NCBI GenBank assembly: GCA_947473305.1
Contig: CANJCB010000008.1
Location: forward strand, 62,001-126,000
Length of the DNA: 64,000 nt
Direction: 5' to 3'
Source: Rhodospirillales bacterium
Lineage (GTDB): Bacteria > Pseudomonadota > Alphaproteobacteria > ATCC43930 > CGMCC-115725
Shown here: positions 1 through 64,000 of the stretch, one piece after another
Position numbering within the stretch: position 1 is the first letter of the stretch
Layout of the letters: each line of letters starts with the position of its first letter
Translations under genes and position numbers: made by a program
The notes under the pieces: generated by a model
What the model was told of the DNA's origin: nothing
The model's input: only the letters and a program-made list of their open reading frames with translations
Database searches by the model: none

Positions 1-1482
1 GGTGACATCGGTCGTGCCGTCGAGATATTGCGCGCCGGAATCGAGGAGGTAGAGGGTGCCGGGCTCAAGCCGCTTCTCGGTTTGCGGTGAGGCCCGGTAA
101 TGGACGATGGCGCCATTGGAACCGGCGCCCGAGATGGTCGGAAAGCTCAGGTCCCTGAAGTGCTCGCCCGGGCGGCGGAAGGCTTCGAGCTTGTCGGAGA
201 CGGCGATCTCGGTCAGCGCCCCGCCAGGCGCCTCTCGCGAGAGCCAGGCCAGGAAGCGGCAGAGCGCGGCGCCGTCCCGCCGATGGGCTGCCCGCGTGCC
301 GTCGAGTTCGACCGGGTTCTTGCACGCCTTGGGCAGCACGCAGGGGTCGGCGGCCTTGTGGACTTTCCCGCCGCTGGCTTCGAGAAGCTCGAAGACCCGC
401 GCCGCCGCACTCGCCGGATCGACCAACACTCGCTTGCCCAGCGATCCGAGCTTCTCCAACGCCGGGCCGAAATCCCCGGGCGCCTTGATCTCGACCTCCG
501 CACCGAGGTGCTCCCGGACACCGGGCGCCAGCTTCCGGCTATCGACGAAAAGCGCGACCCTTCCCTCCGCGTCCAGGATGGCGAAGGACAAGGGAAGCGG
601 CGTATGGGGCACGTCGCCGCCCCGGATATTAAGAAGCCAGGCGATCGAATCGGGCGAGGTGAGGATCGCCGCATCGATCCCGTCGCGGGTGAGCTGGGCG
701 GCCAGTTCCGCGCGCTTTTCCGCCGACGCGCGACCCGCGAAATTCAAGGGATGCGGCACAACCGGGGCGAGCGGTGGGGGCGGTTGATCGGACCATACGG
801 CGTCGAGCGGATTGAGGGCGAGAGGCTGTAGGCTTCCCCCGGCCTTCCCGGCGGCGGCGCGATAGCGCTCCACCTCGCCCAGCGTGTGGAGCCAGGGGTC
901 GTAGGCAAGAACCTCGCTCTTGCCGAGATGGGCCGCGATCCAGGCCGCCGGAGGCTCATCGGTGACGTGACGGGGTTCGAAGAGCGTGGGATCGGTTTCC
1001 GCGACCACCTGAAGCGTATAGCGCCCGTCGACGAAGATGGCGGCCTTGCGGGCTAGCACCACCGCCAGCCCGGCCGATCCGGTGAAACCGGTGAGCCAGG
1101 TCAGCCGGCGCGCCCGATCCGGGACATATTCGCCCTGATGCTCGTCGGCGCGGGGAATGAGAAAACCTTGGACGCCAAGCTCGGCGAGTTTCCGCCGCAA
1201 GAGCGCCAGACGCTCGCTGCGATCACTCCGGTCGTCAAGGGAAGACGGGCCTGCCATGTCACGGCGCAGCGCCAGAAGCTCCTCGGCGAGATCGTCGGAG
1301 ACCGAATCCGCAACAAGGGCGGTCCAGGCGCGCGAATCCTGGCTTTCGGGCGCGGCGACGACGCCGGCGATCAGCTCCCGCGCGCCCGCCACATCGTAGG
1401 AGGAACCGGCGGCCGCGAGCAGGGCCTTCAGCCTGCCGTCCCCGCCATAGCCGGAGCTCGTCGTTTCCCGTTGCTCGTCCAT
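1..1482 (-). CDS. Xaa-Pro aminopeptidase, M24 family (C-terminus cut by window edge)
   Basis: Cytosolic metallopeptidase of the PepP/XPNPEP1 type, which removes an N-terminal residue preceding proline. The visible 494 residues contain two creatinase-like N-terminal domains (motifs such as QGFLIPRADEHQGEY and WLTGFTGSAG, then LNIRGGDVPHTPL) and the start of the M24 pita-bread domain. The last visible residues, DSGAQYLDGTTDVT, carry the first metal-ligand Asp; the remaining His/Glu ligands lie beyond the edge. Three-domain members are usually about 600 residues, so roughly 110 are missing. The ATG at 1482 has an AAGGAG ribosome site 8 bases upstream. A plausible promoter (TTGCGC, 17 bp, TAGCTT) lies at 1506-1534. 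Family assignment is firm; substrate is inferred from the family. Confidence 0.88.
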   Translation of the reverse strand, partial: MDEQRETTSSGYGGDGRLKALLAAAGSSYDVAGARELIAGVVAAPESQDSRAWTALVADSVSDDLAEELLALRRDMAGPSSLDDRSDRSERLALLRRKLAELGVQGFLIPRADEHQGEYVPDRARRLTWLTGFTGSAGLAVVLARKAAIFVDGRYTLQVVAETDPTLFEPRHVTDEPPAAWIAAHLGKSEVLAYDPWLHTLGEVERYRAAAGKAGGSLQPLALNPLDAVWSDQPPPPLAPVVPHPLNFAGRASAEKRAELAAQLTRDGIDAAILTSPDSIAWLLNIRGGDVPHTPLPLSFAILDAEGRVALFVDSRKLAPGVREHLGAEVEIKAPGDFGPALEKLGSLGKRVLVDPASAAARVFELLEASGGKVHKAADPCVLPKACKNPVELDGTRAAHRRDGAALCRFLAWLSREAPGGALTEIAVSDKLEAFRRPGEHFRDLSFPTISGAGSNGAIVHYRASPQTEKRLEPGTLYLLDSGAQYLDGTTDVT

Positions 1483-1505
1483 GCCCGCGCATCTCCTTGC
1501 CGGCC

Positions 1506-1534
1506 AAGCTAGGGGACGCGCAGCCTGCGCGCAA
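1506..1534 (-). promoter_or_regulatory. putative promoter of the M24 aminopeptidase gene
   Basis: On the minus strand TTGCGC (1534-1529) and TAGCTT (1511-1506) are separated by 17 bp, just upstream of the peptidase start. The match to the alphaproteobacterial housekeeping pattern is moderate, so this is a by-eye call. Confidence 0.35.
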
Positions 1535-1658
1535 GGATGCAGCGCAATATGACAGTAAGCCGAAGTATGACGAAAGAATGGCGGAATACCTGACCGGCAT
1601 GCGCGGACCGAAGATCAGAACTGCAGAAAGACCACTCCACTAATCGGGAGGAATCACT

Positions 1659-1703
1659 ATGTTTTGTGCAGCGCAGCAAACAACCGATTTGCTTGAAATT
1701 TAA
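1659..1703 (+). CDS. possible 14-residue leader peptide upstream of the DUF1127 gene
   Basis: An ATG at 1659 preceded by a strong GGGAGGA Shine-Dalgarno (1646-1652, 6 bases spacing) opens a 14-codon frame reading MFCAAQQTTDLLEI and ending with TAA at 1701-1703. That stop overlaps the AAGGAG ribosome site (1702-1707) of the DUF1127 gene at 1716. The geometry would place a terminating ribosome on the downstream Shine-Dalgarno, which fits translational coupling or a leader-peptide control device. What is seen is the frame and both ribosome sites; the regulatory role is inference. It resembles no leader peptide known to me. Confidence 0.45.
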   Translation: MFCAAQQTTDLLEI

Positions 1704-1715
1704 GGAGTACACGAA

Positions 1716-1943
1716 ATGATCTTCGCGCTCACGAACGCGATCAGCGATCTCGCCGGCAAGTTCGGCGATTGGCGGCGGCAGCAGCAGGCTTATGCCGAGC
1801 TTTCCGCTCTCGACGACCGGACCCTGGCCGACATCGGTCTGAACCGGGGCGATCTTCCCACCATCGCTCTCGAGAAGAAGATTGCCGCCAAGACCGTCGC
1901 GCAGGATGTCGCTTCCAGCGGCAACTACCGCCACGCGGCGTAA
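1716..1943 (+). CDS. DUF1127 small protein
   Basis: A 75-residue protein with the DUF1127 signature in the middle (YAELSALDDRTLADIGLNRG, around residues 27-46): an aromatic-rich helix, then the L-DDR-L-DIG turn. DUF1127 proteins are common in alphaproteobacteria. Some longer members affect phosphate/carbon metabolism or RNA turnover, but this one has an unusual acidic-basic N-terminus and its role is unknown. The start has AAGGAG at 1702-1707, which overlaps the stop of the upstream 14-codon frame. A strong hairpin terminator follows at 2002, so this looks like an independent short transcript. Confidence 0.85.
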   Translation: MIFALTNAISDLAGKFGDWRRQQQAYAELSALDDRTLADIGLNRGDLPTIALEKKIAAKTVAQDVASSGNYRHAA

Positions 1944-2001
1944 GGCTTAACACTTCATACCCGCCGCGCATCCCACTCGGGGAGCGCGGCCGCCACCGAG
2001 A

Positions 2002-2034
2002 CGGCAGGGATATTCTCCCTGCCGCTTCGCTTTT
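2002..2034 (+). terminator. Rho-independent terminator after the DUF1127 gene
   Basis: A perfect 9-bp stem (CGGCAGGGA 2002-2010 with TCCCTGCCG 2016-2024) around a TATTC loop is followed by CTTCGCTTTT. The T-run touches the stop codon of the convergent membrane-protein gene. Confidence 0.7.
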
Positions 2035-3491
2035 CAAGGGGTGGGCTTCTCCCCCCGCCGATGGACCACCGCGGTCCCATCGCGATAGATCCGCTCCCAG
2101 CCGGGCAGCAGATCCAACAAGGCCGCCGCCGGACTCTGGGGCGACAGCAGGGTCCAACCGATCCCATGGCGATCCAGTAGGCCGGGCAAGGCATCGCCGA
2201 GACCGTCCACCGCCTTGTTGTAGTCGCCGAAGAAATCGTCCCCGTAGAGATCGACGCGGCCGTCGATGAAGGGCTGATGCCCTTCGAAAATCAGATACCC
2301 CCCAAACTCATAGGCATTGAACAGGTTGCCCGATACCTTGCCGGCGACCGCGCGCAGCGCCGCCTCCGGCGCTATTCCGGGATCGCGCCGCACTTCGCCC
2401 GCCATGGCGAAAAGACCCGTGGCGGCGAGCATGAGCATCGCGCCGAAACTCATGGGCAAGGCCCAGGCCCCGCGAGACCGGGGAGGTGGCCCGCCGAATT
2501 GCCGGGCGATGGCTCCCGCCATTATCAACGGCCCCAGCAGCCCCAACAATTCGGCGCTGCGCTCATGGGACAGGGCGAGGTGGACCAGCAACAGAAGCAT
2601 GAGAATTCGAAGCGGCGGCACCCGCAACCCCAAAACAAGGATGCCCAGCACGAAAGCCAGCAGCCAGAACTCAATCGGCTGGAAGTGCTGGAAGTCCGGG
2701 CTGCGCCATTCGTTGATCGCGGCCAACGAGGCCTTCATGCCGAGAAGGTGGATGGGGAAAAGCAGGCCGTCCACCCCGTTGGGCGTGAACAGCGCCGCCC
2801 CCACCGCCAGAAGCAGGAAGCCCGCCCAGGCCCGCCCGACGCGCAGCCTCTCGGCGCCTTCGGCCGCCACAATCGCCTCCACGGCGAAGAGGAAAGCCAG
2901 GACAAGGCCCAGGCTGTAGCCGCCGTGAAGGTTCGCCCAGAGGATCATGACCGGAAGGAGCCGCCAAGGCGGGGAACCGGCCTTCTCCCGCTCCAAGGCC
3001 AAGCCACCGACCCAAAGGATCATCGCAGGCATGGCGAAGACATGGGGGCGCGCCAGCAGATGAGGCGAAGCCACGAAGAGCCCCATCATCGCCAATACCA
3101 AGGCATAGCGCGGCGCGAGATTGCGGGCTAGGAACCAGGTCAAGAGGCCGAGACTTGCCGCCATCGCGAGCGCGGTGGCGACGATCACGCCGCGCCAGCC
3201 GAAGGCTCCTTGCACCGCCGCCAGGATGAGTTCGGCGAGCCATTCGTGCGGCACCCATTTGGCGCCTTGGAAGGTATAGGAGAAGGGGTCCTGGCTCGGC
3301 ACCATGCGATGCTCGATCATCCAGCGCCCCGCCGCGATATGCCAATAAGTATCGGGATCGTTGAGCAGTCGCCCGCCCGCCGCCAGCAGCGCGCCATAGC
3401 CGAGGAGAGCGGCGGCCCAGGACCAGGCCTCGGCAGCATTGCTGCCGGTCCCGATCTTCAGAAGACGCCCGCTCCGCGCCGCATCCGTCAC
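2034..3491 (-). CDS. multi-pass membrane protein, GT-C glycosyltransferase-like
   Basis: A 485-residue protein with about ten hydrophobic segments. The N-terminal region has the pattern DPDTYWHIAAGRWM, then DPFSYT and W-PHEWLAE, followed by WANLHGGYSLG. This arrangement occurs in a poorly characterised family of bacterial membrane proteins that resemble GT-C (PMT/ArnT-like) glycosyltransferases, with an early acidic loop for a lipid-linked sugar donor. The C-terminal 120 residues form a soluble domain with FIDGRVDLYGDDFF, also typical of the family. The start is a GTG with a GGAGCGGG stretch upstream. Next to it lies uppP, an undecaprenyl-phosphate recycling gene, which suits a lipid-carrier-linked role but proves nothing. 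Function unassigned. Confidence 0.7.
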   Translation of the reverse strand: MTDAARSGRLLKIGTGSNAAEAWSWAAALLGYGALLAAGGRLLNDPDTYWHIAAGRWMIEHRMVPSQDPFSYTFQGAKWVPHEWLAELILAAVQGAFGWRGVIVATALAMAASLGLLTWFLARNLAPRYALVLAMMGLFVASPHLLARPHVFAMPAMILWVGGLALEREKAGSPPWRLLPVMILWANLHGGYSLGLVLAFLFAVEAIVAAEGAERLRVGRAWAGFLLLAVGAALFTPNGVDGLLFPIHLLGMKASLAAINEWRSPDFQHFQPIEFWLLAFVLGILVLGLRVPPLRILMLLLLVHLALSHERSAELLGLLGPLIMAGAIARQFGGPPPRSRGAWALPMSFGAMLMLAATGLFAMAGEVRRDPGIAPEAALRAVAGKVSGNLFNAYEFGGYLIFEGHQPFIDGRVDLYGDDFFGDYNKAVDGLGDALPGLLDRHGIGWTLLSPQSPAAALLDLLPGWERIYRDGTAVVHRRGEKPTP

Positions 3492-3558
3492 GTCGAAACC
3501 CGCTCCGTTTCCCGTCCCAGCGATCTATCGGCGGGACGGGATTAACGAAGCCTGTTTG

Positions 3559-4407
3559 TCAGAAGACGAACAACAACAATCCCAGAGAAATAGCGCCAAA
3601 TGCCCAGCAATAATAGGCGAAGGGATCGAGCGCCTCGAAATCGTGCTTGCGGAAATAGCGCATCAGGAAGGCGATGCTCGCATAGGCGGTCACGCCCGCG
3701 ACGATCCCGGAGACCCAGACAATGGGCGTCATGCCGAGACCGCCTTCCTGGTGGAAGAGCCTCGGCACCTCGTGGACGGTCGCGCCTATGATGATCGGCG
3801 TCGCGATCAGGAAGGAGAAATGCGCCGAATCCTTGTGATGGAGCCCGGCCAGCAAGCCGCCGATCATGGTCGTCCCCGATCGTGAGATGCCGGGGATGAG
3901 CGCCAGGCTCTGCCAGAGCCCGATCTTCACCGCGTCCACCCAGGTCATGTCGGCGATCTTCCGGTTGCCGGCGGATTTGCGCCGCAGCCGCTCGCCCAGG
4001 AACAGCACGAAGCCGTTGACGATCAGGAAACCCGCGGCGACCGAGGGCGAGCTGAAGAGCTTGGTGCGAATGAAGTCCGCCAGCGGCACCGCGATGACCA
4101 CCGCCGGGATGGTCGCCACGACGATCAGGAGGATCGTCCGCCAGTTCGCCGCCTTGCGATGGGGATCGCCCTTGCCGATGAAGGTCAGGAAAAGATCGAT
4201 CCAGTCGCGCCAGAAATAGAGCAGCAGCGCCGTCGCCGTACCGAGATGGAGCACGACCAGGAAGGGCAGGAAATGCGGATCCTTCTGATTGACGTTGTCC
4301 CAGCCGACCAGTTTAGGAAGGACGACCGCGTGTCCGAGGCTGCTGACCGGGAAAAGCTCGGTGACGCCTTGGAGGATGGCAATGAGCAGCGCTTGCAGAA
4401 AGGTCAT
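3559..4407 (-). CDS. uppP: undecaprenyl-diphosphatase
   Basis: Integral membrane phosphatase that converts undecaprenyl diphosphate to the monophosphate, recycling the lipid carrier of peptidoglycan and O-antigen synthesis; it also underlies bacitracin tolerance (BacA). The 282-residue length is normal. Both family signatures are present: QGVTELFPVSSLGH near residues 14-27 (catalytic Glu and Ser region) and GISRSGTTM near residues 172-180. About eight transmembrane helices are visible. The ELFP order differs slightly from the usual EFLP. The ribosome site is weak (GGGACC). It lies on the same strand as prmA and uvrD but behind a 36-base gap. Confidence 0.95.
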   Translation of the reverse strand: MTFLQALLIAILQGVTELFPVSSLGHAVVLPKLVGWDNVNQKDPHFLPFLVVLHLGTATALLLYFWRDWIDLFLTFIGKGDPHRKAANWRTILLIVVATIPAVVIAVPLADFIRTKLFSSPSVAAGFLIVNGFVLFLGERLRRKSAGNRKIADMTWVDAVKIGLWQSLALIPGISRSGTTMIGGLLAGLHHKDSAHFSFLIATPIIIGATVHEVPRLFHQEGGLGMTPIVWVSGIVAGVTAYASIAFLMRYFRKHDFEALDPFAYYCWAFGAISLGLLLFVF

Positions 4408-4443
4408 GAGGTCCCGTTATGCTCGAAGAAGGTTGCGGAAAAG

Positions 4444-5325
4444 CTAGCGTGACAGCAGGAGCGTATGCCATCCGTCGATGGCGATCCGTCCAAAAAAGCG
4501 CATGCCGACCTGCCGGTGAGCGGCCAGAACATAGGGCTCCTGCCAGCTGAGAAGTCCGGACAGGACGACCTTGCCATCCGGTGCGAGGGCCTGTGCCAGA
4601 TCGGTCGCCATGAGGACGAGCGGCTTCGCCAGGATGTTCGCGAAGACGAGGTCGAAAGGACGGTGGTTGCGCAGGAGGCGACTACGATAGCCGACGCTCC
4701 TCTCCGTATGGACGAAGGCGGCGACCTGATTGACCCGGGCGTTCTCCGCCGCGACCCGCACCGATTCCCCGTCGATATCGCAGGCCACGACCGGCACCGC
4801 CCAGCTTTTCGCGGCGGCGATCGCCAGAATCCCGGTGCCGGTGCCCATGTCGAGAATGCGAGCCGGGCGGAACCGTCGCCGCAGCCGTCCCATCGCGGTC
4901 AGGCAGCCCTTGGTGGTCGCGTGCTCGCCGGTCCCGAAAGCCGTGGCGGCGTCGATCAGCAAGGGAATGGTGCCCGCCGGCGGCGCCTCCTGGTGATGAG
5001 AGCCATGCACGAAATAACGCCCGACCCGAAGCGGCGGGAAACTCGCCTGGTTTTCCGAGACCCAGTCACGGGACGGCAGCTTCTCGATCTCAAACACAGG
5101 TGAGGTCCCGAAGGGCGCCAGCACCAGCGCCAGCAGCGCCGAGAGCATGCCGCGGTCGGGCTTCTCGTCCGTGAAACCCTCGACCCTCACGCGGGGCTTG
5201 TCCTCGTCATAGATGCTGACCACTTCGGTGACTTCGCTCACCGCGGCCGCGGCGGCTTCCCCCATGGCGGCCGTGTCGGCGACGAGCGACACGCGCCAGA
5301 CCGGCGTTTCCGGATGATGGGCCAT
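4444..5325 (-). CDS. prmA: ribosomal protein L11 methyltransferase
   Basis: SAM-dependent trimethylation of ribosomal protein L11 in the cytosol. The 293-residue protein has an N-terminal substrate-recognition domain (residues 1 to about 95) and a Rossmann methyltransferase domain. The motifs GTGEHATTKGCL, DMGTGTGILAIAAAK (SAM-binding loop) and FDLVFANILAKPL (the catalytic-loop motif typical of PrmA) are all present. The start used is the ATG at 5325-5323, which overlaps the UvrD stop as TGATG, indicating translational coupling. A much longer reading frame continues upstream through the helicase gene, but that part is antisense-like noise in a second frame. Confidence 0.93.
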   Translation of the reverse strand: MAHHPETPVWRVSLVADTAAMGEAAAAAVSEVTEVVSIYDEDKPRVRVEGFTDEKPDRGMLSALLALVLAPFGTSPVFEIEKLPSRDWVSENQASFPPLRVGRYFVHGSHHQEAPPAGTIPLLIDAATAFGTGEHATTKGCLTAMGRLRRRFRPARILDMGTGTGILAIAAAKSWAVPVVACDIDGESVRVAAENARVNQVAAFVHTERSVGYRSRLLRNHRPFDLVFANILAKPLVLMATDLAQALAPDGKVVLSGLLSWQEPYVLAAHRQVGMRFFGRIAIDGWHTLLLSR

Positions 5326-7571
5326 CAGGCTTTCTCGACGAAGCTGTCCATGACCATCTTGTCGCCTGCCTTCTCGAAGTCGATCGCCAGCTTGTTGTCC
5401 TCCACCCTCTGGACGGTGCCGTAGCCGAATTTCTGGTGGAACACCCGGTCCCCCGGTTTGAAGCCGCCGACCTTGTGCACCTCGCGGCCGGCGACCGGGA
5501 AGCCCTTGGCCTCGATCAGCGGCGCCGCCCGTCCGCCGAAACCCTGCGGCCGGAAATCCCGCTTCTGCCATTGGTTTCCCACCCGCGACGTTTCCATCGC
5601 GCGGGGGTAAAGGCCTGGATCCGCCGCCACATCCATATGATCCTGTGGCAGTTCCGCGACGAAGCGCGACGGAATGGCGCTCAGCCACTGGCCATGGATC
5701 CGCCGGTTCGCCGCGAAGGAGATCAGCGCACGCCGCCTGGCCCGGGTGATCCCCACATAGGCGAGGCGGCGCTCTTCCTCCAGCCCGGGGGTGCCAAGCT
5801 CGTCCATCGAGCGCTGGCTCGGGAAAAGCCCTTCCTCCCAGCCCGGCAGGAAGACGATGTCGAATTCCAGCCCCTTGGCGCTGTGGAGCGTCATGAGGCT
5901 CACCATGTCGCCGTTGTTCGCGATGGCGGTCTCCATGACGAGGCTCACATGCTCCAGGAAGCCCCCGAGATTCTCGAACTCGGCCATGGCGACCACGAGT
6001 TCCTTGAGGTTCTCCAGCCGCCCCGGGGCATCGGCAGATTTGTCGGCCTGCCACATCGCCGTATAGCCCGACTCGTCGAGCATCAGCGCCGCAAGCTCCG
6101 TATGCGGGATCGTATCGACCAGCCCCCGCCACCGATCGAGCGTCATGAGGAAACCGCCGAGCGCCTTGCGGGCCGCCGGTTTCAGCTCGTCGGTCTCGAT
6201 GAGGCGGGAGGCCGCCTCCACCAGGGTCATCCGCTGCGCGCGGGCCAGCGCATGCAGCGATTGCACCGTGGTCGTGCCGATGCCGCGTCGCGGCGTATTG
6301 ATCACCCGCTCGAAAGCAAGATCGTCCGCCGGCTGGTTGATCAGCCGGAGATAGGCGAGCGCGTCGCGGATTTCCTGCCGCTCGTAGAAGCGCGGGCCGC
6401 CGACCACGCGATAGGGCACGCCGAGCGTAATGAACCGTTCCTCGAACTCGCGGGTCTGGAAGCCGGCGCGGACCAGGATCGCGATCTGGGAGAGCCGCTC
6501 GCCCTTGCGTTGTAGCGTCTCCACCTCGTCGCCGACCCAGCGCGCTTCCTCCTCGGCGTCCCAGACGCCGCGCAGCGCGATCTTCTCGCCTGCGTTTTCC
6601 TCGGTCCAAAGCGTTTTGCCGAGCCGGCCCTGGTTCTTGGCGATGAGCGCGGAGGCGGCCGCCAGGATATGCGGGGTGGAGCGGTAGTTCTGCTCCAGCC
6701 GGATGACCTCCGCGCCCGGGAAATCTTTCTCGAAACGGAGGATGTTACCGATCTCCGCACCGCGCCAGCTGTAGATCGACTGGTCGTCGTCGCCGACGCA
6801 GCAGAGGTTGCGATGCGCCTGGGCCAGCAGCCGCAACCAGAGATATTGCGCCACATTGGTGTCCTGGTATTCGTCCACCAGGATATAGCGGAAGCGCCTC
6901 TGATATTCCGACAGGACCTCCGGCCGGTTCGTGAAAAACGTCAGGTTGTGGAGAAGGAGATCGCCGAAATCCGCGGCGTTGAGCGCCAGAAGCCGCTCCT
7001 GATACTGCCGGAAAAGCTCAACGATCCGCCCGCCGGCCAGATCGGATTGCTCGCCCACCGGCACCTTGTCGGGGGTGAGGCCGCGATCCTTCCACCGCTC
7101 GAAGGCGCCGAGCAGCACCCGGGCGGGCCAGCGGCGGTCATCGATCTTTTCAGCCAGCGCGATCTGTTTCACGAGACGCAGCTGGTCGTCGGTATCGAGG
7201 ATCGTGAAATTGGACTTGAGGCCCACCAGTTCCGCGTGACGGCGCAGGATCCGGGCCGCCAGCGAGTGGAAGGTCCCGAGCCAGAGGCCGTCGGCGTCGG
7301 GGCCGATCATCTTTTCCAAGCGCTCGCGCATTTCGCGGGCGGCGCGGTTGGTGAAGGTAACCGCCAGGAGCTGGCTCGGAAAGGCGCGCCGGAGCGCCAG
7401 GATATGGGCGAGCCTCGTGGTCAGCACCCGGGTCTTGCCCGTTCCGGCGCCCGCCAGCACCAGGACGGGGCCGTCCACGGCCTCCACCGCGCGGCGCTGG
7501 GCGTCGTTGAGAGCGGCAAGATAGGCCGGTGCGGCCGGGGAATAAGAAAGCGGCAGTTCGGTTTCCGTCAT
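5325..7571 (-). CDS. uvrD: ATP-dependent DNA helicase, UvrD/PcrA type
   Basis: Superfamily 1A 3'-5' helicase used in nucleotide excision and mismatch repair. All motifs are readable in order: Walker A GAGTGKT, DEYQDTN (II), GDDDQSIYSWRGAE (III), LEQNYRST (IV), TLHSAKGLEFD (V) and YVGITRAR (VI). The last 45 residues (FKPGDRVFHQKFGYGTV) form the Tudor-like tail that in PcrA binds RNA polymerase. About 748 residues, normal for the family. I prefer the ATG at 7571 (MTETELPLS); an in-frame ATG at 7589 is an alternative, and neither has a strong ribosome site. First gene of a coupled uvrD-prmA pair. Confidence 0.93.
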   Translation of the reverse strand: MTETELPLSYSPAAPAYLAALNDAQRRAVEAVDGPVLVLAGAGTGKTRVLTTRLAHILALRRAFPSQLLAVTFTNRAAREMRERLEKMIGPDADGLWLGTFHSLAARILRRHAELVGLKSNFTILDTDDQLRLVKQIALAEKIDDRRWPARVLLGAFERWKDRGLTPDKVPVGEQSDLAGGRIVELFRQYQERLLALNAADFGDLLLHNLTFFTNRPEVLSEYQRRFRYILVDEYQDTNVAQYLWLRLLAQAHRNLCCVGDDDQSIYSWRGAEIGNILRFEKDFPGAEVIRLEQNYRSTPHILAAASALIAKNQGRLGKTLWTEENAGEKIALRGVWDAEEEARWVGDEVETLQRKGERLSQIAILVRAGFQTREFEERFITLGVPYRVVGGPRFYERQEIRDALAYLRLINQPADDLAFERVINTPRRGIGTTTVQSLHALARAQRMTLVEAASRLIETDELKPAARKALGGFLMTLDRWRGLVDTIPHTELAALMLDESGYTAMWQADKSADAPGRLENLKELVVAMAEFENLGGFLEHVSLVMETAIANNGDMVSLMTLHSAKGLEFDIVFLPGWEEGLFPSQRSMDELGTPGLEEERRLAYVGITRARRRALISFAANRRIHGQWLSAIPSRFVAELPQDHMDVAADPGLYPRAMETSRVGNQWQKRDFRPQGFGGRAAPLIEAKGFPVAGREVHKVGGFKPGDRVFHQKFGYGTVQRVEDNKLAIDFEKAGDKMVMDSFVEKA

Positions 7572-7679
7572 CGTACCGCTATATAGCATGCCGGGCGTGG
7601 GGGATTAGGCCGAAATGGCACAGTTCTTTCCCGCGCAAAACACATATGATGGCGTTATCGCAGGCTGCCCACCGCCCCC

Positions 7680-8942
7680 ATGCACGTTTTCTGGACCGTC
7701 CTCATCTTCGTTCTGACCTATGCCGGGATGGCCGCGGGGCGGCTTCCCTGGCTGCAGGTCGATCGCACCGGCATCGCGCTCCTCGGCGTCATCGGCCTGT
7801 TGGTCAGCGGGGCGATGACGATCGACGACATCGGCTCGAACATCGACACCTCGACGCTGGTCCTGCTCTTCGCGCTGATGATCATCTCGGCGCAATTCGT
7901 CGCTGCCGGCTTCTACGACAAATGCGCCGAATGGATCACTTCCAAGGCGCATGGGCCGGCCGCTTTGCTGGCGCTGACGGTGGCGGTCACCGGCGCGCTT
8001 TCGGCCGTCCTGGCCAATGACACCGTGGTCTTCGCGCTGACGCCGTTGATCATCGCCGGGGTCCGCGAACGGGGCCTCGATCCCCGTCCCTACCTCCTGG
8101 CGGTCGCCGCGGCCAGCAATGCGGGATCGGCCGCGACGGTGATCGGCAACCCGCAGAACATTGTGATCGGCCAGATCGGCGACTTGAGCTTCTCGATGTT
8201 CCTTGTCGCCTGCGGGATCCCCGCGCTGGTGGCCCTCTGCATCGTCTTCGGCGTGATCTGGTTCATTTGGCGGGAAAGGATGGGAACAACCGTCCTCGCC
8301 GTGACCCGGGATATCCCGGAAGTTCCCGTCCATCCCCACGACAGGCGGCAGACGATCAAGGGCCTGGTCGCAGCCGCCGGCCTCCTGGCGCTTTGCACCA
8401 CGGCGCTGCCCCGCGAAACCGGGGCACTGGTCATCGCCGCCCTCTTGCTCGCCAACCGGAAATTCACCAGCCGCATCATGATCGCGGCGGTCGATTGGCC
8501 CTTGCTCGTCCTGGTTTCCTGCCTTTTTGCGATCACCGGCGCCCTGGCCGATACGGGCATTCCCTGGAAGCTGATCGCCTGGCTCCAGGACTGGCAGCTG
8601 ATACCCGACAATCTGGCGGTGCTGACGCCGCTCACGCTTTTCATGTCCAATACGATCGGCAGCACGCCCTTCGTCATCCTCCTGCTCAAGATCTGGCCGA
8701 ACCCGCCCCAGGGGGCGCTCTATGGATTGGCGCTCTTGTCCTCGCTGGCCGGAAACCTGCTGCTCGTGGGCAGCCTCGCCAATATCATCGTGGTCGAGCG
8801 GGCGACCCTCTTCGGCGTGCGCTTAAGCTTTGCGGAGCATGCCCGGGTGGGTATTCCGATCACGATCCTCTCGATCGCCTTCGCGCTGTTCTGGCTGAGC
8901 GTGAACGGCTGGCTGCCCTGGACGCCGACCGGATCCGAATAG
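7680..8942 (+). CDS. SLC13/ArsB-type anion permease
   Basis: A 420-residue integral membrane protein with 10-12 hydrophobic helices. It shows the ion-transporter superfamily pattern: STLVLLFALMIIS early, LSAVLANDTVVFALTPL (a re-entrant-loop region with Asn-Asp), AAASNAGSAATVIGNPQNI in the first half and FMSNTIGSTPFVILLL in the second. The paired SNT-type motifs are typical of DASS/SLC13 and ArsB/NhaD-like carriers. Substrate cannot be read from sequence: dicarboxylates, sulfate or arsenite are all possible, and no ars gene lies nearby. The start lacks an obvious Shine-Dalgarno. Convergent with the GGDEF gene. Confidence 0.8.
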   Translation: MHVFWTVLIFVLTYAGMAAGRLPWLQVDRTGIALLGVIGLLVSGAMTIDDIGSNIDTSTLVLLFALMIISAQFVAAGFYDKCAEWITSKAHGPAALLALTVAVTGALSAVLANDTVVFALTPLIIAGVRERGLDPRPYLLAVAAASNAGSAATVIGNPQNIVIGQIGDLSFSMFLVACGIPALVALCIVFGVIWFIWRERMGTTVLAVTRDIPEVPVHPHDRRQTIKGLVAAAGLLALCTTALPRETGALVIAALLLANRKFTSRIMIAAVDWPLLVLVSCLFAITGALADTGIPWKLIAWLQDWQLIPDNLAVLTPLTLFMSNTIGSTPFVILLLKIWPNPPQGALYGLALLSSLAGNLLLVGSLANIIVVERATLFGVRLSFAEHARVGIPITILSIAFALFWLSVNGWLPWTPTGSE

Positions 8943-8950
8943 GCCCTGGC

Positions 8951-10006
8951 TCAGGCCTGCAGGAGAGGCGCCGCGCTGCGGGTATCTTCCGCCACGACCC
9001 GGTTCCGCCCCTCGCGCTTGGCGCGATAGAGCGCCTCGTCGGCTCGTTGGATGATCGCCTCCAAGGGCTCGCCGGCGCGATAGAGACCGACACCGACCGA
9101 CACCGTGATCGTCCCATAGTCCTTGCCGCTGTCGCGCCGCACGATCTTGCGCCGCATCAGGGTCGTGCGGATCTGGTCGGCAACCGTGACGGCGTCGGGG
9201 AGCTTCGTCTGGGGCAGGAGGATGACGAATTCCTCGCCGCCGTAGCGCGCCGGCATGTCGCGTCCCTTGACGCAATCCTTCAGCGTGTGCCCGACAAGAC
9301 GCAGCACCTGATCGCCGACCTGATGGCCGAAGGTGTCGTTGAAATGCTTGAAATGATCGATATCGAGGATCAGCAGACACAAGGGCTCGCCGGTCGCCAT
9401 GGCTTCCGCCGTCATATCCCTGAGGTTCTCGTCGAAGGAATGGCGGTTGGGAATCCCGGTCAGCGCGTCGGTGAAGGCTTCATGCCTGACCGCCACGAGA
9501 CGCTGCTTCAATTCCTCTATCTCGCTGGAAGATTGGGTGATCTGCGCCTCCAGCACGCGATTGCGCTCGCTGACGGCCCGGGTCTCTTCGGCGAGATTGG
9601 CGACGATTGTCTTGGCGTTCCGGCTGCCATCCTCGCCATCCAGGCGGATCGAGTAATCATCCAGCTTTTCACCGAAGGCCCGGGTCTCGCCCCCCACGAT
9701 GGCAACGGTCTGCAAAACCTTGTCGACCATACTCTGGAACTGGCCGCCGGCCTCGCTGAGCGCCTTCAACTGCTCGCGGGAATCGAAGAAACGGGTGTAA
9801 AGCTCCTCGTTGAGCTTGGCGGTAAACTCGCGCTTATCGGCGATGATCGCGTCGATCTCGCGGGTCAGCTCGACCCGGAGCTTTGTGGCATAGACATACC
9901 AGACGGCATAGTTATGAGGCGTCGGAGGGATGCCCCTGGTGAGCATGGCCTTCATCGCGACTTCCGCGAGGCCGGCCGATTGCCTGATTTCGTCGGAACT
10001 CGCCAT
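8951..10006 (-). CDS. diguanylate cyclase (GGDEF), cytosolic
   Basis: Predicted to make cyclic di-GMP from two GTP. The 351-residue protein has no membrane segment. It opens with a conserved alphaproteobacterial N-terminal module (RGIPPTPHNYAVWY, residues 25-38), continues through a helical, probably coiled-coil linker (about 45-175) and ends in a GGDEF domain with TDALTGIPNRHSF, DIDHFKHFND and the active-site GGEEF at 256-260. The product-inhibition site normally reads RxxD nine residues before the motif; here it is K247-x-x-D250, so feedback inhibition may be weak. A good promoter lies at 10061-10089. Confidence 0.9.
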   Translation of the reverse strand: MASSDEIRQSAGLAEVAMKAMLTRGIPPTPHNYAVWYVYATKLRVELTREIDAIIADKREFTAKLNEELYTRFFDSREQLKALSEAGGQFQSMVDKVLQTVAIVGGETRAFGEKLDDYSIRLDGEDGSRNAKTIVANLAEETRAVSERNRVLEAQITQSSSEIEELKQRLVAVRHEAFTDALTGIPNRHSFDENLRDMTAEAMATGEPLCLLILDIDHFKHFNDTFGHQVGDQVLRLVGHTLKDCVKGRDMPARYGGEEFVILLPQTKLPDAVTVADQIRTTLMRRKIVRRDSGKDYGTITVSVGVGLYRAGEPLEAIIQRADEALYRAKREGRNRVVAEDTRSAAPLLQA

Positions 10007-10060
10007 GACCCCCCGCGCCCGCCCTGTCGCCCGATCACGCGAGCGCTGTACTCGGGTAGA

Positions 10061-10089
10061 ATTCTAGCCATTAATCATGTTTGCTTCAA
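10061..10089 (-). promoter_or_regulatory. putative promoter of the GGDEF gene
   Basis: On the minus strand TTGAAG (10089-10084) and TAGAAT (10066-10061) have 17-bp spacing, giving a leader of about 50 bases. The -10 element sits in a 10-bp palindrome, TAGAATTCTA (10057-10066). Confidence 0.5.
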
Positions 10090-10136
10090 TCTCCCGGCGC
10101 ACACTACCGCGTGACCTTTGAGGAAAAAGCCGAAGA

Positions 10137-10625
10137 ATGACGATGCCTTTCGAGCCCTATCGGGGGACTGTCGAACCGCAATGGATCGACTACAACGGCC
10201 ATATGAACGTCGCCTATTACGTGCTGCTGTTCGATCGGGCGAGCGACCATTTCCTGGATCGCTTCGACCTTGGCGGGGACTACCGGCGGCGCACCGACCA
10301 TTCGATCTACGTGCTGGAGATGCATGTCCAATACCTGAGGGAAGTGAAGGTCGGCGATCCGCTCGTCATCGAGACCCATCTCGCAGGCGCGGACGCCAAG
10401 CGGATGCATCTGGTTCATAAGATGACCCATGCCCTTGAGGGCTATGTCGCCGCGACTAACGAGATCATGGCGCTCCATGTGGATCTCGCCGGTCCCCGCT
10501 CGGCGCCCTTCCCGCCGGAGACCGCCGCCCGGATCGAAAAGCTGGCCACCGAGCATCGCACGAAGCCGTTACCGATCGAAATCGGGCGCCGGATCGCCCT
10601 GCCAAGCCCAAGCGGCGCTCATTGA
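10137..10625 (+). CDS. hotdog-fold acyl-CoA thioesterase
   Basis: A 162-residue single-domain protein of the 4-hydroxybenzoyl-CoA thioesterase superfamily (4HBT_2 type). The opening VEPQWIDYNGHMNVAYY, with the catalytic-region Asp and the N-G-H-M-N turn, and the following long helix YVLLFDRASDHFLDRF are diagnostic. Related proteins hydrolyse betainyl-CoA or other short acyl-CoAs in carnitine-type catabolism, but nothing here fixes the substrate. It is followed after 98 bases by a peptide ABC importer that may have its own promoter beginning inside this gene's stop region. A second in-frame ATG two codons downstream is an equally plausible start. Confidence 0.82.
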   Translation: MTMPFEPYRGTVEPQWIDYNGHMNVAYYVLLFDRASDHFLDRFDLGGDYRRRTDHSIYVLEMHVQYLREVKVGDPLVIETHLAGADAKRMHLVHKMTHALEGYVAATNEIMALHVDLAGPRSAPFPPETAARIEKLATEHRTKPLPIEIGRRIALPSPSGAH

Positions 10626-10651
10626 CAGCGGCGAAAGGGCAACGGTAGCCT
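10622..10651 (+). promoter_or_regulatory. putative promoter of the dpp-like operon
   Basis: TTGACA (10622-10627), which overlaps the thioesterase stop codon, and TAGCCT (10646-10651) are 18 bp apart. They would give a leader of about 65 bases ahead of the binding-protein gene. Confidence 0.45.
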
Positions 10652-10723
10652 CTTTTCAAGGTCTTGCGGCGCTCCCCGCTGATCGGGAAGCCCGGCTCTG
10701 ACTCTGAAAGATAGGGGGTTTCC

Positions 10724-12313
10724 ATGAGGTACAAGCTTCTCGCGGCGGCATCGGGCCTGGCCTTGCTGCTGGGCGTCGGCGCGGCTTCGGCCAAGACGCT
10801 GGTCTATTGTTCCGAGGGCAGCCCGGAGAACTTCTACCCCGCCATCAACACCACGGGCTCCACCTTTGACGCCTCTTCGCGGCCGATCTACAACCGGCTC
10901 GTCGAATTCCAGATCGGCACCACGAATGTCGGCCCCGGCCTTGCCGAGAGCTGGCAGGCGTCCGACGACGGCCTGACCTTCACCTTCAAGCTCAGGAAAG
11001 GCGTCAAGTGGCAGACCGCCGCGGGCTTCAAGCCCACGCGCGACTTCAATGCCGACGATGTGATCTTCAGCTTCGAGCGCCAATGGAAGCCGGACAATCC
11101 CTTCTTCAAGGTGACGAGCGAGAACCACAGCTACTTCAACGACATGAGCTTCCCGAAGCTCCTGAAATCGATCGAGAAGGTCGACGACCTGACGGTTAAG
11201 TTCACCCTCAACCAGCCCGAAGCGCCCTTCGTCGCCGACCTCGCGATGGACTTCGCCTCGATCCTTTCCAAGGAATACGCCGACCTGATGCTGAAGGCCG
11301 GCACGCCGGAGAAGGTCGACCAGAACCCCGTCGGCACCGGCCCCTTCATGCTGGTTCAGTACCAGAAGGACGCGGTCATCCGTTACAAGGCGCATCCCGA
11401 CTACTTCCTCGGCAAGGCGCAGATCGACGACCTGGTCTATGCGATCACGACCGATGCCTCGGTGCGCCTGCAGAAGCTGCGGGCCAACGAGTGCCACGTC
11501 GCCATTCCCAATACGGCCGACCTCGAGTCGATCCGCAAGGAAGGGAAGCTGCAGCTTCTCGACCAGCCCGGCATGAACATCGCCTATCTGGCATTCCAGG
11601 TGGAGAAGAAGCCCTTCGACGACAAGCGCGTGCGCCAGGCCGTCAACTTGGCCGTCAACAAGAAGGCGATCATCGACGCCGTCTATCTGGGCGCCGGCGT
11701 AGCCGCGACGAACCCGATCCCGCCGGTTCTGTGGTCCTATAACGACGAAGTGAAGGACTATCCCTACGATCCGGACAAGGCGAAGAAGCTTTTGGCCGAA
11801 GCGGGCGTTCCCAACGGCTTCGAAACCGACCTCTGGGCCATGCCGGTGACGCGTCTCTATAATCCGAACGCCAAACGGATCGGCGAGCTCATGCAGGCCG
11901 ATCTCGCCAAGGTGGGGATCAAGGCCGAGATCAAATCCTTCGAATGGGGCGAATACAGGAAACGCGCCCAGGCCGGCGAGCACCAGATGGCTCAGCTGGG
12001 CTGGACCGGCGACAATGGGGATCCCGACAATTTCTTCCGGGTCTTGCTCGGCTGCGATGCCGCCAAGGCGGGAGGCAATATCGCCAAATGGTGCCATAAG
12101 CCCTTCGAGGACCTGATCGTCGAGGCCGTCCGCACCACCGATATGGCCAAGCGGACGGACCTCTACAAGAAAGCCCAGGTCATCTTCAAGGAAGAGGCTC
12201 CCTGGCTGACCATCGCCCATTCGGTCCAATATCTGGCGGCCGCCAAGAATGTCGAAGGCCTGAAGCTGAGCCCCTTCGGCGCTCATATTTTTTACGGCGT
12301 GGATATCAAGTAA
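10724..12313 (+). CDS. dppA: ABC transporter substrate-binding protein, family 5 (DppA-like)
   Basis: Periplasmic dipeptide/oligopeptide-binding protein of 529 residues. It has a clean signal peptide (MRYKLL, a hydrophobic core, cleavage after ASA near residue 22). The mature part begins LVYCSEGSPENFYPAINTTG, and the SBP_bac_5 pattern GLAESWQASDDGLTFTFKLRKG follows. The start has AGGGGG upstream. It heads a five-gene operon with two permeases and two ATPases, so the importer is complete. High similarity of pattern to DppA suggests dipeptides (DppA also binds heme in some bacteria), but the exact substrate is not readable. Confidence 0.9.
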   Translation: MRYKLLAAASGLALLLGVGAASAKTLVYCSEGSPENFYPAINTTGSTFDASSRPIYNRLVEFQIGTTNVGPGLAESWQASDDGLTFTFKLRKGVKWQTAAGFKPTRDFNADDVIFSFERQWKPDNPFFKVTSENHSYFNDMSFPKLLKSIEKVDDLTVKFTLNQPEAPFVADLAMDFASILSKEYADLMLKAGTPEKVDQNPVGTGPFMLVQYQKDAVIRYKAHPDYFLGKAQIDDLVYAITTDASVRLQKLRANECHVAIPNTADLESIRKEGKLQLLDQPGMNIAYLAFQVEKKPFDDKRVRQAVNLAVNKKAIIDAVYLGAGVAATNPIPPVLWSYNDEVKDYPYDPDKAKKLLAEAGVPNGFETDLWAMPVTRLYNPNAKRIGELMQADLAKVGIKAEIKSFEWGEYRKRAQAGEHQMAQLGWTGDNGDPDNFFRVLLGCDAAKAGGNIAKWCHKPFEDLIVEAVRTTDMAKRTDLYKKAQVIFKEEAPWLTIAHSVQYLAAAKNVEGLKLSPFGAHIFYGVDIK

Positions 12314-12337
12314 CGCGAATAAGCGGAGCGAGGCCCC

Positions 12338-13348
12338 GTGCTTCGTTTCGTCCTGACCCGCCTGAGCCTGGTGATCCCGACCTTCGTCGGGGTCACCCTG
12401 CTGGCTTTCCTGCTGATCCATCTCGTGCCGGGCGATCCCATCGAGACGATGGCCGGCGAACGCGGCATCGACCCCGCCCGGCATGCCGCGCTCATGAAGG
12501 AATATGGGCTCGACCAGCCCTGGACGGTGCAATACGGGATCTATCTGCTCCATCTTCTCCACGGCGATCTCGGCAAATCCATGATCACCCATGAGCCGGT
12601 GGTCAGCGAATTCACGACCCTGTTTCCCGCCACCCTGGAACTGTCGCTCTGCGCGGTGCTCTTCGCGATCCTCCTGGGCCTTCCCGCGGGGATGATTGCG
12701 GCGATCCGGCGCAACACCATCTTCGACCACGGCATCATGGGCATTTCGCTCGCCGGCTATTCGATGCCGATCTTCTGGTGGGGCCTGCTCCTCATCCTGC
12801 TTTTTTCCGGCACGCTCGGCTGGACGCCGGTCTCGGGGCGCATATCAGCGCTCTATTTCATCGAGCCGACGACGGGCTTCCTCCTGATCGACAGCCTGCT
12901 ATCCGACGATCCCGGCGCTTTCCGCTCGGCCGTCGCCCATCTCATCCTGCCGACGATCGTGCTGGGCACGGTTCCGCTCGCGATCATCGCGCGGATGACC
13001 CGGTCCTCGATGCTGGAAGTCCTGGGCGAGGACTATATCCGCACCGCGCGCGCCAAGGGCTTGGCGCCGTTCCGGGTGGTCGGCATCCACGCGCTGCGCA
13101 ACGCGCTCATCCCCGTGATCACGATCATCGGGCTCCAGGTGGGGACGCTCTTCGCCGGAGCGATCTTGACCGAGACGATCTTTTCCTGGCCGGGGGTCGG
13201 CAAATGGCTCGTGGACGCCATCGGCCGGCGGGACTACCCGGTTCTCCAAGGCGGCGTCCTGCTGATCGGGACGGTGGTCATGGGGGTTAATCTGGTGGTG
13301 GACCTGCTCTACGGGCTCATCAATCCCCGCATCCGGCATCGGTCCTGA
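12338..13348 (+). CDS. dppB: peptide ABC transporter permease DppB
   Basis: Inner-membrane permease, 336 residues, with six helices. The N-terminus (MLRFVLTRLSLVIPTFVGVTLLAF) and the phrase HLVPGDPIETMAG are classic for DppB/OppB. The EAA loop that docks the ATPase reads DYIRTARAKGLAPFRVVGIHALRNALIPV. GTG start preceded by GGAGCGAGG. It lies 24 bases after dppA and 3 bases before dppC, so co-translation is likely. Confidence 0.93.
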   Translation: MLRFVLTRLSLVIPTFVGVTLLAFLLIHLVPGDPIETMAGERGIDPARHAALMKEYGLDQPWTVQYGIYLLHLLHGDLGKSMITHEPVVSEFTTLFPATLELSLCAVLFAILLGLPAGMIAAIRRNTIFDHGIMGISLAGYSMPIFWWGLLLILLFSGTLGWTPVSGRISALYFIEPTTGFLLIDSLLSDDPGAFRSAVAHLILPTIVLGTVPLAIIARMTRSSMLEVLGEDYIRTARAKGLAPFRVVGIHALRNALIPVITIIGLQVGTLFAGAILTETIFSWPGVGKWLVDAIGRRDYPVLQGGVLLIGTVVMGVNLVVDLLYGLINPRIRHRS

Positions 13349-13351
13349 ACC

Positions 13352-14251
13352 ATGGCCCTCGAGACGGCCGATCCGCCCAAGGCAATCGCCCCACCCCATC
13401 CGCTCCGGGAATTCTGGCATTATTTCCGGGCCAATGGAGGGGCCTTCGCCGGGCTCGTGATCTTCTGCGCGCTGGCGATGCTGGCGCTGTTTCCCGACTT
13501 CTTCGCCCCCCATTCGCCGATCGAGACCCGGCCCGACGCGCTGCTGCGCCCGCCGTTCTGGGAGACCGGCGGGTCGTTCGCCTTTCCGCTCGGCACCGAC
13601 GCCATCGGACGCGACATGCTGTCCCGGCTCATCCATGGGGCCAGGCTTTCGCTCTTCATGGGTGGGACGGTGGTGCTGCTCTCGCTGGCGGCCGGTGTCG
13701 TGCTGGGTCTCGTCGCCGGTTTCGCCCGGGGCATCACCGAGATCGCGATCATGCGATTGATGGATGTCATGCTGACCCTGCCGAGCCTGCTCCTGGCCAT
13801 CGTGATCGTCGCGATCCTCGGCCCCGGCCTCATCAACGCGATCCTCGCGGTGGCTGTCGTGGTCCTGCCTTCCTATGTCCGGCTGACCCGAGCCTCCGTC
13901 ATCTCTGAACTGGCCAAGGACTATGTGACCGCGTCGCGCGTGAGCGGGGCGGGCACCTTGCGGCTCATGTTCTCGACCGTGCTGCCCAATTGCCTGGCGC
14001 CCTTGATCGTCCAGGCCTCGCTCGTTTTCTCGACCGCGATCCTCGACGCCGCGGCGCTCGGTTTCCTCGGTCTCGGCGCTCAGCCGCCTCTGTCGGAATG
14101 GGGCACGATGCTGGCGGATGGACGGGAATTCGTGCTGCGCGCCTGGTGGGTGGTGACCTTCCCCGGCCTGGCGATCCTCGTCACGGTCCTGAGCGTCAAC
14201 CTGATGGGCGACGGGCTGCGCGACGCCCTCGATCCGAAGTTGAAACGCTGA
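13352..14251 (+). CDS. dppC: peptide ABC transporter permease DppC
   Basis: Second inner-membrane permease, 299 residues. It contains the family phrase [22 protein letters not shown] and the EAA loop [24 protein letters not shown], with [16 protein letters not shown] near the C-terminus. It partners DppB to form the translocation pore. The stop codon overlaps the dppD start as TGATG, indicating translational coupling. Confidence 0.93.
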
Positions 14252-15213
14252 TGGCGCTTCTGGAAATCGAGAATCTCTCGGTCGATTTCCCGACCGCCGG
14301 CGGCGTCATGCATGCGGTGGACGGGCTGTCGCTCCGGCTCGACGAGGGCGAGGTCCTCGGCATCGTCGGGGAATCGGGATCGGGCAAGAGCGTTACGATG
14401 CTCGCCCTCATGGGGCTCGTCGCCTATCCCGGACAAATTCGCGCCGACCGCCTCACCTTCGGCGGCGAAGACCTTCTGGCGCTTTCCCCCGCCCGACGTC
14501 GCCGGCTCCTGGGCAAGGAGGTTGCGATGATCTTCCAGGAGCCGACCACCAGCCTCAATCCCTGTTTCACGGTCGGTTTTCAGCTCCGGGAGACGCTGCG
14601 GATCCACACCGACCTGTTCCGGTCGCAGCGGCGCCAGCGCGCCATCGAGCTTCTGGACCAGGTCGGCATCCCGGAGCCCGACCGCAGGCTCTCCGCCTTC
14701 CCGCATCAGCTGTCCGGCGGAATGAACCAACGGGTGATGATCGCCATGGCCATCGCCTGCAATCCCCGTCTCCTGATCGCCGACGAACCGACCACGGCCC
14801 TGGACGTCACGATACAGGCGCAGATCCTCGACCTTCTGATCGGCCTCCAGCGCGAGCACCGCATGGCCCTCGTGCTCATCACCCACAACATGGGCGTCGT
14901 CGCAGAGACCGCGCAGCGCATCATGGTCATGTATGCGGGTCAGGCGGTCGAACAGCAGCCGGCCGCCGATCTTTTCCGGCAGCCCCGGCATCCCTATACC
15001 GCCGCCTTGCTCGCGGCGCTGCCCGAGCGAAGCGGAGAGGGCCGGCTGGCCACCATCCCCGGCGTTGTCCCAGGTCTCTGGGACCGGCCCAGCGGCTGCC
15101 TCTTCAATCCCCGCTGTTCCTATGCGGACGATCGCTGCCGTGCCGATCAGCCGTCCTTGCGCCCTCACGGAGGCGGCGCGGTGCGGTGCCACTACCCGCT
15201 GGGTGAGCCATGA
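14251..15213 (+). CDS. dppD: peptide ABC transporter ATP-binding protein DppD
   Basis: Cytosolic ATPase, 320 residues. Walker A GESGSGKS near residues 40-47, Q-loop [10 protein letters not shown], signature [14 protein letters not shown], Walker [13 protein letters not shown] and the H-loop ITHNMG are intact. The C-terminal oligopeptide/dipeptide extension has the Cys pattern [16 protein letters not shown], which in DppD/DppF relatives binds an iron-sulfur cluster. The start is fixed by the TGATG overlap with dppC. A longer open frame upstream is a shadow of dppC. Confidence 0.94.
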
Positions 15214-16172
15214 GCGCCGTCGTCGAGGCCCGCGATCTCACGCGCCATTACAGCATCGGCCGGGGGCTTTTCGCGCAGCCGGCGACACTTCGCGCGGTCG
15301 ATGGGATCAGCTTCACGCTGGAGGCGGGAAAGACGCTCGCCGTGGTGGGAGAATCCGGCTGCGGGAAATCGACCCTGGGCCGGCTCGTCACCCTGATCGA
15401 ACCGGCAAGCTCCGGCACCCTGACCATCGACGGAAGGAATGCCACGAAGCCAGAGGCATCCGAACGCAGCTATCTTCGCCGGACCGTGCAGATCGTCTTC
15501 CAGAATCCCTATGGATCGCTCAACCCGAGAAAGCGGATCGGATCGATCCTGGAAGAACCGCTGCGGATCAATACGGACCTCGACAGCGCGAAGCGGCAGG
15601 CGATAGCACGGGACATGATGGCACGGGTCGGATTGCGGCCCGAGCATTACAGCCGCTATCCCCACATGTTCTCGGGTGGGCAGCGCCAGCGGGTGGCGAT
15701 TGCCCGCGCGCTGATGCTCCGCCCGAAACTCGTGGTCGCGGACGAGCCTGTCTCCGCGCTCGACGTGTCGATCCAGGCCCAGGTCCTCAATCTGCTGACC
15801 GATCTCCAGCAGGAATTCGGCCTGTCCTACCTCTTCATCTCGCACGACCTGGGCGTCGTCCGGCACATGGCCGACGAGGTCATGGTCATGTACCTGGGCC
15901 GCGTCGCGGAACAGGCGCCGAAGCCGCTTCTGTTCCAACGGCCGCTCCACCCCTATACCCAGGCGCTGCTCGCCAGCACGCCCAGCGTCGAACAGGGCCG
16001 GCAGCGCATCGTGCTGAAGGGCGAACTGCCCTCGCCGCTCAATCCGCCCAAGGGCTGCGCCTTCAACACGCGCTGTCCCCATGCGACGGATCACTGCCGC
16101 GCGGAACGGCCCGAGCTCCGCGAGGTGGCGGGCCATCAAGTGGCCTGCCATTACGCGGAACGGTTTGTCTGA
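15210..16172 (+). CDS. dppF: peptide ABC transporter ATP-binding protein DppF
   Basis: Second ATPase of the importer, 320 residues, overlapping dppD by ATGA. Walker [10 protein letters not shown]-loop [12 protein letters not shown], signature [15 protein letters not shown], Walker [13 protein letters not shown] and FISHDLG are complete. The C-terminal cysteine motif [15 protein letters not shown] parallels that of DppD. The gene ends 3 bases before the convergent metH stop, with no room for a dedicated terminator. Confidence 0.94.
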
Positions 16173-16175
16173 GGT

Positions 16176-19100
16176 TCAGACCGAGAAGTATTTCGCCTGC
16201 GGATGGGTGACGACGATGGCCGAGGTGGATTGCTCCGGATCGAGCTGATCCTCGTCGGTCAGAACGATGCCGATCTTGTCCGCCTGCAGGACCTCCAGAA
16301 GCTGTTTCTGGTCGCCGACATTCGGGCAGGCCGGGTAGCCGAAGGAATAGCGGCTGCCGCGATAGTTCTGGTTCAGCAGGCCTTCCAGATCCCGGGATTC
16401 CTCCGACGCAAAGCCCAATTCGGCGCGGATGCGCTTGTGGAGATATTCCGCCATCGCCTCGGCCATCTCGACAGAGAGCCCATGGAGGTAGAGGTAGTCC
16501 TGATAGCGGTTGTCCGCGAACCATTCCCGCGCCACTTCCGAGGCGCGCTGGCCCATGGTCACGACCTGCAACCCGATCACGTCGCGCTGGTCGTCGCTGA
16601 CATCGCGGAAGAAGTCCGAGATGCAGAGACCGCCGTCCTTGTTCTGGCGCGGGAAGGTGAAGCGGGTGACTTCCCGCTTCCCGTCCTCGTCGAAGAGGAT
16701 CACGTCGTTCCCCTCGGCGGCGCATTTCCAGTAACCATAGGCCGCCTGGGGAACCAGGATGTCCTGCTGAATGACGGCATCGAGCATGCGCTGCAGCACC
16801 GGCTTCAGTTCCCGATGCGCCCAGACCTTGAACTCGTCGAGGCTCTTGCCGCCCTTCCGATAGCCCCATTGGAATTGATAGAGCATGCGCTCGTTGAGGA
16901 AGGGCACGAGCGCCTTGACCGGCACGCGGGCGATGGTCCGGGGCCCCCAGAAGGGCGGCACCGGCACGGGGATGTCCTTCGTCAGCTCCGCGCGCCTGAG
17001 CCGGATCTCTTCCACATCGACGGGGCGCATCGGCTTCGCATCGGCGGCGCGGCCGAGCTTGCGCTTCTCGTTCACCACCCGGCCCTTGCTCTTGGCGCGA
17101 AGTTCCGCGAGATGGCCGTCGAAATTGCCGTTCACCACCTTGTCCATGAGGGCCAGCCCATCGAAGGCGTCCCGCGCATAGGCCACGCGGCCCGAGGCAT
17201 AGGCCTCGACGCAATCCTCCTCCACATAGCGCCGCGTCAGGGCAGCGCCGCCCAGCATCACCGGCAGATGGAACTGCTGCCGCGACATTTCTTCCAGGTT
17301 CTCACGCATCACGACGGTCGATTTGACGAGCAGGCCAGACATGCCGACCGCATCGGCCTTGTGCTCCTGGGCCGCCTGGAGGATCGCGCCAATCGGCTGC
17401 TTGATGCCGAGGTTCACCACCCGATAACCGTTGTTGGTCAGGATGATATCCACGAGGTTCTTGCCGATGTCGTGGACGTCGCCCCGCACCGTGGCGAGCA
17501 CGATGGTGCCCCGCTGCTGGCCGTCGATCTTTTCCATATGCGGTTCGAGCTGCGCGACCGCCGCCTTCATGGTCTCCGCCGACTGAAGCACGAAGGGAAG
17601 CTGCATCTTGCCCGCGCCGAAAAGCTCACCGACCACCTTCATGCCGTCCAAGAGGAAGGTGTTGATGATGTCGAGCGGCTTGTGGCTTTCCATCGCCAGG
17701 GTCAGGTCCTCGGCAAGGCCGATACGGTCGCCATCGACGATCCGCTGCGTCAGCCTGTCCTCGACCTTGGCGGGGCGTTCCTTGACCGCCGTCTTCTCAG
17801 CCTTGCGGTTCTCGAAGAGCGCCAGATAGGCCTGGAGCGGATCGTAGCCCTCGCGGCGGCGGTCGAAGATCAGGTCTTCCGCGATTTCCACCTCGTTGGC
17901 GGGGATCTTGTGGAGCGGCATGATCTTCGAGATATGGACGATGGCGCCGGTTAGCCCGCGCCGCAGGGCGTGGTCCAGGAACACGGAATTCAGCACATGC
18001 CGCGCCGGCGGGTTCAGTCCGAAGGAGATATTGCTGAGCCCCAGGATGATCTGGCACTCCGGCAGCTCTTTCGAGATCCGCTCGATGGCTTCAAGGGTCC
18101 AGAGGCCGAGCTTCCGGTCGTCCTCGTTGCCGGTGCAGATCGTGAAGGTCAAAGGATCGAACATCAGGTCCGAGGCCGGCAGCCCGTGCTTCACGCAGGC
18201 GAAATCATGGAGCCGATGGGCAACCTCGACCTTGCGGTCGACGCCCTTGGCCATGCCCTCTTCGTCGATGGTCAGCGCGATGACCGCCGTACCGAAGCGG
18301 CGGGCGAGTTCCATGCGCTTCTCGGCCGGCTCCTCACCGTCCTCGAAATTGATCGAGTTCAGCACGGCCTTGCCACCATAGAGCTTCAAGGCCGCTTCCA
18401 GGACCGGTAGTTCGGTCGAATCGATCACCAGGGGCGCCGTCACCGAGCCGCGCATCCGCGTCACCGCCTCGGTCATGTCGGCGACCTCGTTGCGGCCGAC
18501 GAAGGCGGTGCAAAGGTCAAGAGTATGGGAGCCCTCGCCGACCTGCTCGCGCGCCATCTCGACGCAGCCGTCCCAGTCCCCGCTCTCCTGGAGCTGGCGG
18601 AACTTGCGCGAGCCGTTGGCATTGCAGCGCTCGCCGATGGAAAGATAGGCATTCTCCTGGCGGAGTGGCACCTGGCCATAGAGCGAGGCGAGCGAAGGCA
18701 CCCAGAAGCGCTTGCGCTCGATGGGAGCGGGCCGCCCTCCCTGCCCCAGCCGCTTCAGCATCTCGTCGAGCGCCCGGATATGGGGCAGATCGGTGCCGCA
18801 GCAGCCACCGATCAAGTTCACCCCATCCTCCAGGATGAAGCGCTCCTGCCATTGGGCAAGTTCGCCCGGGCCCAGGGGATAATGCGTCTTGCCGTCGACC
18901 AGTTCGGGAAGACCCGCATTGGGCTGCACCGAGATCATGCCGGGCCAGTTCTCCGACAGCCACTTGATATGCTCGGCCATCTCCTGGGGACCTGTCGCGC
19001 AATTGATCCCGATCATCGGCACGTCGAGCGCGTTGATGATCGTCGCGGCCGCGGCGATGTCGGCGCCCACCAGCAGGGTGCCGGTTGTCTCCACGGTCAC

Positions 19101-19667
19101 CTGCACGAAGACCGGCGTATCCGTCCCGGCTTCCTTCCGGGCGCGCTTCACCGCATTGACCGCCGCCTTGATCTGCAGCGGATCCTGGCAGGTTTCGACC
19201 AGGATCGCATCGACCGCACCCGCGATAAGCCCGGCGCATTGGACGGCGAGCGCATCCTCGAGCGGCTGATAGGCGATGTGACCCAGGGTCGGCAACCGCG
19301 TCCCCGGCCCGAGCGATCCCAGCACGAAACGGGTCCGGCCATCGCCCTTGAATTCCTCGACCGCCTCGCGGGCCAATTCACCGGCCCGCTTGTTGAGTGT
19401 GAAGGCCTTGTCCTGCAGCCCGAACTCGCCCAGCGTCACGGGCGAGCCGCCGAAGCTGTTGGTCTGCACCATGTCAGCGCCCGCCGCGAGATAGCCCATA
19501 TGGATCTCGCGCACGAGATCGGGGCGGCTTTCGGTCAGGATCTCGGTGCAGTTCTCATGCCCGCAATAATCGTGATCGATATGCAGGGAGCGGGCCTGGG
19601 CCTGGGTTCCCATGGCGCCGTCGCAGAGCAGTACCTTTTGGGAGAGAACGTCGAGAATGTGAGCCAT
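16176..19667 (-). CDS. metH: cobalamin-dependent methionine synthase
   Basis: Transfers the methyl group of 5-methyltetrahydrofolate to homocysteine through cobalamin, making methionine. The 1163-residue protein has the standard module order. The homocysteine-binding domain (1 to about 310) has zinc cysteines in GINCATGP and LIGGCCGTD. Then come the pterin-binding domain (about 330-610, GERCNANGSRKFR), the B12 domains (about 640-870, cobalt-coordinating DVHDIGKN) and the SAM-dependent reactivation domain (about 890-1163). It is slightly shorter than the 1227-residue E. coli enzyme but lacks no domain. It sits 12 bases after metF with a GGAAAG ribosome site and is third in an operon probably controlled by the ArsR-type protein upstream. 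Confidence 0.96.
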   Translation of the reverse strand: MAHILDVLSQKVLLCDGAMGTQAQARSLHIDHDYCGHENCTEILTESRPDLVREIHMGYLAAGADMVQTNSFGGSPVTLGEFGLQDKAFTLNKRAGELAREAVEEFKGDGRTRFVLGSLGPGTRLPTLGHIAYQPLEDALAVQCAGLIAGAVDAILVETCQDPLQIKAAVNAVKRARKEAGTDTPVFVQVTVETTGTLLVGADIAAAATIINALDVPMIGINCATGPQEMAEHIKWLSENWPGMISVQPNAGLPELVDGKTHYPLGPGELAQWQERFILEDGVNLIGGCCGTDLPHIRALDEMLKRLGQGGRPAPIERKRFWVPSLASLYGQVPLRQENAYLSIGERCNANGSRKFRQLQESGDWDGCVEMAREQVGEGSHTLDLCTAFVGRNEVADMTEAVTRMRGSVTAPLVIDSTELPVLEAALKLYGGKAVLNSINFEDGEEPAEKRMELARRFGTAVIALTIDEEGMAKGVDRKVEVAHRLHDFACVKHGLPASDLMFDPLTFTICTGNEDDRKLGLWTLEAIERISKELPECQIILGLSNISFGLNPPARHVLNSVFLDHALRRGLTGAIVHISKIMPLHKIPANEVEIAEDLIFDRRREGYDPLQAYLALFENRKAEKTAVKERPAKVEDRLTQRIVDGDRIGLAEDLTLAMESHKPLDIINTFLLDGMKVVGELFGAGKMQLPFVLQSAETMKAAVAQLEPHMEKIDGQQRGTIVLATVRGDVHDIGKNLVDIILTNNGYRVVNLGIKQPIGAILQAAQEHKADAVGMSGLLVKSTVVMRENLEEMSRQQFHLPVMLGGAALTRRYVEEDCVEAYASGRVAYARDAFDGLALMDKVVNGNFDGHLAELRAKSKGRVVNEKRKLGRAADAKPMRPVDVEEIRLRRAELTKDIPVPVPPFWGPRTIARVPVKALVPFLNERMLYQFQWGYRKGGKSLDEFKVWAHRELKPVLQRMLDAVIQQDILVPQAAYGYWKCAAEGNDVILFDEDGKREVTRFTFPRQNKDGGLCISDFFRDVSDDQRDVIGLQVVTMGQRASEVAREWFADNRYQDYLYLHGLSVEMAEAMAEYLHKRIRAELGFASEESRDLEGLLNQNYRGSRYSFGYPACPNVGDQKQLLEVLQADKIGIVLTDEDQLDPEQSTSAIVVTHPQAKYFSV

Positions 19668-19679
19668 GGTCTTTCCGAA

Positions 19680-20630
19680 CTAGCTTGCAACGGGGATGGT
19701 TTTCGCGGGAGCGGGACCGCGCACGCCGATCATGTGGCAGATGGCGACCGTCAGGTCCGCGCGGTTCAGCGTGTAGAAGTGGAATTCCTCGATACCCTCG
19801 GCCTGCAGCAACCGACATTGCTCCGCCGCGATGGAGGCGGCGACGAGGCGGCGGGTTTCAGGATCATGATCGAGGCCCTCGAAGAGCCCAGCCATGCCCA
19901 CCGGCAGGGACGCCCCGCAGGCGGCGGAGAATTTCTTCACTTGCGCAAAATTGGTGACCGGCAGGATACCCGGGACGATCGGGACCGTGATGCCCGCTTT
20001 GCGTACACGATCCATAAAGCGCAGATAGGCTTCGACGTCGAAGAAGAATTGCGTGATGGCCCGATTCGCACCCGCATCGATTTTTCGTTTCAGGTTATCG
20101 AGATCGAAGCCGCTGTCCCGCGCCTCGGGGTGGGTCTCGGGATAGGCCGCGACACTCACCTCGAAATCCGCGACGCGGCGCAGACCCGAGACCAAATCCA
20201 CCGCGTGGTCGTAGCCATCGGGATGGGGCGCGTAAGTTCCCGCACCTGCCGGGGGATCGCCACGCAGCGCCACCACATGACGGATGCCCGCTTCCCAGTA
20301 GCGTGCAGCCACCTCGTCGATTTCCTTGGAGGTCGCACCGACGCAGGTCAAATGCGCCGCCGGTTCCAAAGCCGTTTCCTGACGGATCCGGGCGACGGTC
20401 GCATGAGTGCGTTCGCGGGTCGTTCCCCCCGCGCCATAGGTCACCGATACGAAGCGCGGTGAAAGGGGTTCGAGCCGCTTGACCGCCTGCCAGAGTTTTT
20501 CTTCCATCTCCGGCGTCTTGGGCGGGAAAAACTCGAAGGACACCCGCGGAGTCGCGGCATGTCCCTGCCTCACGGGATCCGCGCCCAGCAGCACGGAACG
20601 GCGACCGGAAAGGAGAGGGCTTTCCGTCAC
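19680..20630 (-). CDS. metF: 5,10-methylenetetrahydrofolate reductase
   Basis: Flavoprotein that reduces 5,10-methylene- to 5-methyltetrahydrofolate, supplying MetH. The 316-residue TIM-barrel shows VSFEFFPPKT at the start of the domain, VSVTYGAGGTTRERT, ALRGDPP, ITQFFFDVEAYLRF and VPGILPVTNF, all typical. The GTG start at 20630 overlaps the upstream regulator's stop as GTGA, so translation is coupled. The first 25 residues before RVSFEFF are longer than in some homologues. Confidence 0.95.
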   Translation of the reverse strand: MTESPLLSGRRSVLLGADPVRQGHAATPRVSFEFFPPKTPEMEEKLWQAVKRLEPLSPRFVSVTYGAGGTTRERTHATVARIRQETALEPAAHLTCVGATSKEIDEVAARYWEAGIRHVVALRGDPPAGAGTYAPHPDGYDHAVDLVSGLRRVADFEVSVAAYPETHPEARDSGFDLDNLKRKIDAGANRAITQFFFDVEAYLRFMDRVRKAGITVPIVPGILPVTNFAQVKKFSAACGASLPVGMAGLFEGLDHDPETRRLVAASIAAEQCRLLQAEGIEEFHFYTLNRADLTVAICHMIGVRGPAPAKTIPVAS

Positions 20631-21616
20631 GTGACCGCTCCGAAATTGATGAGGGCAGGCCCCTTGGCGAATGCCTCTTCCGCCACGCGATGGATTTCGA
20701 CGGGGCGCGCCGCCGACCAGAGTGAAACGGTCAGCGGAGAGCCTGGGAGATGTTCCACCCGTGCCGCTTCCAGCCCTGCTTCACGGAACCATTGAGCCAC
20801 TTCGGCGTCGGCGAAGCCCAGGCGTCGATGGGCGTGGTCGGTCCGAAGAAATTCGAGTTCATGCGGAGCGAAGTCGATGACGACCAGCCGCCCTTCCGCG
20901 CGCAAGACCCGCGCGGCCTCGGCGATCACGCCGGCCGGGTGTTCCGCGTAGTGCAGGACCTGATGGATAATCACGGCGTCGAACGACGCGCCAGGCACCG
21001 GCAGTTGGTACATATCGCCCTGGCGGATCGAGCAATTGCGCAACTGCGCCTGCTCCAGATTGGCCCGCGCCACGGCGAGCATCTCACGGGAAAGATCGAC
21101 GCCCACCACCTGACCGACCCGGGGAGCGAAAATTTCCAGTATCCGGCCGGTGCCCGTGCCGATATCCAAAAGATCGCGGACCCCCTGGGGCGGGATGAGG
21201 TCCAGAAGAGCGGCCTCCACCTCCCGTTCGTCCACATAGAGCGAACGGATCTTATCCCATTGCTCCGCATTGGCGCGGAAATAGCTCGTCGCGGCTTCGG
21301 CGCGCTGGCGCTTGATGGTATCGAGCCGCGCCCGATCGAGTTCCAGGACCGGGTCTTCCCTCGGCAATTGTTCCACAAGCAGCCGCGCAAGATCCCCCCG
21401 CCGCGTGAGCCTGTAAAAGACCCAGCTTCCTTCGCGGAAGCGATCCAGCAGACCCGCGTCGCAGAGCAGCTTCAGGTGACGCGACACCCGTGGCTGACTC
21501 TGGCCCAGGACGAAAGCCACATCGCTGACCGTCAACTCGCCCTCGGCGCAGATGGCCAGCAACCGAAGCCGGGTCGATTCCGCCGCCGCCCGCAATCCTG
21601 CCAGTAACGCATCCAT
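20627..21616 (-). CDS. ArsR-family regulator fused to a SAM-dependent methyltransferase domain (SahR-like)
   Basis: Residues 1 to about 90 form an ArsR winged helix (VSDVAFVLGQSQPRVSRHLKLLCDAGLLDRFREGSWVFYRL, split across the recognition helix). From about 130 onward there is a class I methyltransferase fold with LLDIGTGTGRILEIFAPR and VVGVDLSREML. ArsR-methyltransferase fusions next to metF/metH correspond to the SahR type described in proteobacteria, in which S-adenosylhomocysteine is the effector; I infer the same here. I prefer the ATG at 21616, with GAGG 8 bases upstream, over the TTG at 21634, because the promoter would start transcription almost at that TTG. A perfect palindrome lies in the promoter, which implies autoregulation. 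Confidence 0.85.
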   Translation of the reverse strand: MDALLAGLRAAAESTRLRLLAICAEGELTVSDVAFVLGQSQPRVSRHLKLLCDAGLLDRFREGSWVFYRLTRRGDLARLLVEQLPREDPVLELDRARLDTIKRQRAEAATSYFRANAEQWDKIRSLYVDEREVEAALLDLIPPQGVRDLLDIGTGTGRILEIFAPRVGQVVGVDLSREMLAVARANLEQAQLRNCSIRQGDMYQLPVPGASFDAVIIHQVLHYAEHPAGVIAEAARVLRAEGRLVVIDFAPHELEFLRTDHAHRRLGFADAEVAQWFREAGLEAARVEHLPGSPLTVSLWSAARPVEIHRVAEEAFAKGPALINFGAVT

Positions 21617-21641
21617 TCCCGGCGCCTCGTTCAATTTCGCT

Positions 21642-21669
21642 TTTCTATATAAAGATATCTTTATATCAA
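21642..21669 (-). promoter_or_regulatory. putative promoter of the ArsR-metF-metH operon
   Basis: On the minus strand TTGATA (21669-21664) and TAGAAA (21647-21642) are 16 bp apart, and the spacer consists almost wholly of the palindromic operator. Transcription would begin near 21635, giving a leader of about 20 bases. Confidence 0.5.
21647..21666. promoter_or_regulatory. 20-bp perfect palindrome, likely ArsR/SahR-type operator
   Basis: ATATAAAGATATCTTTATAT reads identically on both strands. It is strikingly AT-rich against the GC-rich surroundings and sits between the -35 and -10 elements of the regulator's own promoter. Regulators of the ArsR family bind such symmetric AT-rich sites as dimers. 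The assignment to the adjacent regulator is inference from position. Confidence 0.75.
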
Positions 21670-21943
21670 AAAAAGAGAAATCGTGACTGCCGATCCATCA
21701 ATTCCACAATCCGGCCCCGGAATCGCCGGATTTCAAAGTGATGCTCGGCACAGACGCATAAAGGCTCCCGCCCCGCGCGCTAGATTTCTGGCCGCTTCTA
21801 TGCTACCCGCATAGGTTAGTATCCGCCCTCTGCCTCGCTTTTGGCGCGGCATCCAGGGCTCTGTCGAAGTTTAGACTGCGCAACGCCTCGTGAGCGGCCG
21901 ATCTATCCCCCCAAGGGCCGCCCGGAATAAAATGCAGGAGAGC

Positions 21944-22786
21944 ATGATACGCCACCCCTCGCCTTTGGCCCTTGCGGCCTGGATGACAGCGGTGCTGATA
22001 ACCCTCGTCGGTTGCAGTTCCACCCGTACCAGTCCCTCGACCGGCACAGCTTCAGTCGCCTCGGCCGAGGTCGATGAAGCCAACGACCCCATCGAGCCGG
22101 TCAATCGCTTCATTTTCGACGTTAACCTCAAGCTCGACGAATACACGCTGAAGCCTGTGGCCAAGGGGTATCGCGCGGCCTTCCCGCAGCCGGTGCGCGA
22201 CAGCGTCCACAGCTTCCTCGACAATCTGAAGTCGCCCATCGTCTTCATGAACGATGTGCTCCAGGCGAATGTCACGGGCGCCAATGCTACCTTTGGCCGT
22301 TTCCTGATCAATTCGACCTTCGGCTTGGGCGGGCTCTTCGATTTCGCCGGGAGCCATGGCCTGCCCGGACATAGCGCGGACTTCGGCCAGACGCTCGGGG
22401 TTTGGGGCGTACCGGAAGGCCCCTATCTGGTGCTGCCGATCTTCGGTCCCTCGAACCCCCGCGACACCACCGGGCTCGTGGCCGACAGCCTCGCCGATCC
22501 CTTCAGCATCGTTGCCGGCGAAAACGGCCTGACCTATCTGATCTTCGTCCGTGCGGGCGTCAGCGCCATTGACTCACGGTCCCGGACCATCGAGCTTTTT
22601 GACGATCTGCAACGCAACTCCCTCGATTTCTATGCGGCGGCCCGCAGCCTTTATCGCCAGCGCCGCCAAGCCGAATTCGAGCGCCGCGCCGCCTTTGAAG
22701 CGGACGAACCCTCCATCGCTATCGCGCAAGCCCCCCTGACCGAAGTCAGTTCACTCGAACCCGAGTCGAAAGCCCTGGATCAATGA
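21944..22786 (+). CDS. mlaA: outer-membrane lipid asymmetry lipoprotein MlaA
   Basis: Outer-membrane lipoprotein that removes mislocalised phospholipids from the outer leaflet and passes them to periplasmic MlaC. 280 residues from the ATG at 21944, which has AGGAG 3 bases upstream; in-frame ATGs at 21932 and further upstream are less likely because they lengthen the signal peptide. A lipobox LVGC follows the hydrophobic core. The VacJ signature is clear: NDPIEPVNRFIFDVN, then FGRFLINSTFGLGGLFD and DFGQTLGVWGVPEGPYLVLPIFGP. The gene overlaps mlaC by ATGA. The inner-membrane MlaFED complex is not in this window. Confidence 0.94.
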   Translation: MIRHPSPLALAAWMTAVLITLVGCSSTRTSPSTGTASVASAEVDEANDPIEPVNRFIFDVNLKLDEYTLKPVAKGYRAAFPQPVRDSVHSFLDNLKSPIVFMNDVLQANVTGANATFGRFLINSTFGLGGLFDFAGSHGLPGHSADFGQTLGVWGVPEGPYLVLPIFGPSNPRDTTGLVADSLADPFSIVAGENGLTYLIFVRAGVSAIDSRSRTIELFDDLQRNSLDFYAAARSLYRQRRQAEFERRAAFEADEPSIAIAQAPLTEVSSLEPESKALDQ

Positions 22787-23385
22787 TGTATCGCCGTCTT
22801 TTCTTCAGCGCATTTTTTGGACTGTCGCTCGCGCTCGTCGGCGCGCGGGGGGCCGCGGCAGCCGATGACGCCGCAGGCTTCATCGGTCAGCTGTCGGACA
22901 AGGCCATCCAGGTTCTGAGCAACAAGCAACTGTCACAACAGGACCGCGAGCAGCAGTTCCGGACCTTCATACAGACGGATTTCGATATCCCGGAGATCAC
23001 CGAATTCGTGCTCGGCCGCTATTCCAACTCCGCGAGCGAGCAGGAAAAGCAGGATTTCGCCAAGCTCTTCCAGGAATATATCCTGCGTACCAATACCAAC
23101 CGCTTCGCGCAATATAGCGGCGAGGCGGTGAAGGTGACCGGTCAGCGGCCATCCGGCGCCGCAACCGCCGTGCAGAGCCAGCTCACGCGCCCCAATGGCG
23201 CTCCCCCGGTCAAGGTGGAATGGCTCGTGGTCCAGAAGGCCAGCGAACTCAAGATCATCGACATCAATATAGAAGGCGCCAGCATGCGGATGGGCCTGCG
23301 CCAGGAATTCGCCGCCATCATCCAGCGCAACAACGGCAGCATCGCTGCGCTCAATCAGATGCTGCGCGAGAAGAACGGCGGCTGA
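22783..23385 (+). CDS. mlaC: phospholipid-binding periplasmic protein MlaC
   Basis: Periplasmic shuttle that carries phospholipid between MlaA and the inner membrane. 200 residues with a signal peptide (MMYRRLFFSAFFGLSLALVGARGAAAA, in part) and the MlaC/Ttg2D fold: an all-helical first half with IPEITEFVLGRYSNSASEQEKQDF, then the beta region PVKVEWLVVQKASELKIIDINIEG. Two adjacent ATGs are possible starts, and the first overlaps the mlaA stop. The stop codon sits in the loop of a strong hairpin. Confidence 0.92.
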   Translation: MMYRRLFFSAFFGLSLALVGARGAAAADDAAGFIGQLSDKAIQVLSNKQLSQQDREQQFRTFIQTDFDIPEITEFVLGRYSNSASEQEKQDFAKLFQEYILRTNTNRFAQYSGEAVKVTGQRPSGAATAVQSQLTRPNGAPPVKVEWLVVQKASELKIIDINIEGASMRMGLRQEFAAIIQRNNGSIAALNQMLREKNGG

Positions 23386-23396
23386 CGCCGCCGTTC
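23373..23396. terminator. hairpin between mlaC and ettA, possible bidirectional terminator
   Basis: A perfect 10-bp stem (GAACGGCGGC 23373-23382 with GCCGCCGTTC 23387-23396) has the mlaC stop codon TGA in its four-base loop. No T-run follows on the plus strand, so termination efficiency is doubtful. Confidence 0.4.
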
Positions 23397-23403
23397 ACCG
23401 CGA

Positions 23404-25086
23404 TCAGACGCGGACCAGGGGCTTGTATTTGATGCGATGAGGCTGGTCGGCCTCGGCGCCGAGCCGGCGCTTCTTGTCGGCCTCGTAATCCGCGTAATTC
23501 CCCTCGAACCAGACGACCTGGCTGTCGCCCTCGAAGGCCAGGATATGGGTTGCGATCCGGTCGAGGAACCAGCGGTCATGGGTGATGACCACGGCGCAGC
23601 CCGGAAACTCGAGGAGCGCATCCTCCAAAGCCCGCAAGGTATCGACGTCGAGGTCGTTAGTCGGTTCGTCGAGCAGGATCACATTGGCGCCGGTCTTGAG
23701 CATCTTGGCCAGATGGACCCGGTTGCGTTCGCCGCCCGAGAGCTGCCCGACCTTTTTCTGCTGATCCGCACCCCGGAAATTGAACAGCGCGCAATAGGCC
23801 CGGCTCGGCATCTTGCGCCGGCCGAGGTCGATCTCGTCGAGGCCGCCTGAGACCTCCTGCCAGACCGTCTTGTCGGCGGCCAGGGTGTCGCGCGATTGGT
23901 CCACATAGCCGAGCTTCACCGTATCCCCGACCCGGAAGTCGCCGGAATCCGGCTTCTCTTGCCCCGTGATCATGCGGAAAAGCGTCGTCTTGCCCGCACC
24001 GTTCGGCCCGATGATCCCGACGATGCCGCCCGGCGGCAGCCGGAATTCCAGGTTCTCGATCAGCAACCGGTCGCCGTAACCCTTGGCGACATGTTCCGCC
24101 TGGAGGACGAGATCGCCCAGGCGAGGCCCGGGCGGCAGAACGATCTGCGCGGTATCCGGCGCCTTCTCCTTGCTGGCCGCCACCAGGCTGTCATAGGCCT
24201 GGAGACGCGCCTTGCTCTTGGCCTGCCGGGCGCGCGGGCTCTGGCGCACCCATTCGAGTTCACGCTCAAGGGTCTTCTCGCGGGCGGCGTCCTGCTTGCC
24301 TTCAACTTCCAACCGCTTCTGCTTCTGCTCCAGCCAGCCGGTGTAATTGCCCTCGTAGGGAATGCATTTGCCGCGATCGACTTCCAGGATCCAGCCAGCC
24401 ACCTCGTCGAGGAAATAGCGGTCATGGGTGATGGTCACGACGGTGCCGGGATAGTCGTGCAGGAAGCGCTGGAGCCAGGCCACCGATTCCGCATCGAGAT
24501 GGTTGGTCGGCTCGTCGAGCAGCAGCAGATCCGGCCGCTGCAGCAGGAGCCGGCAAAGCGCCACGCGCCGCCGCTCGCCGCCTGAGAGCTTGGTCACATC
24601 CGCATCGCCCGGCGGGCAGCGCAGCGCGTCCATGGCGATCTCGATCGTGCGGTCGAGATCCCAGCCGTTGACCTGGTCGATCTTCTCCTGGAGATCGCCC
24701 TGCTCGGCGATGAGATCGTTCATCTCGTCGTCGGTCAGCTCTTCGGCGAAGCGGGCGCTCACCGCCTCGAAACGGTCGAGCAGCGCCTTGGTCTCGGCCA
24801 TGCCTTCGATGACATTGCCGGCCACATCCTTGGTGGGATCAAGGTCGGGCTCCTGCGGCAGATAGCCGACCTTGGCGCTTTCCGCCGCCCAGGCCTCGCC
24901 GGTGAAATCCTTGTCCCGGCCAGCCATGATCCGCAGCAAGGTCGACTTACCGGCGCCGTTCGGCCCCAGTACACCGATCTTTGCCCCGGGCAGGAAGGAG
25001 AGCCAGACGTCCTTCAGCACCTCCCGGCCACCGGGGTAGGAGCGGGACATGCCCTTCATCACATAGATATACTGATAGGCGGCCAT
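23404..25086 (-). CDS. ettA: energy-dependent translational throttle protein EttA (ABC-F)
   Basis: ABC-F ATPase that binds the ribosomal E site and gates entry into elongation according to ATP/ADP. The 560-residue protein has two nucleotide-binding domains (GPNGAGKST and GPNGAGKTT Walker [16 protein letters not shown] and [15 protein letters not shown] signatures; [12 protein letters not shown] and [11 protein letters not shown]). A linker carries the EttA arm region between them. It lacks any transmembrane domain. The N-terminus [15 protein letters not shown] is diagnostic of EttA rather than Uup. A good promoter lies at 25156-25184. Confidence 0.95.
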
Positions 25087-25155
25087 CGCTCATTCTCCGG
25101 AGGGATTTAAAGAAGCAGCCCGTCTCGGAACGGCGGGCGCCGGAACGGGGACCCT

Positions 25156-25184
25156 GGCCTAGCCGCCGTCCCCGACCCTGTCAA
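25156..25184 (-). promoter_or_regulatory. putative promoter of ettA
   Basis: On the minus strand TTGACA (25184-25179) and TAGGCC (25161-25156) are exactly 17 bp apart. The -35 is a perfect consensus, and the leader would be about 65 bases. Confidence 0.5.
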
Positions 25185-25265
25185 GGGTCCGTGGTGAGGC
25201 TTGTACGGCAAGCCTAACTCGACGATCCTGTGCTCAACCCCGCCCGATACCCGATACCGGAACCC

Positions 25266-25853
25266 ATGGAACCCGCAGCGGAGACGATGCCGCCCGAGCA
25301 ACCCTCAACATCGCGGCCAAGCCTGATCGCCCTCTTCGTCTGCTTCACCGCGGTCGGCATGCAGAGCTTCGGAGGCGGGCTCTCCGGCTGGATCCGCCTT
25401 AAAGTAGTCCAGCGCCGGGGCTGGATCACGGATTCCCAATTCCTGAGCGGGCTCGCCTTGAGCCAGGTGGCTCCGGGTTCCAACGCGGTCAATCTCTCCG
25501 TCTTCATCGGCACGACGCTGCGCGGGACCGTCGGCGGGATTGTCGCGGCGCTGGGGCTTCTCCTGTTGCCGCTGGGGTTGCTGATCCTGATCGGCGCCTT
25601 CTATCTCGGCGTCGACCGCAGCCCCGTCGTCGAGATCCTTCTGGCGGGCATGGGGGCGGCGGCCATCGGCTTCAATCTCGCCACCGGCATCCGCCTCATG
25701 CGGCGCAATATCCGGAACCTGGAGGCGGCGGGGATCATGGTGGCGACAGCGCTTGCGGTCGGGGTCTTCCGCTTGCCCCTGCTGCCGGTGCTGGCGGTCA
25801 TGACGCCTCTGAGCCTGCTCTGCGTCTGGCTCCGGCAGAGGCGGCCCGCATGA
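25266..25853 (+). CDS. chromate transporter, N-terminal-type half (split ChrA)
   Basis: One half of a short-chain CHR (chromate ion transporter) pair, with about six membrane helices. The family pattern is plain: VGMQSFGGGLSGWI near the start, then WITDSQFLSGLALSQVAPGSNAVN. Split CHR pairs work as heterodimers for chromate or sulfate export. I use the ATG at 25266; an ATG at 25287 (with GGAG close by) and a GTG at 25230 are alternatives. Overlaps the second half by ATGA. Because that partner is frameshifted, this pair may be non-functional. Confidence 0.8.
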   Translation: MEPAAETMPPEQPSTSRPSLIALFVCFTAVGMQSFGGGLSGWIRLKVVQRRGWITDSQFLSGLALSQVAPGSNAVNLSVFIGTTLRGTVGGIVAALGLLLLPLGLLILIGAFYLGVDRSPVVEILLAGMGAAAIGFNLATGIRLMRRNIRNLEAAGIMVATALAVGVFRLPLLPVLAVMTPLSLLCVWLRQRRPA

Positions 25854-26364
25854 TCGCGACGCTACTCCAGCTCGCGGGTTTCTTCGCGCTGATGTCGGTC
25901 CTGGCGATCGGCGGGGGCTCGACCGTCATCCCGGAAATCCAGCGCGCCTCGGTGGATGTCTATCACTGGGTCTCCAATCGCGAATTCGTCGACATGTTCG
26001 CGATCAGCCGCGCCGCTCCCGGCCCCGGAACCTTCGCCGCCGTGCTCGTCGGCATGAAGGCGGCAGGGATGCTGGGGGCCTTGACCGCCTTCGTCGCGAT
26101 CTATGGCCCGTCCTCGGCGATGATCCTGATCGCGACCAGGACCTGGCATCGCTACCGGGATGCGCCCTGCTGGAGCGCGCATTGGCGCCCATCGCCATCG
26201 GCCTCACCTTCGCGAGCGGCATCGCGCTGGCCCAAACCACCGATCATTCGATTATCGCCTATGGCATCACCGGGCTTGCCACCCTGGTGCTGGCGATCTG
26301 GGATGTCACGCCCATCCTGCTTTTGGCAATCGGCGCGGCCATCGCCTATTTCATCGGCTTTTGA
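25850..26364 (+). pseudogene. chromate transporter, C-terminal-type half, frameshifted
   Basis: The first 104 codons read as a normal second CHR half (LAIGGGSTVIPEIQ, then FVDMFAISRAAPGPGTFAAVLVG, split here). After RTWHRYRDA near 26160 the frame becomes an arginine/proline/serine-rich shadow (PCWSAHWRPSPSASPS). The expected continuation, ALLERALAPIAIGLTFASG and a final hydrophobic helix ending FIGF, lies in another frame from about 26163 to the TGA at 26362-26364. One net base deletion (or two inserted) between 26155 and 26180 explains this. It may be a true mutation or a sequencing error. Confidence 0.8.
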
Positions 26365-26373
26365 TCTTTGAGG

Positions 26374-26393
26374 GAGGAGAATCCGGGCTCCTC
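26374..26393. terminator. weak inverted repeat between chrA half and GST gene
   Basis: GAGGAG (26374-26379) and CTCCTC (26388-26393) can pair around an 8-base loop between two convergent genes. There is no T-run, so this is only a possible terminator. Confidence 0.25.
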
Positions 26394-27091
26394 TAGGCTC
26401 GCGCGTAACGCCCGCGCCCGAAGATCCGGTCGAGATCGTCCGCCGCCGCCGTATCGCGGCTCGACACGATAGCATCCACCTTGGCGAGTGCCCGCTTGAC
26501 GCCCGCGCGTTCCGAGATTGCCCCGAACCAGCGGGCGAGATGGGGATGATCGGACCAGCTCACCCCATGGGCGTCGTGATTGCGGGTCCAGGGGAAGGTC
26601 GCGAGATCGACGATGGAATATTCCTGGCCGCCGAGCCAGGGGGAAGCGCCCAGCCTTGTCTCCAGAAGGTCGTAGAGCCGGCGCGCTTCGGTCTGATAGC
26701 GGCTCACGGAATAATCGTTGCCCGCCGGGGCAAAGCGCTTGAAATGGGTGAGATTGCCGAAGGTCGGGCCGACGCCCGTCATCTGGATCATCAGCCATTG
26801 GATGGCTTCGTAGCGCGCCGCCATGTCCTTGGGCATCAGCCGGCCCGTCTTCTCCGCGAGATAGAGCATGATCGCCCCGGATTCGAAGACCGTATAGGGC
26901 TTGCCGCCCGGCCCTTCGTGATCGACGATCACGGGGATCTTGGCGTTGGGATTGAGCTTGATGAACTCAGGCAGGAACTGCTCGCCCTTCCAGACATCCA
27001 CAAGCTTCACGTTATAGGGAAGCTCCAACTCCTCCAGCAGGAGGAAAATCTTCTGCACGTTCGGGCTGGTCAGCGCATAAAGGTCAATCAT
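26393..27091 (-). CDS. glutathione S-transferase family protein (YfcG/Ure2-like)
   Basis: A 232-residue cytosolic protein with a thioredoxin-like N-terminal domain (1-85) and a helical C-terminal domain. The opening LYALTSPNVQKIFLLLEEL has the T-x-P-N-x-x-K active-site motif of Nu-class enzymes such as YfcG, which have disulfide-bond oxidoreductase and peroxidase activity with two bound glutathiones. NPNAKIPVIVD and FESGAIMLYLAEK are the cis-Pro and glutathione gamma-Glu binding motifs. It lies alone between convergent and divergent neighbours. Substrate unknown. Confidence 0.9.
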   Translation of the reverse strand: MIDLYALTSPNVQKIFLLLEELELPYNVKLVDVWKGEQFLPEFIKLNPNAKIPVIVDHEGPGGKPYTVFESGAIMLYLAEKTGRLMPKDMAARYEAIQWLMIQMTGVGPTFGNLTHFKRFAPAGNDYSVSRYQTEARRLYDLLETRLGASPWLGGQEYSIVDLATFPWTRNHDAHGVSWSDHPHLARWFGAISERAGVKRALAKVDAIVSSRDTAAADDLDRIFGRGRYARA

Positions 27092-27246
27092 GGCGGTCTC
27101 CTGAAGGGACGCCGATGATGCATGGCGTCCTCGCCGCTGCCAAGGCCCGGCGGAGGCATGGCTTGAAGTCGATTGAGCTAACGTATACAGAATCTCTCCA
27201 GCGCCAGACGGCCGAGGGCCGATGGCAATGATCAGGGAGGGGTTTC

Positions 27247-28842
27247 ATGGCCGTCGTTCGGCAACAGCTTTTAGCTACCGCCATTCTCTCGGCCGCGGGC
27301 CTTTGCGCCGCGAGCCAGGCTTTCGCGCAGGGCACGCCCGTCTATGGCGGCACCGCGATCTTCACGCTCCAGGCCAATCCCAACGGCCTCAACCCAGCGA
27401 TCACCACCAATATCCCGGACCGCCAGATCGGCTGCCAGCTCCATCAGGGCCTGGTGGAGCCGTCGCGGGATCTCTCGAAGATCCTGCCGCTGCTCGCGAA
27501 GTCCTGGACGATCTCGCCGGATGGCAAGACCTACAGCTTCGACCTCGTGACGACGAATTGGCACGACGGCAAGCCCTTCACTTCGGAAGACGTGAAATAC
27601 ACGATCACAGAGGTTTCGACCAAGATGTCGGCGATCTTCCAGCCCGCCGGCGAGAACATCGAAAGCATCGAGACCCCGGCCCCCGACAAAGTGGTCTTCA
27701 AGCTTAAGGACAGCTTCGGCCCATTCCTCACCGCGCTCGCCTGCCAGCAGGGCGCCGCGATCCTGCCGGCCCATATCTATAAGGGCACGGACGTCAAATC
27801 GAACCCGGCGACCACGACCTCGCCGGTCGGCACGGGTGCTTTCAAATTCGCCGAATGGAAGCAGAGCGAATACGTGAAGATGGTCAAGAACCCGAACTTC
27901 TACGAGCCGGGCAAGCCCTATCTCGATGCGGTCATCGGCAAGATCATTCCGACGCCGGCCGCGCGGGTGCAGGCGCTCCAGGCGGGCGAAGTGGATTACA
28001 ACCCATATTATCCGCTGGAGCAGGTTAAGACACTGCGCGCCAATCCCAATCTCCAGGCCCAGGAAGGCGATCTTCCGCCCTCCGTCCAATTCATCTTCCT
28101 CAATACCACCCGGAAGCCTTTGGACAACAAGCTGGTCCGCAAGGCGCTCTTCATGGCGACGGACCGGGAATACATCTTCAAGAACGCCCTCTTCGAGGTT
28201 GGCAATCTCTCGAAGCAGCCCTTCCCGTCCCAGATCCCTTGGGCGGTCAATCCCGACATCGACTACACGAAGATGTATCCCTTCGACATCGCCAAGGCGA
28301 ATGCGATGCTCGACGAGGCCGGCTTTAAGCGCGGCGCCGATGGGAAGCGCTTCCCGCTCAAGATCTATATCTTCACGGCGCTCTATCCTGAGTTCAACCA
28401 GGTGAGCCAGTCGCTCAAAGCCATGTGGGCTCAGGTCGGCGTGGATGTTTCCATCGAGGCGCTCGAAACCGCCACCATGGGCGAGCGGGTCTATAACAAG
28501 CTCGATTATGATGTGACCTTGATCGGCTATACGAGCTACGCCGATCCGGCCCTCGGTCTTGCACGGTCCTTCGTCGGTTCCTCGGTCGGCAAGCTCTTCG
28601 GCAACGCCTCGGGCTATGCGAACCCCGAGGTGGACAGCCTCTTCGATCAAGGACGCAAGGCGACGGCCTTCGCCGATCGCGGCGTCTTCTACAAGAAGGC
28701 CCAGGCGATCATCGCCGACGACGTCCCGGTGATCACGCTCCGCGAATACAAGAACGTGGAGGGCGCGTCGAAGAAGCTCCACGGCCTCTGGGAGCGCGCC
28801 GAAAACGACGGGACCTGGCAGGACGCCTGGCTCGATAAATAG
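27247..28842 (+). CDS. orphan ABC substrate-binding protein, family 5
   Basis: A 531-residue periplasmic binding protein with a signal peptide cleaved after AFA near residue 27 (mature start QGTPVYGG). The SBP_bac_5 pattern is typical: NGLNPAITTNIPDR, LLAKSWTISPDGKTYSFDL, TSPVGTGAFKFAEWK and ALFMATDREYIF. It is clearly paralogous to the protein at 57370: both share SPDGKTYSFDL, a GADGKRFPL segment and IGYTSY-DPALG. No permease or ATPase is adjacent. It ends in a strong terminator, so it is a one-gene unit that must use a remote transporter. A weak promoter candidate (TTGAAG 27163-27168, TATACA 27184-27189, 15 bp) is upstream. Confidence 0.88.
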   Translation: MAVVRQQLLATAILSAAGLCAASQAFAQGTPVYGGTAIFTLQANPNGLNPAITTNIPDRQIGCQLHQGLVEPSRDLSKILPLLAKSWTISPDGKTYSFDLVTTNWHDGKPFTSEDVKYTITEVSTKMSAIFQPAGENIESIETPAPDKVVFKLKDSFGPFLTALACQQGAAILPAHIYKGTDVKSNPATTTSPVGTGAFKFAEWKQSEYVKMVKNPNFYEPGKPYLDAVIGKIIPTPAARVQALQAGEVDYNPYYPLEQVKTLRANPNLQAQEGDLPPSVQFIFLNTTRKPLDNKLVRKALFMATDREYIFKNALFEVGNLSKQPFPSQIPWAVNPDIDYTKMYPFDIAKANAMLDEAGFKRGADGKRFPLKIYIFTALYPEFNQVSQSLKAMWAQVGVDVSIEALETATMGERVYNKLDYDVTLIGYTSYADPALGLARSFVGSSVGKLFGNASGYANPEVDSLFDQGRKATAFADRGVFYKKAQAIIADDVPVITLREYKNVEGASKKLHGLWERAENDGTWQDAWLDK

Positions 28843-28850
28843 ATCTGGGA

Positions 28851-28882
28851 CAAGGCCCGGCGCTCCAGGACGCCGGGCCTTG
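28851..28882. terminator. strong bidirectional hairpin terminator
   Basis: A perfect 12-bp stem (CAAGGCCCGGCG 28851-28862 with CGCCGGGCCTTG 28871-28882) with an 8-base loop lies between the binding-protein gene and the convergent dehydratase gene. The tail is AACTT, so the T-run is weak. Confidence 0.6.
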
Positions 28883-28899
28883 AACTTCAGCGGTCTGGT

Positions 28900-30042
28900 T
28901 TAGCGGCCCCGGTGGCTCGTCGCGATCTGAGCCATCTTCCTGACGGCCGCCTCGTCGATCGTGATCCCCAGACCCGGCTTGTCCGAGAGCAGATAGGCGT
29001 CGCGGTCGAAGGGCAGGTTCTCCACGATCACCGCCTCCCCGCCCTGGATCGCCATATCGGCCAGGCGCTCCAGAATCACGAAATTGGTCAGGGTCGCGGA
29101 CATCTGGACGCTGACCGCCGTCGCCACCTGCCCCATGGGATTGTGCGGCGCGACGCCGATGCCATAGGTCTCCGCCATGGAGGCGATCTTGCGCCCCTCC
29201 GTGATGCCGCCGACCCGCAGCACGTCGGGCTGGATGATGTCCACCGTGCGGTCCTCGATGATTTCCCGGAACTGCATCCGGCTGAAGAGGCGCTCGCCGG
29301 TCGAAAGGCGCCCGCGCGCGATCTGCCGGAGCTTCTTCAGGGCTGCCGGGTTCTCGTCGTCGACCGGCTCCTCGATGAAGAGCAATCCGCAGTCTTCGAC
29401 CGCCTCGCAGAATTGCGCCGCCGTCGTGAGATCGAGCCGCCGCCAGACATCGACCATCAGATCGATGTCGGGTCCGACGGCATCCCGCACCGCCTCGACC
29501 TCCGCGATCCCGCGCCGGAGTTGCGCGCGGGTCACCGCATGAGGCGACTGGAAACGCGGAATGAAGCGGAAGGGATACCATTTGAGCGCCGTCGCACCCG
29601 TCGCAACCGCCGCCTTGGCGCAATCGACGATCTCGTCGGTGCTCTCGGCGTCCCCCCACCACTGATTGAGGTAGATCCTGACCCGGTCCAGCGTCGGGCC
29701 GCCCAGCAACCGATGGACCGGCTGCCCCGCCCGCTTGCCCGCGATGTCCCAGAGGGCCGAATCGAGCGCGCCCAGCGCCGTCAATTGCACCGGCCCCCCG
29801 CGCCAGAACCAGCGCTCTCTGAGGTTGAGCCAATGCCGCTCGATACCCCAGGGATCCTGCCCCACCAGATCCCCCGCGCAGGCGACGATGGCCGCGACCA
29901 CCGATTCAGCCTGGCACAGGGGATAACTCAGGGTGCCTTCCCCGACCCCGGTAATTCCTTCGTCCGTCTCGATGAAGGTCAGGACGAACCGCCGCTTGGG
30001 CGACACGGCGTAGATGTAGCAACGGATGTCGGTGATCTTCAT
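28900..30042 (-). CDS. enolase-superfamily dehydratase (mandelate racemase/DgoD-like)
   Basis: A 380-residue two-domain enolase-fold protein. The capping domain starts MKITDIRCYIYAVSP. The barrel carries ALDSALWDIAGK, the metal ligands in LMVDVWRRLD, FIEEPV and STGERL, and the catalytic His in GVAPHNPMG, a pattern close to D-galactonate/gluconate-type acid-sugar dehydratases. The second-strand lysine motif reads ALKWYPF, with a single Lys rather than KxK, which favours a dehydratase over a racemase. Exact sugar acid unknown. AAGGA ribosome site. The convergent orphan binding protein could supply its substrate, but only proximity supports this. Confidence 0.85.
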   Translation of the reverse strand: MKITDIRCYIYAVSPKRRFVLTFIETDEGITGVGEGTLSYPLCQAESVVAAIVACAGDLVGQDPWGIERHWLNLRERWFWRGGPVQLTALGALDSALWDIAGKRAGQPVHRLLGGPTLDRVRIYLNQWWGDAESTDEIVDCAKAAVATGATALKWYPFRFIPRFQSPHAVTRAQLRRGIAEVEAVRDAVGPDIDLMVDVWRRLDLTTAAQFCEAVEDCGLLFIEEPVDDENPAALKKLRQIARGRLSTGERLFSRMQFREIIEDRTVDIIQPDVLRVGGITEGRKIASMAETYGIGVAPHNPMGQVATAVSVQMSATLTNFVILERLADMAIQGGEAVIVENLPFDRDAYLLSDKPGLGITIDEAAVRKMAQIATSHRGR

Positions 30043-30092
30043 GGAGGCGTCCTTCGGAACTCAGGCTCCGCGATCATGCGCGCTCCCTCCAC

Positions 30093-30120
30093 CAAAAGAA
30101 AAGGGGACCCGAAGGCCCCC
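30093..30120 (-). terminator. Rho-independent terminator after the PuuD-like gene
   Basis: On the minus strand a 7-bp GC stem with one G-T pair (30120-30114 with 30109-30103) is capped by a TTCG tetraloop and followed by TTTTCTTTT. This is the most convincing intrinsic terminator in the window. Confidence 0.85.
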
Positions 30121-30143
30121 TTTAATCCGATATGGCGCTCTTC

Positions 30144-30653
30144 TCAGTAGAAGTGAACCGAGGTCATGCCATAGAGCATCGGGATCGACAGCATCGTATT
30201 GACCCGCGAGGTCAGCGACGCCAGACGGGCCGCCGCCTTCTTCTCGTCGTCGCTCGCCGGCTTCAGCCCGATCACCTTCTGCTGGTTCGGCCAGATGATG
30301 AACCAGACATTGAACCACATGATCGTCGCCAGCCACATGCCGATGCCGATCGACGTCATATGGGCATTATGGTCGCCGATGCCGATGCGGATCGTCTGCC
30401 CAAGCTCGCCCATCATCCAAGCCAGGATAAGGCCGGTGACGAGGGTCGCCATGGCACCCCAGCGGAACCAGAATAAGGCTTCCGGCAGGATGAACTTGCC
30501 GATCGCCGGGCGAAGCTCCATCGGAATCTTCGGCACGGTCGGCGCCTGGGTGAAGTTGAAGTACCAGAGGTGGCCGATCCACATGATGCCGCTCATGACG
30601 TGCAGCCAGCGGAACGCGAAGGTCCACCAAGCGTAGCTCATCAGTTCTTCCAT
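30144..30653 (-). CDS. short urate hydroxylase PuuD-like membrane protein
   Basis: A 169-residue protein with four to five membrane helices matching the membrane part of the Urate_ox_N/PuuD family: FRWLHVMSGIMWIGHLWYFNF near residues 14-34, ALFWFRWGAMATLVTGL and MWLATIMWFNVWFIIWPNQQ. Long PuuD proteins carry a C-terminal cytochrome c domain that accepts electrons from urate; it is absent here. No purine-catabolism genes are in the window, so the urate assignment is family-level only. The conserved histidines could ligate heme. The gene follows a 31-residue membrane peptide by 13 bases and has a GGGGGGA ribosome site; a terminator follows. Confidence 0.78.
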   Translation of the reverse strand: MEELMSYAWWTFAFRWLHVMSGIMWIGHLWYFNFTQAPTVPKIPMELRPAIGKFILPEALFWFRWGAMATLVTGLILAWMMGELGQTIRIGIGDHNAHMTSIGIGMWLATIMWFNVWFIIWPNQQKVIGLKPASDDEKKAAARLASLTSRVNTMLSIPMLYGMTSVHFY

Positions 30654-30666
30654 GGTCTGTCCCCCC

Positions 30667-30762
30667 TCAGCGCGCGATAACGTGGATGACGAGGACCATC
30701 ACCACTGTAAGTGCCACGCCGAGCAGGACAGTCTGCCCGAGTGAATCCAACGGGTTCTTCAT
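30667..30762 (-). CDS. 31-residue single-pass membrane peptide upstream of the PuuD-like gene
   Basis: The ATG at 30762, with AAGGGG about 8 bases upstream, opens a frame of 31 codons ending in TGA. It reads MKNPLDSLGQ, then a continuous hydrophobic helix (TVLLGVALTVVMVLVIHVI) and a basic end AR. The size and layout resemble accessory subunits of respiratory enzymes, such as CydX, although the sequence does not match them. It ends 13 bases before the PuuD-like start and shares its terminator, so a common transcript is likely. A role as a small subunit or stabiliser of that membrane protein is inference. I know no named family for it. Confidence 0.65.
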   Translation of the reverse strand: MKNPLDSLGQTVLLGVALTVVMVLVIHVIAR

Positions 30763-30981
30763 TACGTTTCCCCTTCCCCTAGTGGTTGGTCCTCCTCGGA
30801 CCCCCATTAGTAGAATAGACTCAACATGAATCTGTCGCAATTAAGAAATACTGGCCTGCTCTTACTGCCAATGTGCCGCCGCCCGCAGACGTTGCAACCG
30901 ACAATTCATGACGATATTGTCTTCGTCATCTATCGGGGACCGACGCGCCCCGCCTCCAGAAACCCACGAGGAAGTCCGATC

Positions 30982-31722
30982 ATGTCCACGAGCGCGCAAA
31001 AAATTGTGCACAATCCAACGCCCGCCGAGGAGTGGAAGGAAGCGATCGCCGAGGACCTCCAGCGGCCCGAGCACCGCTACATCAACACGCCCCTGCTGAA
31101 GGAGCTGACCAGCGGCACGCTGCCCAAGGAAAGCATCAGGGATTACGCCGTTCTGCGCTGGCCCTTCCAGGCCCATGCGGTGCCCGCGATGATGCTGAGC
31201 CACGCCTGCTACCTCCAGGGCGAGGATGTGGTCCATCTGCTGGAGAACGTCTACGACGAGATCTTCCGGCCCTCGGGCGAAGGTGACCACCCAGGTCTCT
31301 GGGTCCAGTTCTGCAAGAAGCTGGGGGCGACCGACAAGGAACTCGACGAAGTGGCCGAGAACCCGCTTGCCGAGGTCATCGGCTTTGCGCGCACCCTCAC
31401 CCATTATTGCCAGCAGGGCGGCGTCGAAGGGCTGGCCACCTGGTTCGCCGACGAGGAGCAGCTACCGGAAGCCCATGGCGCGGCCGGGTTGGCCTTGCGC
31501 AAATATTACGGCCTCGACGACCCGACCATCGAATATTTCCTGGAGCATGTCCGCGCGGATATCGTGCATTCGGACTCCGCCGAGAATCTCATCGGCCGCT
31601 ACATGCATTCCCGCGCCGACGTGGTGCGGGCGCGGCGCACGGCCTCGGTGACGCTCTGGGCCTGGCGCGAGATGCACGAGGGCGTCCACCGGGCGATCCG
31701 CGAAAAATACAACCTCGACTAG
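30982..31722 (+). CDS. heme-oxygenase-like (TENA/PqqC/HDO fold) protein with intact iron-ligand pattern
   Basis: A 246-residue all-helical protein of the heme-oxygenase-like superfamily, which includes PqqC, TenA, CADD and UndA. Key segments are HRYINTPLLKEL (31-42), NVYDEIF (89-95), GEGDHPGLWVQFCKKLG (99-115) and YFLEHVRADIVHSD (185-198). The last has the F-x-x-H-x3-D-x2-H pattern used by iron- and diiron-binding members. Candidate ligands are E93, H103, H189, D193 and H196. The ATG at 30982 has GAGGAAG upstream; 52 extra in-frame codons before it are unlikely. First gene of a four-gene operon. Predicted oxidase or oxygenase, substrate unknown. Confidence 0.8.
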   Translation: MSTSAQKIVHNPTPAEEWKEAIAEDLQRPEHRYINTPLLKELTSGTLPKESIRDYAVLRWPFQAHAVPAMMLSHACYLQGEDVVHLLENVYDEIFRPSGEGDHPGLWVQFCKKLGATDKELDEVAENPLAEVIGFARTLTHYCQQGGVEGLATWFADEEQLPEAHGAAGLALRKYYGLDDPTIEYFLEHVRADIVHSDSAENLIGRYMHSRADVVRARRTASVTLWAWREMHEGVHRAIREKYNLD

Positions 31723-31735
31723 GACGACCCGCGGA

Positions 31736-32557
31736 ATGGAAGAACGGCTGCACCGTCTTCGCGGCACGGAGATCTTTGCGATCTCCGAAGGCTCCGGCAT
31801 GCCCGTCATCTGCATGCATGGGATCACCGCCAACGGCTATGTCTACGAGCCGATCGTGAAGGAACTCGCCTCGGAGTTCCTGATGGTCAGCATCGACGAG
31901 CGCGGGCATGGACGGAGCGGCCGGCCTCAATCCTATGAGGACGAGGATTTCGCCGAGGACGCGCTCGACTTGATCCGCGATCTGGGGAAAGGCCCGGCTA
32001 TCCTGGTCGGCCATTCCCTGGGCGCGCGCAACGGTATTGTCGCGGGCGTCAAGGCGCCGGAACTGGTGGCCGGCGTCGTCGCCATCGAATTCACGCCCTT
32101 CATCGAGACCGAAGTCCTCGATCAGCTCGAATCCCGGGTCAACGGCGGCGACCGCGTCTACCGCGACATGGACGATATCCGCTCCTATCTTTCCGGGCGC
32201 TATCCGCTGCTGCCGCCCGCCGCCATCGAACGGCGCGCGGTCCATGGCTACAGGCCTTTGGGCGACGGCACCTTCCGTCCCCTGGCCGATCCCCGGGGCA
32301 TGGGCTTGACCGCCGCCGGCCTCAGGAAAGACCTGGAGGCGCCGCTTCGCGCCCTGACCCGTCCCACCGTCCTCGTCCGCGGCGAGATCAGCAAGCTCGT
32401 CTCGGTCGATGCCTGGGCCAAGACTTTGAAGCTTCGTCCCGACCTTCCGGCGGAGACCGTCGCCAAGGCCGATCACTATGTCCCCGAGGAAGAGCCTGGC
32501 ATCACCGCCCGGATCATCCGCGACTTCGCAAAAACGCTCCCCAAGACGCCGCGTTAA
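31736..32557 (+). CDS. alpha/beta hydrolase
   Basis: A 273-residue cytosolic alpha/beta-hydrolase. Visible are the oxyanion region CMHGITANGYVYEP, the strand-turn SIDERGHGRSGRP, the nucleophile elbow GHSLGAR and a late KADHYVPEE with the catalytic His. The acid residue is probably in the LVRGEISKLVS segment. Related enzymes act as esterases, C-C bond hydrolases or lactonases. It starts 13 bases after the heme-oxygenase-like gene (AGGACG ribosome site), so co-expression is expected. It may act on that enzyme's product, which is inference. Confidence 0.85.
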   Translation: MEERLHRLRGTEIFAISEGSGMPVICMHGITANGYVYEPIVKELASEFLMVSIDERGHGRSGRPQSYEDEDFAEDALDLIRDLGKGPAILVGHSLGARNGIVAGVKAPELVAGVVAIEFTPFIETEVLDQLESRVNGGDRVYRDMDDIRSYLSGRYPLLPPAAIERRAVHGYRPLGDGTFRPLADPRGMGLTAAGLRKDLEAPLRALTRPTVLVRGEISKLVSVDAWAKTLKLRPDLPAETVAKADHYVPEEEPGITARIIRDFAKTLPKTPR

Positions 32558-32581
32558 AGCGGCAATCCCGAGAGAGGTTTC

Positions 32582-32947
32582 ATGGCTTCCGTAGGCATCC
32601 AATGGTCTAATCCCGTACTGATCCAGCGCGCGAAGGACGGCACGCTCTTCGCCACGATCCCCGAGCAGGTGGCGAAACATTTCAACGCCCATCCCGGCGA
32701 CGTCTTGAATTGGACCTTGCTCAAGGACGATACGGTCGAGGCCTGGACCATCCAGAAGAGCAATTACTCCTCGCTCGACGACCTGGAATCGCCAGCAAAG
32801 GCCGCAGCCGCCAAAAAGTCGGCAACCAAAAAGCAGCCGGCAGCGAAGCAACTGGCCGCCAAAAAGCCTGCTGCCAAGCCCGTTGCCAAGCCTGCGGCCG
32901 CAAAATCCGCCAAGGCGAAGAAGTCCGCCAAGAAGGAGAAGGCATGA
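32582..32947 (+). CDS. AbrB/SpoVT-like domain protein with Lys/Ala-rich histone-H1-like tail
   Basis: A 121-residue protein in two parts. Residues 1-60 resemble a swapped-hairpin AbrB/MazE-type domain (LIQRAKDGTLFATIPEQV, then AKHFNAHPGDVLNWTLLKDD, with the usual IP and PGD turns). Residues 70-121 are a low-complexity tail of AAKK, PAAK and KSAKK units resembling bacterial histone-H1-like proteins. The combination suggests DNA or RNA binding. The gene has a GAGAGG ribosome site and overlaps the next gene by ATGA, tying it to the operon. The AbrB resemblance is by eye, so function is tentative. Confidence 0.7.
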   Translation: MASVGIQWSNPVLIQRAKDGTLFATIPEQVAKHFNAHPGDVLNWTLLKDDTVEAWTIQKSNYSSLDDLESPAKAAAAKKSATKKQPAAKQLAAKKPAAKPVAKPAAAKSAKAKKSAKKEKA

Positions 32948-33633
32948 TGCTCAAGATCGCCGCGAGCGCCACACCCCAGGCGCTGCTCGCCAACGACGAG
33001 CGCCTGCCCGAGATGATCCTGGCGGATCACCCGACCTGGAAGGCGATCTTCGCCGGGAAGTTCCCCAAGCACCGGGTGAAGCAGCTCGTCCTGGAACTGT
33101 ATCCCCTGGTGGCCGGCCCCGGCCGCTATGCCTTCGCCGCCAAGGTCGCGACGATCTCGCCAGCCGACGGCAAGACGCTCTTCATGGATATCTTCAATGC
33201 GCTGAAGGACCCGCGCGCCAATGCCGACAAGGGTTGGGCGGCGCTGGCCAAGGGCCTCGGCTGCACCGACCGCGAGCTTGCCCAGACTTTGGCCTCGCCC
33301 ACGGCCGAGGCGCTCGACTATCTCGACGTGGTGCGCGGGCATTCGACGAAGTCCACGGCCATGGAGGCGACAATGATCGCCTGGGCGGTGGAGCGTCACC
33401 TGCCGGCGCTCTGGGGCCGTTTCGCGGATGCCCTGACCAAGCACTACGGGGTGCCCGCCTCGGCGGTTACCTTCCTGCGCTTCGAGGCGGAGCGCGGCGA
33501 CACCCTGCGCAAGTGGATCGACTATCTGGTGAAGACCTATGTCGAGCCGGCCGAACCCTTCGCGGTCTACGAAGGCCGCCGGGCCGCGCGCGAAGCGGTC
33601 TGGGCCTGGACGGTGACGGTGGAACTCGCCTAA
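32944..33633 (+). CDS. second heme-oxygenase-like protein, iron ligands apparently lost
   Basis: A 229-residue all-helical paralogue of the first gene of this operon. It shares the fold pattern HPTWKAIFAGKFPKHRVKQL at the N-terminus and RRAAREAVWAW near the C-terminus, which corresponds to RRTASVTLWAW in the first protein. By-eye alignment replaces the ligand positions: E93 by D89, H103 by K96, H189 by F180, D193 by R184 and H196 by T187. It therefore looks like a non-catalytic or differently acting partner, perhaps forming a heterodimer. The start overlaps the previous gene by ATGA. The stop overlaps the convergent rhomboid stop by four bases. Confidence 0.72.
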   Translation: MMLKIAASATPQALLANDERLPEMILADHPTWKAIFAGKFPKHRVKQLVLELYPLVAGPGRYAFAAKVATISPADGKTLFMDIFNALKDPRANADKGWAALAKGLGCTDRELAQTLASPTAEALDYLDVVRGHSTKSTAMEATMIAWAVERHLPALWGRFADALTKHYGVPASAVTFLRFEAERGDTLRKWIDYLVKTYVEPAEPFAVYEGRRAAREAVWAWTVTVELA

Positions 33634-34253
33634 TACCGGCGGAACCGCTCGAAGACGGGAAAGAGCGCAAGGCCGCAGGCGAAGCCGCCGATATGGGCGA
33701 TCCAGGCGATGGGCGCATCCACGCCTGGAGCGCCCAAGAGGCCAACGCCCACGTTCATCACCAGCCAGACCGCGACGATCGTCCAGAAGCCCTGGCGGAA
33801 CTCGCCGAACCTGAGAACGCCGCCAAAGAGCCCGCTGACCGCAGCGGAAGCGCCGATCAGCGGCACTTCCGATGACGGATCGACGGCGAATTGCAGCAAG
33901 GCGCCGGCGATCCCGCAGAGAAGATAGAAGCCCAGGAAACGCGCGACCCCAAGCCGCCGCTCCACGCCCGCTCCGAAGGGCGCAAGCCCCAGCATGTTCA
34001 TGGCGACATGCGTCCAGCTGCCGTGCAGGAACTGGTAGGTCAGGGGCGACAGGACCGCCGTCCAGAAATAGGGATCGGGGTCGACCAGGCGAACCGGGGT
34101 AAAGCCGAAAAGTGCGATGAACAAGTCATCCTGGTCGGAACTCAGCAAGAGCCGCGCGCCATGGATCATCAGGTTCACGACCAGCAGGACCTTGGTGGCC
34201 GGCGGCAGGTTCAGGATCGGCTGGCGGCCGGACCGCTCCGTCTCGAAGGTCAT
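33630..34253 (-). CDS. rhomboid family intramembrane serine protease
   Basis: A 207-residue, six-helix membrane protein. It has FLHGSWTHVAMNMLGLAPFG in helix 2 (the H-x-x-x-N oxyanion region), IGASAAVSGLFGG with the catalytic Ser in G-A-S, and AHIGGFACGLALFP with the catalytic His in helix 6. Most rhomboids read GASGA; here the residue after Ser is Ala, which occurs in some active relatives. Substrates unknown. No clear ribosome site precedes the ATG. A second rhomboid lies at 61601. Confidence 0.9.
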   Translation of the reverse strand: MTFETERSGRQPILNLPPATKVLLVVNLMIHGARLLLSSDQDDLFIALFGFTPVRLVDPDPYFWTAVLSPLTYQFLHGSWTHVAMNMLGLAPFGAGVERRLGVARFLGFYLLCGIAGALLQFAVDPSSEVPLIGASAAVSGLFGGVLRFGEFRQGFWTIVAVWLVMNVGVGLLGAPGVDAPIAWIAHIGGFACGLALFPVFERFRRY

Positions 34254-34281
34254 GGGATCGATGTTCTCGGGATGACGGGGA

Positions 34282-34956
34282 TCAGCTGCGTGACCTGTTC
34301 GGCCGCCCTTCCAGACCGAGCATGCGTTCTTCCGCCTTGGGTCCGGTCGGCAGCATGGTGAAGACCGATTCGACGCTCGTATAGTCCTGGTAGCCGAGCC
34401 GGGCCAAGGGCCGCACTTTCAGCACGTCGATCTTCCCATCCGCTGTCAACACGTCGTCCTTGATATGGACGCCCACGACACGGCCGATCACCACATGATG
34501 GACGCCGGTGAAATCGTTGCCCGGCAGAGCGATGACGCTATGCAGCTTGCATTCGAGATGGACCGGCGAGGCCGCCACGCGCTTTGGTTTCACCAGCACC
34601 GAAGGAACCATCTCAAGACCCGCCAATTCCGCCTCGTCGATCTCGGGGTCAGCCAGCTGGGACGTGATATTGACCGCCTCGCGCAATTCCCAGGTCGCCA
34701 TATTGATGACGAATTCGCCCGTGTCCGTCGCGTTTCGCACACTGTCCTTCCGCCGTCCGTTGTCGGGCAGCGCCGCGCCCGAAAACATCACATAGGGCGG
34801 ATCGTAGCCGAGGTTGTTGAACTGGCTATAGGGCGCGAGGTTGGGCACGCCGTCGCGGCTGATCGTCGAGACCCAGCCGATGGGCCGGGGCACCACCACG
34901 GACTTATAGGGGTTGTACCGCAGTCCGTGATTGTCCTTGTCGGTCTCGTAGAACAC
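34282..34956 (-). CDS. flavin reductase-like FMN-binding protein
   Basis: A 224-residue split-barrel protein of the flavin-reductase-like family. KSVVVPRPIGWVSTISRDGVPN and LAPYSQFNNLGYDPPYVMF are the FMN-binding strand motifs, and RKDSVRNATDTGEFVINM follows. Members reduce flavins for two-component monooxygenases or use flavin for redox reactions on small molecules. No partner monooxygenase is adjacent. GTG start with a good GGGAGG site. Function beyond FMN binding unassigned. Confidence 0.85.
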   Translation of the reverse strand: MFYETDKDNHGLRYNPYKSVVVPRPIGWVSTISRDGVPNLAPYSQFNNLGYDPPYVMFSGAALPDNGRRKDSVRNATDTGEFVINMATWELREAVNITSQLADPEIDEAELAGLEMVPSVLVKPKRVAASPVHLECKLHSVIALPGNDFTGVHHVVIGRVVGVHIKDDVLTADGKIDVLKVRPLARLGYQDYTSVESVFTMLPTGPKAEERMLGLEGRPNRSRS

Positions 34957-35104
34957 CCCGCACCTCCCGTTTTTTGCGGCAGGACGCCGCCGTGAGCCTC
35001 GATACTGACGCCCAATCTAGCGGGTCGGGGCAAAAATCGTCCATCCCCTCCCGAATTGTGTCCGGTGGCGTTATAGTCGGGATGGGAACGCCGAAAGGAT
35101 GGAG

Positions 35105-36625
35105 ATGTCCGAACTGGAGCTGAAGCTGGGAGCGGCGCCGGAAGACCTGCCTCGGCTGGAAGCGGCGATCGTCGCGGCGGCCGGCGGGAGGGATGTTTCC
35201 AAGACCTCGCTCGTCAGCACCTATTACGACACGCCCGATCTCGCCTTGAAGCGCAGCGGCTTGACCCTGCGTGTGCGCCGCCAGGGCAATCGCTTCCTGC
35301 AGACCGTGAAATCGACGCGCACCAACGACGACCCCTTGAAGCGCGGCGAATGGGAAGACGAGCTTCCGAGCGATCAGCCGGATCTGGCTGCGCCCGCCAG
35401 CGGGGGAAAGATTCGCGCGACGATCGACGAAGGTGCGCTACGGCCGCAGTTCACGACACGGGTGGACCGCACCGCCATCGAATTGACGCGCGCCGGCGGC
35501 ACAAGGGTCGAAGCCGCTATCGACAGAGGCGAGATCCGCGCCGCCGAGGGAACCGCCTCGGAACCCTTGAGCGAAGTGGAATTCGAATTGAAGGAGGGCG
35601 ACCCTGCCGCGCTCTACGCCTTCGCCATGCCGCTGCTCGACATCGCGCCCCTGCGGATGGAACCGCGCAGCAAATCCGAACGGGGCTATCGCCTGATCGA
35701 ACGGCCGCGTGTCGAGCTGCCGGTTCACCACGCCGAAGACATCGACCTCAAACGCGAGATGACCGCGGAAGAGGCCTTCCGCCGCATCGGCAACGCGCAT
35801 CTCCTGATGCTGTCGCGCAACGAGGCGGCGGCATTGGGCGGAGAGACCGAGGGTGTCCATCAGATGCGGGTGGCCGCGAGGCGGTTGCGGTCCCTGTTGT
35901 CCGCCTTCAGGCCGATGCTGCCGGACGACCAGCACCGCTGGGCGAACGACGAGTTGAAATGGCTGGCCGGCGAATTGGGCCCGTTCCGCACTTGGGACGT
36001 GATGGAAGGCAGCCTCATTTCCGCCGTTCGCCGCGCCCTGCCGGGCGACCGGAGCATCGAAGCGCTCCGCCGCGCCGCCGGCCGGCAGCGGGACCAGGCC
36101 CATCTGCAGGCCCAGGCGATGATCCGGTCGACCCGTTACGCCAAGAGCCTGCTGGCCTTGGCCCGCTGGTTCGAGTTGCGCGGCTGGCGCGAACAGCCGG
36201 TCACGAAACAATCGGCCAAGCTGATGGCACCCGTCGCCGATATCGCCCCGGCGCTTCTTTCCGGTCTCCATAAGAAGGCATTGAAGCGCAGCCGGCATTT
36301 TTCCAGGCTCTCGCCGGAGAAGCGCCACGAGCTGCGCATCGCTCTCAAGAAGCTGCGCTATGGCACCGAATTCTTCGGCTCGCTTTACGATGGGGACGAC
36401 ATTGGCCGCTACCTGAAGCGTGTGAAACCGCTGCAGGAGAAGCTCGGGGTCGCCAACGACGTCGCCACGCTGGACGGCCTGCTCGTCAGTCTCGCGAAAA
36501 GCGGCGCGGGCATCGAACGGGCGGGGGGCCTCGTCCTCGGCTGGCACCTGTCGCGGCTTGCCGATCAGAGCAAGGAAACGCGCGAAGAGGTTCGCCGTTT
36601 CAGGGACGCCAGGCCCTTTTGGTAG
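35105..36625 (+). CDS. CYTH-CHAD domain protein (inorganic triphosphatase-like)
   Basis: A 506-residue fusion. Residues 1 to about 200 form a CYTH (triphosphate tunnel) domain with the E3-x-E5-x-K7 motif in MSELELKLG, and TYYDTPDLALKRSGLTLRVRRQG. From about 225 to 500 there is a CHAD domain, with VHQMRVAARRLRSLLSAFRP and HELRIALKKLRYGTEFF as its conserved His/Arg helices that bind polyphosphate. Such proteins (YgiF-like) hydrolyse inorganic triphosphate and associate with polyphosphate granules. I use the ATG at 35105, which has AAGGA five bases upstream; an ATG at 35099 abuts that site. The stop overlaps the next gene's TTG start. Confidence 0.9.
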   Translation: MSELELKLGAAPEDLPRLEAAIVAAAGGRDVSKTSLVSTYYDTPDLALKRSGLTLRVRRQGNRFLQTVKSTRTNDDPLKRGEWEDELPSDQPDLAAPASGGKIRATIDEGALRPQFTTRVDRTAIELTRAGGTRVEAAIDRGEIRAAEGTASEPLSEVEFELKEGDPAALYAFAMPLLDIAPLRMEPRSKSERGYRLIERPRVELPVHHAEDIDLKREMTAEEAFRRIGNAHLLMLSRNEAAALGGETEGVHQMRVAARRLRSLLSAFRPMLPDDQHRWANDELKWLAGELGPFRTWDVMEGSLISAVRRALPGDRSIEALRRAAGRQRDQAHLQAQAMIRSTRYAKSLLALARWFELRGWREQPVTKQSAKLMAPVADIAPALLSGLHKKALKRSRHFSRLSPEKRHELRIALKKLRYGTEFFGSLYDGDDIGRYLKRVKPLQEKLGVANDVATLDGLLVSLAKSGAGIERAGGLVLGWHLSRLADQSKETREEVRRFRDARPFW

Positions 36626-37902
36626 AGAGCGCCGCCGGCCTCCCGGCGCAGGATAAACTGTCTCTCCGCGAGGCCCGGCGGATCGCTCTGGCCGCCCAGG
36701 GTTTCGGGCGGCCGCGGCGCAGCGGCCTTAAGACCCGCAAGCATATCGACGAGGTCCTAGGCCAGATCGGCCTGTTACAGATCGATTCCGTCAATGTCCT
36801 CGCGCGCGCCCATTATCTCCCCCTTTTCTCCCGTTTAGGCCCCTATAATCCCGCTTTGCTCGATCGGGCGGCCTGGGACCGGCGGCGGCGCAGTCTCTTC
36901 GAATATTGGGGGCACGAGGCCTCCCTCCTGCCCCTGGCGCTGCAACCGCTGTTGCGCTGGCGCATGGCCCGGGCGGAACGCGGCGAGGGGATCTATCGCT
37001 CGCTCGCCCAGCTTGCCCGCGAACGCCCGGAGTTTATCGAGACCGTCTATCGCGAGATTGAGGAGCGCGGCCCCTGTGGTGCCGGCGAACTCGAAGCCGC
37101 CGCCCGGGGCACGACCGGCTGGTGGGGCTGGAGCGATGCGAAGGTCGCGGTCGAATATCTCTTCTGGGCAGGCCGGGTCACGACCGCCACCCGCCGCGGA
37201 TTCGAGCGGCTCTACGATCTGCCGGAACGGGTCTTCGCTCCGGATATCCTGGGCCAGCCGACGCCTTCCGAGCCAGAAGCCCATCGCGCCTTGCTGCGCA
37301 TCGCGGGACGGGCATTGGGCGTCGCGACGGAATCCGACTTGAGGGATTATTTCCGGCTCGACGCACAGGATTCCAAGGCAAGGATCCCGGAACTCGTCGA
37401 GGAAGGCGCACTCCTTCCGGTCAAGGTCGAGGGCTGGACGCAGCCCGCCTATCTCGATCCGCAGGCGGCCGCCGCCCGGCGCATCCGCGCGCAAAGCCTG
37501 CTCTCCCCCTTCGATCCCCTGGTCTGGGAAAGGGACCGGACCGAGAGGCTTTTCGATTTCCGCTACCGGCTGGAAATCTACACCCCCGCCGCCAAGCGGC
37601 AGCATGGCTATTACGTGCTGCCCTTCCTGCTCGGCGAAAGCCTGGTGGGCCGGGTCGATCTCAAAGCCGACCGGCAGAACCGCACGCTCCTGGTCGCGGC
37701 CGCCCACCACGAACCCTCGGCCAAGCCCGATGAAGTCGCCGCCGCCCTCTCGGAAGAATTATCCGTGATGGCGGGCTGGCTCGGCCTCGACCGGATCCTG
37801 GTGGCGCCGCGCGGCGATCTCGCAGGGCCGCTTGCGCGGCATCACCCGTCGCCCATCGATCCTGGGCCGAGTGATTCTGGGCCGAGCGATCCTGGACCCT
37901 AG
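36619..37902 (+). CDS. YcaQ/AlkX-type DNA glycosylase (HTH_42 family)
   Basis: A 427-residue member of the winged-helix HTH_42 family, whose characterised members unhook DNA interstrand crosslinks and excise alkylated bases. The catalytic motif of the YcaQ/AlkX branch, Q-hydrophobic-D, appears as Q54-I-D56 in GLLQIDSVNVLARAHYLPLF; AlkZ-type members have QxQ instead. Other family patterns are FEYWGHEASLLP and LLSPFDPLVWERDR. The TTG start overlaps the CYTH-CHAD stop. The last 18 residues are a Pro/Ser/Asp repeat encoded by three 15-bp units, and its stop shares CTAG with the convergent tonB stop. Confidence 0.88.
   Translation: MVESAAGLPAQDKLSLREARRIALAAQGFGRPRRSGLKTRKHIDEVLGQIGLLQIDSVNVLARAHYLPLFSRLGPYNPALLDRAAWDRRRRSLFEYWGHEASLLPLALQPLLRWRMARAERGEGIYRSLAQLARERPEFIETVYREIEERGPCGAGELEAAARGTTGWWGWSDAKVAVEYLFWAGRVTTATRRGFERLYDLPERVFAPDILGQPTPSEPEAHRALLRIAGRALGVATESDLRDYFRLDAQDSKARIPELVEEGALLPVKVEGWTQPAYLDPQAAAARRIRAQSLLSPFDPLVWERDRTERLFDFRYRLEIYTPAAKRQHGYYVLPFLLGESLVGRVDLKADRQNRTLLVAAAHHEPSAKPDEVAAALSEELSVMAGWLGLDRILVAPRGDLAGPLARHHPSPIDPGPSDSGPSDPGP
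37858..37902 (+). repeat. three tandem 15-bp units at the glycosylase C-terminus
   Basis: Units begin at 37858, 37873 and 37888 (GATCCTGGGCCGAGT and near-copies). They encode DPGPS-DSGPS-DPGP followed by the stop. Copy-number change would lengthen the tail in five-residue steps without a frameshift. Confidence 0.75.
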
Positions 37903-38648
37903 CGAAGGGTAAAGTTGAGGGTGATCACCACCTGAAGCTGCTCGGAGGGAAGCTCGTCCGGAAAGGCCGGCAGAGCGGTTCTGCGGAAGGCTTCCAGGGC
38001 CTCGTCGTCGAAGAGATCCCTGCCGGAAGTCTTCTCGATCTTCAAAGCCAAGAGCTTGCCCGTCCGGTCCACGGTGAAGCGGACATCGACCGTGCGCTTG
38101 TCCTTGAGGAAGCGGGCGGAGCCGGGCAGGCGCATGTTCTGCTGCACGGCGGCGGAGATCCGGCCGAGATAAGCGGCCTGGACACCGGGGGCCACCGTCG
38201 AGGGCACAGCCGGTTGCGGCGGTGGCGGCGTGGGATCGGGCGGCCTGGGCGTCGTCACAGGCGGCGGTGGCACGACAGGCTGCTCGATCGGCTTTACCTC
38301 CGGCGGCTTCACCGGCGGCTTGGGCTTCGGTTTCGGCGGCGGGGGCGGCAGGACCACCTCGGGCGTCGGTGCCGGCGTGGGCTCGGGGATCGGCTCCGGT
38401 TCCGGCGGTGGAGGTTCCGGCTGGGGCGGCGGGGGCGGGGGTGGAAGCGGTTCCGGCACCGGCAGAGGCTCCAGGTCGAGCATCACCAGGGGCTCGACAA
38501 GCGGGTCCATGGGCGGATGGGCGCGCCAATCGTAAAGCACCGCGGCCAGGGCGAGATGGCCGACCAGCACGGCCAGGAGACAGGCGATCCAGCGCAGGCC
38601 GTTGCCCTTCTGCGGGCCGGTCAGGAGGGGATCGGCGACGACGCTCAT
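37899..38648 (-). CDS. tonB: TonB energy transducer
   Basis: Couples the proton-motive force to outer-membrane receptors. 249 residues: one N-terminal membrane anchor (WIACLLAVLVGHLALAAVLY, about 20-39), a long proline-rich periplasmic spacer (about 60-150, with PEP and KPKP repeats) and a C-terminal TonB domain (TVDVRFTVDRTGKLLALKIE, ending VITLNFTLR). It overlaps exbD's stop by ATGA and completes the exbB-exbD-tonB unit downstream of the siderophore receptor. Confidence 0.93.
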   Translation of the reverse strand: MSVVADPLLTGPQKGNGLRWIACLLAVLVGHLALAAVLYDWRAHPPMDPLVEPLVMLDLEPLPVPEPLPPPPPPPQPEPPPPEPEPIPEPTPAPTPEVVLPPPPPKPKPKPPVKPPEVKPIEQPVVPPPPVTTPRPPDPTPPPPQPAVPSTVAPGVQAAYLGRISAAVQQNMRLPGSARFLKDKRTVDVRFTVDRTGKLLALKIEKTSGRDLFDDEALEAFRRTALPAFPDELPSEQLQVVITLNFTLR

Positions 38649-39070
38649 CGCGCGGCCTGATTCTCCAGGCCGACCAGCGCGATCTTCAGATAGCCCGCCG
38701 CGCGCAGCGCGTTCATCACCTCCATGACATCGCCATAGGCGACGGTCTTGTCGGAGCGCAGGAAAATCCGCTGGTTCTTGTCGCCGCCGGTCTGGGCCGC
38801 GATCGCCGCTCCCAGATCGTCCCGCTCGACCGGGCGATCCCCCAAAACCAGGGAGAGGTTCGACTTCACCGACAGGAACAGCGGCTTGTCGGGGCGCGGC
38901 TGCGGCTTCGCGGTGGAAGCGGGCAGGTCGACCGGCACGTCCACGGTCGCGAGCGGCGCCACCACCATGAAGACGATCAGCAGCACCAACATCACGTCGA
39001 TGAAGGGCGTGACGTTGATCTCGTGGTTCTCGGCGAAATCGTCTTCGCCGTGGTCCAGACGAACGGACAT
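38645..39070 (-). CDS. exbD: biopolymer transport protein ExbD
   Basis: Inner-membrane partner of ExbB and TonB, 141 residues. A single helix (NVTPFIDVMLVLLIVFMV, about 20-37) holds the essential Asp that carries protons, followed by a periplasmic domain. The gene starts four bases after exbB and overlaps tonB. Confidence 0.94.
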   Translation of the reverse strand: MSVRLDHGEDDFAENHEINVTPFIDVMLVLLIVFMVVAPLATVDVPVDLPASTAKPQPRPDKPLFLSVKSNLSLVLGDRPVERDDLGAAIAAQTGGDKNQRIFLRSDKTVAYGDVMEVMNALRAAGYLKIALVGLENQAAR

Positions 39071-39074
39071 GAGG

Positions 39075-39977
39075 CTATTCCGCCGCCTTGGCGAGACGGA
39101 CCTTTGCTGCAGGCTCCGCGCCCTGCTGGATCTCCTCGCGGTCGAGGTCGCGGCTGACGAGGCGCAGGGTCTCCGCCGCGGCGTCGCCCAACAGCCCCCG
39201 ATAAGCCCCGGTGGCCCGGGCGAAGGCGTTGTAGATCACCACCGCCGGGATGGCGGCGACGAGGCCGAAGGCAGTGGCGAGCAAGGCCTCAGCGATGCCG
39301 GGTGCCACGATGGCGAGGTTCGTCGTCTGGGCGCGGGAGATACCGATGAAGCTGTTCATGATGCCCCAGACCGTGCCGAAGAGGCCGACGAAGGGGGCCG
39401 TGGCGCCGATGGTCGCCAGGATGCCGGTGCCGCGCGCAATGCGCTGCCGGGCGGCCGCCTCGATGCGTTCCAGCCGGGAGGCGATCCGTTCCTTGATCCC
39501 TTCCCCGCGCAGGTCGTCGGAAAGCTCGCGCTCTACCGCCGCCGCCTTCAGGAACGCCGGGATCGGACCGCCGCTGCCGCTCCCGAGATGCGCCAGAGCG
39601 TCACGGAGCGAGCGGACCTTGGATAGATCGCCGAGCGTGGCGCGCAGCCGGCGCTGGGCGCTCAGGAGTTCGAACCCCTTGGCGAGGCCCACCGTCCAGG
39701 TGACGATGGAGGCGAAGAGCAGTCCCAGCAGCACCGCCTTCACGACGATGTCGGCGCTCTGGTACATGCCCCAGGGCGTAAGATCCTGGGGCAGGGAACC
39801 GAGGCCCGTGGCATGCGTCGCGACAGCGTCGCTCACGGGAGAAGGCGTGGCGGGGACCGGTGTGGCATCCTGCGCCAGAACATTGCCGGCGAACACCTGG
39901 AGGGCGAGGAGCCCGAGGCCGATCCGTTTCAAAGCGCCGCTCATCTCATCCCTCATCCGCTCGAAAATCTCTGTCAT
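39075..39977 (-). CDS. exbB: TonB-system proton channel ExbB
   Basis: Proton-channel component of the TonB motor, 300 residues, with an extended N-terminal region containing a signal-like hydrophobic stretch, as in pseudomonad-type ExbB. The conserved core follows: [23 protein letters not shown], then [23 protein letters not shown]. The transmembrane segments flank a cytosolic domain. Located seven bases after the PepSY gene in the iron-uptake operon. Confidence 0.94.
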
Positions 39978-39984
39978 GACACGC

Positions 39985-41148
39985 TCACTCCGCGGCCTTC
40001 GTCGCCGCCAGCGACGACCGGCGGACCAACCGCCCGGCGCGCCGCTTCAGGACCCACATCCAGATCCCGGTTATCGCGAAAACCACCGGCATCAGGCCGG
40101 AGAGGAAGACGAGAATGCGCCATGGCCAGCCGAGGCCATCTCCCGCGTGCAACGGCCTCTGCCACGCCAGCATCGTCTCGCCCGCCGAATAATCCTTGGG
40201 GTCCTGGATGCCCAATACCTTGGCCGACCAGGGATCGACGAAGATCGTGGCCGGCGGCCCGCCGTCGTTTGCACCGGGCCGCGACAGCATCACGCGATAA
40301 GGCTGGTCGGGACGTCCCGGGAAGAATACCGCGCGCAATGCGCCCGGCACCTGGGACTGGGCCAGGGTCACAGCCTGATCGACCTCGATCCGCTTGCCTT
40401 GGGGAATGGGCGTCGCCTTGAATTGATTGCTGGCGGCGCGCAGATCCTTCGCCGGCAATACGACACCCACCACGGACGAGGTCGCCTGGGGAAAGGCCAG
40501 ATAAACGCCGCTGAAACTCACGATCATGAAGACCACGAGGCCCCAAATCCCAACCATCCCGTGAAGCTCGCGCATCAGCCGGATGCCCCGCGCGCGCCGG
40601 GTCACCTGAAAGGCGGCCTTCCAACGGCCCGGCTTCGGCCAATGCAGCACGAGGCCGGTCGCACCCAGGACCAGCATGGCGACGCCGAGCCAGCCGACGA
40701 TGTCGCGGCCGCTGCGGTCGCGGATCGTCAGGTTCGCGTGCAGCATTTCGACCTGCCGCGAAAAGGTCTCGCCCTCGCGAGAGCCCAGGACCTCCAGGAT
40801 CGCGGGATCGACCATGACCTGAATCCCGCCCGGCGCCGGCTGGGTGCGGCCGGGGGGCATGAAACGGACGACAGCGGGATCGCCGGGGCTCTCGGGCGCG
40901 GAATAGAAGGAAGGCGTCGCCCCTTCCGGCGCCGCACCGCGGGTCGCCGCGACGATCTCCGCCACGGGCTTCGCGGGACCGTTGCTGGCATGATGCAGTT
41001 CCGGATGCATCAAGGCTTCGATCTCGTGGGCAAAGACCAGAATGCTGCCGGTCACGCCGATGACCGCCAGAACCATGCAGAGCGGCAGGCCGATCCAGAG
41101 ATGGATCCAGAAAAGGATGCGGCGGGGGGTGATCGGAAGCTTGGTCAT
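39985..41148 (-). CDS. PepSY-associated transmembrane protein, likely ferric-siderophore reductase type
   Basis: A 387-residue inner-membrane protein with four main helices and a PepSY-type periplasmic region. It starts with [20 protein letters not shown] and [14 protein letters not shown] and ends with [23 protein letters not shown]. Conserved membrane histidines ([30 protein letters not shown]) suggest heme binding. PepSY_TM proteins beside siderophore receptors, such as FpvG, reduce ferric siderophores in the periplasm, and the position between piuC and exbB supports this. The reductase role is inference. Confidence 0.87.
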
Positions 41149-41149
41149 C

Positions 41150-41830
41150 TCAGGTATTGGCCCAGCGTCGCAACAGGTTGTGGTAGATGCCGGTCAGCCG
41201 CAGCACGTCGGCGTTTCCCGGCACGGTGGCGTTCAATTCCTGGATCGAGCGGTCGAGATCGAAGAGGATCGTGCGCTCCCCGTCGTCCCGTACCATGCTC
41301 TCGATCCACATGAAGGAGGCGATACGGGCGCCCCTGGTGACCGGCTGGACGTGATGGAGGCTGCTGCCGGGATAGAGGATCATGTCTCCCGCCGGCAGCT
41401 TTACCCGATGCCCGCCATAGGTATCGGTCACCACCAACTCGCCACCGTCGTATTCCTCCGGCGGTGTCAGGAACAGGGTGGCCGAAAGATCCGTGCGAAG
41501 ACGCCCGGGCGTGCCGTAGATCGGATAGATCGCCCCATCCACATGCCCGCCGTAATTCTGGCCGCCCTGATAACGGTTGAAGAGCGGCGGCACGAGTTTT
41601 CGTGGCAGGGCCGCCATCATGAAGAGCGCCGACCGGTTGAGCGCGGCGACGATGATCTCGCCGATCTGCCGCCCTACTGGATCGCCCTCGGCGAGCTGCT
41701 GGTTGTCCTTCACCTCGGCCGACCGATAGCCGGCCGTGGCGCGACCGTCGATCCAGTCGGCCTTTTCGAGCACGGCTCGGCATTGGACGACCTGCTCCGG
41801 CGTCAGTATGGCGGGGATATGAAGGAGCAT
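41150..41830 (-). CDS. Fe(II)/2-oxoglutarate dioxygenase PiuC-like
   Basis: A 226-residue PKHD-type hydroxylase. The iron triad is visible as H-x-D in [10 protein letters not shown] and the distal His in [12 protein letters not shown], with an Arg for 2-oxoglutarate nearby. It begins [18 protein letters not shown]. PiuC homologues are typically iron-regulated and sit next to TonB-dependent siderophore receptors; their substrate is unknown. The gene lies 19 bases after the receptor and one base before the PepSY gene. Confidence 0.92.
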
Positions 41831-41849
41831 GCCGTCCGAATAGCCTCCG

Positions 41850-44153
41850 TCAGTACTTCACGTTCATCGAAAGCAGGGCCGTGCGGCCGGCGCCCGGGAT
41901 CGCATGCGAGGGGTGAAGCTGGTCCAGGTATGCTTTGTTGAAAAGGTTTGTGACGTTCAATTGAAGCGTCGCATGCTCGGTGACTGGATATTCCGCCATC
42001 GCATTGGCAGTCCAATAGCCAGGAGCCTTTTCGATAAAAGACGTTGTCCCGCCAGCATTATTAGTGACCGCTCGGGGGTTCGAACTCGCCAACCGACTTC
42101 CGATGTAGTTTACGCCACCACCAACTGTAACCTTCCAGGGCGTCTTATAGGTCGTCCAGATATTGGCCGTATGGAGAGGCGTATTGGCAAGCCGCTGACC
42201 TATGTCGCCCTGGGGCGAACTGGTGATCTTGCTGAAGGTATAGGCATAGCCCGCAAGGATGTTCCAATTGTCCGTGAGCTTGCCAGTGACACCGAGTTCG
42301 AAACCCTTAGCGATGGCATTGCCGGCCAGAATCTGCTGATTGGCGTTGAGAGGATCAGCTTCACGGAGATTCTGTTTCTCGCTTTGAAAAAGCGCGGCGG
42401 TGACCGACAGTTTTTCACGCATCAGATCCCATTTCGTGCCCAGTTCCATGGTTGAGCTGGTTTCGGGATCGAGCGCCGCGGTATTGGCGGCAAGCGCCAG
42501 GTTTTCGGCCGAGGGATTGAAAGAGGTCCCATAGTCGAAGTAGACGCTGCCGTTCGGTAGGGGCTTGTAGACAAGCGCCGTACGATAGGTGGCGATGGCA
42601 TCATAATGACCCGTAGGCGGCGTCGAGGTTATGAAACCGTTCGCCGCTTGGTTGAAGGTACGTTGCAGGGAATGCGCCTCGAAGCGGTCGAGGCGCAGAC
42701 CGGCGGTGAACGACCATTGGTCGTTGAATTTCAGGGTATCAAGGGCATAGGCGGCAATGCCCCAAGCGTTGACATCTGTCCGGGTATTCGGGCGGATACC
42801 CGCGTTGAAAGGATTGTCCGGGTTCGGATTGAGCAGGTCGGTCGTGCTGTTGCCAGGAGGTGTCCGGGCCGTATCGCGACGTGGACCGGAGGTCTCGCGG
42901 GTTAGCTCCATACCCGTCACGACCGTATGCTCGATCGTGCCTGTCTTCAGCTTTGCCGTGAGATCAGTCTGGTTCTGCAGAAAGGTTTCAAGGGAAGTCC
43001 CTGAAAGCTGGTTACGGGTGACCGTAAGCGCAGCTAGCGATGTGCCGGGTGAAACAATGGTGTTGGCGCCACCGGCGCCCACATTCCCGTTGATCTGCGG
43101 TTCAGTGATCTTGAATTGGCGGGTGTAATGCCCGTAGCGAGATTGATTTCGGATCGACAGCGCATCGCTGAAATCATGCTCGTATTTGGCCGTCGCAACG
43201 TCGACATTGGTCCGCATAAAGTTGCCATTGCGGAAACCATAGTAGTTGCTCCGATTGACCCGCGCCGGCTCGGCAAAAAGCGTCCCGGTGTTCGCCGCCC
43301 CCTGGAAGAGCCAGGGCACGCCATAGTCCGGGATGTCATAAGAAGTCTGATGAATATAAGAAAAATTCCAGCGCGTGTCGGTGCCGATTCCGAAGGCAAG
43401 AGACGGTGCGAAGCCGAAACGCGTGTTCTCCACCACGTCACGTCCAGCCACGTTGCTATTATGAGCCAGGATATTGACGCGGAAGGCTGCTCCCGGCGCG
43501 ATTTCCGGGAGAGCGCGGTCGTAATCGAGCGTCATACGCTTCGTAAAGTCCGTCCCGACCGCCCCACCGAATGCCGTGAAGCCCTCAAGGGTCGGGGCCT
43601 TCACGACCTGATTCACGACACCGCCGGTAGAGCCGCGGCCGAAGACGATGCCCGCCGGCCCCTTCAGGACCTCGATCGAATCGAGATAGAAGGGATCGCG
43701 ATAATAGCTGCCGAAATCGCGCATTCCATCCATGAAGATGTCACCACGCGCGGGGAAGCCTCGGATTGTGAGGGTATCGCCCTGGGACCCGCCTTCGCCA
43801 GCCGCGATGCTCAAGCCTGGGACATTGCGCAGCGCGTCGCGGAAGTTGGTAACGCCCTGGTCATCCATGACTTGGCGCGGCACGACCTCGATAGTCTTCG
43901 CAGTATCGAGCAAAGGGGCGGTGAATTTGGGGAGCGACACGCCCTCGGTCTTGTATTCGCTGATAGGAGCCTGCGTCGAGGCGTTACCCTCGACGGAGAC
44001 CGACGGCGCGCGGACCGGGGCGTCGCTCGGCGCGGGTGTCTGGGCAAGCGCCGGCATGGCGGCGAGGAGAAGGGCGAGAGGAGAACTCGAGGAGAGAAGA
44101 AGGCGAAGCCGGGGCATGTGCTTTATCCAGGATTTAATGATGGATGGGCGCAT
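41850..44153 (-). CDS. TonB-dependent catecholate-type siderophore receptor (Fiu/FiuA-like)
   Basis: Outer-membrane beta-barrel receptor, 767 residues. Signal peptide ends near PALAQ (residue 38). The plug domain reads [48 protein letters not shown] and [24 protein letters not shown]. The barrel ends at LLSMNVKY with an aromatic terminus. The pattern is that of the Fiu/PiuA family of ferric-catecholate receptors. An ATG at 44117 (MPRLRLLL) is an alternative start; neither has a strong ribosome site. First large gene of the iron operon after hemP. Confidence 0.93.
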
Positions 44154-44225
44154 TCCTGGCTGGCTATCGTCCCTACCTGGGACCGGCTGGCTTGGGTTGC
44201 AGGTCTACAGGTCGATACGGCGTTT

Positions 44226-44393
44226 CTACTTGATCAGGATGAGCTTGTTGCTGCTCGTCAGACGAAGGCGGTATTGCTCCTGACCGTGCTGGATGATCAC
44301 TTCCTGGCGCCCCGCCAGAAGGTCGCGGCTCGAGATGACCGGTTGCCCGATCACGGCCGTATCCTTCACTTCGGGAGCAGGAGATTCATTCAT
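44226..44393 (-). CDS. hemP: hemin uptake protein HemP
   Basis: A 55-residue frame. It begins MNESPAPEVKD and carries the HemP family pattern VISSRDLLAGRQEVIIQHGQ, then EQYRLRLTSSNKLILIK at its end. HemP/HmuP proteins are small cytosolic proteins encoded at the head of iron or heme uptake operons; in Bradyrhizobium the homologue activates receptor transcription. Here it lies 72 bases upstream of the siderophore receptor and behind a Fur-like box, so it probably leads the transcript. The start is the ATG at 44393. Confidence 0.88.
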   Translation of the reverse strand: MNESPAPEVKDTAVIGQPVISSRDLLAGRQEVIIQHGQEQYRLRLTSSNKLILIK

Positions 44394-44423
44394 TACGCGG
44401 TCCAAATTTCCATTGCGGCGCGA

Positions 44424-44453
44424 ACCCTAGTGCAATTGAGAATGGTTAGCAAT
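44424..44453 (-). promoter_or_regulatory. putative promoter of hemP overlapped by a Fur-like box
   Basis: On the minus strand TTGCTA (44452-44447) and TAGGGT (44429-44424) are 17 bp apart. An imperfect palindrome at 44435-44453 (plus strand ATTGAGAATGGTTAGCAAT, 6 of 9 arm positions symmetric) covers the -35 and half of the spacer and resembles the TGATAAT-type arms of Fur sites. Iron repression is inferred from this and from the genes served. The divergent SDR gene could share the control. Confidence 0.55.
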
Positions 44454-44541
44454 AGCATCCTGAAGAGGGCCACGCGTGGCGCGTTGACGCATCGCGGCGC
44501 GCTCTTTAGCGTTCCGTCGTGCACCAGAAAGGGAAAAGCGG

Positions 44542-45306
44542 ATGAAGCTCTTCGACCTCGGCGGCAAGAACGCCATCGTCACGGGCGGCACGAAAGGCAT
44601 CGGCCGGGCCATCGCCGAGCTTCTCGCGGAAGCGGGAGCCAGCGTCGCCGTGTCGAGCCGACACCAGGAGGATTGCGACGCCGTCGCAACCGCCATCGCC
44701 GAGGAAAGCGGCCGAAAAGCCGTGGGCGTCGCCTGCCATATCGGGGACAAGGCGCAGATCGAGGCGCTGGTGGAGAAGAGCCGGGACGCGCTCGGACCTA
44801 TCGACATCCTGGTCTGCAACGCGGCGATCAATCCCTATATGGGACCCCTCGCCCAGATCCCGGACGAGACCTTCGACAAGATCATGGCGACGAACATCAA
44901 GAGCAATCTGCTGCTCGCCCGCGCGGCGCTGCCCGACATGATCGCCAGGGGCGGCGGGGCCATCGTCATCGTCTCCTCGATCGCGGGACTGCGCGGAACG
45001 CCGGTCCTCGGGGCCTATGGCATCTCCAAGGCGGCGGACATGCAGCTTATCCGCGCGCTCGCTGTGGAATGGGGCCCGCACAACATCCGCGTCAACGGAA
45101 TCGCGCCGGGGCTGGTGAAGACGGACTTCGCCCGCGCGCTCTGGGAAGACCCCAAGCGCGCCGAGCAGCGCGTCGCCCGCACCCCGCTCGCACGCCTGGG
45201 CGAGCCCGCGGATATCGCGGGGACGGCGTTGCTGCTGACATCCGAGGCCGGCGCCTGGATCACCGGCCAGACCATCGTCATCGATGGCGGCGTAACCATC
45301 GGTTGA
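44542..45306 (+). CDS. short-chain dehydrogenase/reductase
   Basis: A 254-residue classical SDR with the NAD(P)-binding TGGTKGIGRAIAELLAEAG, CNAAINPYMGPL and the catalytic set Ser (IVSSIAG), Tyr-x-x-x-Lys (YGISKAA). The C-terminal INGQ-type ending reads ITGQTIVIDGG. It resembles FabG-like oxidoreductases; substrate unknown. Divergent from hemP across 148 bases and followed by a tandem repeat before the efflux operon. Confidence 0.92.
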   Translation: MKLFDLGGKNAIVTGGTKGIGRAIAELLAEAGASVAVSSRHQEDCDAVATAIAEESGRKAVGVACHIGDKAQIEALVEKSRDALGPIDILVCNAAINPYMGPLAQIPDETFDKIMATNIKSNLLLARAALPDMIARGGGAIVIVSSIAGLRGTPVLGAYGISKAADMQLIRALAVEWGPHNIRVNGIAPGLVKTDFARALWEDPKRAEQRVARTPLARLGEPADIAGTALLLTSEAGAWITGQTIVIDGGVTIG

Positions 45307-45320
45307 CCTTTTCCGAAGTA

Positions 45321-45377
45321 TTCACGCCAGAGTATTTGCTTCACGCCAGAGTATTTGCTTCACGCCAGAGTATTTGC
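45321..45377 (+). repeat. three perfect 19-bp tandem repeats
   Basis: The unit TTCACGCCAGAGTATTTGC occurs at 45321-45339, 45340-45358 and 45359-45377 without mismatch, preceded by a partial copy (AGTATT). It lies in the 160-bp gap between the SDR gene and the RND efflux operon. The unit length suits slippage-driven copy variation. Confidence 0.95.
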
Positions 45378-45466
45378 CGGGGCAGTGAACGATTTATTGT
45401 CTCCTTGCCTATAACCCTTGAACGGACCTGTGGTATTCTGTCCGGCTGTTGCTCGGGGGCGGTGCA

Positions 45467-46666
45467 ATGCGATTGGGGTGGATGGTTTCAGGGGCGCTGG
45501 CGCTTGTCGTCGGCGCGCTTCTCTACGCGCAGGTCTATGGCGTGCCACCCCTGGTGCTGGAACTGGCCGCGCGGATAAACCCAGCCGCCGCAGCCCCCGC
45601 TCCTCCGCCCCGCCCGCCGGTTCCCGTCGCCGTGACAACCGTCCGGGTCGAGGACGTACCGATCTATCTCTCCGGCATCGGCACGGTGCAGGCCTATAAC
45701 ACGGTCGCGGTGAAGAGCCGGATCGACGGCCAGATCACCCAGATCCTCTTCACCGAAGGCCAGGACGTGAAGGCCGGCGACCCTCTCGCGATCATCGATC
45801 CCCGCTCGCTCGAAGCCCAGCTCCAGCAGCAGGAGGCCCTGCGCCAGAAGGACCAGGCGACGCTCCAGAGCGCGTTTCTCGATCTGCAACGTTCGGAAAG
45901 CCTCGTCACCCGCGAATTCGCCACCCGCCAGACGGTGGACCAGCAGCGCGCCACGGTTGCGCAGCTCAAAGCCCAGCTCCTCAACGACGAGGCGCAGATC
46001 CAATTCGCCAAGACGCAGTTGAGCTATACCAGGGTCAACGCCCCGATCAGCGGCAGGGTCGGCATCCGACAGATCGACGCGGGGAACTTCGTGCGGGCGA
46101 TGGACGCCAATCCCATCGCGGTGATCACGCAGCTCCAGCCTATCTCGGTCGTCTTCACCTTGTCCGCGACATCGGTTGCCCAGGCCAATCTCTCGCTGGG
46201 CTCGGTGAAGGTGCCCGTGGTCGCCCTGGCGGTGGACGACACGACCGTGCTCGACCGCGGTACCATCGAGCTCATCGACAACCAGGTAGACCAGGCGACC
46301 GGCACGATCAAGCTCAAGGCGAGCTTCCCCAACGAGGCGCTGAAGCTCTGGCCGGGCAATTTCCTGAACGGGCGCCTGACCGTCGATATGAAGAAGGAAG
46401 GACTGACCGTGCCCTCGGCGGCGGTGCGCCACGGGCCGCGCGGCGATTTTGCCTGGGTCGTCCGTCCCGATATGACCGTCGAAGCAAAGACCGTGACGGT
46501 CGGCCAGGTCTTCGGCGGGAGGACGCTCGTGGAACGCGGCCTGGCGAAGACCGACCGGGTGGTGATCGAAGGCTGGTTCCGGCTGGAAAACGGCGCGAAG
46601 GTGGAGATCACCCGCACCGCGCCGGCAACCCCCGGACAAGGACAGCCCCCCGCCGCGCGCAGCTGA
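45467..46666 (+). CDS. mdtA: RND efflux periplasmic adaptor (MdtA-like)
   Basis: Membrane-fusion protein, 399 residues, linking an inner-membrane RND pump to an outer-membrane channel. It has an N-terminal anchor (WMVSGALALVVGALLYAQVY), the lipoyl half-motifs VKSRIDGQITQILFTEGQDVKAGD and LSYTRVNAPISGRVGIRQID, a helical hairpin (about 110-190) and beta-barrel/membrane-proximal domains with WPGNFLNGRLTVD. I use the ATG at 45467; a frame open from 45449 adds six residues without a better ribosome site. First gene of an mdtABC-type operon. Confidence 0.92.
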   Translation: MRLGWMVSGALALVVGALLYAQVYGVPPLVLELAARINPAAAAPAPPPRPPVPVAVTTVRVEDVPIYLSGIGTVQAYNTVAVKSRIDGQITQILFTEGQDVKAGDPLAIIDPRSLEAQLQQQEALRQKDQATLQSAFLDLQRSESLVTREFATRQTVDQQRATVAQLKAQLLNDEAQIQFAKTQLSYTRVNAPISGRVGIRQIDAGNFVRAMDANPIAVITQLQPISVVFTLSATSVAQANLSLGSVKVPVVALAVDDTTVLDRGTIELIDNQVDQATGTIKLKASFPNEALKLWPGNFLNGRLTVDMKKEGLTVPSAAVRHGPRGDFAWVVRPDMTVEAKTVTVGQVFGGRTLVERGLAKTDRVVIEGWFRLENGAKVEITRTAPATPGQGQPPAARS

Positions 46667-46680
46667 AACGGCCAGCGTTC

Positions 46681-49524
46681 ATGTCCACACCTTTCATCCT
46701 CAGGCCCATCGCGACGACGCTGCTGATCGTCGCCATCGTGCTGCTGGGCATCATCGGCTATCGCTTCCTGCCGGTAGCTGCCTTGCCCTCGGTCGATTTT
46801 CCGACGATCCAGGTCACGACCTCTTTCCCTGGCGCGGGTCCCGATGTGGTCGAGACCTCGATCACGGCGCCTCTGGAACATCAATTCGGCCAGATCGCGG
46901 GGCTCACCTCCATGAACTCGACGAGCTCCTATGGAACGAGCCAGATCACCCTGCAATTCGCGCTCAGCCGGAAGATGGATTCGGCCGCCCAGGACGTGCA
47001 GGCCAAGATCAACGCGGCGGAAGGCTGGCTGCCCCTGTCGCTCTTGCCCAATCCGCCGATCTATCATGAGGTCAATCCCGCGGACACACCGGTGCTGATC
47101 CTGGCGCTGACCTCGGAGACGCTGCCGCTCCATGAGATCAACGACTTCGCCGCGACGGTGATCGTCCAGAAGCTCTCCCAGGTCTCGGGTGTGGGCGCGG
47201 TCACGGTCGAAGGCGGCCAGACCCGCGCCGTGCGCATCCAGGCCAATCCCGCGCAGCTCGCCAATCTCGGGCTGTCGATGGAGGATGTCCGCCGCGCCAT
47301 CGCCGCCACCACGGTCGACAACCCCAAGGGCGGGCTCGACGGCGAGCGGCAGGCCTTCCAGATCGGGACCAACGACCAGCTCTTCCTGGCGGAGAATTAC
47401 GACACGGCCGTGATCGCCTTCCGCAACGGTGCGCCGGTGCTGCTGCGCGACGTGGGCCGCGCGGTGGACGGGGTCGAGAACGCGGAACTCGCCGGCTGGT
47501 TCAATGGCGAGCGCGCGGTGATCCTCGATATCCAGCGCCAGCCCGGCGCAAATACCATCGAGGTGGTGGATGCGATCAAGGCGCTGCTGCCGAAGCTCAA
47601 GACCGCGCTGCCGCCGTCCTTGAAAATCCAGGTGGTGACCGACCGCACCGTCACGATCCGCGCCGCCATCGCCGATGTGCAGTTCACGCTCGTCCTGACC
47701 GTGGTGCTCGTCGTGCTGGTGATCTTCCTTTTCCTGCGCAAGCTCTGGGCGACGGTGATCCCGAGCATCACGCTGCCGGTGTCGCTGATCGCTACTTTCG
47801 GCGGCATGGCGCTGGTGGGTTTCAGCCTCGACAACCTGTCGCTGATGGCTTTGACCATCGCATCGGGCTTCGTGGTCGACGACGCCATCGTCATGATCGA
47901 GAACATCGTCCGCCATATCGAGGCGGGGGAGAAACCGATCCCGGCGGCGATCAAGGGCGCGCGGCAGATCGGCTTCACCGTCATCTCGCTGACCGTGTCG
48001 CTGATCGCGGTCTTCATTCCCCTCTTACTGATGGGCGGCGTGGTGGGTCGGCTCTTCCGCGAATTCGCCATCACCCTTTCTTTCGCGGTGCTGATTTCGG
48101 GCGTCGTGTCGCTGACGCTCACGCCGATGATGTGCGCAAAGCTCCTGAAGCCTCATAACGAGGAACGGCCGCCCGGGCGCTTCTTCCGCTGGAGCGAGCG
48201 CGGTTTCGACCTCATGGCGGGTGGGCACCGCCGCATCCTCGACTTCGTGCTGCGCCACCAGCCCGCCACGTTGGTCTTCACGCTGCTGACGCTCGTCGTG
48301 ACCGGCTGGCTCTATGTCGCGATCCACAAGGGCTTCCTGCCGCAGCAGGACACCGGCCTCCTGGTCGGCGTCACCGACGCGCCCCAGGACATTTCCTTCA
48401 CCGCAATGGCCCAGCGGCAGAGCGAGCTCGCCGAGATCATCGCGAAGGATCCGGCGGTCAGGGGCGTCGACAGTTTCGTCGGCGCTGGCACGGTCAATCC
48501 GACCCTCAACAGCGGCAGGCTTTATATCGACATCGGCTCGCCGGAAGGACGGACCGCCGCGCCCGAGGTCATGGAGCGGCTCTATAAGGCGGTGGCCGGA
48601 CTTCACGGCATCACGCTACATCTCCAGCAGGTCCAGGACATCCAGATCGAGACACGGACGTCGCGGACCCAATACCAATATGTCCTCCAGGATCTCGACG
48701 ACGCGGAACTCAGGCTTTGGACACCCCGGCTGGTGGCGGAACTGGCGCGGCAGCCGGAGCTGGCGGATGTGGCCAGCGACCAACTCGACGAAGGCCTGCG
48801 CATGATGGTCACCATCGACCGCAAGGCCGCCGCCCGTTTCGGCGTTACCCTCAACGCCATCGACAACACGCTCTACGACGCCTTCGGACAGCGGCAGATC
48901 GCGACGATCTTTTCGCCGCTGACCCAGTATCACGTGATCCTGGAGGTGGATCCTGCCTTCAAGAACGATCCCAATATCCTCGACAAGATCTATGTGACCC
49001 CGGCCAGCGCCCAGGCTGCCTCCGTGGATGACCAAGGAGGCGGGATCGGCAGCGCCTTCCACCAGGCCTCGGTTCCGATCCCGCTTTCGGCGGTGGCGAA
49101 GATCGAGCGGACGCTGGCGCCGCTGTCGATCACCCATCAGGGGCTTTTCCCCGCGACCACGGTTTCCTTCAACCTCGCCCCCGGCGCTTCGCTCGGCCAA
49201 GCCATCGAGGCGGAGCGCAAGGAGGGAATGGCCCCGGAACAATCGATCCGCGAGGCCTGCCTGCTGCGCTTCCGGCCGATCATGATGACCACCATGGCGG
49301 CGCTTCTGGGTGCGCTGCCTCTGGCGATCGGCGATGGCACCGGGGCGGAGCTGCGCCGGCCCATGGGTGTCGCCATCGTCGGCGGGTTGCTGCTGTCGCA
49401 GTTCCTCACCCTCTATACGACGCCGGTGATCTATCTCGCCTTCGCAAGGCTTCAGGCCCGGTTCGCCCGCCGCCACGGCGCCACGGCGCTGCCCGCCCCG
49501 CTGGCAGAAGCGCCCGGCCAATGA
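46681..49524 (+). CDS. mdtB: RND efflux pump subunit MdtB-like, internally shortened
   Basis: 947 residues rather than the usual roughly 1030-1040. The N-terminal helix, porter domains and helices 2-6, with the proton-relay pair D400-D401 in VVDDAIVMIEN, are intact. In the second half the chain passes from APGASLGQAIEA (about 835-844) straight to ERKEGMAPEQSIREA. The paralogue downstream has about 110 residues between these points, holding helices 8-10 and the conserved lysine of the proton relay. Later helices (RPIMMTTMAALLGALPLA, LLSQFLTLYTTPVIYL) are present. Frame is kept. The deletion probably inactivates or changes the pump unless it is an assembly error. Overlaps mdtC by ATGA. Confidence 0.88.
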   Translation: MSTPFILRPIATTLLIVAIVLLGIIGYRFLPVAALPSVDFPTIQVTTSFPGAGPDVVETSITAPLEHQFGQIAGLTSMNSTSSYGTSQITLQFALSRKMDSAAQDVQAKINAAEGWLPLSLLPNPPIYHEVNPADTPVLILALTSETLPLHEINDFAATVIVQKLSQVSGVGAVTVEGGQTRAVRIQANPAQLANLGLSMEDVRRAIAATTVDNPKGGLDGERQAFQIGTNDQLFLAENYDTAVIAFRNGAPVLLRDVGRAVDGVENAELAGWFNGERAVILDIQRQPGANTIEVVDAIKALLPKLKTALPPSLKIQVVTDRTVTIRAAIADVQFTLVLTVVLVVLVIFLFLRKLWATVIPSITLPVSLIATFGGMALVGFSLDNLSLMALTIASGFVVDDAIVMIENIVRHIEAGEKPIPAAIKGARQIGFTVISLTVSLIAVFIPLLLMGGVVGRLFREFAITLSFAVLISGVVSLTLTPMMCAKLLKPHNEERPPGRFFRWSERGFDLMAGGHRRILDFVLRHQPATLVFTLLTLVVTGWLYVAIHKGFLPQQDTGLLVGVTDAPQDISFTAMAQRQSELAEIIAKDPAVRGVDSFVGAGTVNPTLNSGRLYIDIGSPEGRTAAPEVMERLYKAVAGLHGITLHLQQVQDIQIETRTSRTQYQYVLQDLDDAELRLWTPRLVAELARQPELADVASDQLDEGLRMMVTIDRKAAARFGVTLNAIDNTLYDAFGQRQIATIFSPLTQYHVILEVDPAFKNDPNILDKIYVTPASAQAASVDDQGGGIGSAFHQASVPIPLSAVAKIERTLAPLSITHQGLFPATTVSFNLAPGASLGQAIEAERKEGMAPEQSIREACLLRFRPIMMTTMAALLGALPLAIGDGTGAELRRPMGVAIVGGLLLSQFLTLYTTPVIYLAFARLQARFARRHGATALPAPLAEAPGQ

Positions 49525-52500
49525 GCATCTCGGAACCCTTCATCCGGCGGCCCGTCGCCACCACGCTCCTGATGATGGGCGTCCTGCTGCTGGGATTGCT
49601 CGCTTATTTCAAGCTGCCCATCGCCGCCCTGCCTTCGGTGGACCGGCCGACCATCGGCGTCTGGGCGACACTTCCGGGTGCGAGCGCGGAGACCGTGGCC
49701 TCCTCCCTTGCCCAGCCTTTGGAGCGACAGCTCGGGACAATTCCCGGCATCGCGGACATGGCCTCCTTCAGTGCCTCGGGAGGGGCCGAGATCGTCATCC
49801 AGTTCGAACTCGGCAAGGATATCGACGCGGCTGCCGGTCAGGTTCAGGCGGCGATCAACGCCGCCGGCCCCAACCTGCCCAGGGACCTGCCGGTCCCACC
49901 GCAATATTACAAGGCGAACCCCTCGGGCTTTTCGGTCATCACCCTGGCGCTTACCTCCGACACCCTGGACGCGGCTGAGGTCTACAACTACGCCGACAGC
50001 GTGGTCGGCGAGAAACTCTCCCAGATCGAGGGGGTGGCCCGCGTCGTCATCAGCGGCGCCGAGCGGGGCGCGGTGCGCATCCAGCTCGATCCCCGCCGCC
50101 TCTCCACGATGAAAATCTCGCTGGAACGCGTGCGCGAGGCGGTACGGGCCGCGACCGGCAATCTTCCCAAGGGAAGCCTCTCGATCGGCGACCAGTCCTT
50201 CGTTGTGGGAACCAACGACCAGCTCTTCAATGCCTCGGATTATGCGGAAATCCCGGTCGCCTACCGCAACGGCGCGGCGGTCCTCCTGGGCGATGTCGCG
50301 ACCGTCACCGACAGCGTGATCAACCGGCGGCTGGCCGGCTGGTTCAACATGGAGCGCGCGGTCGTGCTCTATGTCTTCAAGCAGCCCGACGCCAATGTGG
50401 TTGAGACCGTGGACCGGGTGAAGGCGCTGCTGCCCCAACTCGGCCATTGGATCCCGCCCTCGGTGAAGGTCGAGACCGTCTTCGACCGGACCACGCTGAT
50501 CCGGGCCTCCGTCGCGGACGTGCAATTCACCATCCTGATCGCCACCCTGCTGGTCGTGCTGGTGATCGCGCTCTTCCTCCGGCGCTTCTGGGCGACCCTC
50601 ATCCCGAGCATCACCATCCCGGTGTCGCTGGCCGCCACGCTCGGGGCCATGGTGCTGCTGGGCTACAGCCTAGACAATCTTTCCCTGATGGCGCTGACCA
50701 TCGCAGTAGGCTTCGTCGTAGATGACGCCGTGGTGATGATCGAGAACATCATCCGCCGTATGGAGGAAGGCGAAAGCCCGCTCGTGGCCGCCCTCAAAGG
50801 GTCGCGGCAGATGGGCTTCACCGTAGTCTCGATCACGGCGGCTCTGGTCGCCGCCATGATCCCGGTGCTCTTCATGCCGGATGTGGTCGGGCGCTATTTC
50901 CGCGAATTCGGGATGACCCTGGTGGTGGCCATCGTCGCCTCCGCCGTGATCTCGCTGACCCTGACCCCGATGATGTGCGCAAAGCTCCTCCGGCCGGAAC
51001 CGGAGGCGCAGCAGAAACGACCCGGTCTCTTCGAACGGTTCTTCCGGCTTTTCGTCAGGGGCTATTGCGCCAGTCTCGGCTGGAGCCTGCGTTACAGCTG
51101 GATCACGCTGACGGTCACCTTCGCGGTCATGGCCGGAACGGTCGGCCTCTACCTCGCCCTGCCCAAGGGCTTCATGCCGACCCAGGACACCGGCGTCCTC
51201 CAGGTCCGCACCATCACGGTCGCGAATATCTCCTTCGCCGCCATGGAGGACCTGCAGCGCCAGGCCGCCGCCGCGATCCGGGAGGATCCGGCGGTTCAGG
51301 GGCTCGCCTCCTATATCGGCGGCGGCAACGGGGGCGTGCTGAGCAACGGCTGGATGGTCGTCAACCTGAAGCCCCTGGAAGAGCGCAAGCTCTCGATCCA
51401 GGAAATCATCCCCCGGCTCCGCGAAAGGCTGAGCACGGTCGGCGACGTGCGCTCCTTCTTCAACCCTTTCCAGGACCTCAATGTCGGGGTCCAGAGCGGC
51501 AGCGCGCGCTATCAATACACGCTAACCGGGCTCGACCTCGACGAGGTCCTGCGCTGGGGCGAGATCATGCGGCGGCGCATCCTGGCCATGCCGGCCACCA
51601 CCGATATCATAACCGATGTGGAGGGCGCGGGGCTGCAAGCCGGGCTCGCCTTCGACCGGGTCGCGGCGGCGCGGATGGGCATTACCCCCATGGCCATCGA
51701 CAACACTCTCTACGACGCCTTCGGCCAACGCCAGATCCGCACCATTTTCCTGCCCTTCAACTATTCCCGCGTCATCATGGAGGTGGAACCGCGCTTCCAG
51801 GAGGATCCCTCCGCCTTCGCCCAGATCTTCGTGCTGGGCGTCAAGAACGCGCAGGTTCCCCTCTCGGCGCTCACCAAGCCCTGGCGGTCGCATGCCCCCA
51901 TGTGGGTTCGCCACCGCGACCAGTTTCCGTCGATGACGATCTCCTTCGACCTGAAACCCGGCAATTCCCTCGGCCCGACCATCGCCGCCATCCGCAAGGC
52001 CGAAACCGAAGTCCACCTGCCCGGCGAGGTCAAGGCGACCTTCCGCGGCGAGGCGGGCGAAGCCAGCAAGTCCGGCACGACCCAATTGCTGCTCTTCCTG
52101 GGCGCGATCTTCGCGGTCTATGTGGTCTTGGGCGTGCTCTACGAGAGCTATGCCCATCCCTTCACGATTCTCTCGACCCTGCCGTCGGCCGCCTTCGGCG
52201 CCTTGCTGGCGCTGTGGCTCAGCCGTACGGAGTTCACCATCATCACCTCGATCGGCTGCATCCTGCTGGTCGGCATGGTTATGAAGAACGCCATCATGAT
52301 GGTGGATTTCGCGCTCGACCTCGAACGCAGCCAGGGTATGAGCCCCGAAGCCTCGATCCTCGAAGCAGCCCGGCTTCGGGTGCGGCCCATCATCATGACA
52401 ACGCTTGCGGCGATCCTTACAGCCGTACCGCTCGCCTTTGGGACGGGTCCGGGGCATGAATTGCGCCAGCCCCTGGGCATCGCCATTGTGGGGGGGTTGC

Positions 52501-52631
52501 TGGTCTCCCAAGTCCTCACCCTCTACACGACTCCGGTCATTTATCTCGCGATCGAGCGCTTTTGGGGGGTGCGCAGGTCGCGAAAGAAGAAATCAACAGG
52601 GCAATTCGCGAGGGAGTTAAAATTTCCTTGA
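49521..52631 (+). CDS. mdtC: RND efflux pump subunit MdtC-like
   Basis: Full-length 1036-residue inner-membrane RND transporter. It has all twelve helices, the proton-relay pair in VGFVVDDAVVMIENII and the relay Lys (K922) in GMVMKNAIMMVDFALD. Porter-domain motifs FMPTQDTGVLQVRT and LYDAFGQRQIRTIF match MdtB/MdtC-type multidrug pumps. In E. coli MdtB and MdtC form a mixed trimer; here this is the only intact RND subunit of the operon, so it might act as a homotrimer. No outer-membrane channel gene follows. An AT-rich tract begins at its stop. Confidence 0.95.
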   Translation: MSISEPFIRRPVATTLLMMGVLLLGLLAYFKLPIAALPSVDRPTIGVWATLPGASAETVASSLAQPLERQLGTIPGIADMASFSASGGAEIVIQFELGKDIDAAAGQVQAAINAAGPNLPRDLPVPPQYYKANPSGFSVITLALTSDTLDAAEVYNYADSVVGEKLSQIEGVARVVISGAERGAVRIQLDPRRLSTMKISLERVREAVRAATGNLPKGSLSIGDQSFVVGTNDQLFNASDYAEIPVAYRNGAAVLLGDVATVTDSVINRRLAGWFNMERAVVLYVFKQPDANVVETVDRVKALLPQLGHWIPPSVKVETVFDRTTLIRASVADVQFTILIATLLVVLVIALFLRRFWATLIPSITIPVSLAATLGAMVLLGYSLDNLSLMALTIAVGFVVDDAVVMIENIIRRMEEGESPLVAALKGSRQMGFTVVSITAALVAAMIPVLFMPDVVGRYFREFGMTLVVAIVASAVISLTLTPMMCAKLLRPEPEAQQKRPGLFERFFRLFVRGYCASLGWSLRYSWITLTVTFAVMAGTVGLYLALPKGFMPTQDTGVLQVRTITVANISFAAMEDLQRQAAAAIREDPAVQGLASYIGGGNGGVLSNGWMVVNLKPLEERKLSIQEIIPRLRERLSTVGDVRSFFNPFQDLNVGVQSGSARYQYTLTGLDLDEVLRWGEIMRRRILAMPATTDIITDVEGAGLQAGLAFDRVAAARMGITPMAIDNTLYDAFGQRQIRTIFLPFNYSRVIMEVEPRFQEDPSAFAQIFVLGVKNAQVPLSALTKPWRSHAPMWVRHRDQFPSMTISFDLKPGNSLGPTIAAIRKAETEVHLPGEVKATFRGEAGEASKSGTTQLLLFLGAIFAVYVVLGVLYESYAHPFTILSTLPSAAFGALLALWLSRTEFTIITSIGCILLVGMVMKNAIMMVDFALDLERSQGMSPEASILEAARLRVRPIIMTTLAAILTAVPLAFGTGPGHELRQPLGIAIVGGLLVSQVLTLYTTPVIYLAIERFWGVRRSRKKKSTGQFARELKFP

Positions 52632-52656
52632 CAAGAATTTACCTAAAAATTTACCA
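52628..52656 (+). promoter_or_regulatory. putative promoter with direct repeats ahead of the 79-residue ORF
   Basis: TTGACA (52628-52633, overlapping the mdtC stop) and TTACCA (52651-52656) are 17 bp apart within an AT-rich tract. AATTTACC occurs twice (52636-52643 and 52648-52655), 12 bp apart, and could be a regulator site. Confidence 0.4.
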
Positions 52657-52731
52657 TCACCCGTGTCGATATCCGTTGACCGGTCCATCTCTTTTCCTGG
52701 ACAAAGCGGATTGCAAGCTGGAGCAGGTGTC

Positions 52732-52971
52732 ATGATCGCTTCGAACCAAGACGGTGTTTTCACTTTCGCGCCCTCCTATGCCGAGGGTCTGCGCGCCTAT
52801 GGCGACAGCGAGCCGTCGATCGAATTCGAATGCGCCCAGATCGCCGAAGCGGGAAGCTTCACGATGCCCGCCGGTTACGGCACGGTGAACCCGGCCATCC
52901 TGTTCCCGATGCTGGCCCAGGCGCCCGTCACCCTGTTCGAAAGCGGATCGGCGCCCTTCCGCTACTGCTGA
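52732..52971 (+). CDS. hypothetical protein, 79 residues
   Basis: The ATG at 52732 has GGAG 8 bases upstream. The product is mildly acidic, soluble, with no signal peptide or membrane helix. It contains YAEGLRAYGDSEPSIEFE and SFTMPAGYGTVNPAILFPML and ends in FRYC. I recognise no family. It appears to have its own AT-rich promoter and a downstream hairpin, so it is probably a monocistronic gene. Confidence 0.55.
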   Translation: MIASNQDGVFTFAPSYAEGLRAYGDSEPSIEFECAQIAEAGSFTMPAGYGTVNPAILFPMLAQAPVTLFESGSAPFRYC

Positions 52972-53007
52972 GTGGTCGCCTCTCTCTTTTTTCTTTAAGC
53001 TTTTTCC

Positions 53008-53042
53008 AACGGCATCAGGGCGACCCGATGCCGTTCAGCTTT
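53008..53042 (+). terminator. hairpin terminator after the 79-residue ORF
   Basis: The 9-bp arms AACGGCATC (53008-53016) and GATGCCGTT (53027-53035), with an inner GGG/CCC pairing, are followed by CAGCTTTTCT. The stem overlaps the last codons of the convergent GFA gene. Confidence 0.5.
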
Positions 53043-53440
53043 TCTATGCGGTCGGGATCGACCTCCAGTCCCGCGACGCAAAAGGCGTTGACGCCGAAAT
53101 GATCGGGGCGCTTGCGCGTCCGGTGGAAGGCATAGATCCCGCAACGCGCGCAGAACCAATGCTGCGCGGTTCGCGTGTGCCACTGGTAGAGCGACAGATG
53201 CTCGCGGCCTGAAACGATCCGGATGTCGGTTTCATGGACCTTGAGGCTGATGCTGTTCTTCTTCCGGCAGAAGGTGCAGTTGCAAGAGGTGATCCTCGGC
53301 ACGGCTTCGGTGCGCACCTCGAAATGAACCGCCCCGCAATGACAGGCGCCCTTGAGCACCCGGGTCGGTACGCTGCTTGCGGGAGACCCGAAATCTTCCG
53401 GAATGAAGATCGCCCTTTTGGCGGCGCTGCTACCTTCCAT
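53015..53440 (-). CDS. GFA/CENP-V-type zinc protein
   Basis: A 141-residue member of the glutathione-dependent formaldehyde-activating (GFA) family. The zinc ligands are CHCGAVHFEV, CNCTFCRKK and FCARCGIYAFHR. Some members help condense formaldehyde with glutathione; many are uncharacterised. It carries an N-terminal extension of about 30 residues before the domain. Good GGAGG ribosome site. Confidence 0.88.
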   Translation of the reverse strand: MEGSSAAKRAIFIPEDFGSPASSVPTRVLKGACHCGAVHFEVRTEAVPRITSCNCTFCRKKNSISLKVHETDIRIVSGREHLSLYQWHTRTAQHWFCARCGIYAFHRTRKRPDHFGVNAFCVAGLEVDPDRIEKLNGIGSP

Positions 53441-53554
53441 CGCATCCTCCAGAACCGGCTGTCACACATCTTATCTTGATCCGCGACGGGATTACGGTCA
53501 AAGAGCGCACATCAAAAGGGCGCCCAACGCCCATCTCACTCCTCGGGGGGAAAT

Positions 53555-54736
53555 GTGACAGAGCGGACGGGGCCGGGATTCCGGCTCCTGATCATCTTTT
53601 TGGTCGGCATGGCGATCCGGCTGCCCATCGTCGCGGTGGCGCCTGTCCTGCCGCTGATCCATCGCGACCTCGGGCTCGACGAGACCTCGATCGCCGCGTT
53701 GAACGGGTTGCCTGTCCTGCTCTTCGCGCTGGCGGCCATCCCGGGCTCCCTGCTCATTTCCCGCATCGGCGCCCGCCGCGCGCTCATCGCCGGGCTGATC
53801 GTCGTGTCGATCGCCTCCGCCCTGCGCGGCTTGGGCATGTCCACGCCGACCCTCTTCGCCATGACCTTCGTGATGGGCGTCGCGGTGGCGATCATCCAGC
53901 CCGCCGCCCCCGCCGTCGTCACCCAATGGTTTCCGGCCGCCACCAGCCGGGCCACGGCCCTTTTCGGCAACGGCATGGTGATCGGCGCGACGATCAGCGG
54001 CAGCCTGACCATCCCCCTGGTGCTCCCCTTGGTCGGCGGCAGCTGGGGTTGGAGCTTCGCCATCTGGGCGGTCCCGGTCTTCGCGATCGCGCTGCTGGTC
54101 GCCGGTTGCACCCCCGCCGTCGTCGCCCGGACGGGACAACCCCGCGCCCTCTGGTGGCCCAATTGGCGGGATTCGAGGACCTGGCGGCTGGGGCTCCTGC
54201 AGGGCGGGGGATCGGTCGTCTTCTATTCGGGGCTCACCTTCTTCCCCGACTATCTCCATGCGATCGGGCGGCCCGAGCTCGTGAGCCCGGTGCTCGCCTC
54301 CTATAACGCCTGCCAGTTTCCGGCGTCGCTCCTCATCACGGTCTTCGCGTCGCGCATGTCCGGCAAGCGGAGCCCGTTCATCTTCGCGGGGGCCACAGCG
54401 CTTCTGGGCCTCGGCGCCATGTTCGCGAGTCAGGATTGGATCATCATCACGGCGGCCGCCGTGGTCGGCATCGCCACCGTCTATGTCCTGATCTTGACCC
54501 TGGCGCTGGTGCCCTTGGTGGCCGACCCCGGCGATGCGCACCGACTCTCGGCCGGAATGCTCGCGATCGGATATTTCATGACCTATGTGATCCCGCTGAT
54601 CGGAGGGCGGATCTGGGATTGGACCGACGAGCCGGCCACCGCCTTCCTGCCGGGGATGCTGGGTTCCGTGATCATCATCGTCATGGCCCTGACGCTCCGG
54701 CCGGGCGATAGCCGTTCCCGCAAGACATCGCAGTAA
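53555..54736 (+). CDS. MFS transporter, CynX/NimT-like
   Basis: A 393-residue, twelve-helix major facilitator protein. It shows the motif A region LISRIGARRALIAG after helix 2 and the CynX-type N-terminal pattern FLVGMAIRLPIVAVAPVLPLIHRDLGL. Relatives export cyanate or 2-nitroimidazole; substrate here is unknown and no cyanase gene is near. GTG start with a GGGGGG site. Confidence 0.88.
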   Translation: MTERTGPGFRLLIIFLVGMAIRLPIVAVAPVLPLIHRDLGLDETSIAALNGLPVLLFALAAIPGSLLISRIGARRALIAGLIVVSIASALRGLGMSTPTLFAMTFVMGVAVAIIQPAAPAVVTQWFPAATSRATALFGNGMVIGATISGSLTIPLVLPLVGGSWGWSFAIWAVPVFAIALLVAGCTPAVVARTGQPRALWWPNWRDSRTWRLGLLQGGGSVVFYSGLTFFPDYLHAIGRPELVSPVLASYNACQFPASLLITVFASRMSGKRSPFIFAGATALLGLGAMFASQDWIIITAAAVVGIATVYVLILTLALVPLVADPGDAHRLSAGMLAIGYFMTYVIPLIGGRIWDWTDEPATAFLPGMLGSVIIIVMALTLRPGDSRSRKTSQ

Positions 54737-54842
54737 TGCGATTTGCGCCGCTGACCCAAAAACGGAACTTGGGGTTTAGTTTTACATAGATGCACACCGG
54801 GATAGTGCCTATCTTTCAGGCAAGCGAGATGCAATCCGTCCA

Positions 54843-55298
54843 ATGACAAATCCTGCCGAACCAGCCCCGCCGAAGCTCGTCGATCAGAGCCTCCAGCGGC
54901 TTTACGACTATTGGATGGAAAGGCGCGGCGACCGGCTCATGCCTTGCCGGGCCGATCTCGACCCGCTCGACATGGGCTATATGCTGGGGCATCTCATCCT
55001 GATCGACGTGCTGCGGGATCCGTTGCGCTTCCGGATCCGGCTACACGGCACGGAGCTTGCTCGGCGGGCGGGCTACGACCTCACCGGCAAGATGCTCGAC
55101 GAGCTGCCGAACACCGAATTCCGCACGCTTGCCGTCACGAGCTTCAGCAAGGTCGCCGAAACGGGCGTCATCCATCACGCGCAGCGGGACCGCGTGCTCG
55201 ATAACCGGCGCTACGCTTATGAAACCTTGATGCTGCCACTATCCAACGACGGCGAGACCGTGAACATGCTGCTCGTCAGCCTGCGCTACCACGACTAG
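54843..55298 (+). CDS. PAS_5 domain protein
   Basis: A 151-residue single-domain protein of the alphaproteobacterial PAS_5 family: YDYWMERRGDRLMPCRADLDPLDM, then FRIRLHGTELARRAGYDLTGK and a final pair of strands. No output domain is attached, so it could be a small-molecule sensor or adaptor. The leader contains a short inverted repeat, GATAG-TGC-CTATC, near 54800. Convergent with the methyltransferase gene at a 4-base gap. Confidence 0.87.
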   Translation: MTNPAEPAPPKLVDQSLQRLYDYWMERRGDRLMPCRADLDPLDMGYMLGHLILIDVLRDPLRFRIRLHGTELARRAGYDLTGKMLDELPNTEFRTLAVTSFSKVAETGVIHHAQRDRVLDNRRYAYETLMLPLSNDGETVNMLLVSLRYHD

Positions 55299-55302
55299 CC
55301 GC

Positions 55303-56025
55303 TTACCGGGGCTTCTCGAACCTCAGCACGAATTCGTCGACCGGCACCTTGGGCCGGAAGACCGGCGCATCGCGCGGGTCTTCGGGATGCTTGAGGAAGT
55401 CGCCCGAGGCCACCAGCTTGAAGCCCGCCGCCTCGACCTCCTGCCTCAAGGTCGCTTCCTCGATGCGATGGAAGGTCTTGCCCACAGTCGCGCCGTCGCC
55501 CGGCTTTGCGGAATGGTCGGCGACCACCAACATGCCGCCCGGCTTCAACGCCTCGAAAAGCCGCTTGTTCATCTTCGCCCGGTCGACCGGCATATAGGTC
55601 GTGTCGTGGTAGAAATAGAAGAAGGTGATAAGGTCGAGATCCTTTACCTCCGGCGGCACCGGATCGTCGAAGGGCCGGATGAGGCTCACGACGCTCTTCA
55701 TGGCCGGGCTCGCGGCGCGTTTCGTGAAATTCTCGACCGCGTCCGAGTTCTGGGCATAGACCGTGCCCCCGGGTGTCACCGCGCGCGCCATGATTTCGGT
55801 GCTGTAGCCCCCGCCAGCTCCCATATCGAGGACCTTCATTCCCGGCTTCGCCCCGGTGAAGGCGAGGAGCTTGACCGGCTCCCGGCGGTCGTCGGTACGG
55901 CGGTCGGCCTCGCTACGGTCGGGCGCCGCGATGATGGCCGCATAGTCGGGCATGGCCTGCGCCCGAACCGTCGCGGGACTAAAGGCGGCAAGCGCCGCGA
56001 TCAAAAAGACGCCGAATGCACGCAT
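55303..56025 (-). CDS. exported class I methyltransferase-like protein
   Basis: 240 residues from the ATG at 56025, which has GGGAGGG upstream. A typical signal peptide (MRAFGVFLIAALAAFSPATVRA) precedes a SAM-methyltransferase fold with VLDMGAGGGYSTEIMARAVTPGG and ALKPGGMLVVADHS. A family of such signal-bearing proteins is frequent in alphaproteobacteria. SAM is not known to occur in the periplasm, so the catalytic role is unclear; it may bind another ligand. A longer upstream frame adds 22 codons but spoils the signal peptide. Confidence 0.82.
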   Translation of the reverse strand: MRAFGVFLIAALAAFSPATVRAQAMPDYAAIIAAPDRSEADRRTDDRREPVKLLAFTGAKPGMKVLDMGAGGGYSTEIMARAVTPGGTVYAQNSDAVENFTKRAASPAMKSVVSLIRPFDDPVPPEVKDLDLITFFYFYHDTTYMPVDRAKMNKRLFEALKPGGMLVVADHSAKPGDGATVGKTFHRIEEATLRQEVEAAGFKLVASGDFLKHPEDPRDAPVFRPKVPVDEFVLRFEKPR

Positions 56026-56097
56026 GAACCGTCCCTCCCTTTCAGGCGTTGTGAGCCGGGCCGGGCGGCGCGTCAAGCAGCCCTCACGCAAGCGTGC

Positions 56098-57267
56098 TCA
56101 AAACCGTTTCGGGATATAGCGGGTGAGGACCGACATCCCCATCATCATGACGCCGCCCAACAGGAAGATCGCCGGCAGTTCGAAGACCATGAGAACCACC
56201 GAGAAAAGGGCCGGGGGGCCGAGTTGGGCCACATCGCGGAAACTCGCGAAGACGACGGTCATCTCGGATCTCTCGTGATGGTGGACGGCGCGCAGATAGA
56301 GCGCGTTGCCTACCCCGTCGATGGTCTCGGCCGCCAGCGCCGCGACCACCAGCATGATCGCCCCGAGCCAGGGCAGGCCCATCGCTGCTGCCGCCGCGAC
56401 GGTCAGGACGCCCGTCGATAAATAGCCAAATAGGAGAAACCGACTGAACCCATAGCGCCGCCCCATCCAGCCCCAGAGCGGAACCGCCCACATCCAGCCG
56501 ATGCCGATGGAGACGATGATCCCGCCGATCTCGGGTCCAAGGCCGGTCTGGACCGCATAGATGGGTGCATAGACCTGGAACAGCACCCACCAGGAAGCCC
56601 GTCCCACCGCGAGAAACCAGGCCAGCCGCAGGCGCGGCTGTGAAAAGAACCGGACAAGATAGCGCGTCGGATTGCGGGAATGCTGGTGGGAGGCGGCGAC
56701 CACCGAGGGCGCCGCCAGATGATTGTAGAGGCCCACCGCCGCCAGGATGACGAGCGCGGTCGCCGCCGTCGCCACGAAGGGGACCCAACGGGCGACATGA
56801 AGCGCGAGCCAGACGCCGAGCCAGGGTCCGAAAGTCCAGGGCGCCGCCGCGAAGAATATCCGCTTCGCTTCGAAGCGGGCAAGGTCGCGCCTCGGGATGT
56901 GATCGAGCACGTTAAGGTTCAGCACGGTTTCCAGGCAAGCAAGCGCGAAGACGTTGACCAGGAGCCCCGCGATCAACCCGCTCGCCGTCTCGGTAAGGAA
57001 GCTGGCGGTGGCGACGCCGGAGGAGATCGCGCCGAGCAGAAGAACGCCTGTCCGCCCCAGGAACCGGACCAGGGTGGGAATGGCCAATCGGCCGACGAAG
57101 CCCGCCGTCCCCATGGCGAAATAAATGACGCTGACGGCGCTCGCGCTACCCATCAGGCGCAGGGCCTCGACCGGAACCACGGTGAGAATCAGCGTCTGGT
57201 AGATGCCGAGCAGCATGAAGAAGCTCGCAAGTGCCGTGGCCCGATTGAACCTGATGCCTTGGGCCAC
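56098..57267 (-). CDS. MFS transporter
   Basis: A 389-residue, twelve-helix major facilitator protein. Weak motif A is seen in LVRFLGRTGVLLLG, and the second half includes WGWMGRRYGFSRFLLFG. It has no close resemblance that fixes a substrate. Divergent from the binding-protein gene at 57370 across about 100 bases, so the two could be co-regulated. Confidence 0.85.
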   Translation of the reverse strand: MAQGIRFNRATALASFFMLLGIYQTLILTVVPVEALRLMGSASAVSVIYFAMGTAGFVGRLAIPTLVRFLGRTGVLLLGAISSGVATASFLTETASGLIAGLLVNVFALACLETVLNLNVLDHIPRRDLARFEAKRIFFAAAPWTFGPWLGVWLALHVARWVPFVATAATALVILAAVGLYNHLAAPSVVAASHQHSRNPTRYLVRFFSQPRLRLAWFLAVGRASWWVLFQVYAPIYAVQTGLGPEIGGIIVSIGIGWMWAVPLWGWMGRRYGFSRFLLFGYLSTGVLTVAAAAAMGLPWLGAIMLVVAALAAETIDGVGNALYLRAVHHHERSEMTVVFASFRDVAQLGPPALFSVVLMVFELPAIFLLGGVMMMGMSVLTRYIPKRF

Positions 57268-57369
57268 CGGCCCTCCTCCCCTTTTGCGCCACTTTACGAC
57301 AAGACGCGTGCGGGATTAGCTTGATCCATTCGCAGCGGCTTAACCAGTCGCGCCAAGGGAGGATCAGGA

Positions 57370-58962
57370 ATGCGTTTCCAGAAATCAGTGTTGGGGACTG
57401 TCGCGATTTTGCTCGCGGCCAGCCTCGCGCCGCCGGGCGATGCTCTCGCCCAGGGCCAGCCCGTCAAGGGCGGTCAGGTCATCGTCGGCATCGGCGGCGA
57501 TCCGCCGGTCGTCAACCCTGACGTCACCACCGGCATCCCCGATCAGTTCACCGGCTGCCTCATCTACGAAGGTCTGGTCCGCGTCAAGCTCGACAGCAGC
57601 ATCGACCCCATGCTCGCCACCAAATGGACCGTGTCGCCGGACGGGAAGACCTACAGCTTCGATCTTCGCGCCGCGAAATGGCAGGACGGCCAGAACTTCA
57701 CCTCCGAGGACGTAAAGTTTTCGCTTACCGAGGTCAGCACCAAATACGCCTCCGTCTTCGCCTCCGCCGGCAAGCTGATCGACAAGATCGACACCCCCGC
57801 GCCCGACAAGGTGGTCATCCAGCTCAAGGAGCCCTTCGGCCCCTTCCTGATGTCGCTCGCCTGCTCACAGGGCGGCGCGATCATGCCGGCGCATCTCTTC
57901 CGCGGGAAGGATGTGCTGACCAATCCCGCCACGACCCAGTCGCCCATGGGAACAGGACCCTTCAAGCTCGCCGAGTGGAAGCGGGGCGACTATCTGAAGT
58001 TCACGCGGAACGCGACTTATTGGGATCCGAACAAGCCCTATCTCGACGAAATCGTCGCGAAAGTCCTGCCCCAGGCCGGCGCCCGCACCCAGGCCTTGCT
58101 GGGAGGCGAGGTCGATTTCGTCACCGGCTATTACATCCAGCCCAACGACTATGCGACCATCCGGGCCAATCCCAATCTGAAGGTCCAGCAGTCGGGCTTC
58201 CCGCCCAGCGCCAACAATCTCTTCTTCAACGTGCTGCGCAAGCCGCTGGACGATAAGCGCGTCCGCCAAGCCCTAACCATGGCAACCGACCGGGAATATC
58301 TCGTGAGGACAGCCTGGTTCGGCGTGGGCGAGGTTGGAACCTCGCCGATTTCCACCATGATCAACTGGACGGCCAATCCGAACGTCGACTATCGCAAGAT
58401 GTATCCCTTCGACTATGCCAAAGCGAACGCCCTGCTCGACGAGGCCGGATACAAGAAGGGGGCCGACGGCAAGCGGTTCCCCTTGAGGATCGTCATCGCC
58501 TCCGACGCCGCGGACCTGGCCCAGGTCTCCCAGGGTCTCAAGGGCATGTGGGCCAACGTCGGGGTCGACGTTTCCATCGAATCGCTCGAGCGGGCAACCC
58601 GTGGCAAGAAGGTCTTCGAGGAACGCGACTTCGACGTGACGATGATCGGCTACACGAGCTACGGCGATCCCGCGCTGGGCGTGTCGCGGACCTTCGTGAG
58701 CTCCCAGATCGGCAAACCCTTCGGCAACCTGGCGGGCTATTCCAACGCCAAGGTCGACGAGCTTTTCGACAAGGGCGCCGGGGCCACCTCGCTGGATGAG
58801 CGCGGCAAATATTATCAGGAAGCCCAGGCGATCCTTGCCGCCGATCAACCGACGATCACCCTGCAGCAGTACATCACCTTGGACACCTCTTCGAAACGGC
58901 TCAACGGTGTGTGGGGCTACCAGGGCTACGGCGCATGGGACAACGCATGGATGGCAAAATGA
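57370..58962 (+). CDS. ABC substrate-binding protein, family 5, coupled to a dioxygenase
   Basis: A 530-residue periplasmic binding protein paralogous to the one at 27247. Signal peptide cleaved after ALA near residue 27; the mature part starts QGQPVKGGQVIVGIGGDPPVVNP. It shares with its paralogue VSPDGKTYSFDLRAA, FGPFLMSLACSQGGAIMPAH and IGYTSYGDPALGVSRTF. GGGAGG ribosome site. Its stop overlaps the TauD-type dioxygenase start by ATGA, so the two are translated together. No permease or ATPase is nearby. The pairing suggests capture and oxidation of one organic substrate, which is inference. Confidence 0.88.
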   Translation: MRFQKSVLGTVAILLAASLAPPGDALAQGQPVKGGQVIVGIGGDPPVVNPDVTTGIPDQFTGCLIYEGLVRVKLDSSIDPMLATKWTVSPDGKTYSFDLRAAKWQDGQNFTSEDVKFSLTEVSTKYASVFASAGKLIDKIDTPAPDKVVIQLKEPFGPFLMSLACSQGGAIMPAHLFRGKDVLTNPATTQSPMGTGPFKLAEWKRGDYLKFTRNATYWDPNKPYLDEIVAKVLPQAGARTQALLGGEVDFVTGYYIQPNDYATIRANPNLKVQQSGFPPSANNLFFNVLRKPLDDKRVRQALTMATDREYLVRTAWFGVGEVGTSPISTMINWTANPNVDYRKMYPFDYAKANALLDEAGYKKGADGKRFPLRIVIASDAADLAQVSQGLKGMWANVGVDVSIESLERATRGKKVFEERDFDVTMIGYTSYGDPALGVSRTFVSSQIGKPFGNLAGYSNAKVDELFDKGAGATSLDERGKYYQEAQAILAADQPTITLQQYITLDTSSKRLNGVWGYQGYGAWDNAWMAK

Positions 58963-60044
58963 CGATCGAACCCATCGAGACCAAAGCCGCCTGGAAAGGC
59001 CCCGAGATCGACTGGAGAAAGGAGGGACTCCACGTCCTTTCCGCCTCCGAGCTTCGGGAGATCGAAAGCGGGCTCGCGCATCTGAAATCCCTGGGGGAGC
59101 TCGATTTCTCCGAGATCAGGCAGGAGCATTTTCCGCTCGACGCCTTCGGGAAGTATCTCAGGACCCTCCCGCACGAGTTGCGTTTCGGGCGGGGCTTCCT
59201 CATGCTCCGGGGTCTTCCCCGGGAACGGCTGTCGACCGACGACATGGCGCGGATCTATTTCGGGATCGGCGCCTATGTCGGCCTTCCCATCGAGCAGTCC
59301 TGGCAAGGCGAATTGCTCGGCCATGTGATCGACGTGAGCGACCTGGAAGATCGCCCCCGCGCCTATCACAAGGGCGGGGCCATCGCCATGCATACCGATT
59401 CCGGCGATGTGATCGGCCTCATGTGCCTGCGCACCGCCCGCTCGGGCGGCGCCAGCCGGATCGCCAGCACGGTGGCGCTGCATAACGCGCTCGCCGAGCG
59501 CCGGCCCGACCTTGCGGCGGCGCATTACGCGGGCTTCCACTACAGGCGGAACGAACCCGACGCGGAATACGGCAACGGGGTGCTCGTGTCGCCCCATCGC
59601 ATCGCGTCCTTCTCGCAGGAGACGGGAGAATTTTCCTCTTATTTCCTGGGCGGCTACGCGCGGTCGGCGGTGCGGGCGGGGGCAGCCACGCTGACGCCCT
59701 TGGAGGAAGAAGCGATCCGGGAACTGGAGAAGCTCGCGGCCTCGCCGGAATTCTACCTCGACATGGATTTCACCGACGGTGACATCCAGTTCATCAACAA
59801 CCGCACCATCCTGCACGGCCGCACAGACTACGACGAAGACCGGGACGTGAACCATCGCCGCCATCTTCTACGGCTTTGGCTGAAAGTGCCGGAATGGCCC
59901 GTCCTCCCGTCCGCCCAGGTCTTCCACACGGCGGAGGACAGGCGGCTTTGGGCGCGCCAGCGCAAGCGGCTCGGCGAGTTGCCGTCGCGCTATGTGACGA
60001 GTCTCGCCGAGCAGATCGCGGAGCGCGCCAAGGCCCCCGCATGA
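58959..60044 (+). CDS. TauD/TfdA-family Fe(II)/2-oxoglutarate dioxygenase
   Basis: A 361-residue dioxygenase. The iron ligands are H-x-D in AIAMHTDSGDVIG and the distal His in NNRTILHGRTDY, and the 2-oxoglutarate-binding Arg is in HRRHLLRLWLK. The N-terminal 90 residues form an extra region seen in a distinct TfdA subfamily. The start is fixed by the ATGA overlap with the binding-protein gene. The substrate is unknown; TauD relatives act on sulfonates, aryloxyacids or betaines. Confidence 0.88.
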   Translation: MTIEPIETKAAWKGPEIDWRKEGLHVLSASELREIESGLAHLKSLGELDFSEIRQEHFPLDAFGKYLRTLPHELRFGRGFLMLRGLPRERLSTDDMARIYFGIGAYVGLPIEQSWQGELLGHVIDVSDLEDRPRAYHKGGAIAMHTDSGDVIGLMCLRTARSGGASRIASTVALHNALAERRPDLAAAHYAGFHYRRNEPDAEYGNGVLVSPHRIASFSQETGEFSSYFLGGYARSAVRAGAATLTPLEEEAIRELEKLAASPEFYLDMDFTDGDIQFINNRTILHGRTDYDEDRDVNHRRHLLRLWLKVPEWPVLPSAQVFHTAEDRRLWARQRKRLGELPSRYVTSLAEQIAERAKAPA

Positions 60045-60186
60045 TCCCCAGGGTGATCCAACTCACATTCCGGAGAAGAGAAAGCCTCATTTCGACCGCG
60101 ATCATGGCATAATGCCGCCCGAGAGCCGGAACAGGCTCGCCGAGACGCCCAGGGGCCGGGCGTCCCGGTCTCCCCAAGGGTAAGCG

Positions 60187-61587
60187 ATGATCGTCGCGCT
60201 GGTCGTTTCCTTCGCATTCCTGATGACGAATCTCGACAGCAACGTGATGCTCACGGCGCTGCCGCAGATGGCGAAGGAACTCGGCACCAGCCCCGCGCAT
60301 CTCAGCATCGCGATCACCGCCTATGCGGTGAGCTATGCGGTCTTCGTGCCGGTGAGCGGCTGGCTCGCCGACCGCTTGGGCCCGCGAACGGTCTTCACCT
60401 CGGCCATGGCGATCTTCACGGTCGCCTCCATTCTCTGCGCGGTCAGCAACGGCCTGTTGGAATTGACCTTCTTCCGCATCGTGGAAGGGCTCGGCGCGGC
60501 GATGATGGTGCCGGTGGGGCGGCTCATCCTGCTGCGCACCTTCGACAAGTCGCAATTCCTGCGCGCCATGTCCTATGCGACCCTGCCGGGGCTCTTGGGG
60601 CCGATCCTCGGCCCGCCGCTCGGCGGCTTCATCACGACCTTCGCCTCCTGGCGCTGGATCTTCATCTTCAACGTGCCTTTCGGGCTCATCGGGATCGCGC
60701 TCGCGCTCCTGCTGATCCGCAACGACCATACGCAAGAACGCCGGCCTTTCGACTGGCTTGGCTTCGTCTTCGTCGGCGTCTCGGTCAGCGCGGTCATGTA
60801 TCTGGCCACCGTCGCAACGCGGCCCGAGACCTCGCTCCTGGAAATCGCTGTCCTGGTCGTGGTGAGCCTCACGGCGGGCGTCGGCGTCTATGTTCACGAG
60901 CGGATCCATCCAGCCCCGCTCCTCGATCTCAACCTGCTCCGCCTGCCGACCTTCCGGGCCATGACCATCGGCGGGTCGCTCTTCAATATCGCCCTGACAG
61001 GGGCCGTCTTCCTGCAGCCGATCATGCTGCAGATCGGTTTCGGCATGAGCGCCTTCGAATCCGGGCTTTTCACGCTTTGGGGCGCCATCGGCTTTTTCAT
61101 CAGCCGGTCCTCGCCAAGGCCCGTGCTGCGCCGCTTCGGCTTTCGCACCGTCTTGGTTTGGGGCAGCATCCTCAGCGGGCTGGTGGTGCTGCTGAACTGG
61201 TTCTTCACGCCGGATTCGCCCTATGCCTTCATGGCCTTCGCGTTCCTGGCGGGCGGGCTCACCCGCTCGATGGTCTATCTCAGCCTCAATACGATCTGCT
61301 TCTCCGAGGTGCCTGAGTCGAAGATGAGCGGCGCCACCGGCTTTTCCAGCATGGTCCAGCAGCTCGCCAGCGGCATGGGCGCCACGTTCGGGGCGATCAT
61401 TCTGCAGTTCTCGGTCACCTGGGGCGGCCGCCCGATGGAGGCGCTGACCGCCACCGATGTCCAGAACTGCCTGTTGATCTGCGCCGTGCTGGGATGTCTT
61501 TCGGGTCTCACCTACCTCAGCCTCTCACCCGAAGCCGGCGCCGCCTTCAGCGGCCATAAGCCCGCCAACCGGCCGAAAGCGGCCTAG
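60187..61587 (+). CDS. MFS drug-exporter, DHA2/EmrB type
   Basis: A 466-residue, fourteen-helix-type major facilitator protein. Characteristic parts are FLMTNLDSNVMLTALPQMAKEL, motif A in GWLADRLGPRTVF and the motif C-like region ATLPGLLGPILGPPLGGF. Probable multidrug/proton antiporter. The 142-bp gap upstream holds a GC-rich hairpin (60144-60164) of unclear role. The next gene (rhomboid) starts 13 bases after. Confidence 0.9.
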   Translation: MIVALVVSFAFLMTNLDSNVMLTALPQMAKELGTSPAHLSIAITAYAVSYAVFVPVSGWLADRLGPRTVFTSAMAIFTVASILCAVSNGLLELTFFRIVEGLGAAMMVPVGRLILLRTFDKSQFLRAMSYATLPGLLGPILGPPLGGFITTFASWRWIFIFNVPFGLIGIALALLLIRNDHTQERRPFDWLGFVFVGVSVSAVMYLATVATRPETSLLEIAVLVVVSLTAGVGVYVHERIHPAPLLDLNLLRLPTFRAMTIGGSLFNIALTGAVFLQPIMLQIGFGMSAFESGLFTLWGAIGFFISRSSPRPVLRRFGFRTVLVWGSILSGLVVLLNWFFTPDSPYAFMAFAFLAGGLTRSMVYLSLNTICFSEVPESKMSGATGFSSMVQQLASGMGATFGAIILQFSVTWGGRPMEALTATDVQNCLLICAVLGCLSGLTYLSLSPEAGAAFSGHKPANRPKAA

Positions 61588-61600
61588 TCGCGCAAAGGGC

Positions 61601-62299
61601 ATGCTGCTCGCCTTTCCCCTGCGGGACGACAGCCCGAAGCTGAAGCCCGCGAGCGTCACCTATGGGATCGCCTTCGCCTGCCTTCTGGTCTTCGTTTGGG
61701 AACTCGGCCTAGGCCGGCGGGTGGCCGATGCGGATCTCGTCTACGGAATGGTGCCGGCGGTGCTTTTCGGCTTCGCGGGCCTTCCGGCGCGCGTCCACTC
61801 GATCCCACCCGCGGCAACGCTCATCTCGAGCATTTTCCTCCATGCGAGCTGGCTGCACCTTGCCGGAAACATGCTCTATCTCTGGCTCTTCGGCCGGGGG
61901 GTCGAAGCCGCCTTGGGGCCGGTCCGCTACCTGATACTCTTTCTCGTCTGCGGGGTCGCGGCGGGACTGATCCAGGCGCTTATCGACCCGGCGTCCAGGA
62001 TCCCCATGGTGGGAGCAAGCGGGGCAATCGCGGGAGTTTTGGGGAGTTATTTCGTCCTTTTTCCCCGCGCCCGCATCACCCTGCTGATCTGGGTCTTCTT
62101 CATCGTCCGGATCATCGGGGTGCCGGCGGTTTACCTGCTGGCGCTCTGGCTTCTTTTCCAGATCGTCAGCGCCGCGCTTGTCCCCGGCGGAACGCCAGGC
62201 GTCGCCTTCGGCGCTCATGTCGGAGGCTTCGCGGTCGGCGCGGCGCTGATGGCGCTTTTCAGGCCCGGCGCTTTCCGCCCCCGCCGCCCGCAGCGCTGA
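61601..62299 (+). CDS. rhomboid family intramembrane serine protease
   Basis: A 232-residue membrane protein with six to seven helices. FLHASWLHLAGNMLYLWLFG carries the helix-2 His and Asn, VGASGAIAGVLGSYF the catalytic Ser, and GAHVGGFAVGAALM the catalytic His. It belongs to the longer subfamily common in actinobacteria and proteobacteria. AAAGG ribosome site; likely co-transcribed with the upstream MFS gene. Confidence 0.92.
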   Translation: MLLAFPLRDDSPKLKPASVTYGIAFACLLVFVWELGLGRRVADADLVYGMVPAVLFGFAGLPARVHSIPPAATLISSIFLHASWLHLAGNMLYLWLFGRGVEAALGPVRYLILFLVCGVAAGLIQALIDPASRIPMVGASGAIAGVLGSYFVLFPRARITLLIWVFFIVRIIGVPAVYLLALWLLFQIVSAALVPGGTPGVAFGAHVGGFAVGAALMALFRPGAFRPRRPQR

Positions 62300-62302
62300 C
62301 CG

Positions 62303-62770
62303 CTATCTGACGGCCAGCAGCTCCACGTCGAACATCAGGGTGGAATTCGCCGGGATCGGGCCGAAGCCGCGCGAGCCGTAGCCCATCTCCGGGGGGATGA
62401 TCATCGTCCGCTTGCCCCCGACGTGCATGGAGGCGACCCCTTCCTCCCAGCCCCGGATCACCTTGGGCGGCTGCAAGCCGATCTGGAACTCGAAGGGCTC
62501 GCCCCGATCGACCGAACTGTCGAACTTCCGGCCCTTCTGCCCGTTCTGATAAATCCAGCCGGTATAATGGACGACCACCATCTGCCGGGGCTGCGGCCGG
62601 GCGCCGGTCCCGATCTGCGTGTCCATATAGCGCAGGCCCGAGGGGCTCTCCTGCATCTGCGGCTGGCTCGCCTGGGCAAGACGCAAGGGCGCGTCGGAAG
62701 CACCGGCCGAGGTCGCGAAACCCGCCATCAGAAGACCGGCGGCAAATGCTGGAACGGAGAACCGGGGCAT
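62303..62770 (-). CDS. FKBP-type peptidyl-prolyl isomerase, periplasmic
   Basis: 155 residues. The signal peptide ends near TSAGASDA; a linker is followed by one FKBP domain: VVVHYTGWIYQNGQKGRKFDSSVDRGEPFEFQIGL (in parts), VIRGWEEGVASMHVGGKRTMIIPPEMGYGSRG and a final FDVELL strand. The active-site aromatic residues are conserved. I use the ATG at 62770, with AAAGGA five bases upstream; an ATG two codons earlier abuts that site. A weak GC hairpin at 62795-62819 separates it from the upstream gene. Confidence 0.9.
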   Translation of the reverse strand: MPRFSVPAFAAGLLMAGFATSAGASDAPLRLAQASQPQMQESPSGLRYMDTQIGTGARPQPRQMVVVHYTGWIYQNGQKGRKFDSSVDRGEPFEFQIGLQPPKVIRGWEEGVASMHVGGKRTMIIPPEMGYGSRGFGPIPANSTLMFDVELLAVR

Positions 62771-62846
62771 CTTCATCCTTTCAAAGGGGATCGCGCCCGC
62801 CAGCCTCGCGCCGGCAGGCCTGGGACCCACGCCCGTTCAGCGCCGC

Positions 62847-63119
62847 TCAAACCTTGATGTCGAGGATCTTGCGCGTGAGCTGGTCGGTGGTCTCGAGCAC
62901 AGCGGCATTCGCGGAGAAGGCGTTTCTCGCCTCGTTCACTTGAAGAATCGCCGCCGTCGGATCGAAATCCGGCGCTTTTGCGGTAGGCGACGTCGCGCCG
63001 GTGGTATCGTCGCTGCGCAAACCGGTGGCGATCTTGCTTGCCGCATCGGCGAGCTGGCGCTCGGCGCGGTAGAGCCCGGCGACCGAATTGCTCACCGCAT
63101 TGCCGATTGCATCCGCCAT
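62847..63119 (-). CDS. small flagellar-rod-like helical protein (orphan)
   Basis: A 90-residue protein with two helices around a disordered linker. The N-terminal helix (AIGNAVSNSVAGLYRAERQL, then ADAASKIATG) and the C-terminal helix (NEARNAFSANAAVLETTDQL, then TRKILDIKV) resemble the terminal coiled-coil segments of FlgC/FlgB and hook proteins, in which N- and C-termini pair. The central rod domain is absent and no flagellar gene is near. The ATG at 63119 has GGAG seven bases upstream; the longer frame to 63212 is unlikely. Function unknown. Confidence 0.68.
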   Translation of the reverse strand: MADAIGNAVSNSVAGLYRAERQLADAASKIATGLRSDDTTGATSPTAKAPDFDPTAAILQVNEARNAFSANAAVLETTDQLTRKILDIKV

Positions 63120-63265
63120 GGAAAGTCTCCGCCGTCCGCGCAAATCAATAAGAAGAACATAGGCTCGCTCGGGCGCGGGGTCAATTCGCGACAGCCCGCG
63201 ACAGGGCGACACGCGGTTCCGTCACGGGAAATGGGGTAGGATCTAGGACCGGCAGGAGAGAGCGC

Positions 63266-64000
63266 ATGACCCTCGATCCCGTAGTGCTATCACGCATCCA
63301 ATTCGCCTGGGTAATCGCCTGGCATATCCTGCTGCCGGCCTTCACGGTCGGCCTCGCCTCCTTCATCGCCGTGCTGGAGGGCATCGGTTTTTTAACCGGG
63401 CGCGAGATCTGGCAGCGCATCTCGACCTTCTGGACGCGGATCTTCGCCGTTTCCTTCGGCATGGGCGTCGTCTCCGGCGTGGTGATGCCCTTCCAGTTCG
63501 GCACGAATTGGAGCCGGTTCTCGGATATCGCGGCGAATGTGATCTCGCCGCTTCTTTCCTATGAGGCGCTGACCGCCTTCTTCCTGGAATCGGCTTTCCT
63601 GGGCGTGCTGCTCTTCGGGCGCAAGAAGGTGCCGGCCTGGGCGCATCTCGTGGCCGCGGTGATGGTGGCGGGCGGGACGCTCTTTTCATCCTTCTGGATC
63701 CTCTCCACCAACAGCTGGATGCAGACGCCCGCCGGCTTCGAGATCATCGACGGGCGGTTCTTCCCGAAGGACTGGATGGCGATCATCTTCAATCCGTCCT
63801 TCCCCTATCGGCTGCTCCATACGGTCGCCGCCTTCTATGTGACGACGGCCTTCGTGGTGTTATCCGTCGGCTCCTATCTCGTGAGGGGCGGGCAGTTCGC
63901 CGCCGAAGGCCGGATCATGCGGCTGTTGGCGCTCGGCTTCCTGAGCCTCATGGTGCCGCTCCAGATGGTGCTGGGCGACGCTCACGGCCTCAACACCCGC
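63266..64000 (+). CDS. cydA: cytochrome bd ubiquinol oxidase subunit I (C-terminus cut by window edge)
   Basis: The first 245 residues of the large subunit of cytochrome bd (CydA/CioA), which reduces oxygen with ubiquinol without pumping protons. RIQFAWVIAWHILLPAFTVG holds the heme ligand His. VVMPFQFGTNWSRFS, ALTAFFLESAFLGVLLFG and SSFWILSTNSWMQTPAGF are conserved core segments, and the quinol-loop region begins near the edge (LGDAHG). The ATG at 63266 follows GGCAGGAGAG. Whether it belongs to the cyanide-insensitive CioA type needs the missing Q-loop. Confidence 0.95.
   Translation, partial: MTLDPVVLSRIQFAWVIAWHILLPAFTVGLASFIAVLEGIGFLTGREIWQRISTFWTRIFAVSFGMGVVSGVVMPFQFGTNWSRFSDIAANVISPLLSYEALTAFFLESAFLGVLLFGRKKVPAWAHLVAAVMVAGGTLFSSFWILSTNSWMQTPAGFEIIDGRFFPKDWMAIIFNPSFPYRLLHTVAAFYVTTAFVVLSVGSYLVRGGQFAAEGRIMRLLALGFLSLMVPLQMVLGDAHGLNTR

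Follow-up and report, generated by a model that had tools for sequence, protein, structure and literature searches.

What two heme-oxygenase-like proteins, an alpha/beta hydrolase and a small AbrB-like protein might accomplish together is the question raised by a compact operon in the genome of a Rhodospirillales bacterium. The operon lies within the window, the 64,000-nucleotide stretch of contig CANJCB010000008.1 that was analysed. A preliminary description, made from the letters alone, had taken the four genes as one unit, with the hypothesis that the product of an oxidase is hydrolysed and that a nucleic-acid-binding partner serves control or localisation, and had known of no characterised pathway with this set.

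Organisation and inheritance of the operon

The four open reading frames lie on the + strand (Table 1). Checked against the sequence and the list of open reading frames, the single unit of the preliminary description was right in its coordinates, in its intergenic gaps of 13 and 24 bases and in the ATGA shared by genes 3 and 4, which overlap by 4 bases. A second in-frame ATG for gene 1 lies upstream, at 30826; since the GAGGAAG motif precedes 30982 and the orthologs are 243-251 residues long, 30982 is taken as the start. Apart from one weak palindrome, no operator-like repeats were found 5' of gene 1. Divergent from the operon is a gene for a membrane protein that matches the urate oxidase N-terminal domain (window:30144-30653), and no neighbour of this type was noted at the other three loci that carry the complete gene set.

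Table 1. Features of the operon, in positions of the window
Feature	Position	Strand	Basis
Shine-Dalgarno-like GAGGAAG, 5' of the gene 1 ATG	30968..30974	+	sequence
Gene 1 (P0001), 246 aa, heme-oxygenase-like dimetal oxidase (HDO)	30982..31722	+	Pfam PF14518, alignments, orthologs
Gene 2 (P0002), 273 aa, alpha/beta hydrolase, probable member of the E-2-(acetamidomethylene)succinate (E-2AMS) hydrolase family	31736..32557	+	phmmer match to 3kxp
Shine-Dalgarno-like GAGAGAGG, 5' of gene 3	32570..32577	+	sequence
Gene 3 (P0003), 121 aa, probable MazE/AbrB-type domain (about residues 5-66) and Lys/Ala tail	32582..32947	+	MazE_antitoxin profile, AbrB chains
Lys/Ala tail of gene 3, 52 residues	32789..32944	+	residue composition
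Gene 4 (P0004), 229 aa, probable pseudo-HDO, ATGA overlap with gene 3	32944..33633	+	model, 1rcw superposition, ligand columns

A scan of gene 1 against 84,980 species genomes returned two relatives at 67% identity, one on an alphaproteobacterial MAG contig (L016) and the other on a betaproteobacterial MAG contig (L017), and both carry all four genes in the order seen in the window. A search of the family around the genome of L017 added a third further complete copy (L041) and a fifth, partial one that is cut by the end of its contig (L042), so that four complete quartets of identical order are at hand from two proteobacterial classes. The preliminary description had proposed looking for such co-occurrence, and the genes were indeed found together, rather than scattered, in L016, L017 and L041; this recurrence argues that their association is more than chance. 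The four-gene set is nevertheless rare in the sampled genomes: profile searches with gene 4 or gene 1 found no quartet in 43 further genomes from the family and order to which the window belongs, nor in the other sampled genomes of its class (385) and phylum (398). Searches of plasmids gave no matches with genes 1 and 4 and weak ones with gene 2, at about 30% identity at most among the matches listed.

The overlap of 4 bases between gene 4 and the preceding open reading frame is present in all four copies. Moreover, the gene 1 clade and the gene 4 clade branch identically in the tree, as (L016,(window,(L017,L041))), which is as expected for inheritance of the whole unit; the grouping of the two clades as sisters has weak support (78/75). 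The window copy, from the alphaproteobacterial side, clusters with the betaproteobacterial copies and not with L016, which suggests either that the unit was transferred as a whole or that a MAG is mislabelled.

The four proteins

Gene 2 offers the clearest entry into the biochemistry of the operon. It matches the Pfam family Abhydrolase_1 (1.3e-19), in keeping with the alpha/beta hydrolase initially described, and its best phmmer match is 3kxp at 1.6e-76, against 4e-12 for the next, with 52% identity over 248 residues. A Foldseek search with the model of the L016 protein, in which the hydrolase is part of a fusion, gave the same answer (3kxp at 1.8e-26, the next match at 7.8e-17). The structure 3kxp is that of the E-2AMS hydrolase of Mesorhizobium loti, the last enzyme of vitamin B6 degradation. 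The original assignment can thereby be sharpened to the E-2AMS hydrolase family, and the lack of a characterised pathway held true only in part: literature searches found no paper on this four-gene set, but gene 2 itself very probably belongs to vitamin B6 degradation. A generic C-C or ester hydrolase was rejected, with 3kxp far above all other matches.

The catalytic and substrate-binding residues of E-2AMS hydrolase have been shown or modelled (PMC3538738). Ser106, His258, Asp130 and Ser230 of the M. loti enzyme align with S94, H247, E118 and S219 of gene 2, and Arg146, Arg167, Tyr168, Arg179, Tyr259 and Glu262 with R134, R155, Y156, R167, Y248 and E251, this substrate-binding set being identical in all four copies of gene 2, each of which has the catalytic residues too. 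The two enzymes are thus alike in the catalytic Ser/His/acid, the oxyanion-hole positions, the five diacid-binding residues, Glu262 and Ser230, but differ at the acid position, which is Glu in place of Asp130 in the window copy and Asp in the other three. They differ further in that the neighbours of gene 2 are two HDO-fold genes and one for an AbrB-type protein, the last being fused to it in one genome. Nothing marks the gene 2 copies off as a subfamily of their own: they share 47-54% identity with the M. loti enzyme and 46-56% with one another. On these alignments, gene 2 is very probably an E-2AMS-type hydrolase.

Gene 1 matches Haem_oxygenas_2 (PF14518) at 5.5e-16, and its nearest solved relatives, at 4e-15 to 4e-11, are the self-sacrificing pABA synthases CADD (1rcw) and NePabS (9pj4), which are also the closest solved relatives of gene 4. 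Aligned to both, it has the full dimetal set of three histidines and three carboxylates (E93, H103, E158, H189, D193, H196), invariant in the four orthologs, and its first description as an iron-type heme-oxygenase-like protein agrees with this. In CADD, Tyr27 and Lys152 (Tyr25 and Lys159 in NePabS) are the self-sacrificed residues (PMC11965152). Their counterparts in gene 1 are L39 and A168, and Leu or Val and Ala or Thr occupy these positions across the four copies, which rules out a CADD-type pABA synthase. Because the metal ligands are kept whereas the consumed Tyr and Lys are replaced, gene 1 should, judging by these alignments, be a dimetal O2-activating enzyme that acts on an external substrate.

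For gene 4, Pfam returns nothing; it matches the NCBIfam CADD family at 1.9e-7, and a profile built from its four copies matches NePabS at 3e-8. Its AlphaFold2 model (pLDDT 84.8) superposes on CADD 1rcw with a Z of 23.2 and an rmsd of 2.3 over 208 aligned residues, and the predicted fold is that of heme oxygenase. In contrast to CADD and NePabS, the three His ligands are replaced in all four copies, as is the first Glu (the E93 position), leaving E150 as the only metal ligand retained in every copy. With all three histidines gone, gene 4 does not qualify as a dimetal HDO: the two heme-oxygenase-like proteins of the preliminary description hold up as to fold, by model and CADD match, but not as equivalent oxidases. 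Identity between the window protein and the other copies is 47-54%, which argues for a maintained protein and not a decaying gene. Gene 4 is probably a conserved pseudo-HDO that serves as a non-catalytic partner of gene 1.

The window copy of gene 3 matches MazE_antitoxin at 0.035, below the gathering cut-off, and AbrB chains at E 0.03; the profile is nevertheless matched by each of the four family members, the best at 1.8e-5, which makes the AbrB-like domain first noticed a probable assignment. The Lys/Ala tail noticed with it, with 20 Ala and 17 Lys among the final 52 residues, is variable: the window copy has a long one, L017 and L041 have shorter ones and L016 has none, so that it is not essential. 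In L016 one open frame (L016:5690-6778) encodes the E-2AMS-type hydrolase with a MazE/AbrB-type domain at its C terminus. The domain sequence resembles those of MazE/AbrB (SpoVT-AbrB) proteins, but gene 3 is unlike them in a conserved YxSL motif after the domain, in the fusion to a hydrolase and in having no toxin partner. By analogy with PutA, an autoregulator fused to an enzyme, a role as a scaffold or autoregulator tied to the enzyme is plausible. The fusion is also the strongest evidence bearing on the putative nucleic-acid-binding role in control or localisation that had first been suggested for this protein.

A proposed enamide-forming module and its alternatives

In the breakdown of vitamin B6, the flavin enzyme MHPC oxygenase (MHPCO) opens the ring of MHPC (2-methyl-3-hydroxypyridine-5-carboxylate) to give E-2AMS. 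Here the E-2AMS-type hydrolase has for neighbours an HDO and a paralog of it without the metal site. Most simply read, the enamide would be the work of this HDO pair, which would open a pyridine ring by means of non-heme metal and O2. The operon may then be a rare catabolic module in which the HDO and its metal-less partner produce, from a pyridine-type carboxylate, the enamide on which gene 2 acts, a reading held tentatively and at slightly less than an even chance; that gene 1 makes the substrate of gene 2 is likewise possible, its prospects falling just short of even. A link of the operon to pyridine or vitamin B6 breakdown is probable.

Gene order and its conservation, the ligand set of gene 1, the ligand loss in gene 4, the active site of gene 2 and the L016 fusion are all observed; beyond these, we infer the substrate and reaction of gene 1, its pairing with gene 4 and the role of gene 3. 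The module would be inherited as a unit and its substrate would be a pyridine-type carboxylate related to MHPC, which gene 1 would oxidise with O2, either opening the ring or reaching the same product another way. That product would be an N-acylaminomethylene-succinate such as E-2AMS, and gene 2 would convert the enamide to acetate, ammonia, CO2 and succinic semialdehyde. As a catalytically dead paralog, gene 4 would be the structural or effector subunit in a pair with gene 1, while gene 3 would form a MazE/AbrB-type dimer physically tied to the hydrolase, as scaffold or autoregulator. The earlier idea of an oxidase whose product is hydrolysed thus survives in outline, given the E-2AMS catalytic and substrate residues kept in gene 2, but without a second oxidase, the ligands of gene 4 being lost. 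As proposed for gene 1, MHPCO delivers the predicted product to the hydrolase; gene 1, unlike MHPCO, is a dimetal HDO with no flavin domain, and MHPCO-like flavoproteins occur elsewhere in the same genomes. Gene 1 as an FAD-dependent aromatic monooxygenase was rejected, as its fold is that of an HDO and it would be at most MHPCO-like in function. In its boldest and rather doubtful form, the proposal is that a heteromeric HDO, made of an active subunit and an obligatory pseudo-HDO effector, opens the pyridine ring, replaces the flavin MHPCO in vitamin-B6-type catabolism and passes on what it makes to a hydrolase that is linked with an AbrB-type domain.

Those flavoproteins bear directly on the proposal. 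With a query identical to PDB 3alj over 379 residues, an MHPCO-like flavin monooxygenase (best match at 41-51% identity), unlinked to the operon, was found in each of the five host genomes. Of 283 other genomes in the class of the window, 7 have such a gene when E 1e-60 or better is required. This comparison is confounded by relatedness, three of the five hosts belonging to one family, and by the catabolic lifestyle of the host genomes, and its background comes from the window's class only. Simple displacement of a missing MHPCO by the HDO is thus not supported as stated, and replacement is unproven because all five hosts carry such a flavoprotein. An MHPCO-like enzyme might then open the pyridine ring and gene 2 carry out the last step, with the HDO pair acting elsewhere, for example in preparing the pyridine carboxylate or in side-chain oxidation. 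R181, R211 and Y223 of MHPCO are kept in these flavoproteins, as such a division of labour would have it; yet their genes are unlinked to the operon, and the closest of them, 44-51% identical to MHPCO, form a sister subfamily in which Y54 is replaced by F and H57 by E or D, while position 82 varies. Moreover, an MHPCO-like gene is present in genome G040, where no homolog of gene 2 was found at E 1e-50. These flavoproteins may be the true ring-opening enzyme or may act on another substrate, and ring opening by them with the HDO pair working elsewhere appears unlikely, if by no means negligible. Loci of the subfamily are L059:8758-9942, L060:7493-8614, L058:3912-5045, L057:5646-6749 and L066:1501-2622.

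The surroundings of the operon bear on whether the substrate derives from vitamin B6 at all, for the operon could handle another N-acyl enamide diacid, with the HDO using another substrate and gene 2 keeping the diacid pocket. In favour of this, and against the main reading, no gene of the B6 pathway could be recognised next to the operon within the window; the neighbours also differ among the four genomes. A LysR gene lies upstream of gene 1 in L016, and in L041 gene 1 is preceded at 30 bp by a TRAP solute-binding gene, with an IclR-type regulator further out. Directly upstream in L017 and L042 stands a gene of the class II aldolase family; the vitamin B6 decarboxylase 2z7b is of the class II aldolase superfamily, and other aldolases score better than 2z7b against the L017 gene. 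These neighbours are catabolic in character and speak for a catabolic module. Against a diacid of other origin, however, all residues that contact E-2AMS are kept in gene 2, and 3kxp falls within the diversity of the family, which leaves it a small chance. Far less probable still is a regulatory or toxin-antitoxin-like pairing of genes 3 and 4, with an oxidase-hydrolase pair next to them by chance. The MazE-type domain of gene 3 and its ATGA coupling to gene 4 might be read in this way, but gene 4 has a predicted heme-oxygenase fold and no known toxin fold, L016 joins the gene 3 domain to the hydrolase in one protein and all four genes travel together. PADLOC returned no toxin-antitoxin or defence match for the operon, and a module of either kind was rejected, the adjacent genes being a hydrolase and a heme-oxygenase fold protein.

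Possible catabolic HDOs and significance

The genome of the window has nine places that match the HDO family, several of them adjoining ring-cleaving dioxygenase and hydrolase genes; the E-2AMS hydrolase residue set was not found in the other hydrolases that adjoin HDO genes of this genome. An operon-like run at L009:2502-10621 (G000 contig C15) holds two HDOs, an alpha/beta hydrolase, a VOC dioxygenase-like gene, a solute-binding protein, a dehydrogenase-like gene, a Rieske ferredoxin-like gene and ABC transporter genes, and may be a catabolic cluster in which the HDOs have an electron donor of their own. At L012:4379-7020, L015:5181-6910 and L013:1399-6650, further HDO genes of this genome adjoin LigB-type or VOC ring-cleaving dioxygenases, hydrolases and a RidA-like protein, which suggests a wider catabolic use of HDOs.

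To our knowledge, no HDO has been reported to open an aromatic ring, which counts against the proposal. About a dozen HDOs have been characterised, described as enzymes of natural-product biosynthesis, and a protein effector is required by none of those studied to date (PMC13108848). The operon offers a candidate catabolic HDO that can be put to the test, accompanied by a conserved partner lacking the metal site, and the known specificity of the gene 2 family narrows the product of the HDO to one compound class. Overall, the findings suggest an undescribed route for breaking down pyridine-type compounds. If true, a heteromeric ring-opening HDO would be the first with a protein effector and the first to cleave an aromatic ring, and it could show that the opening of the pyridine ring in vitamin B6 breakdown was invented twice, once with flavin and once with non-heme iron.
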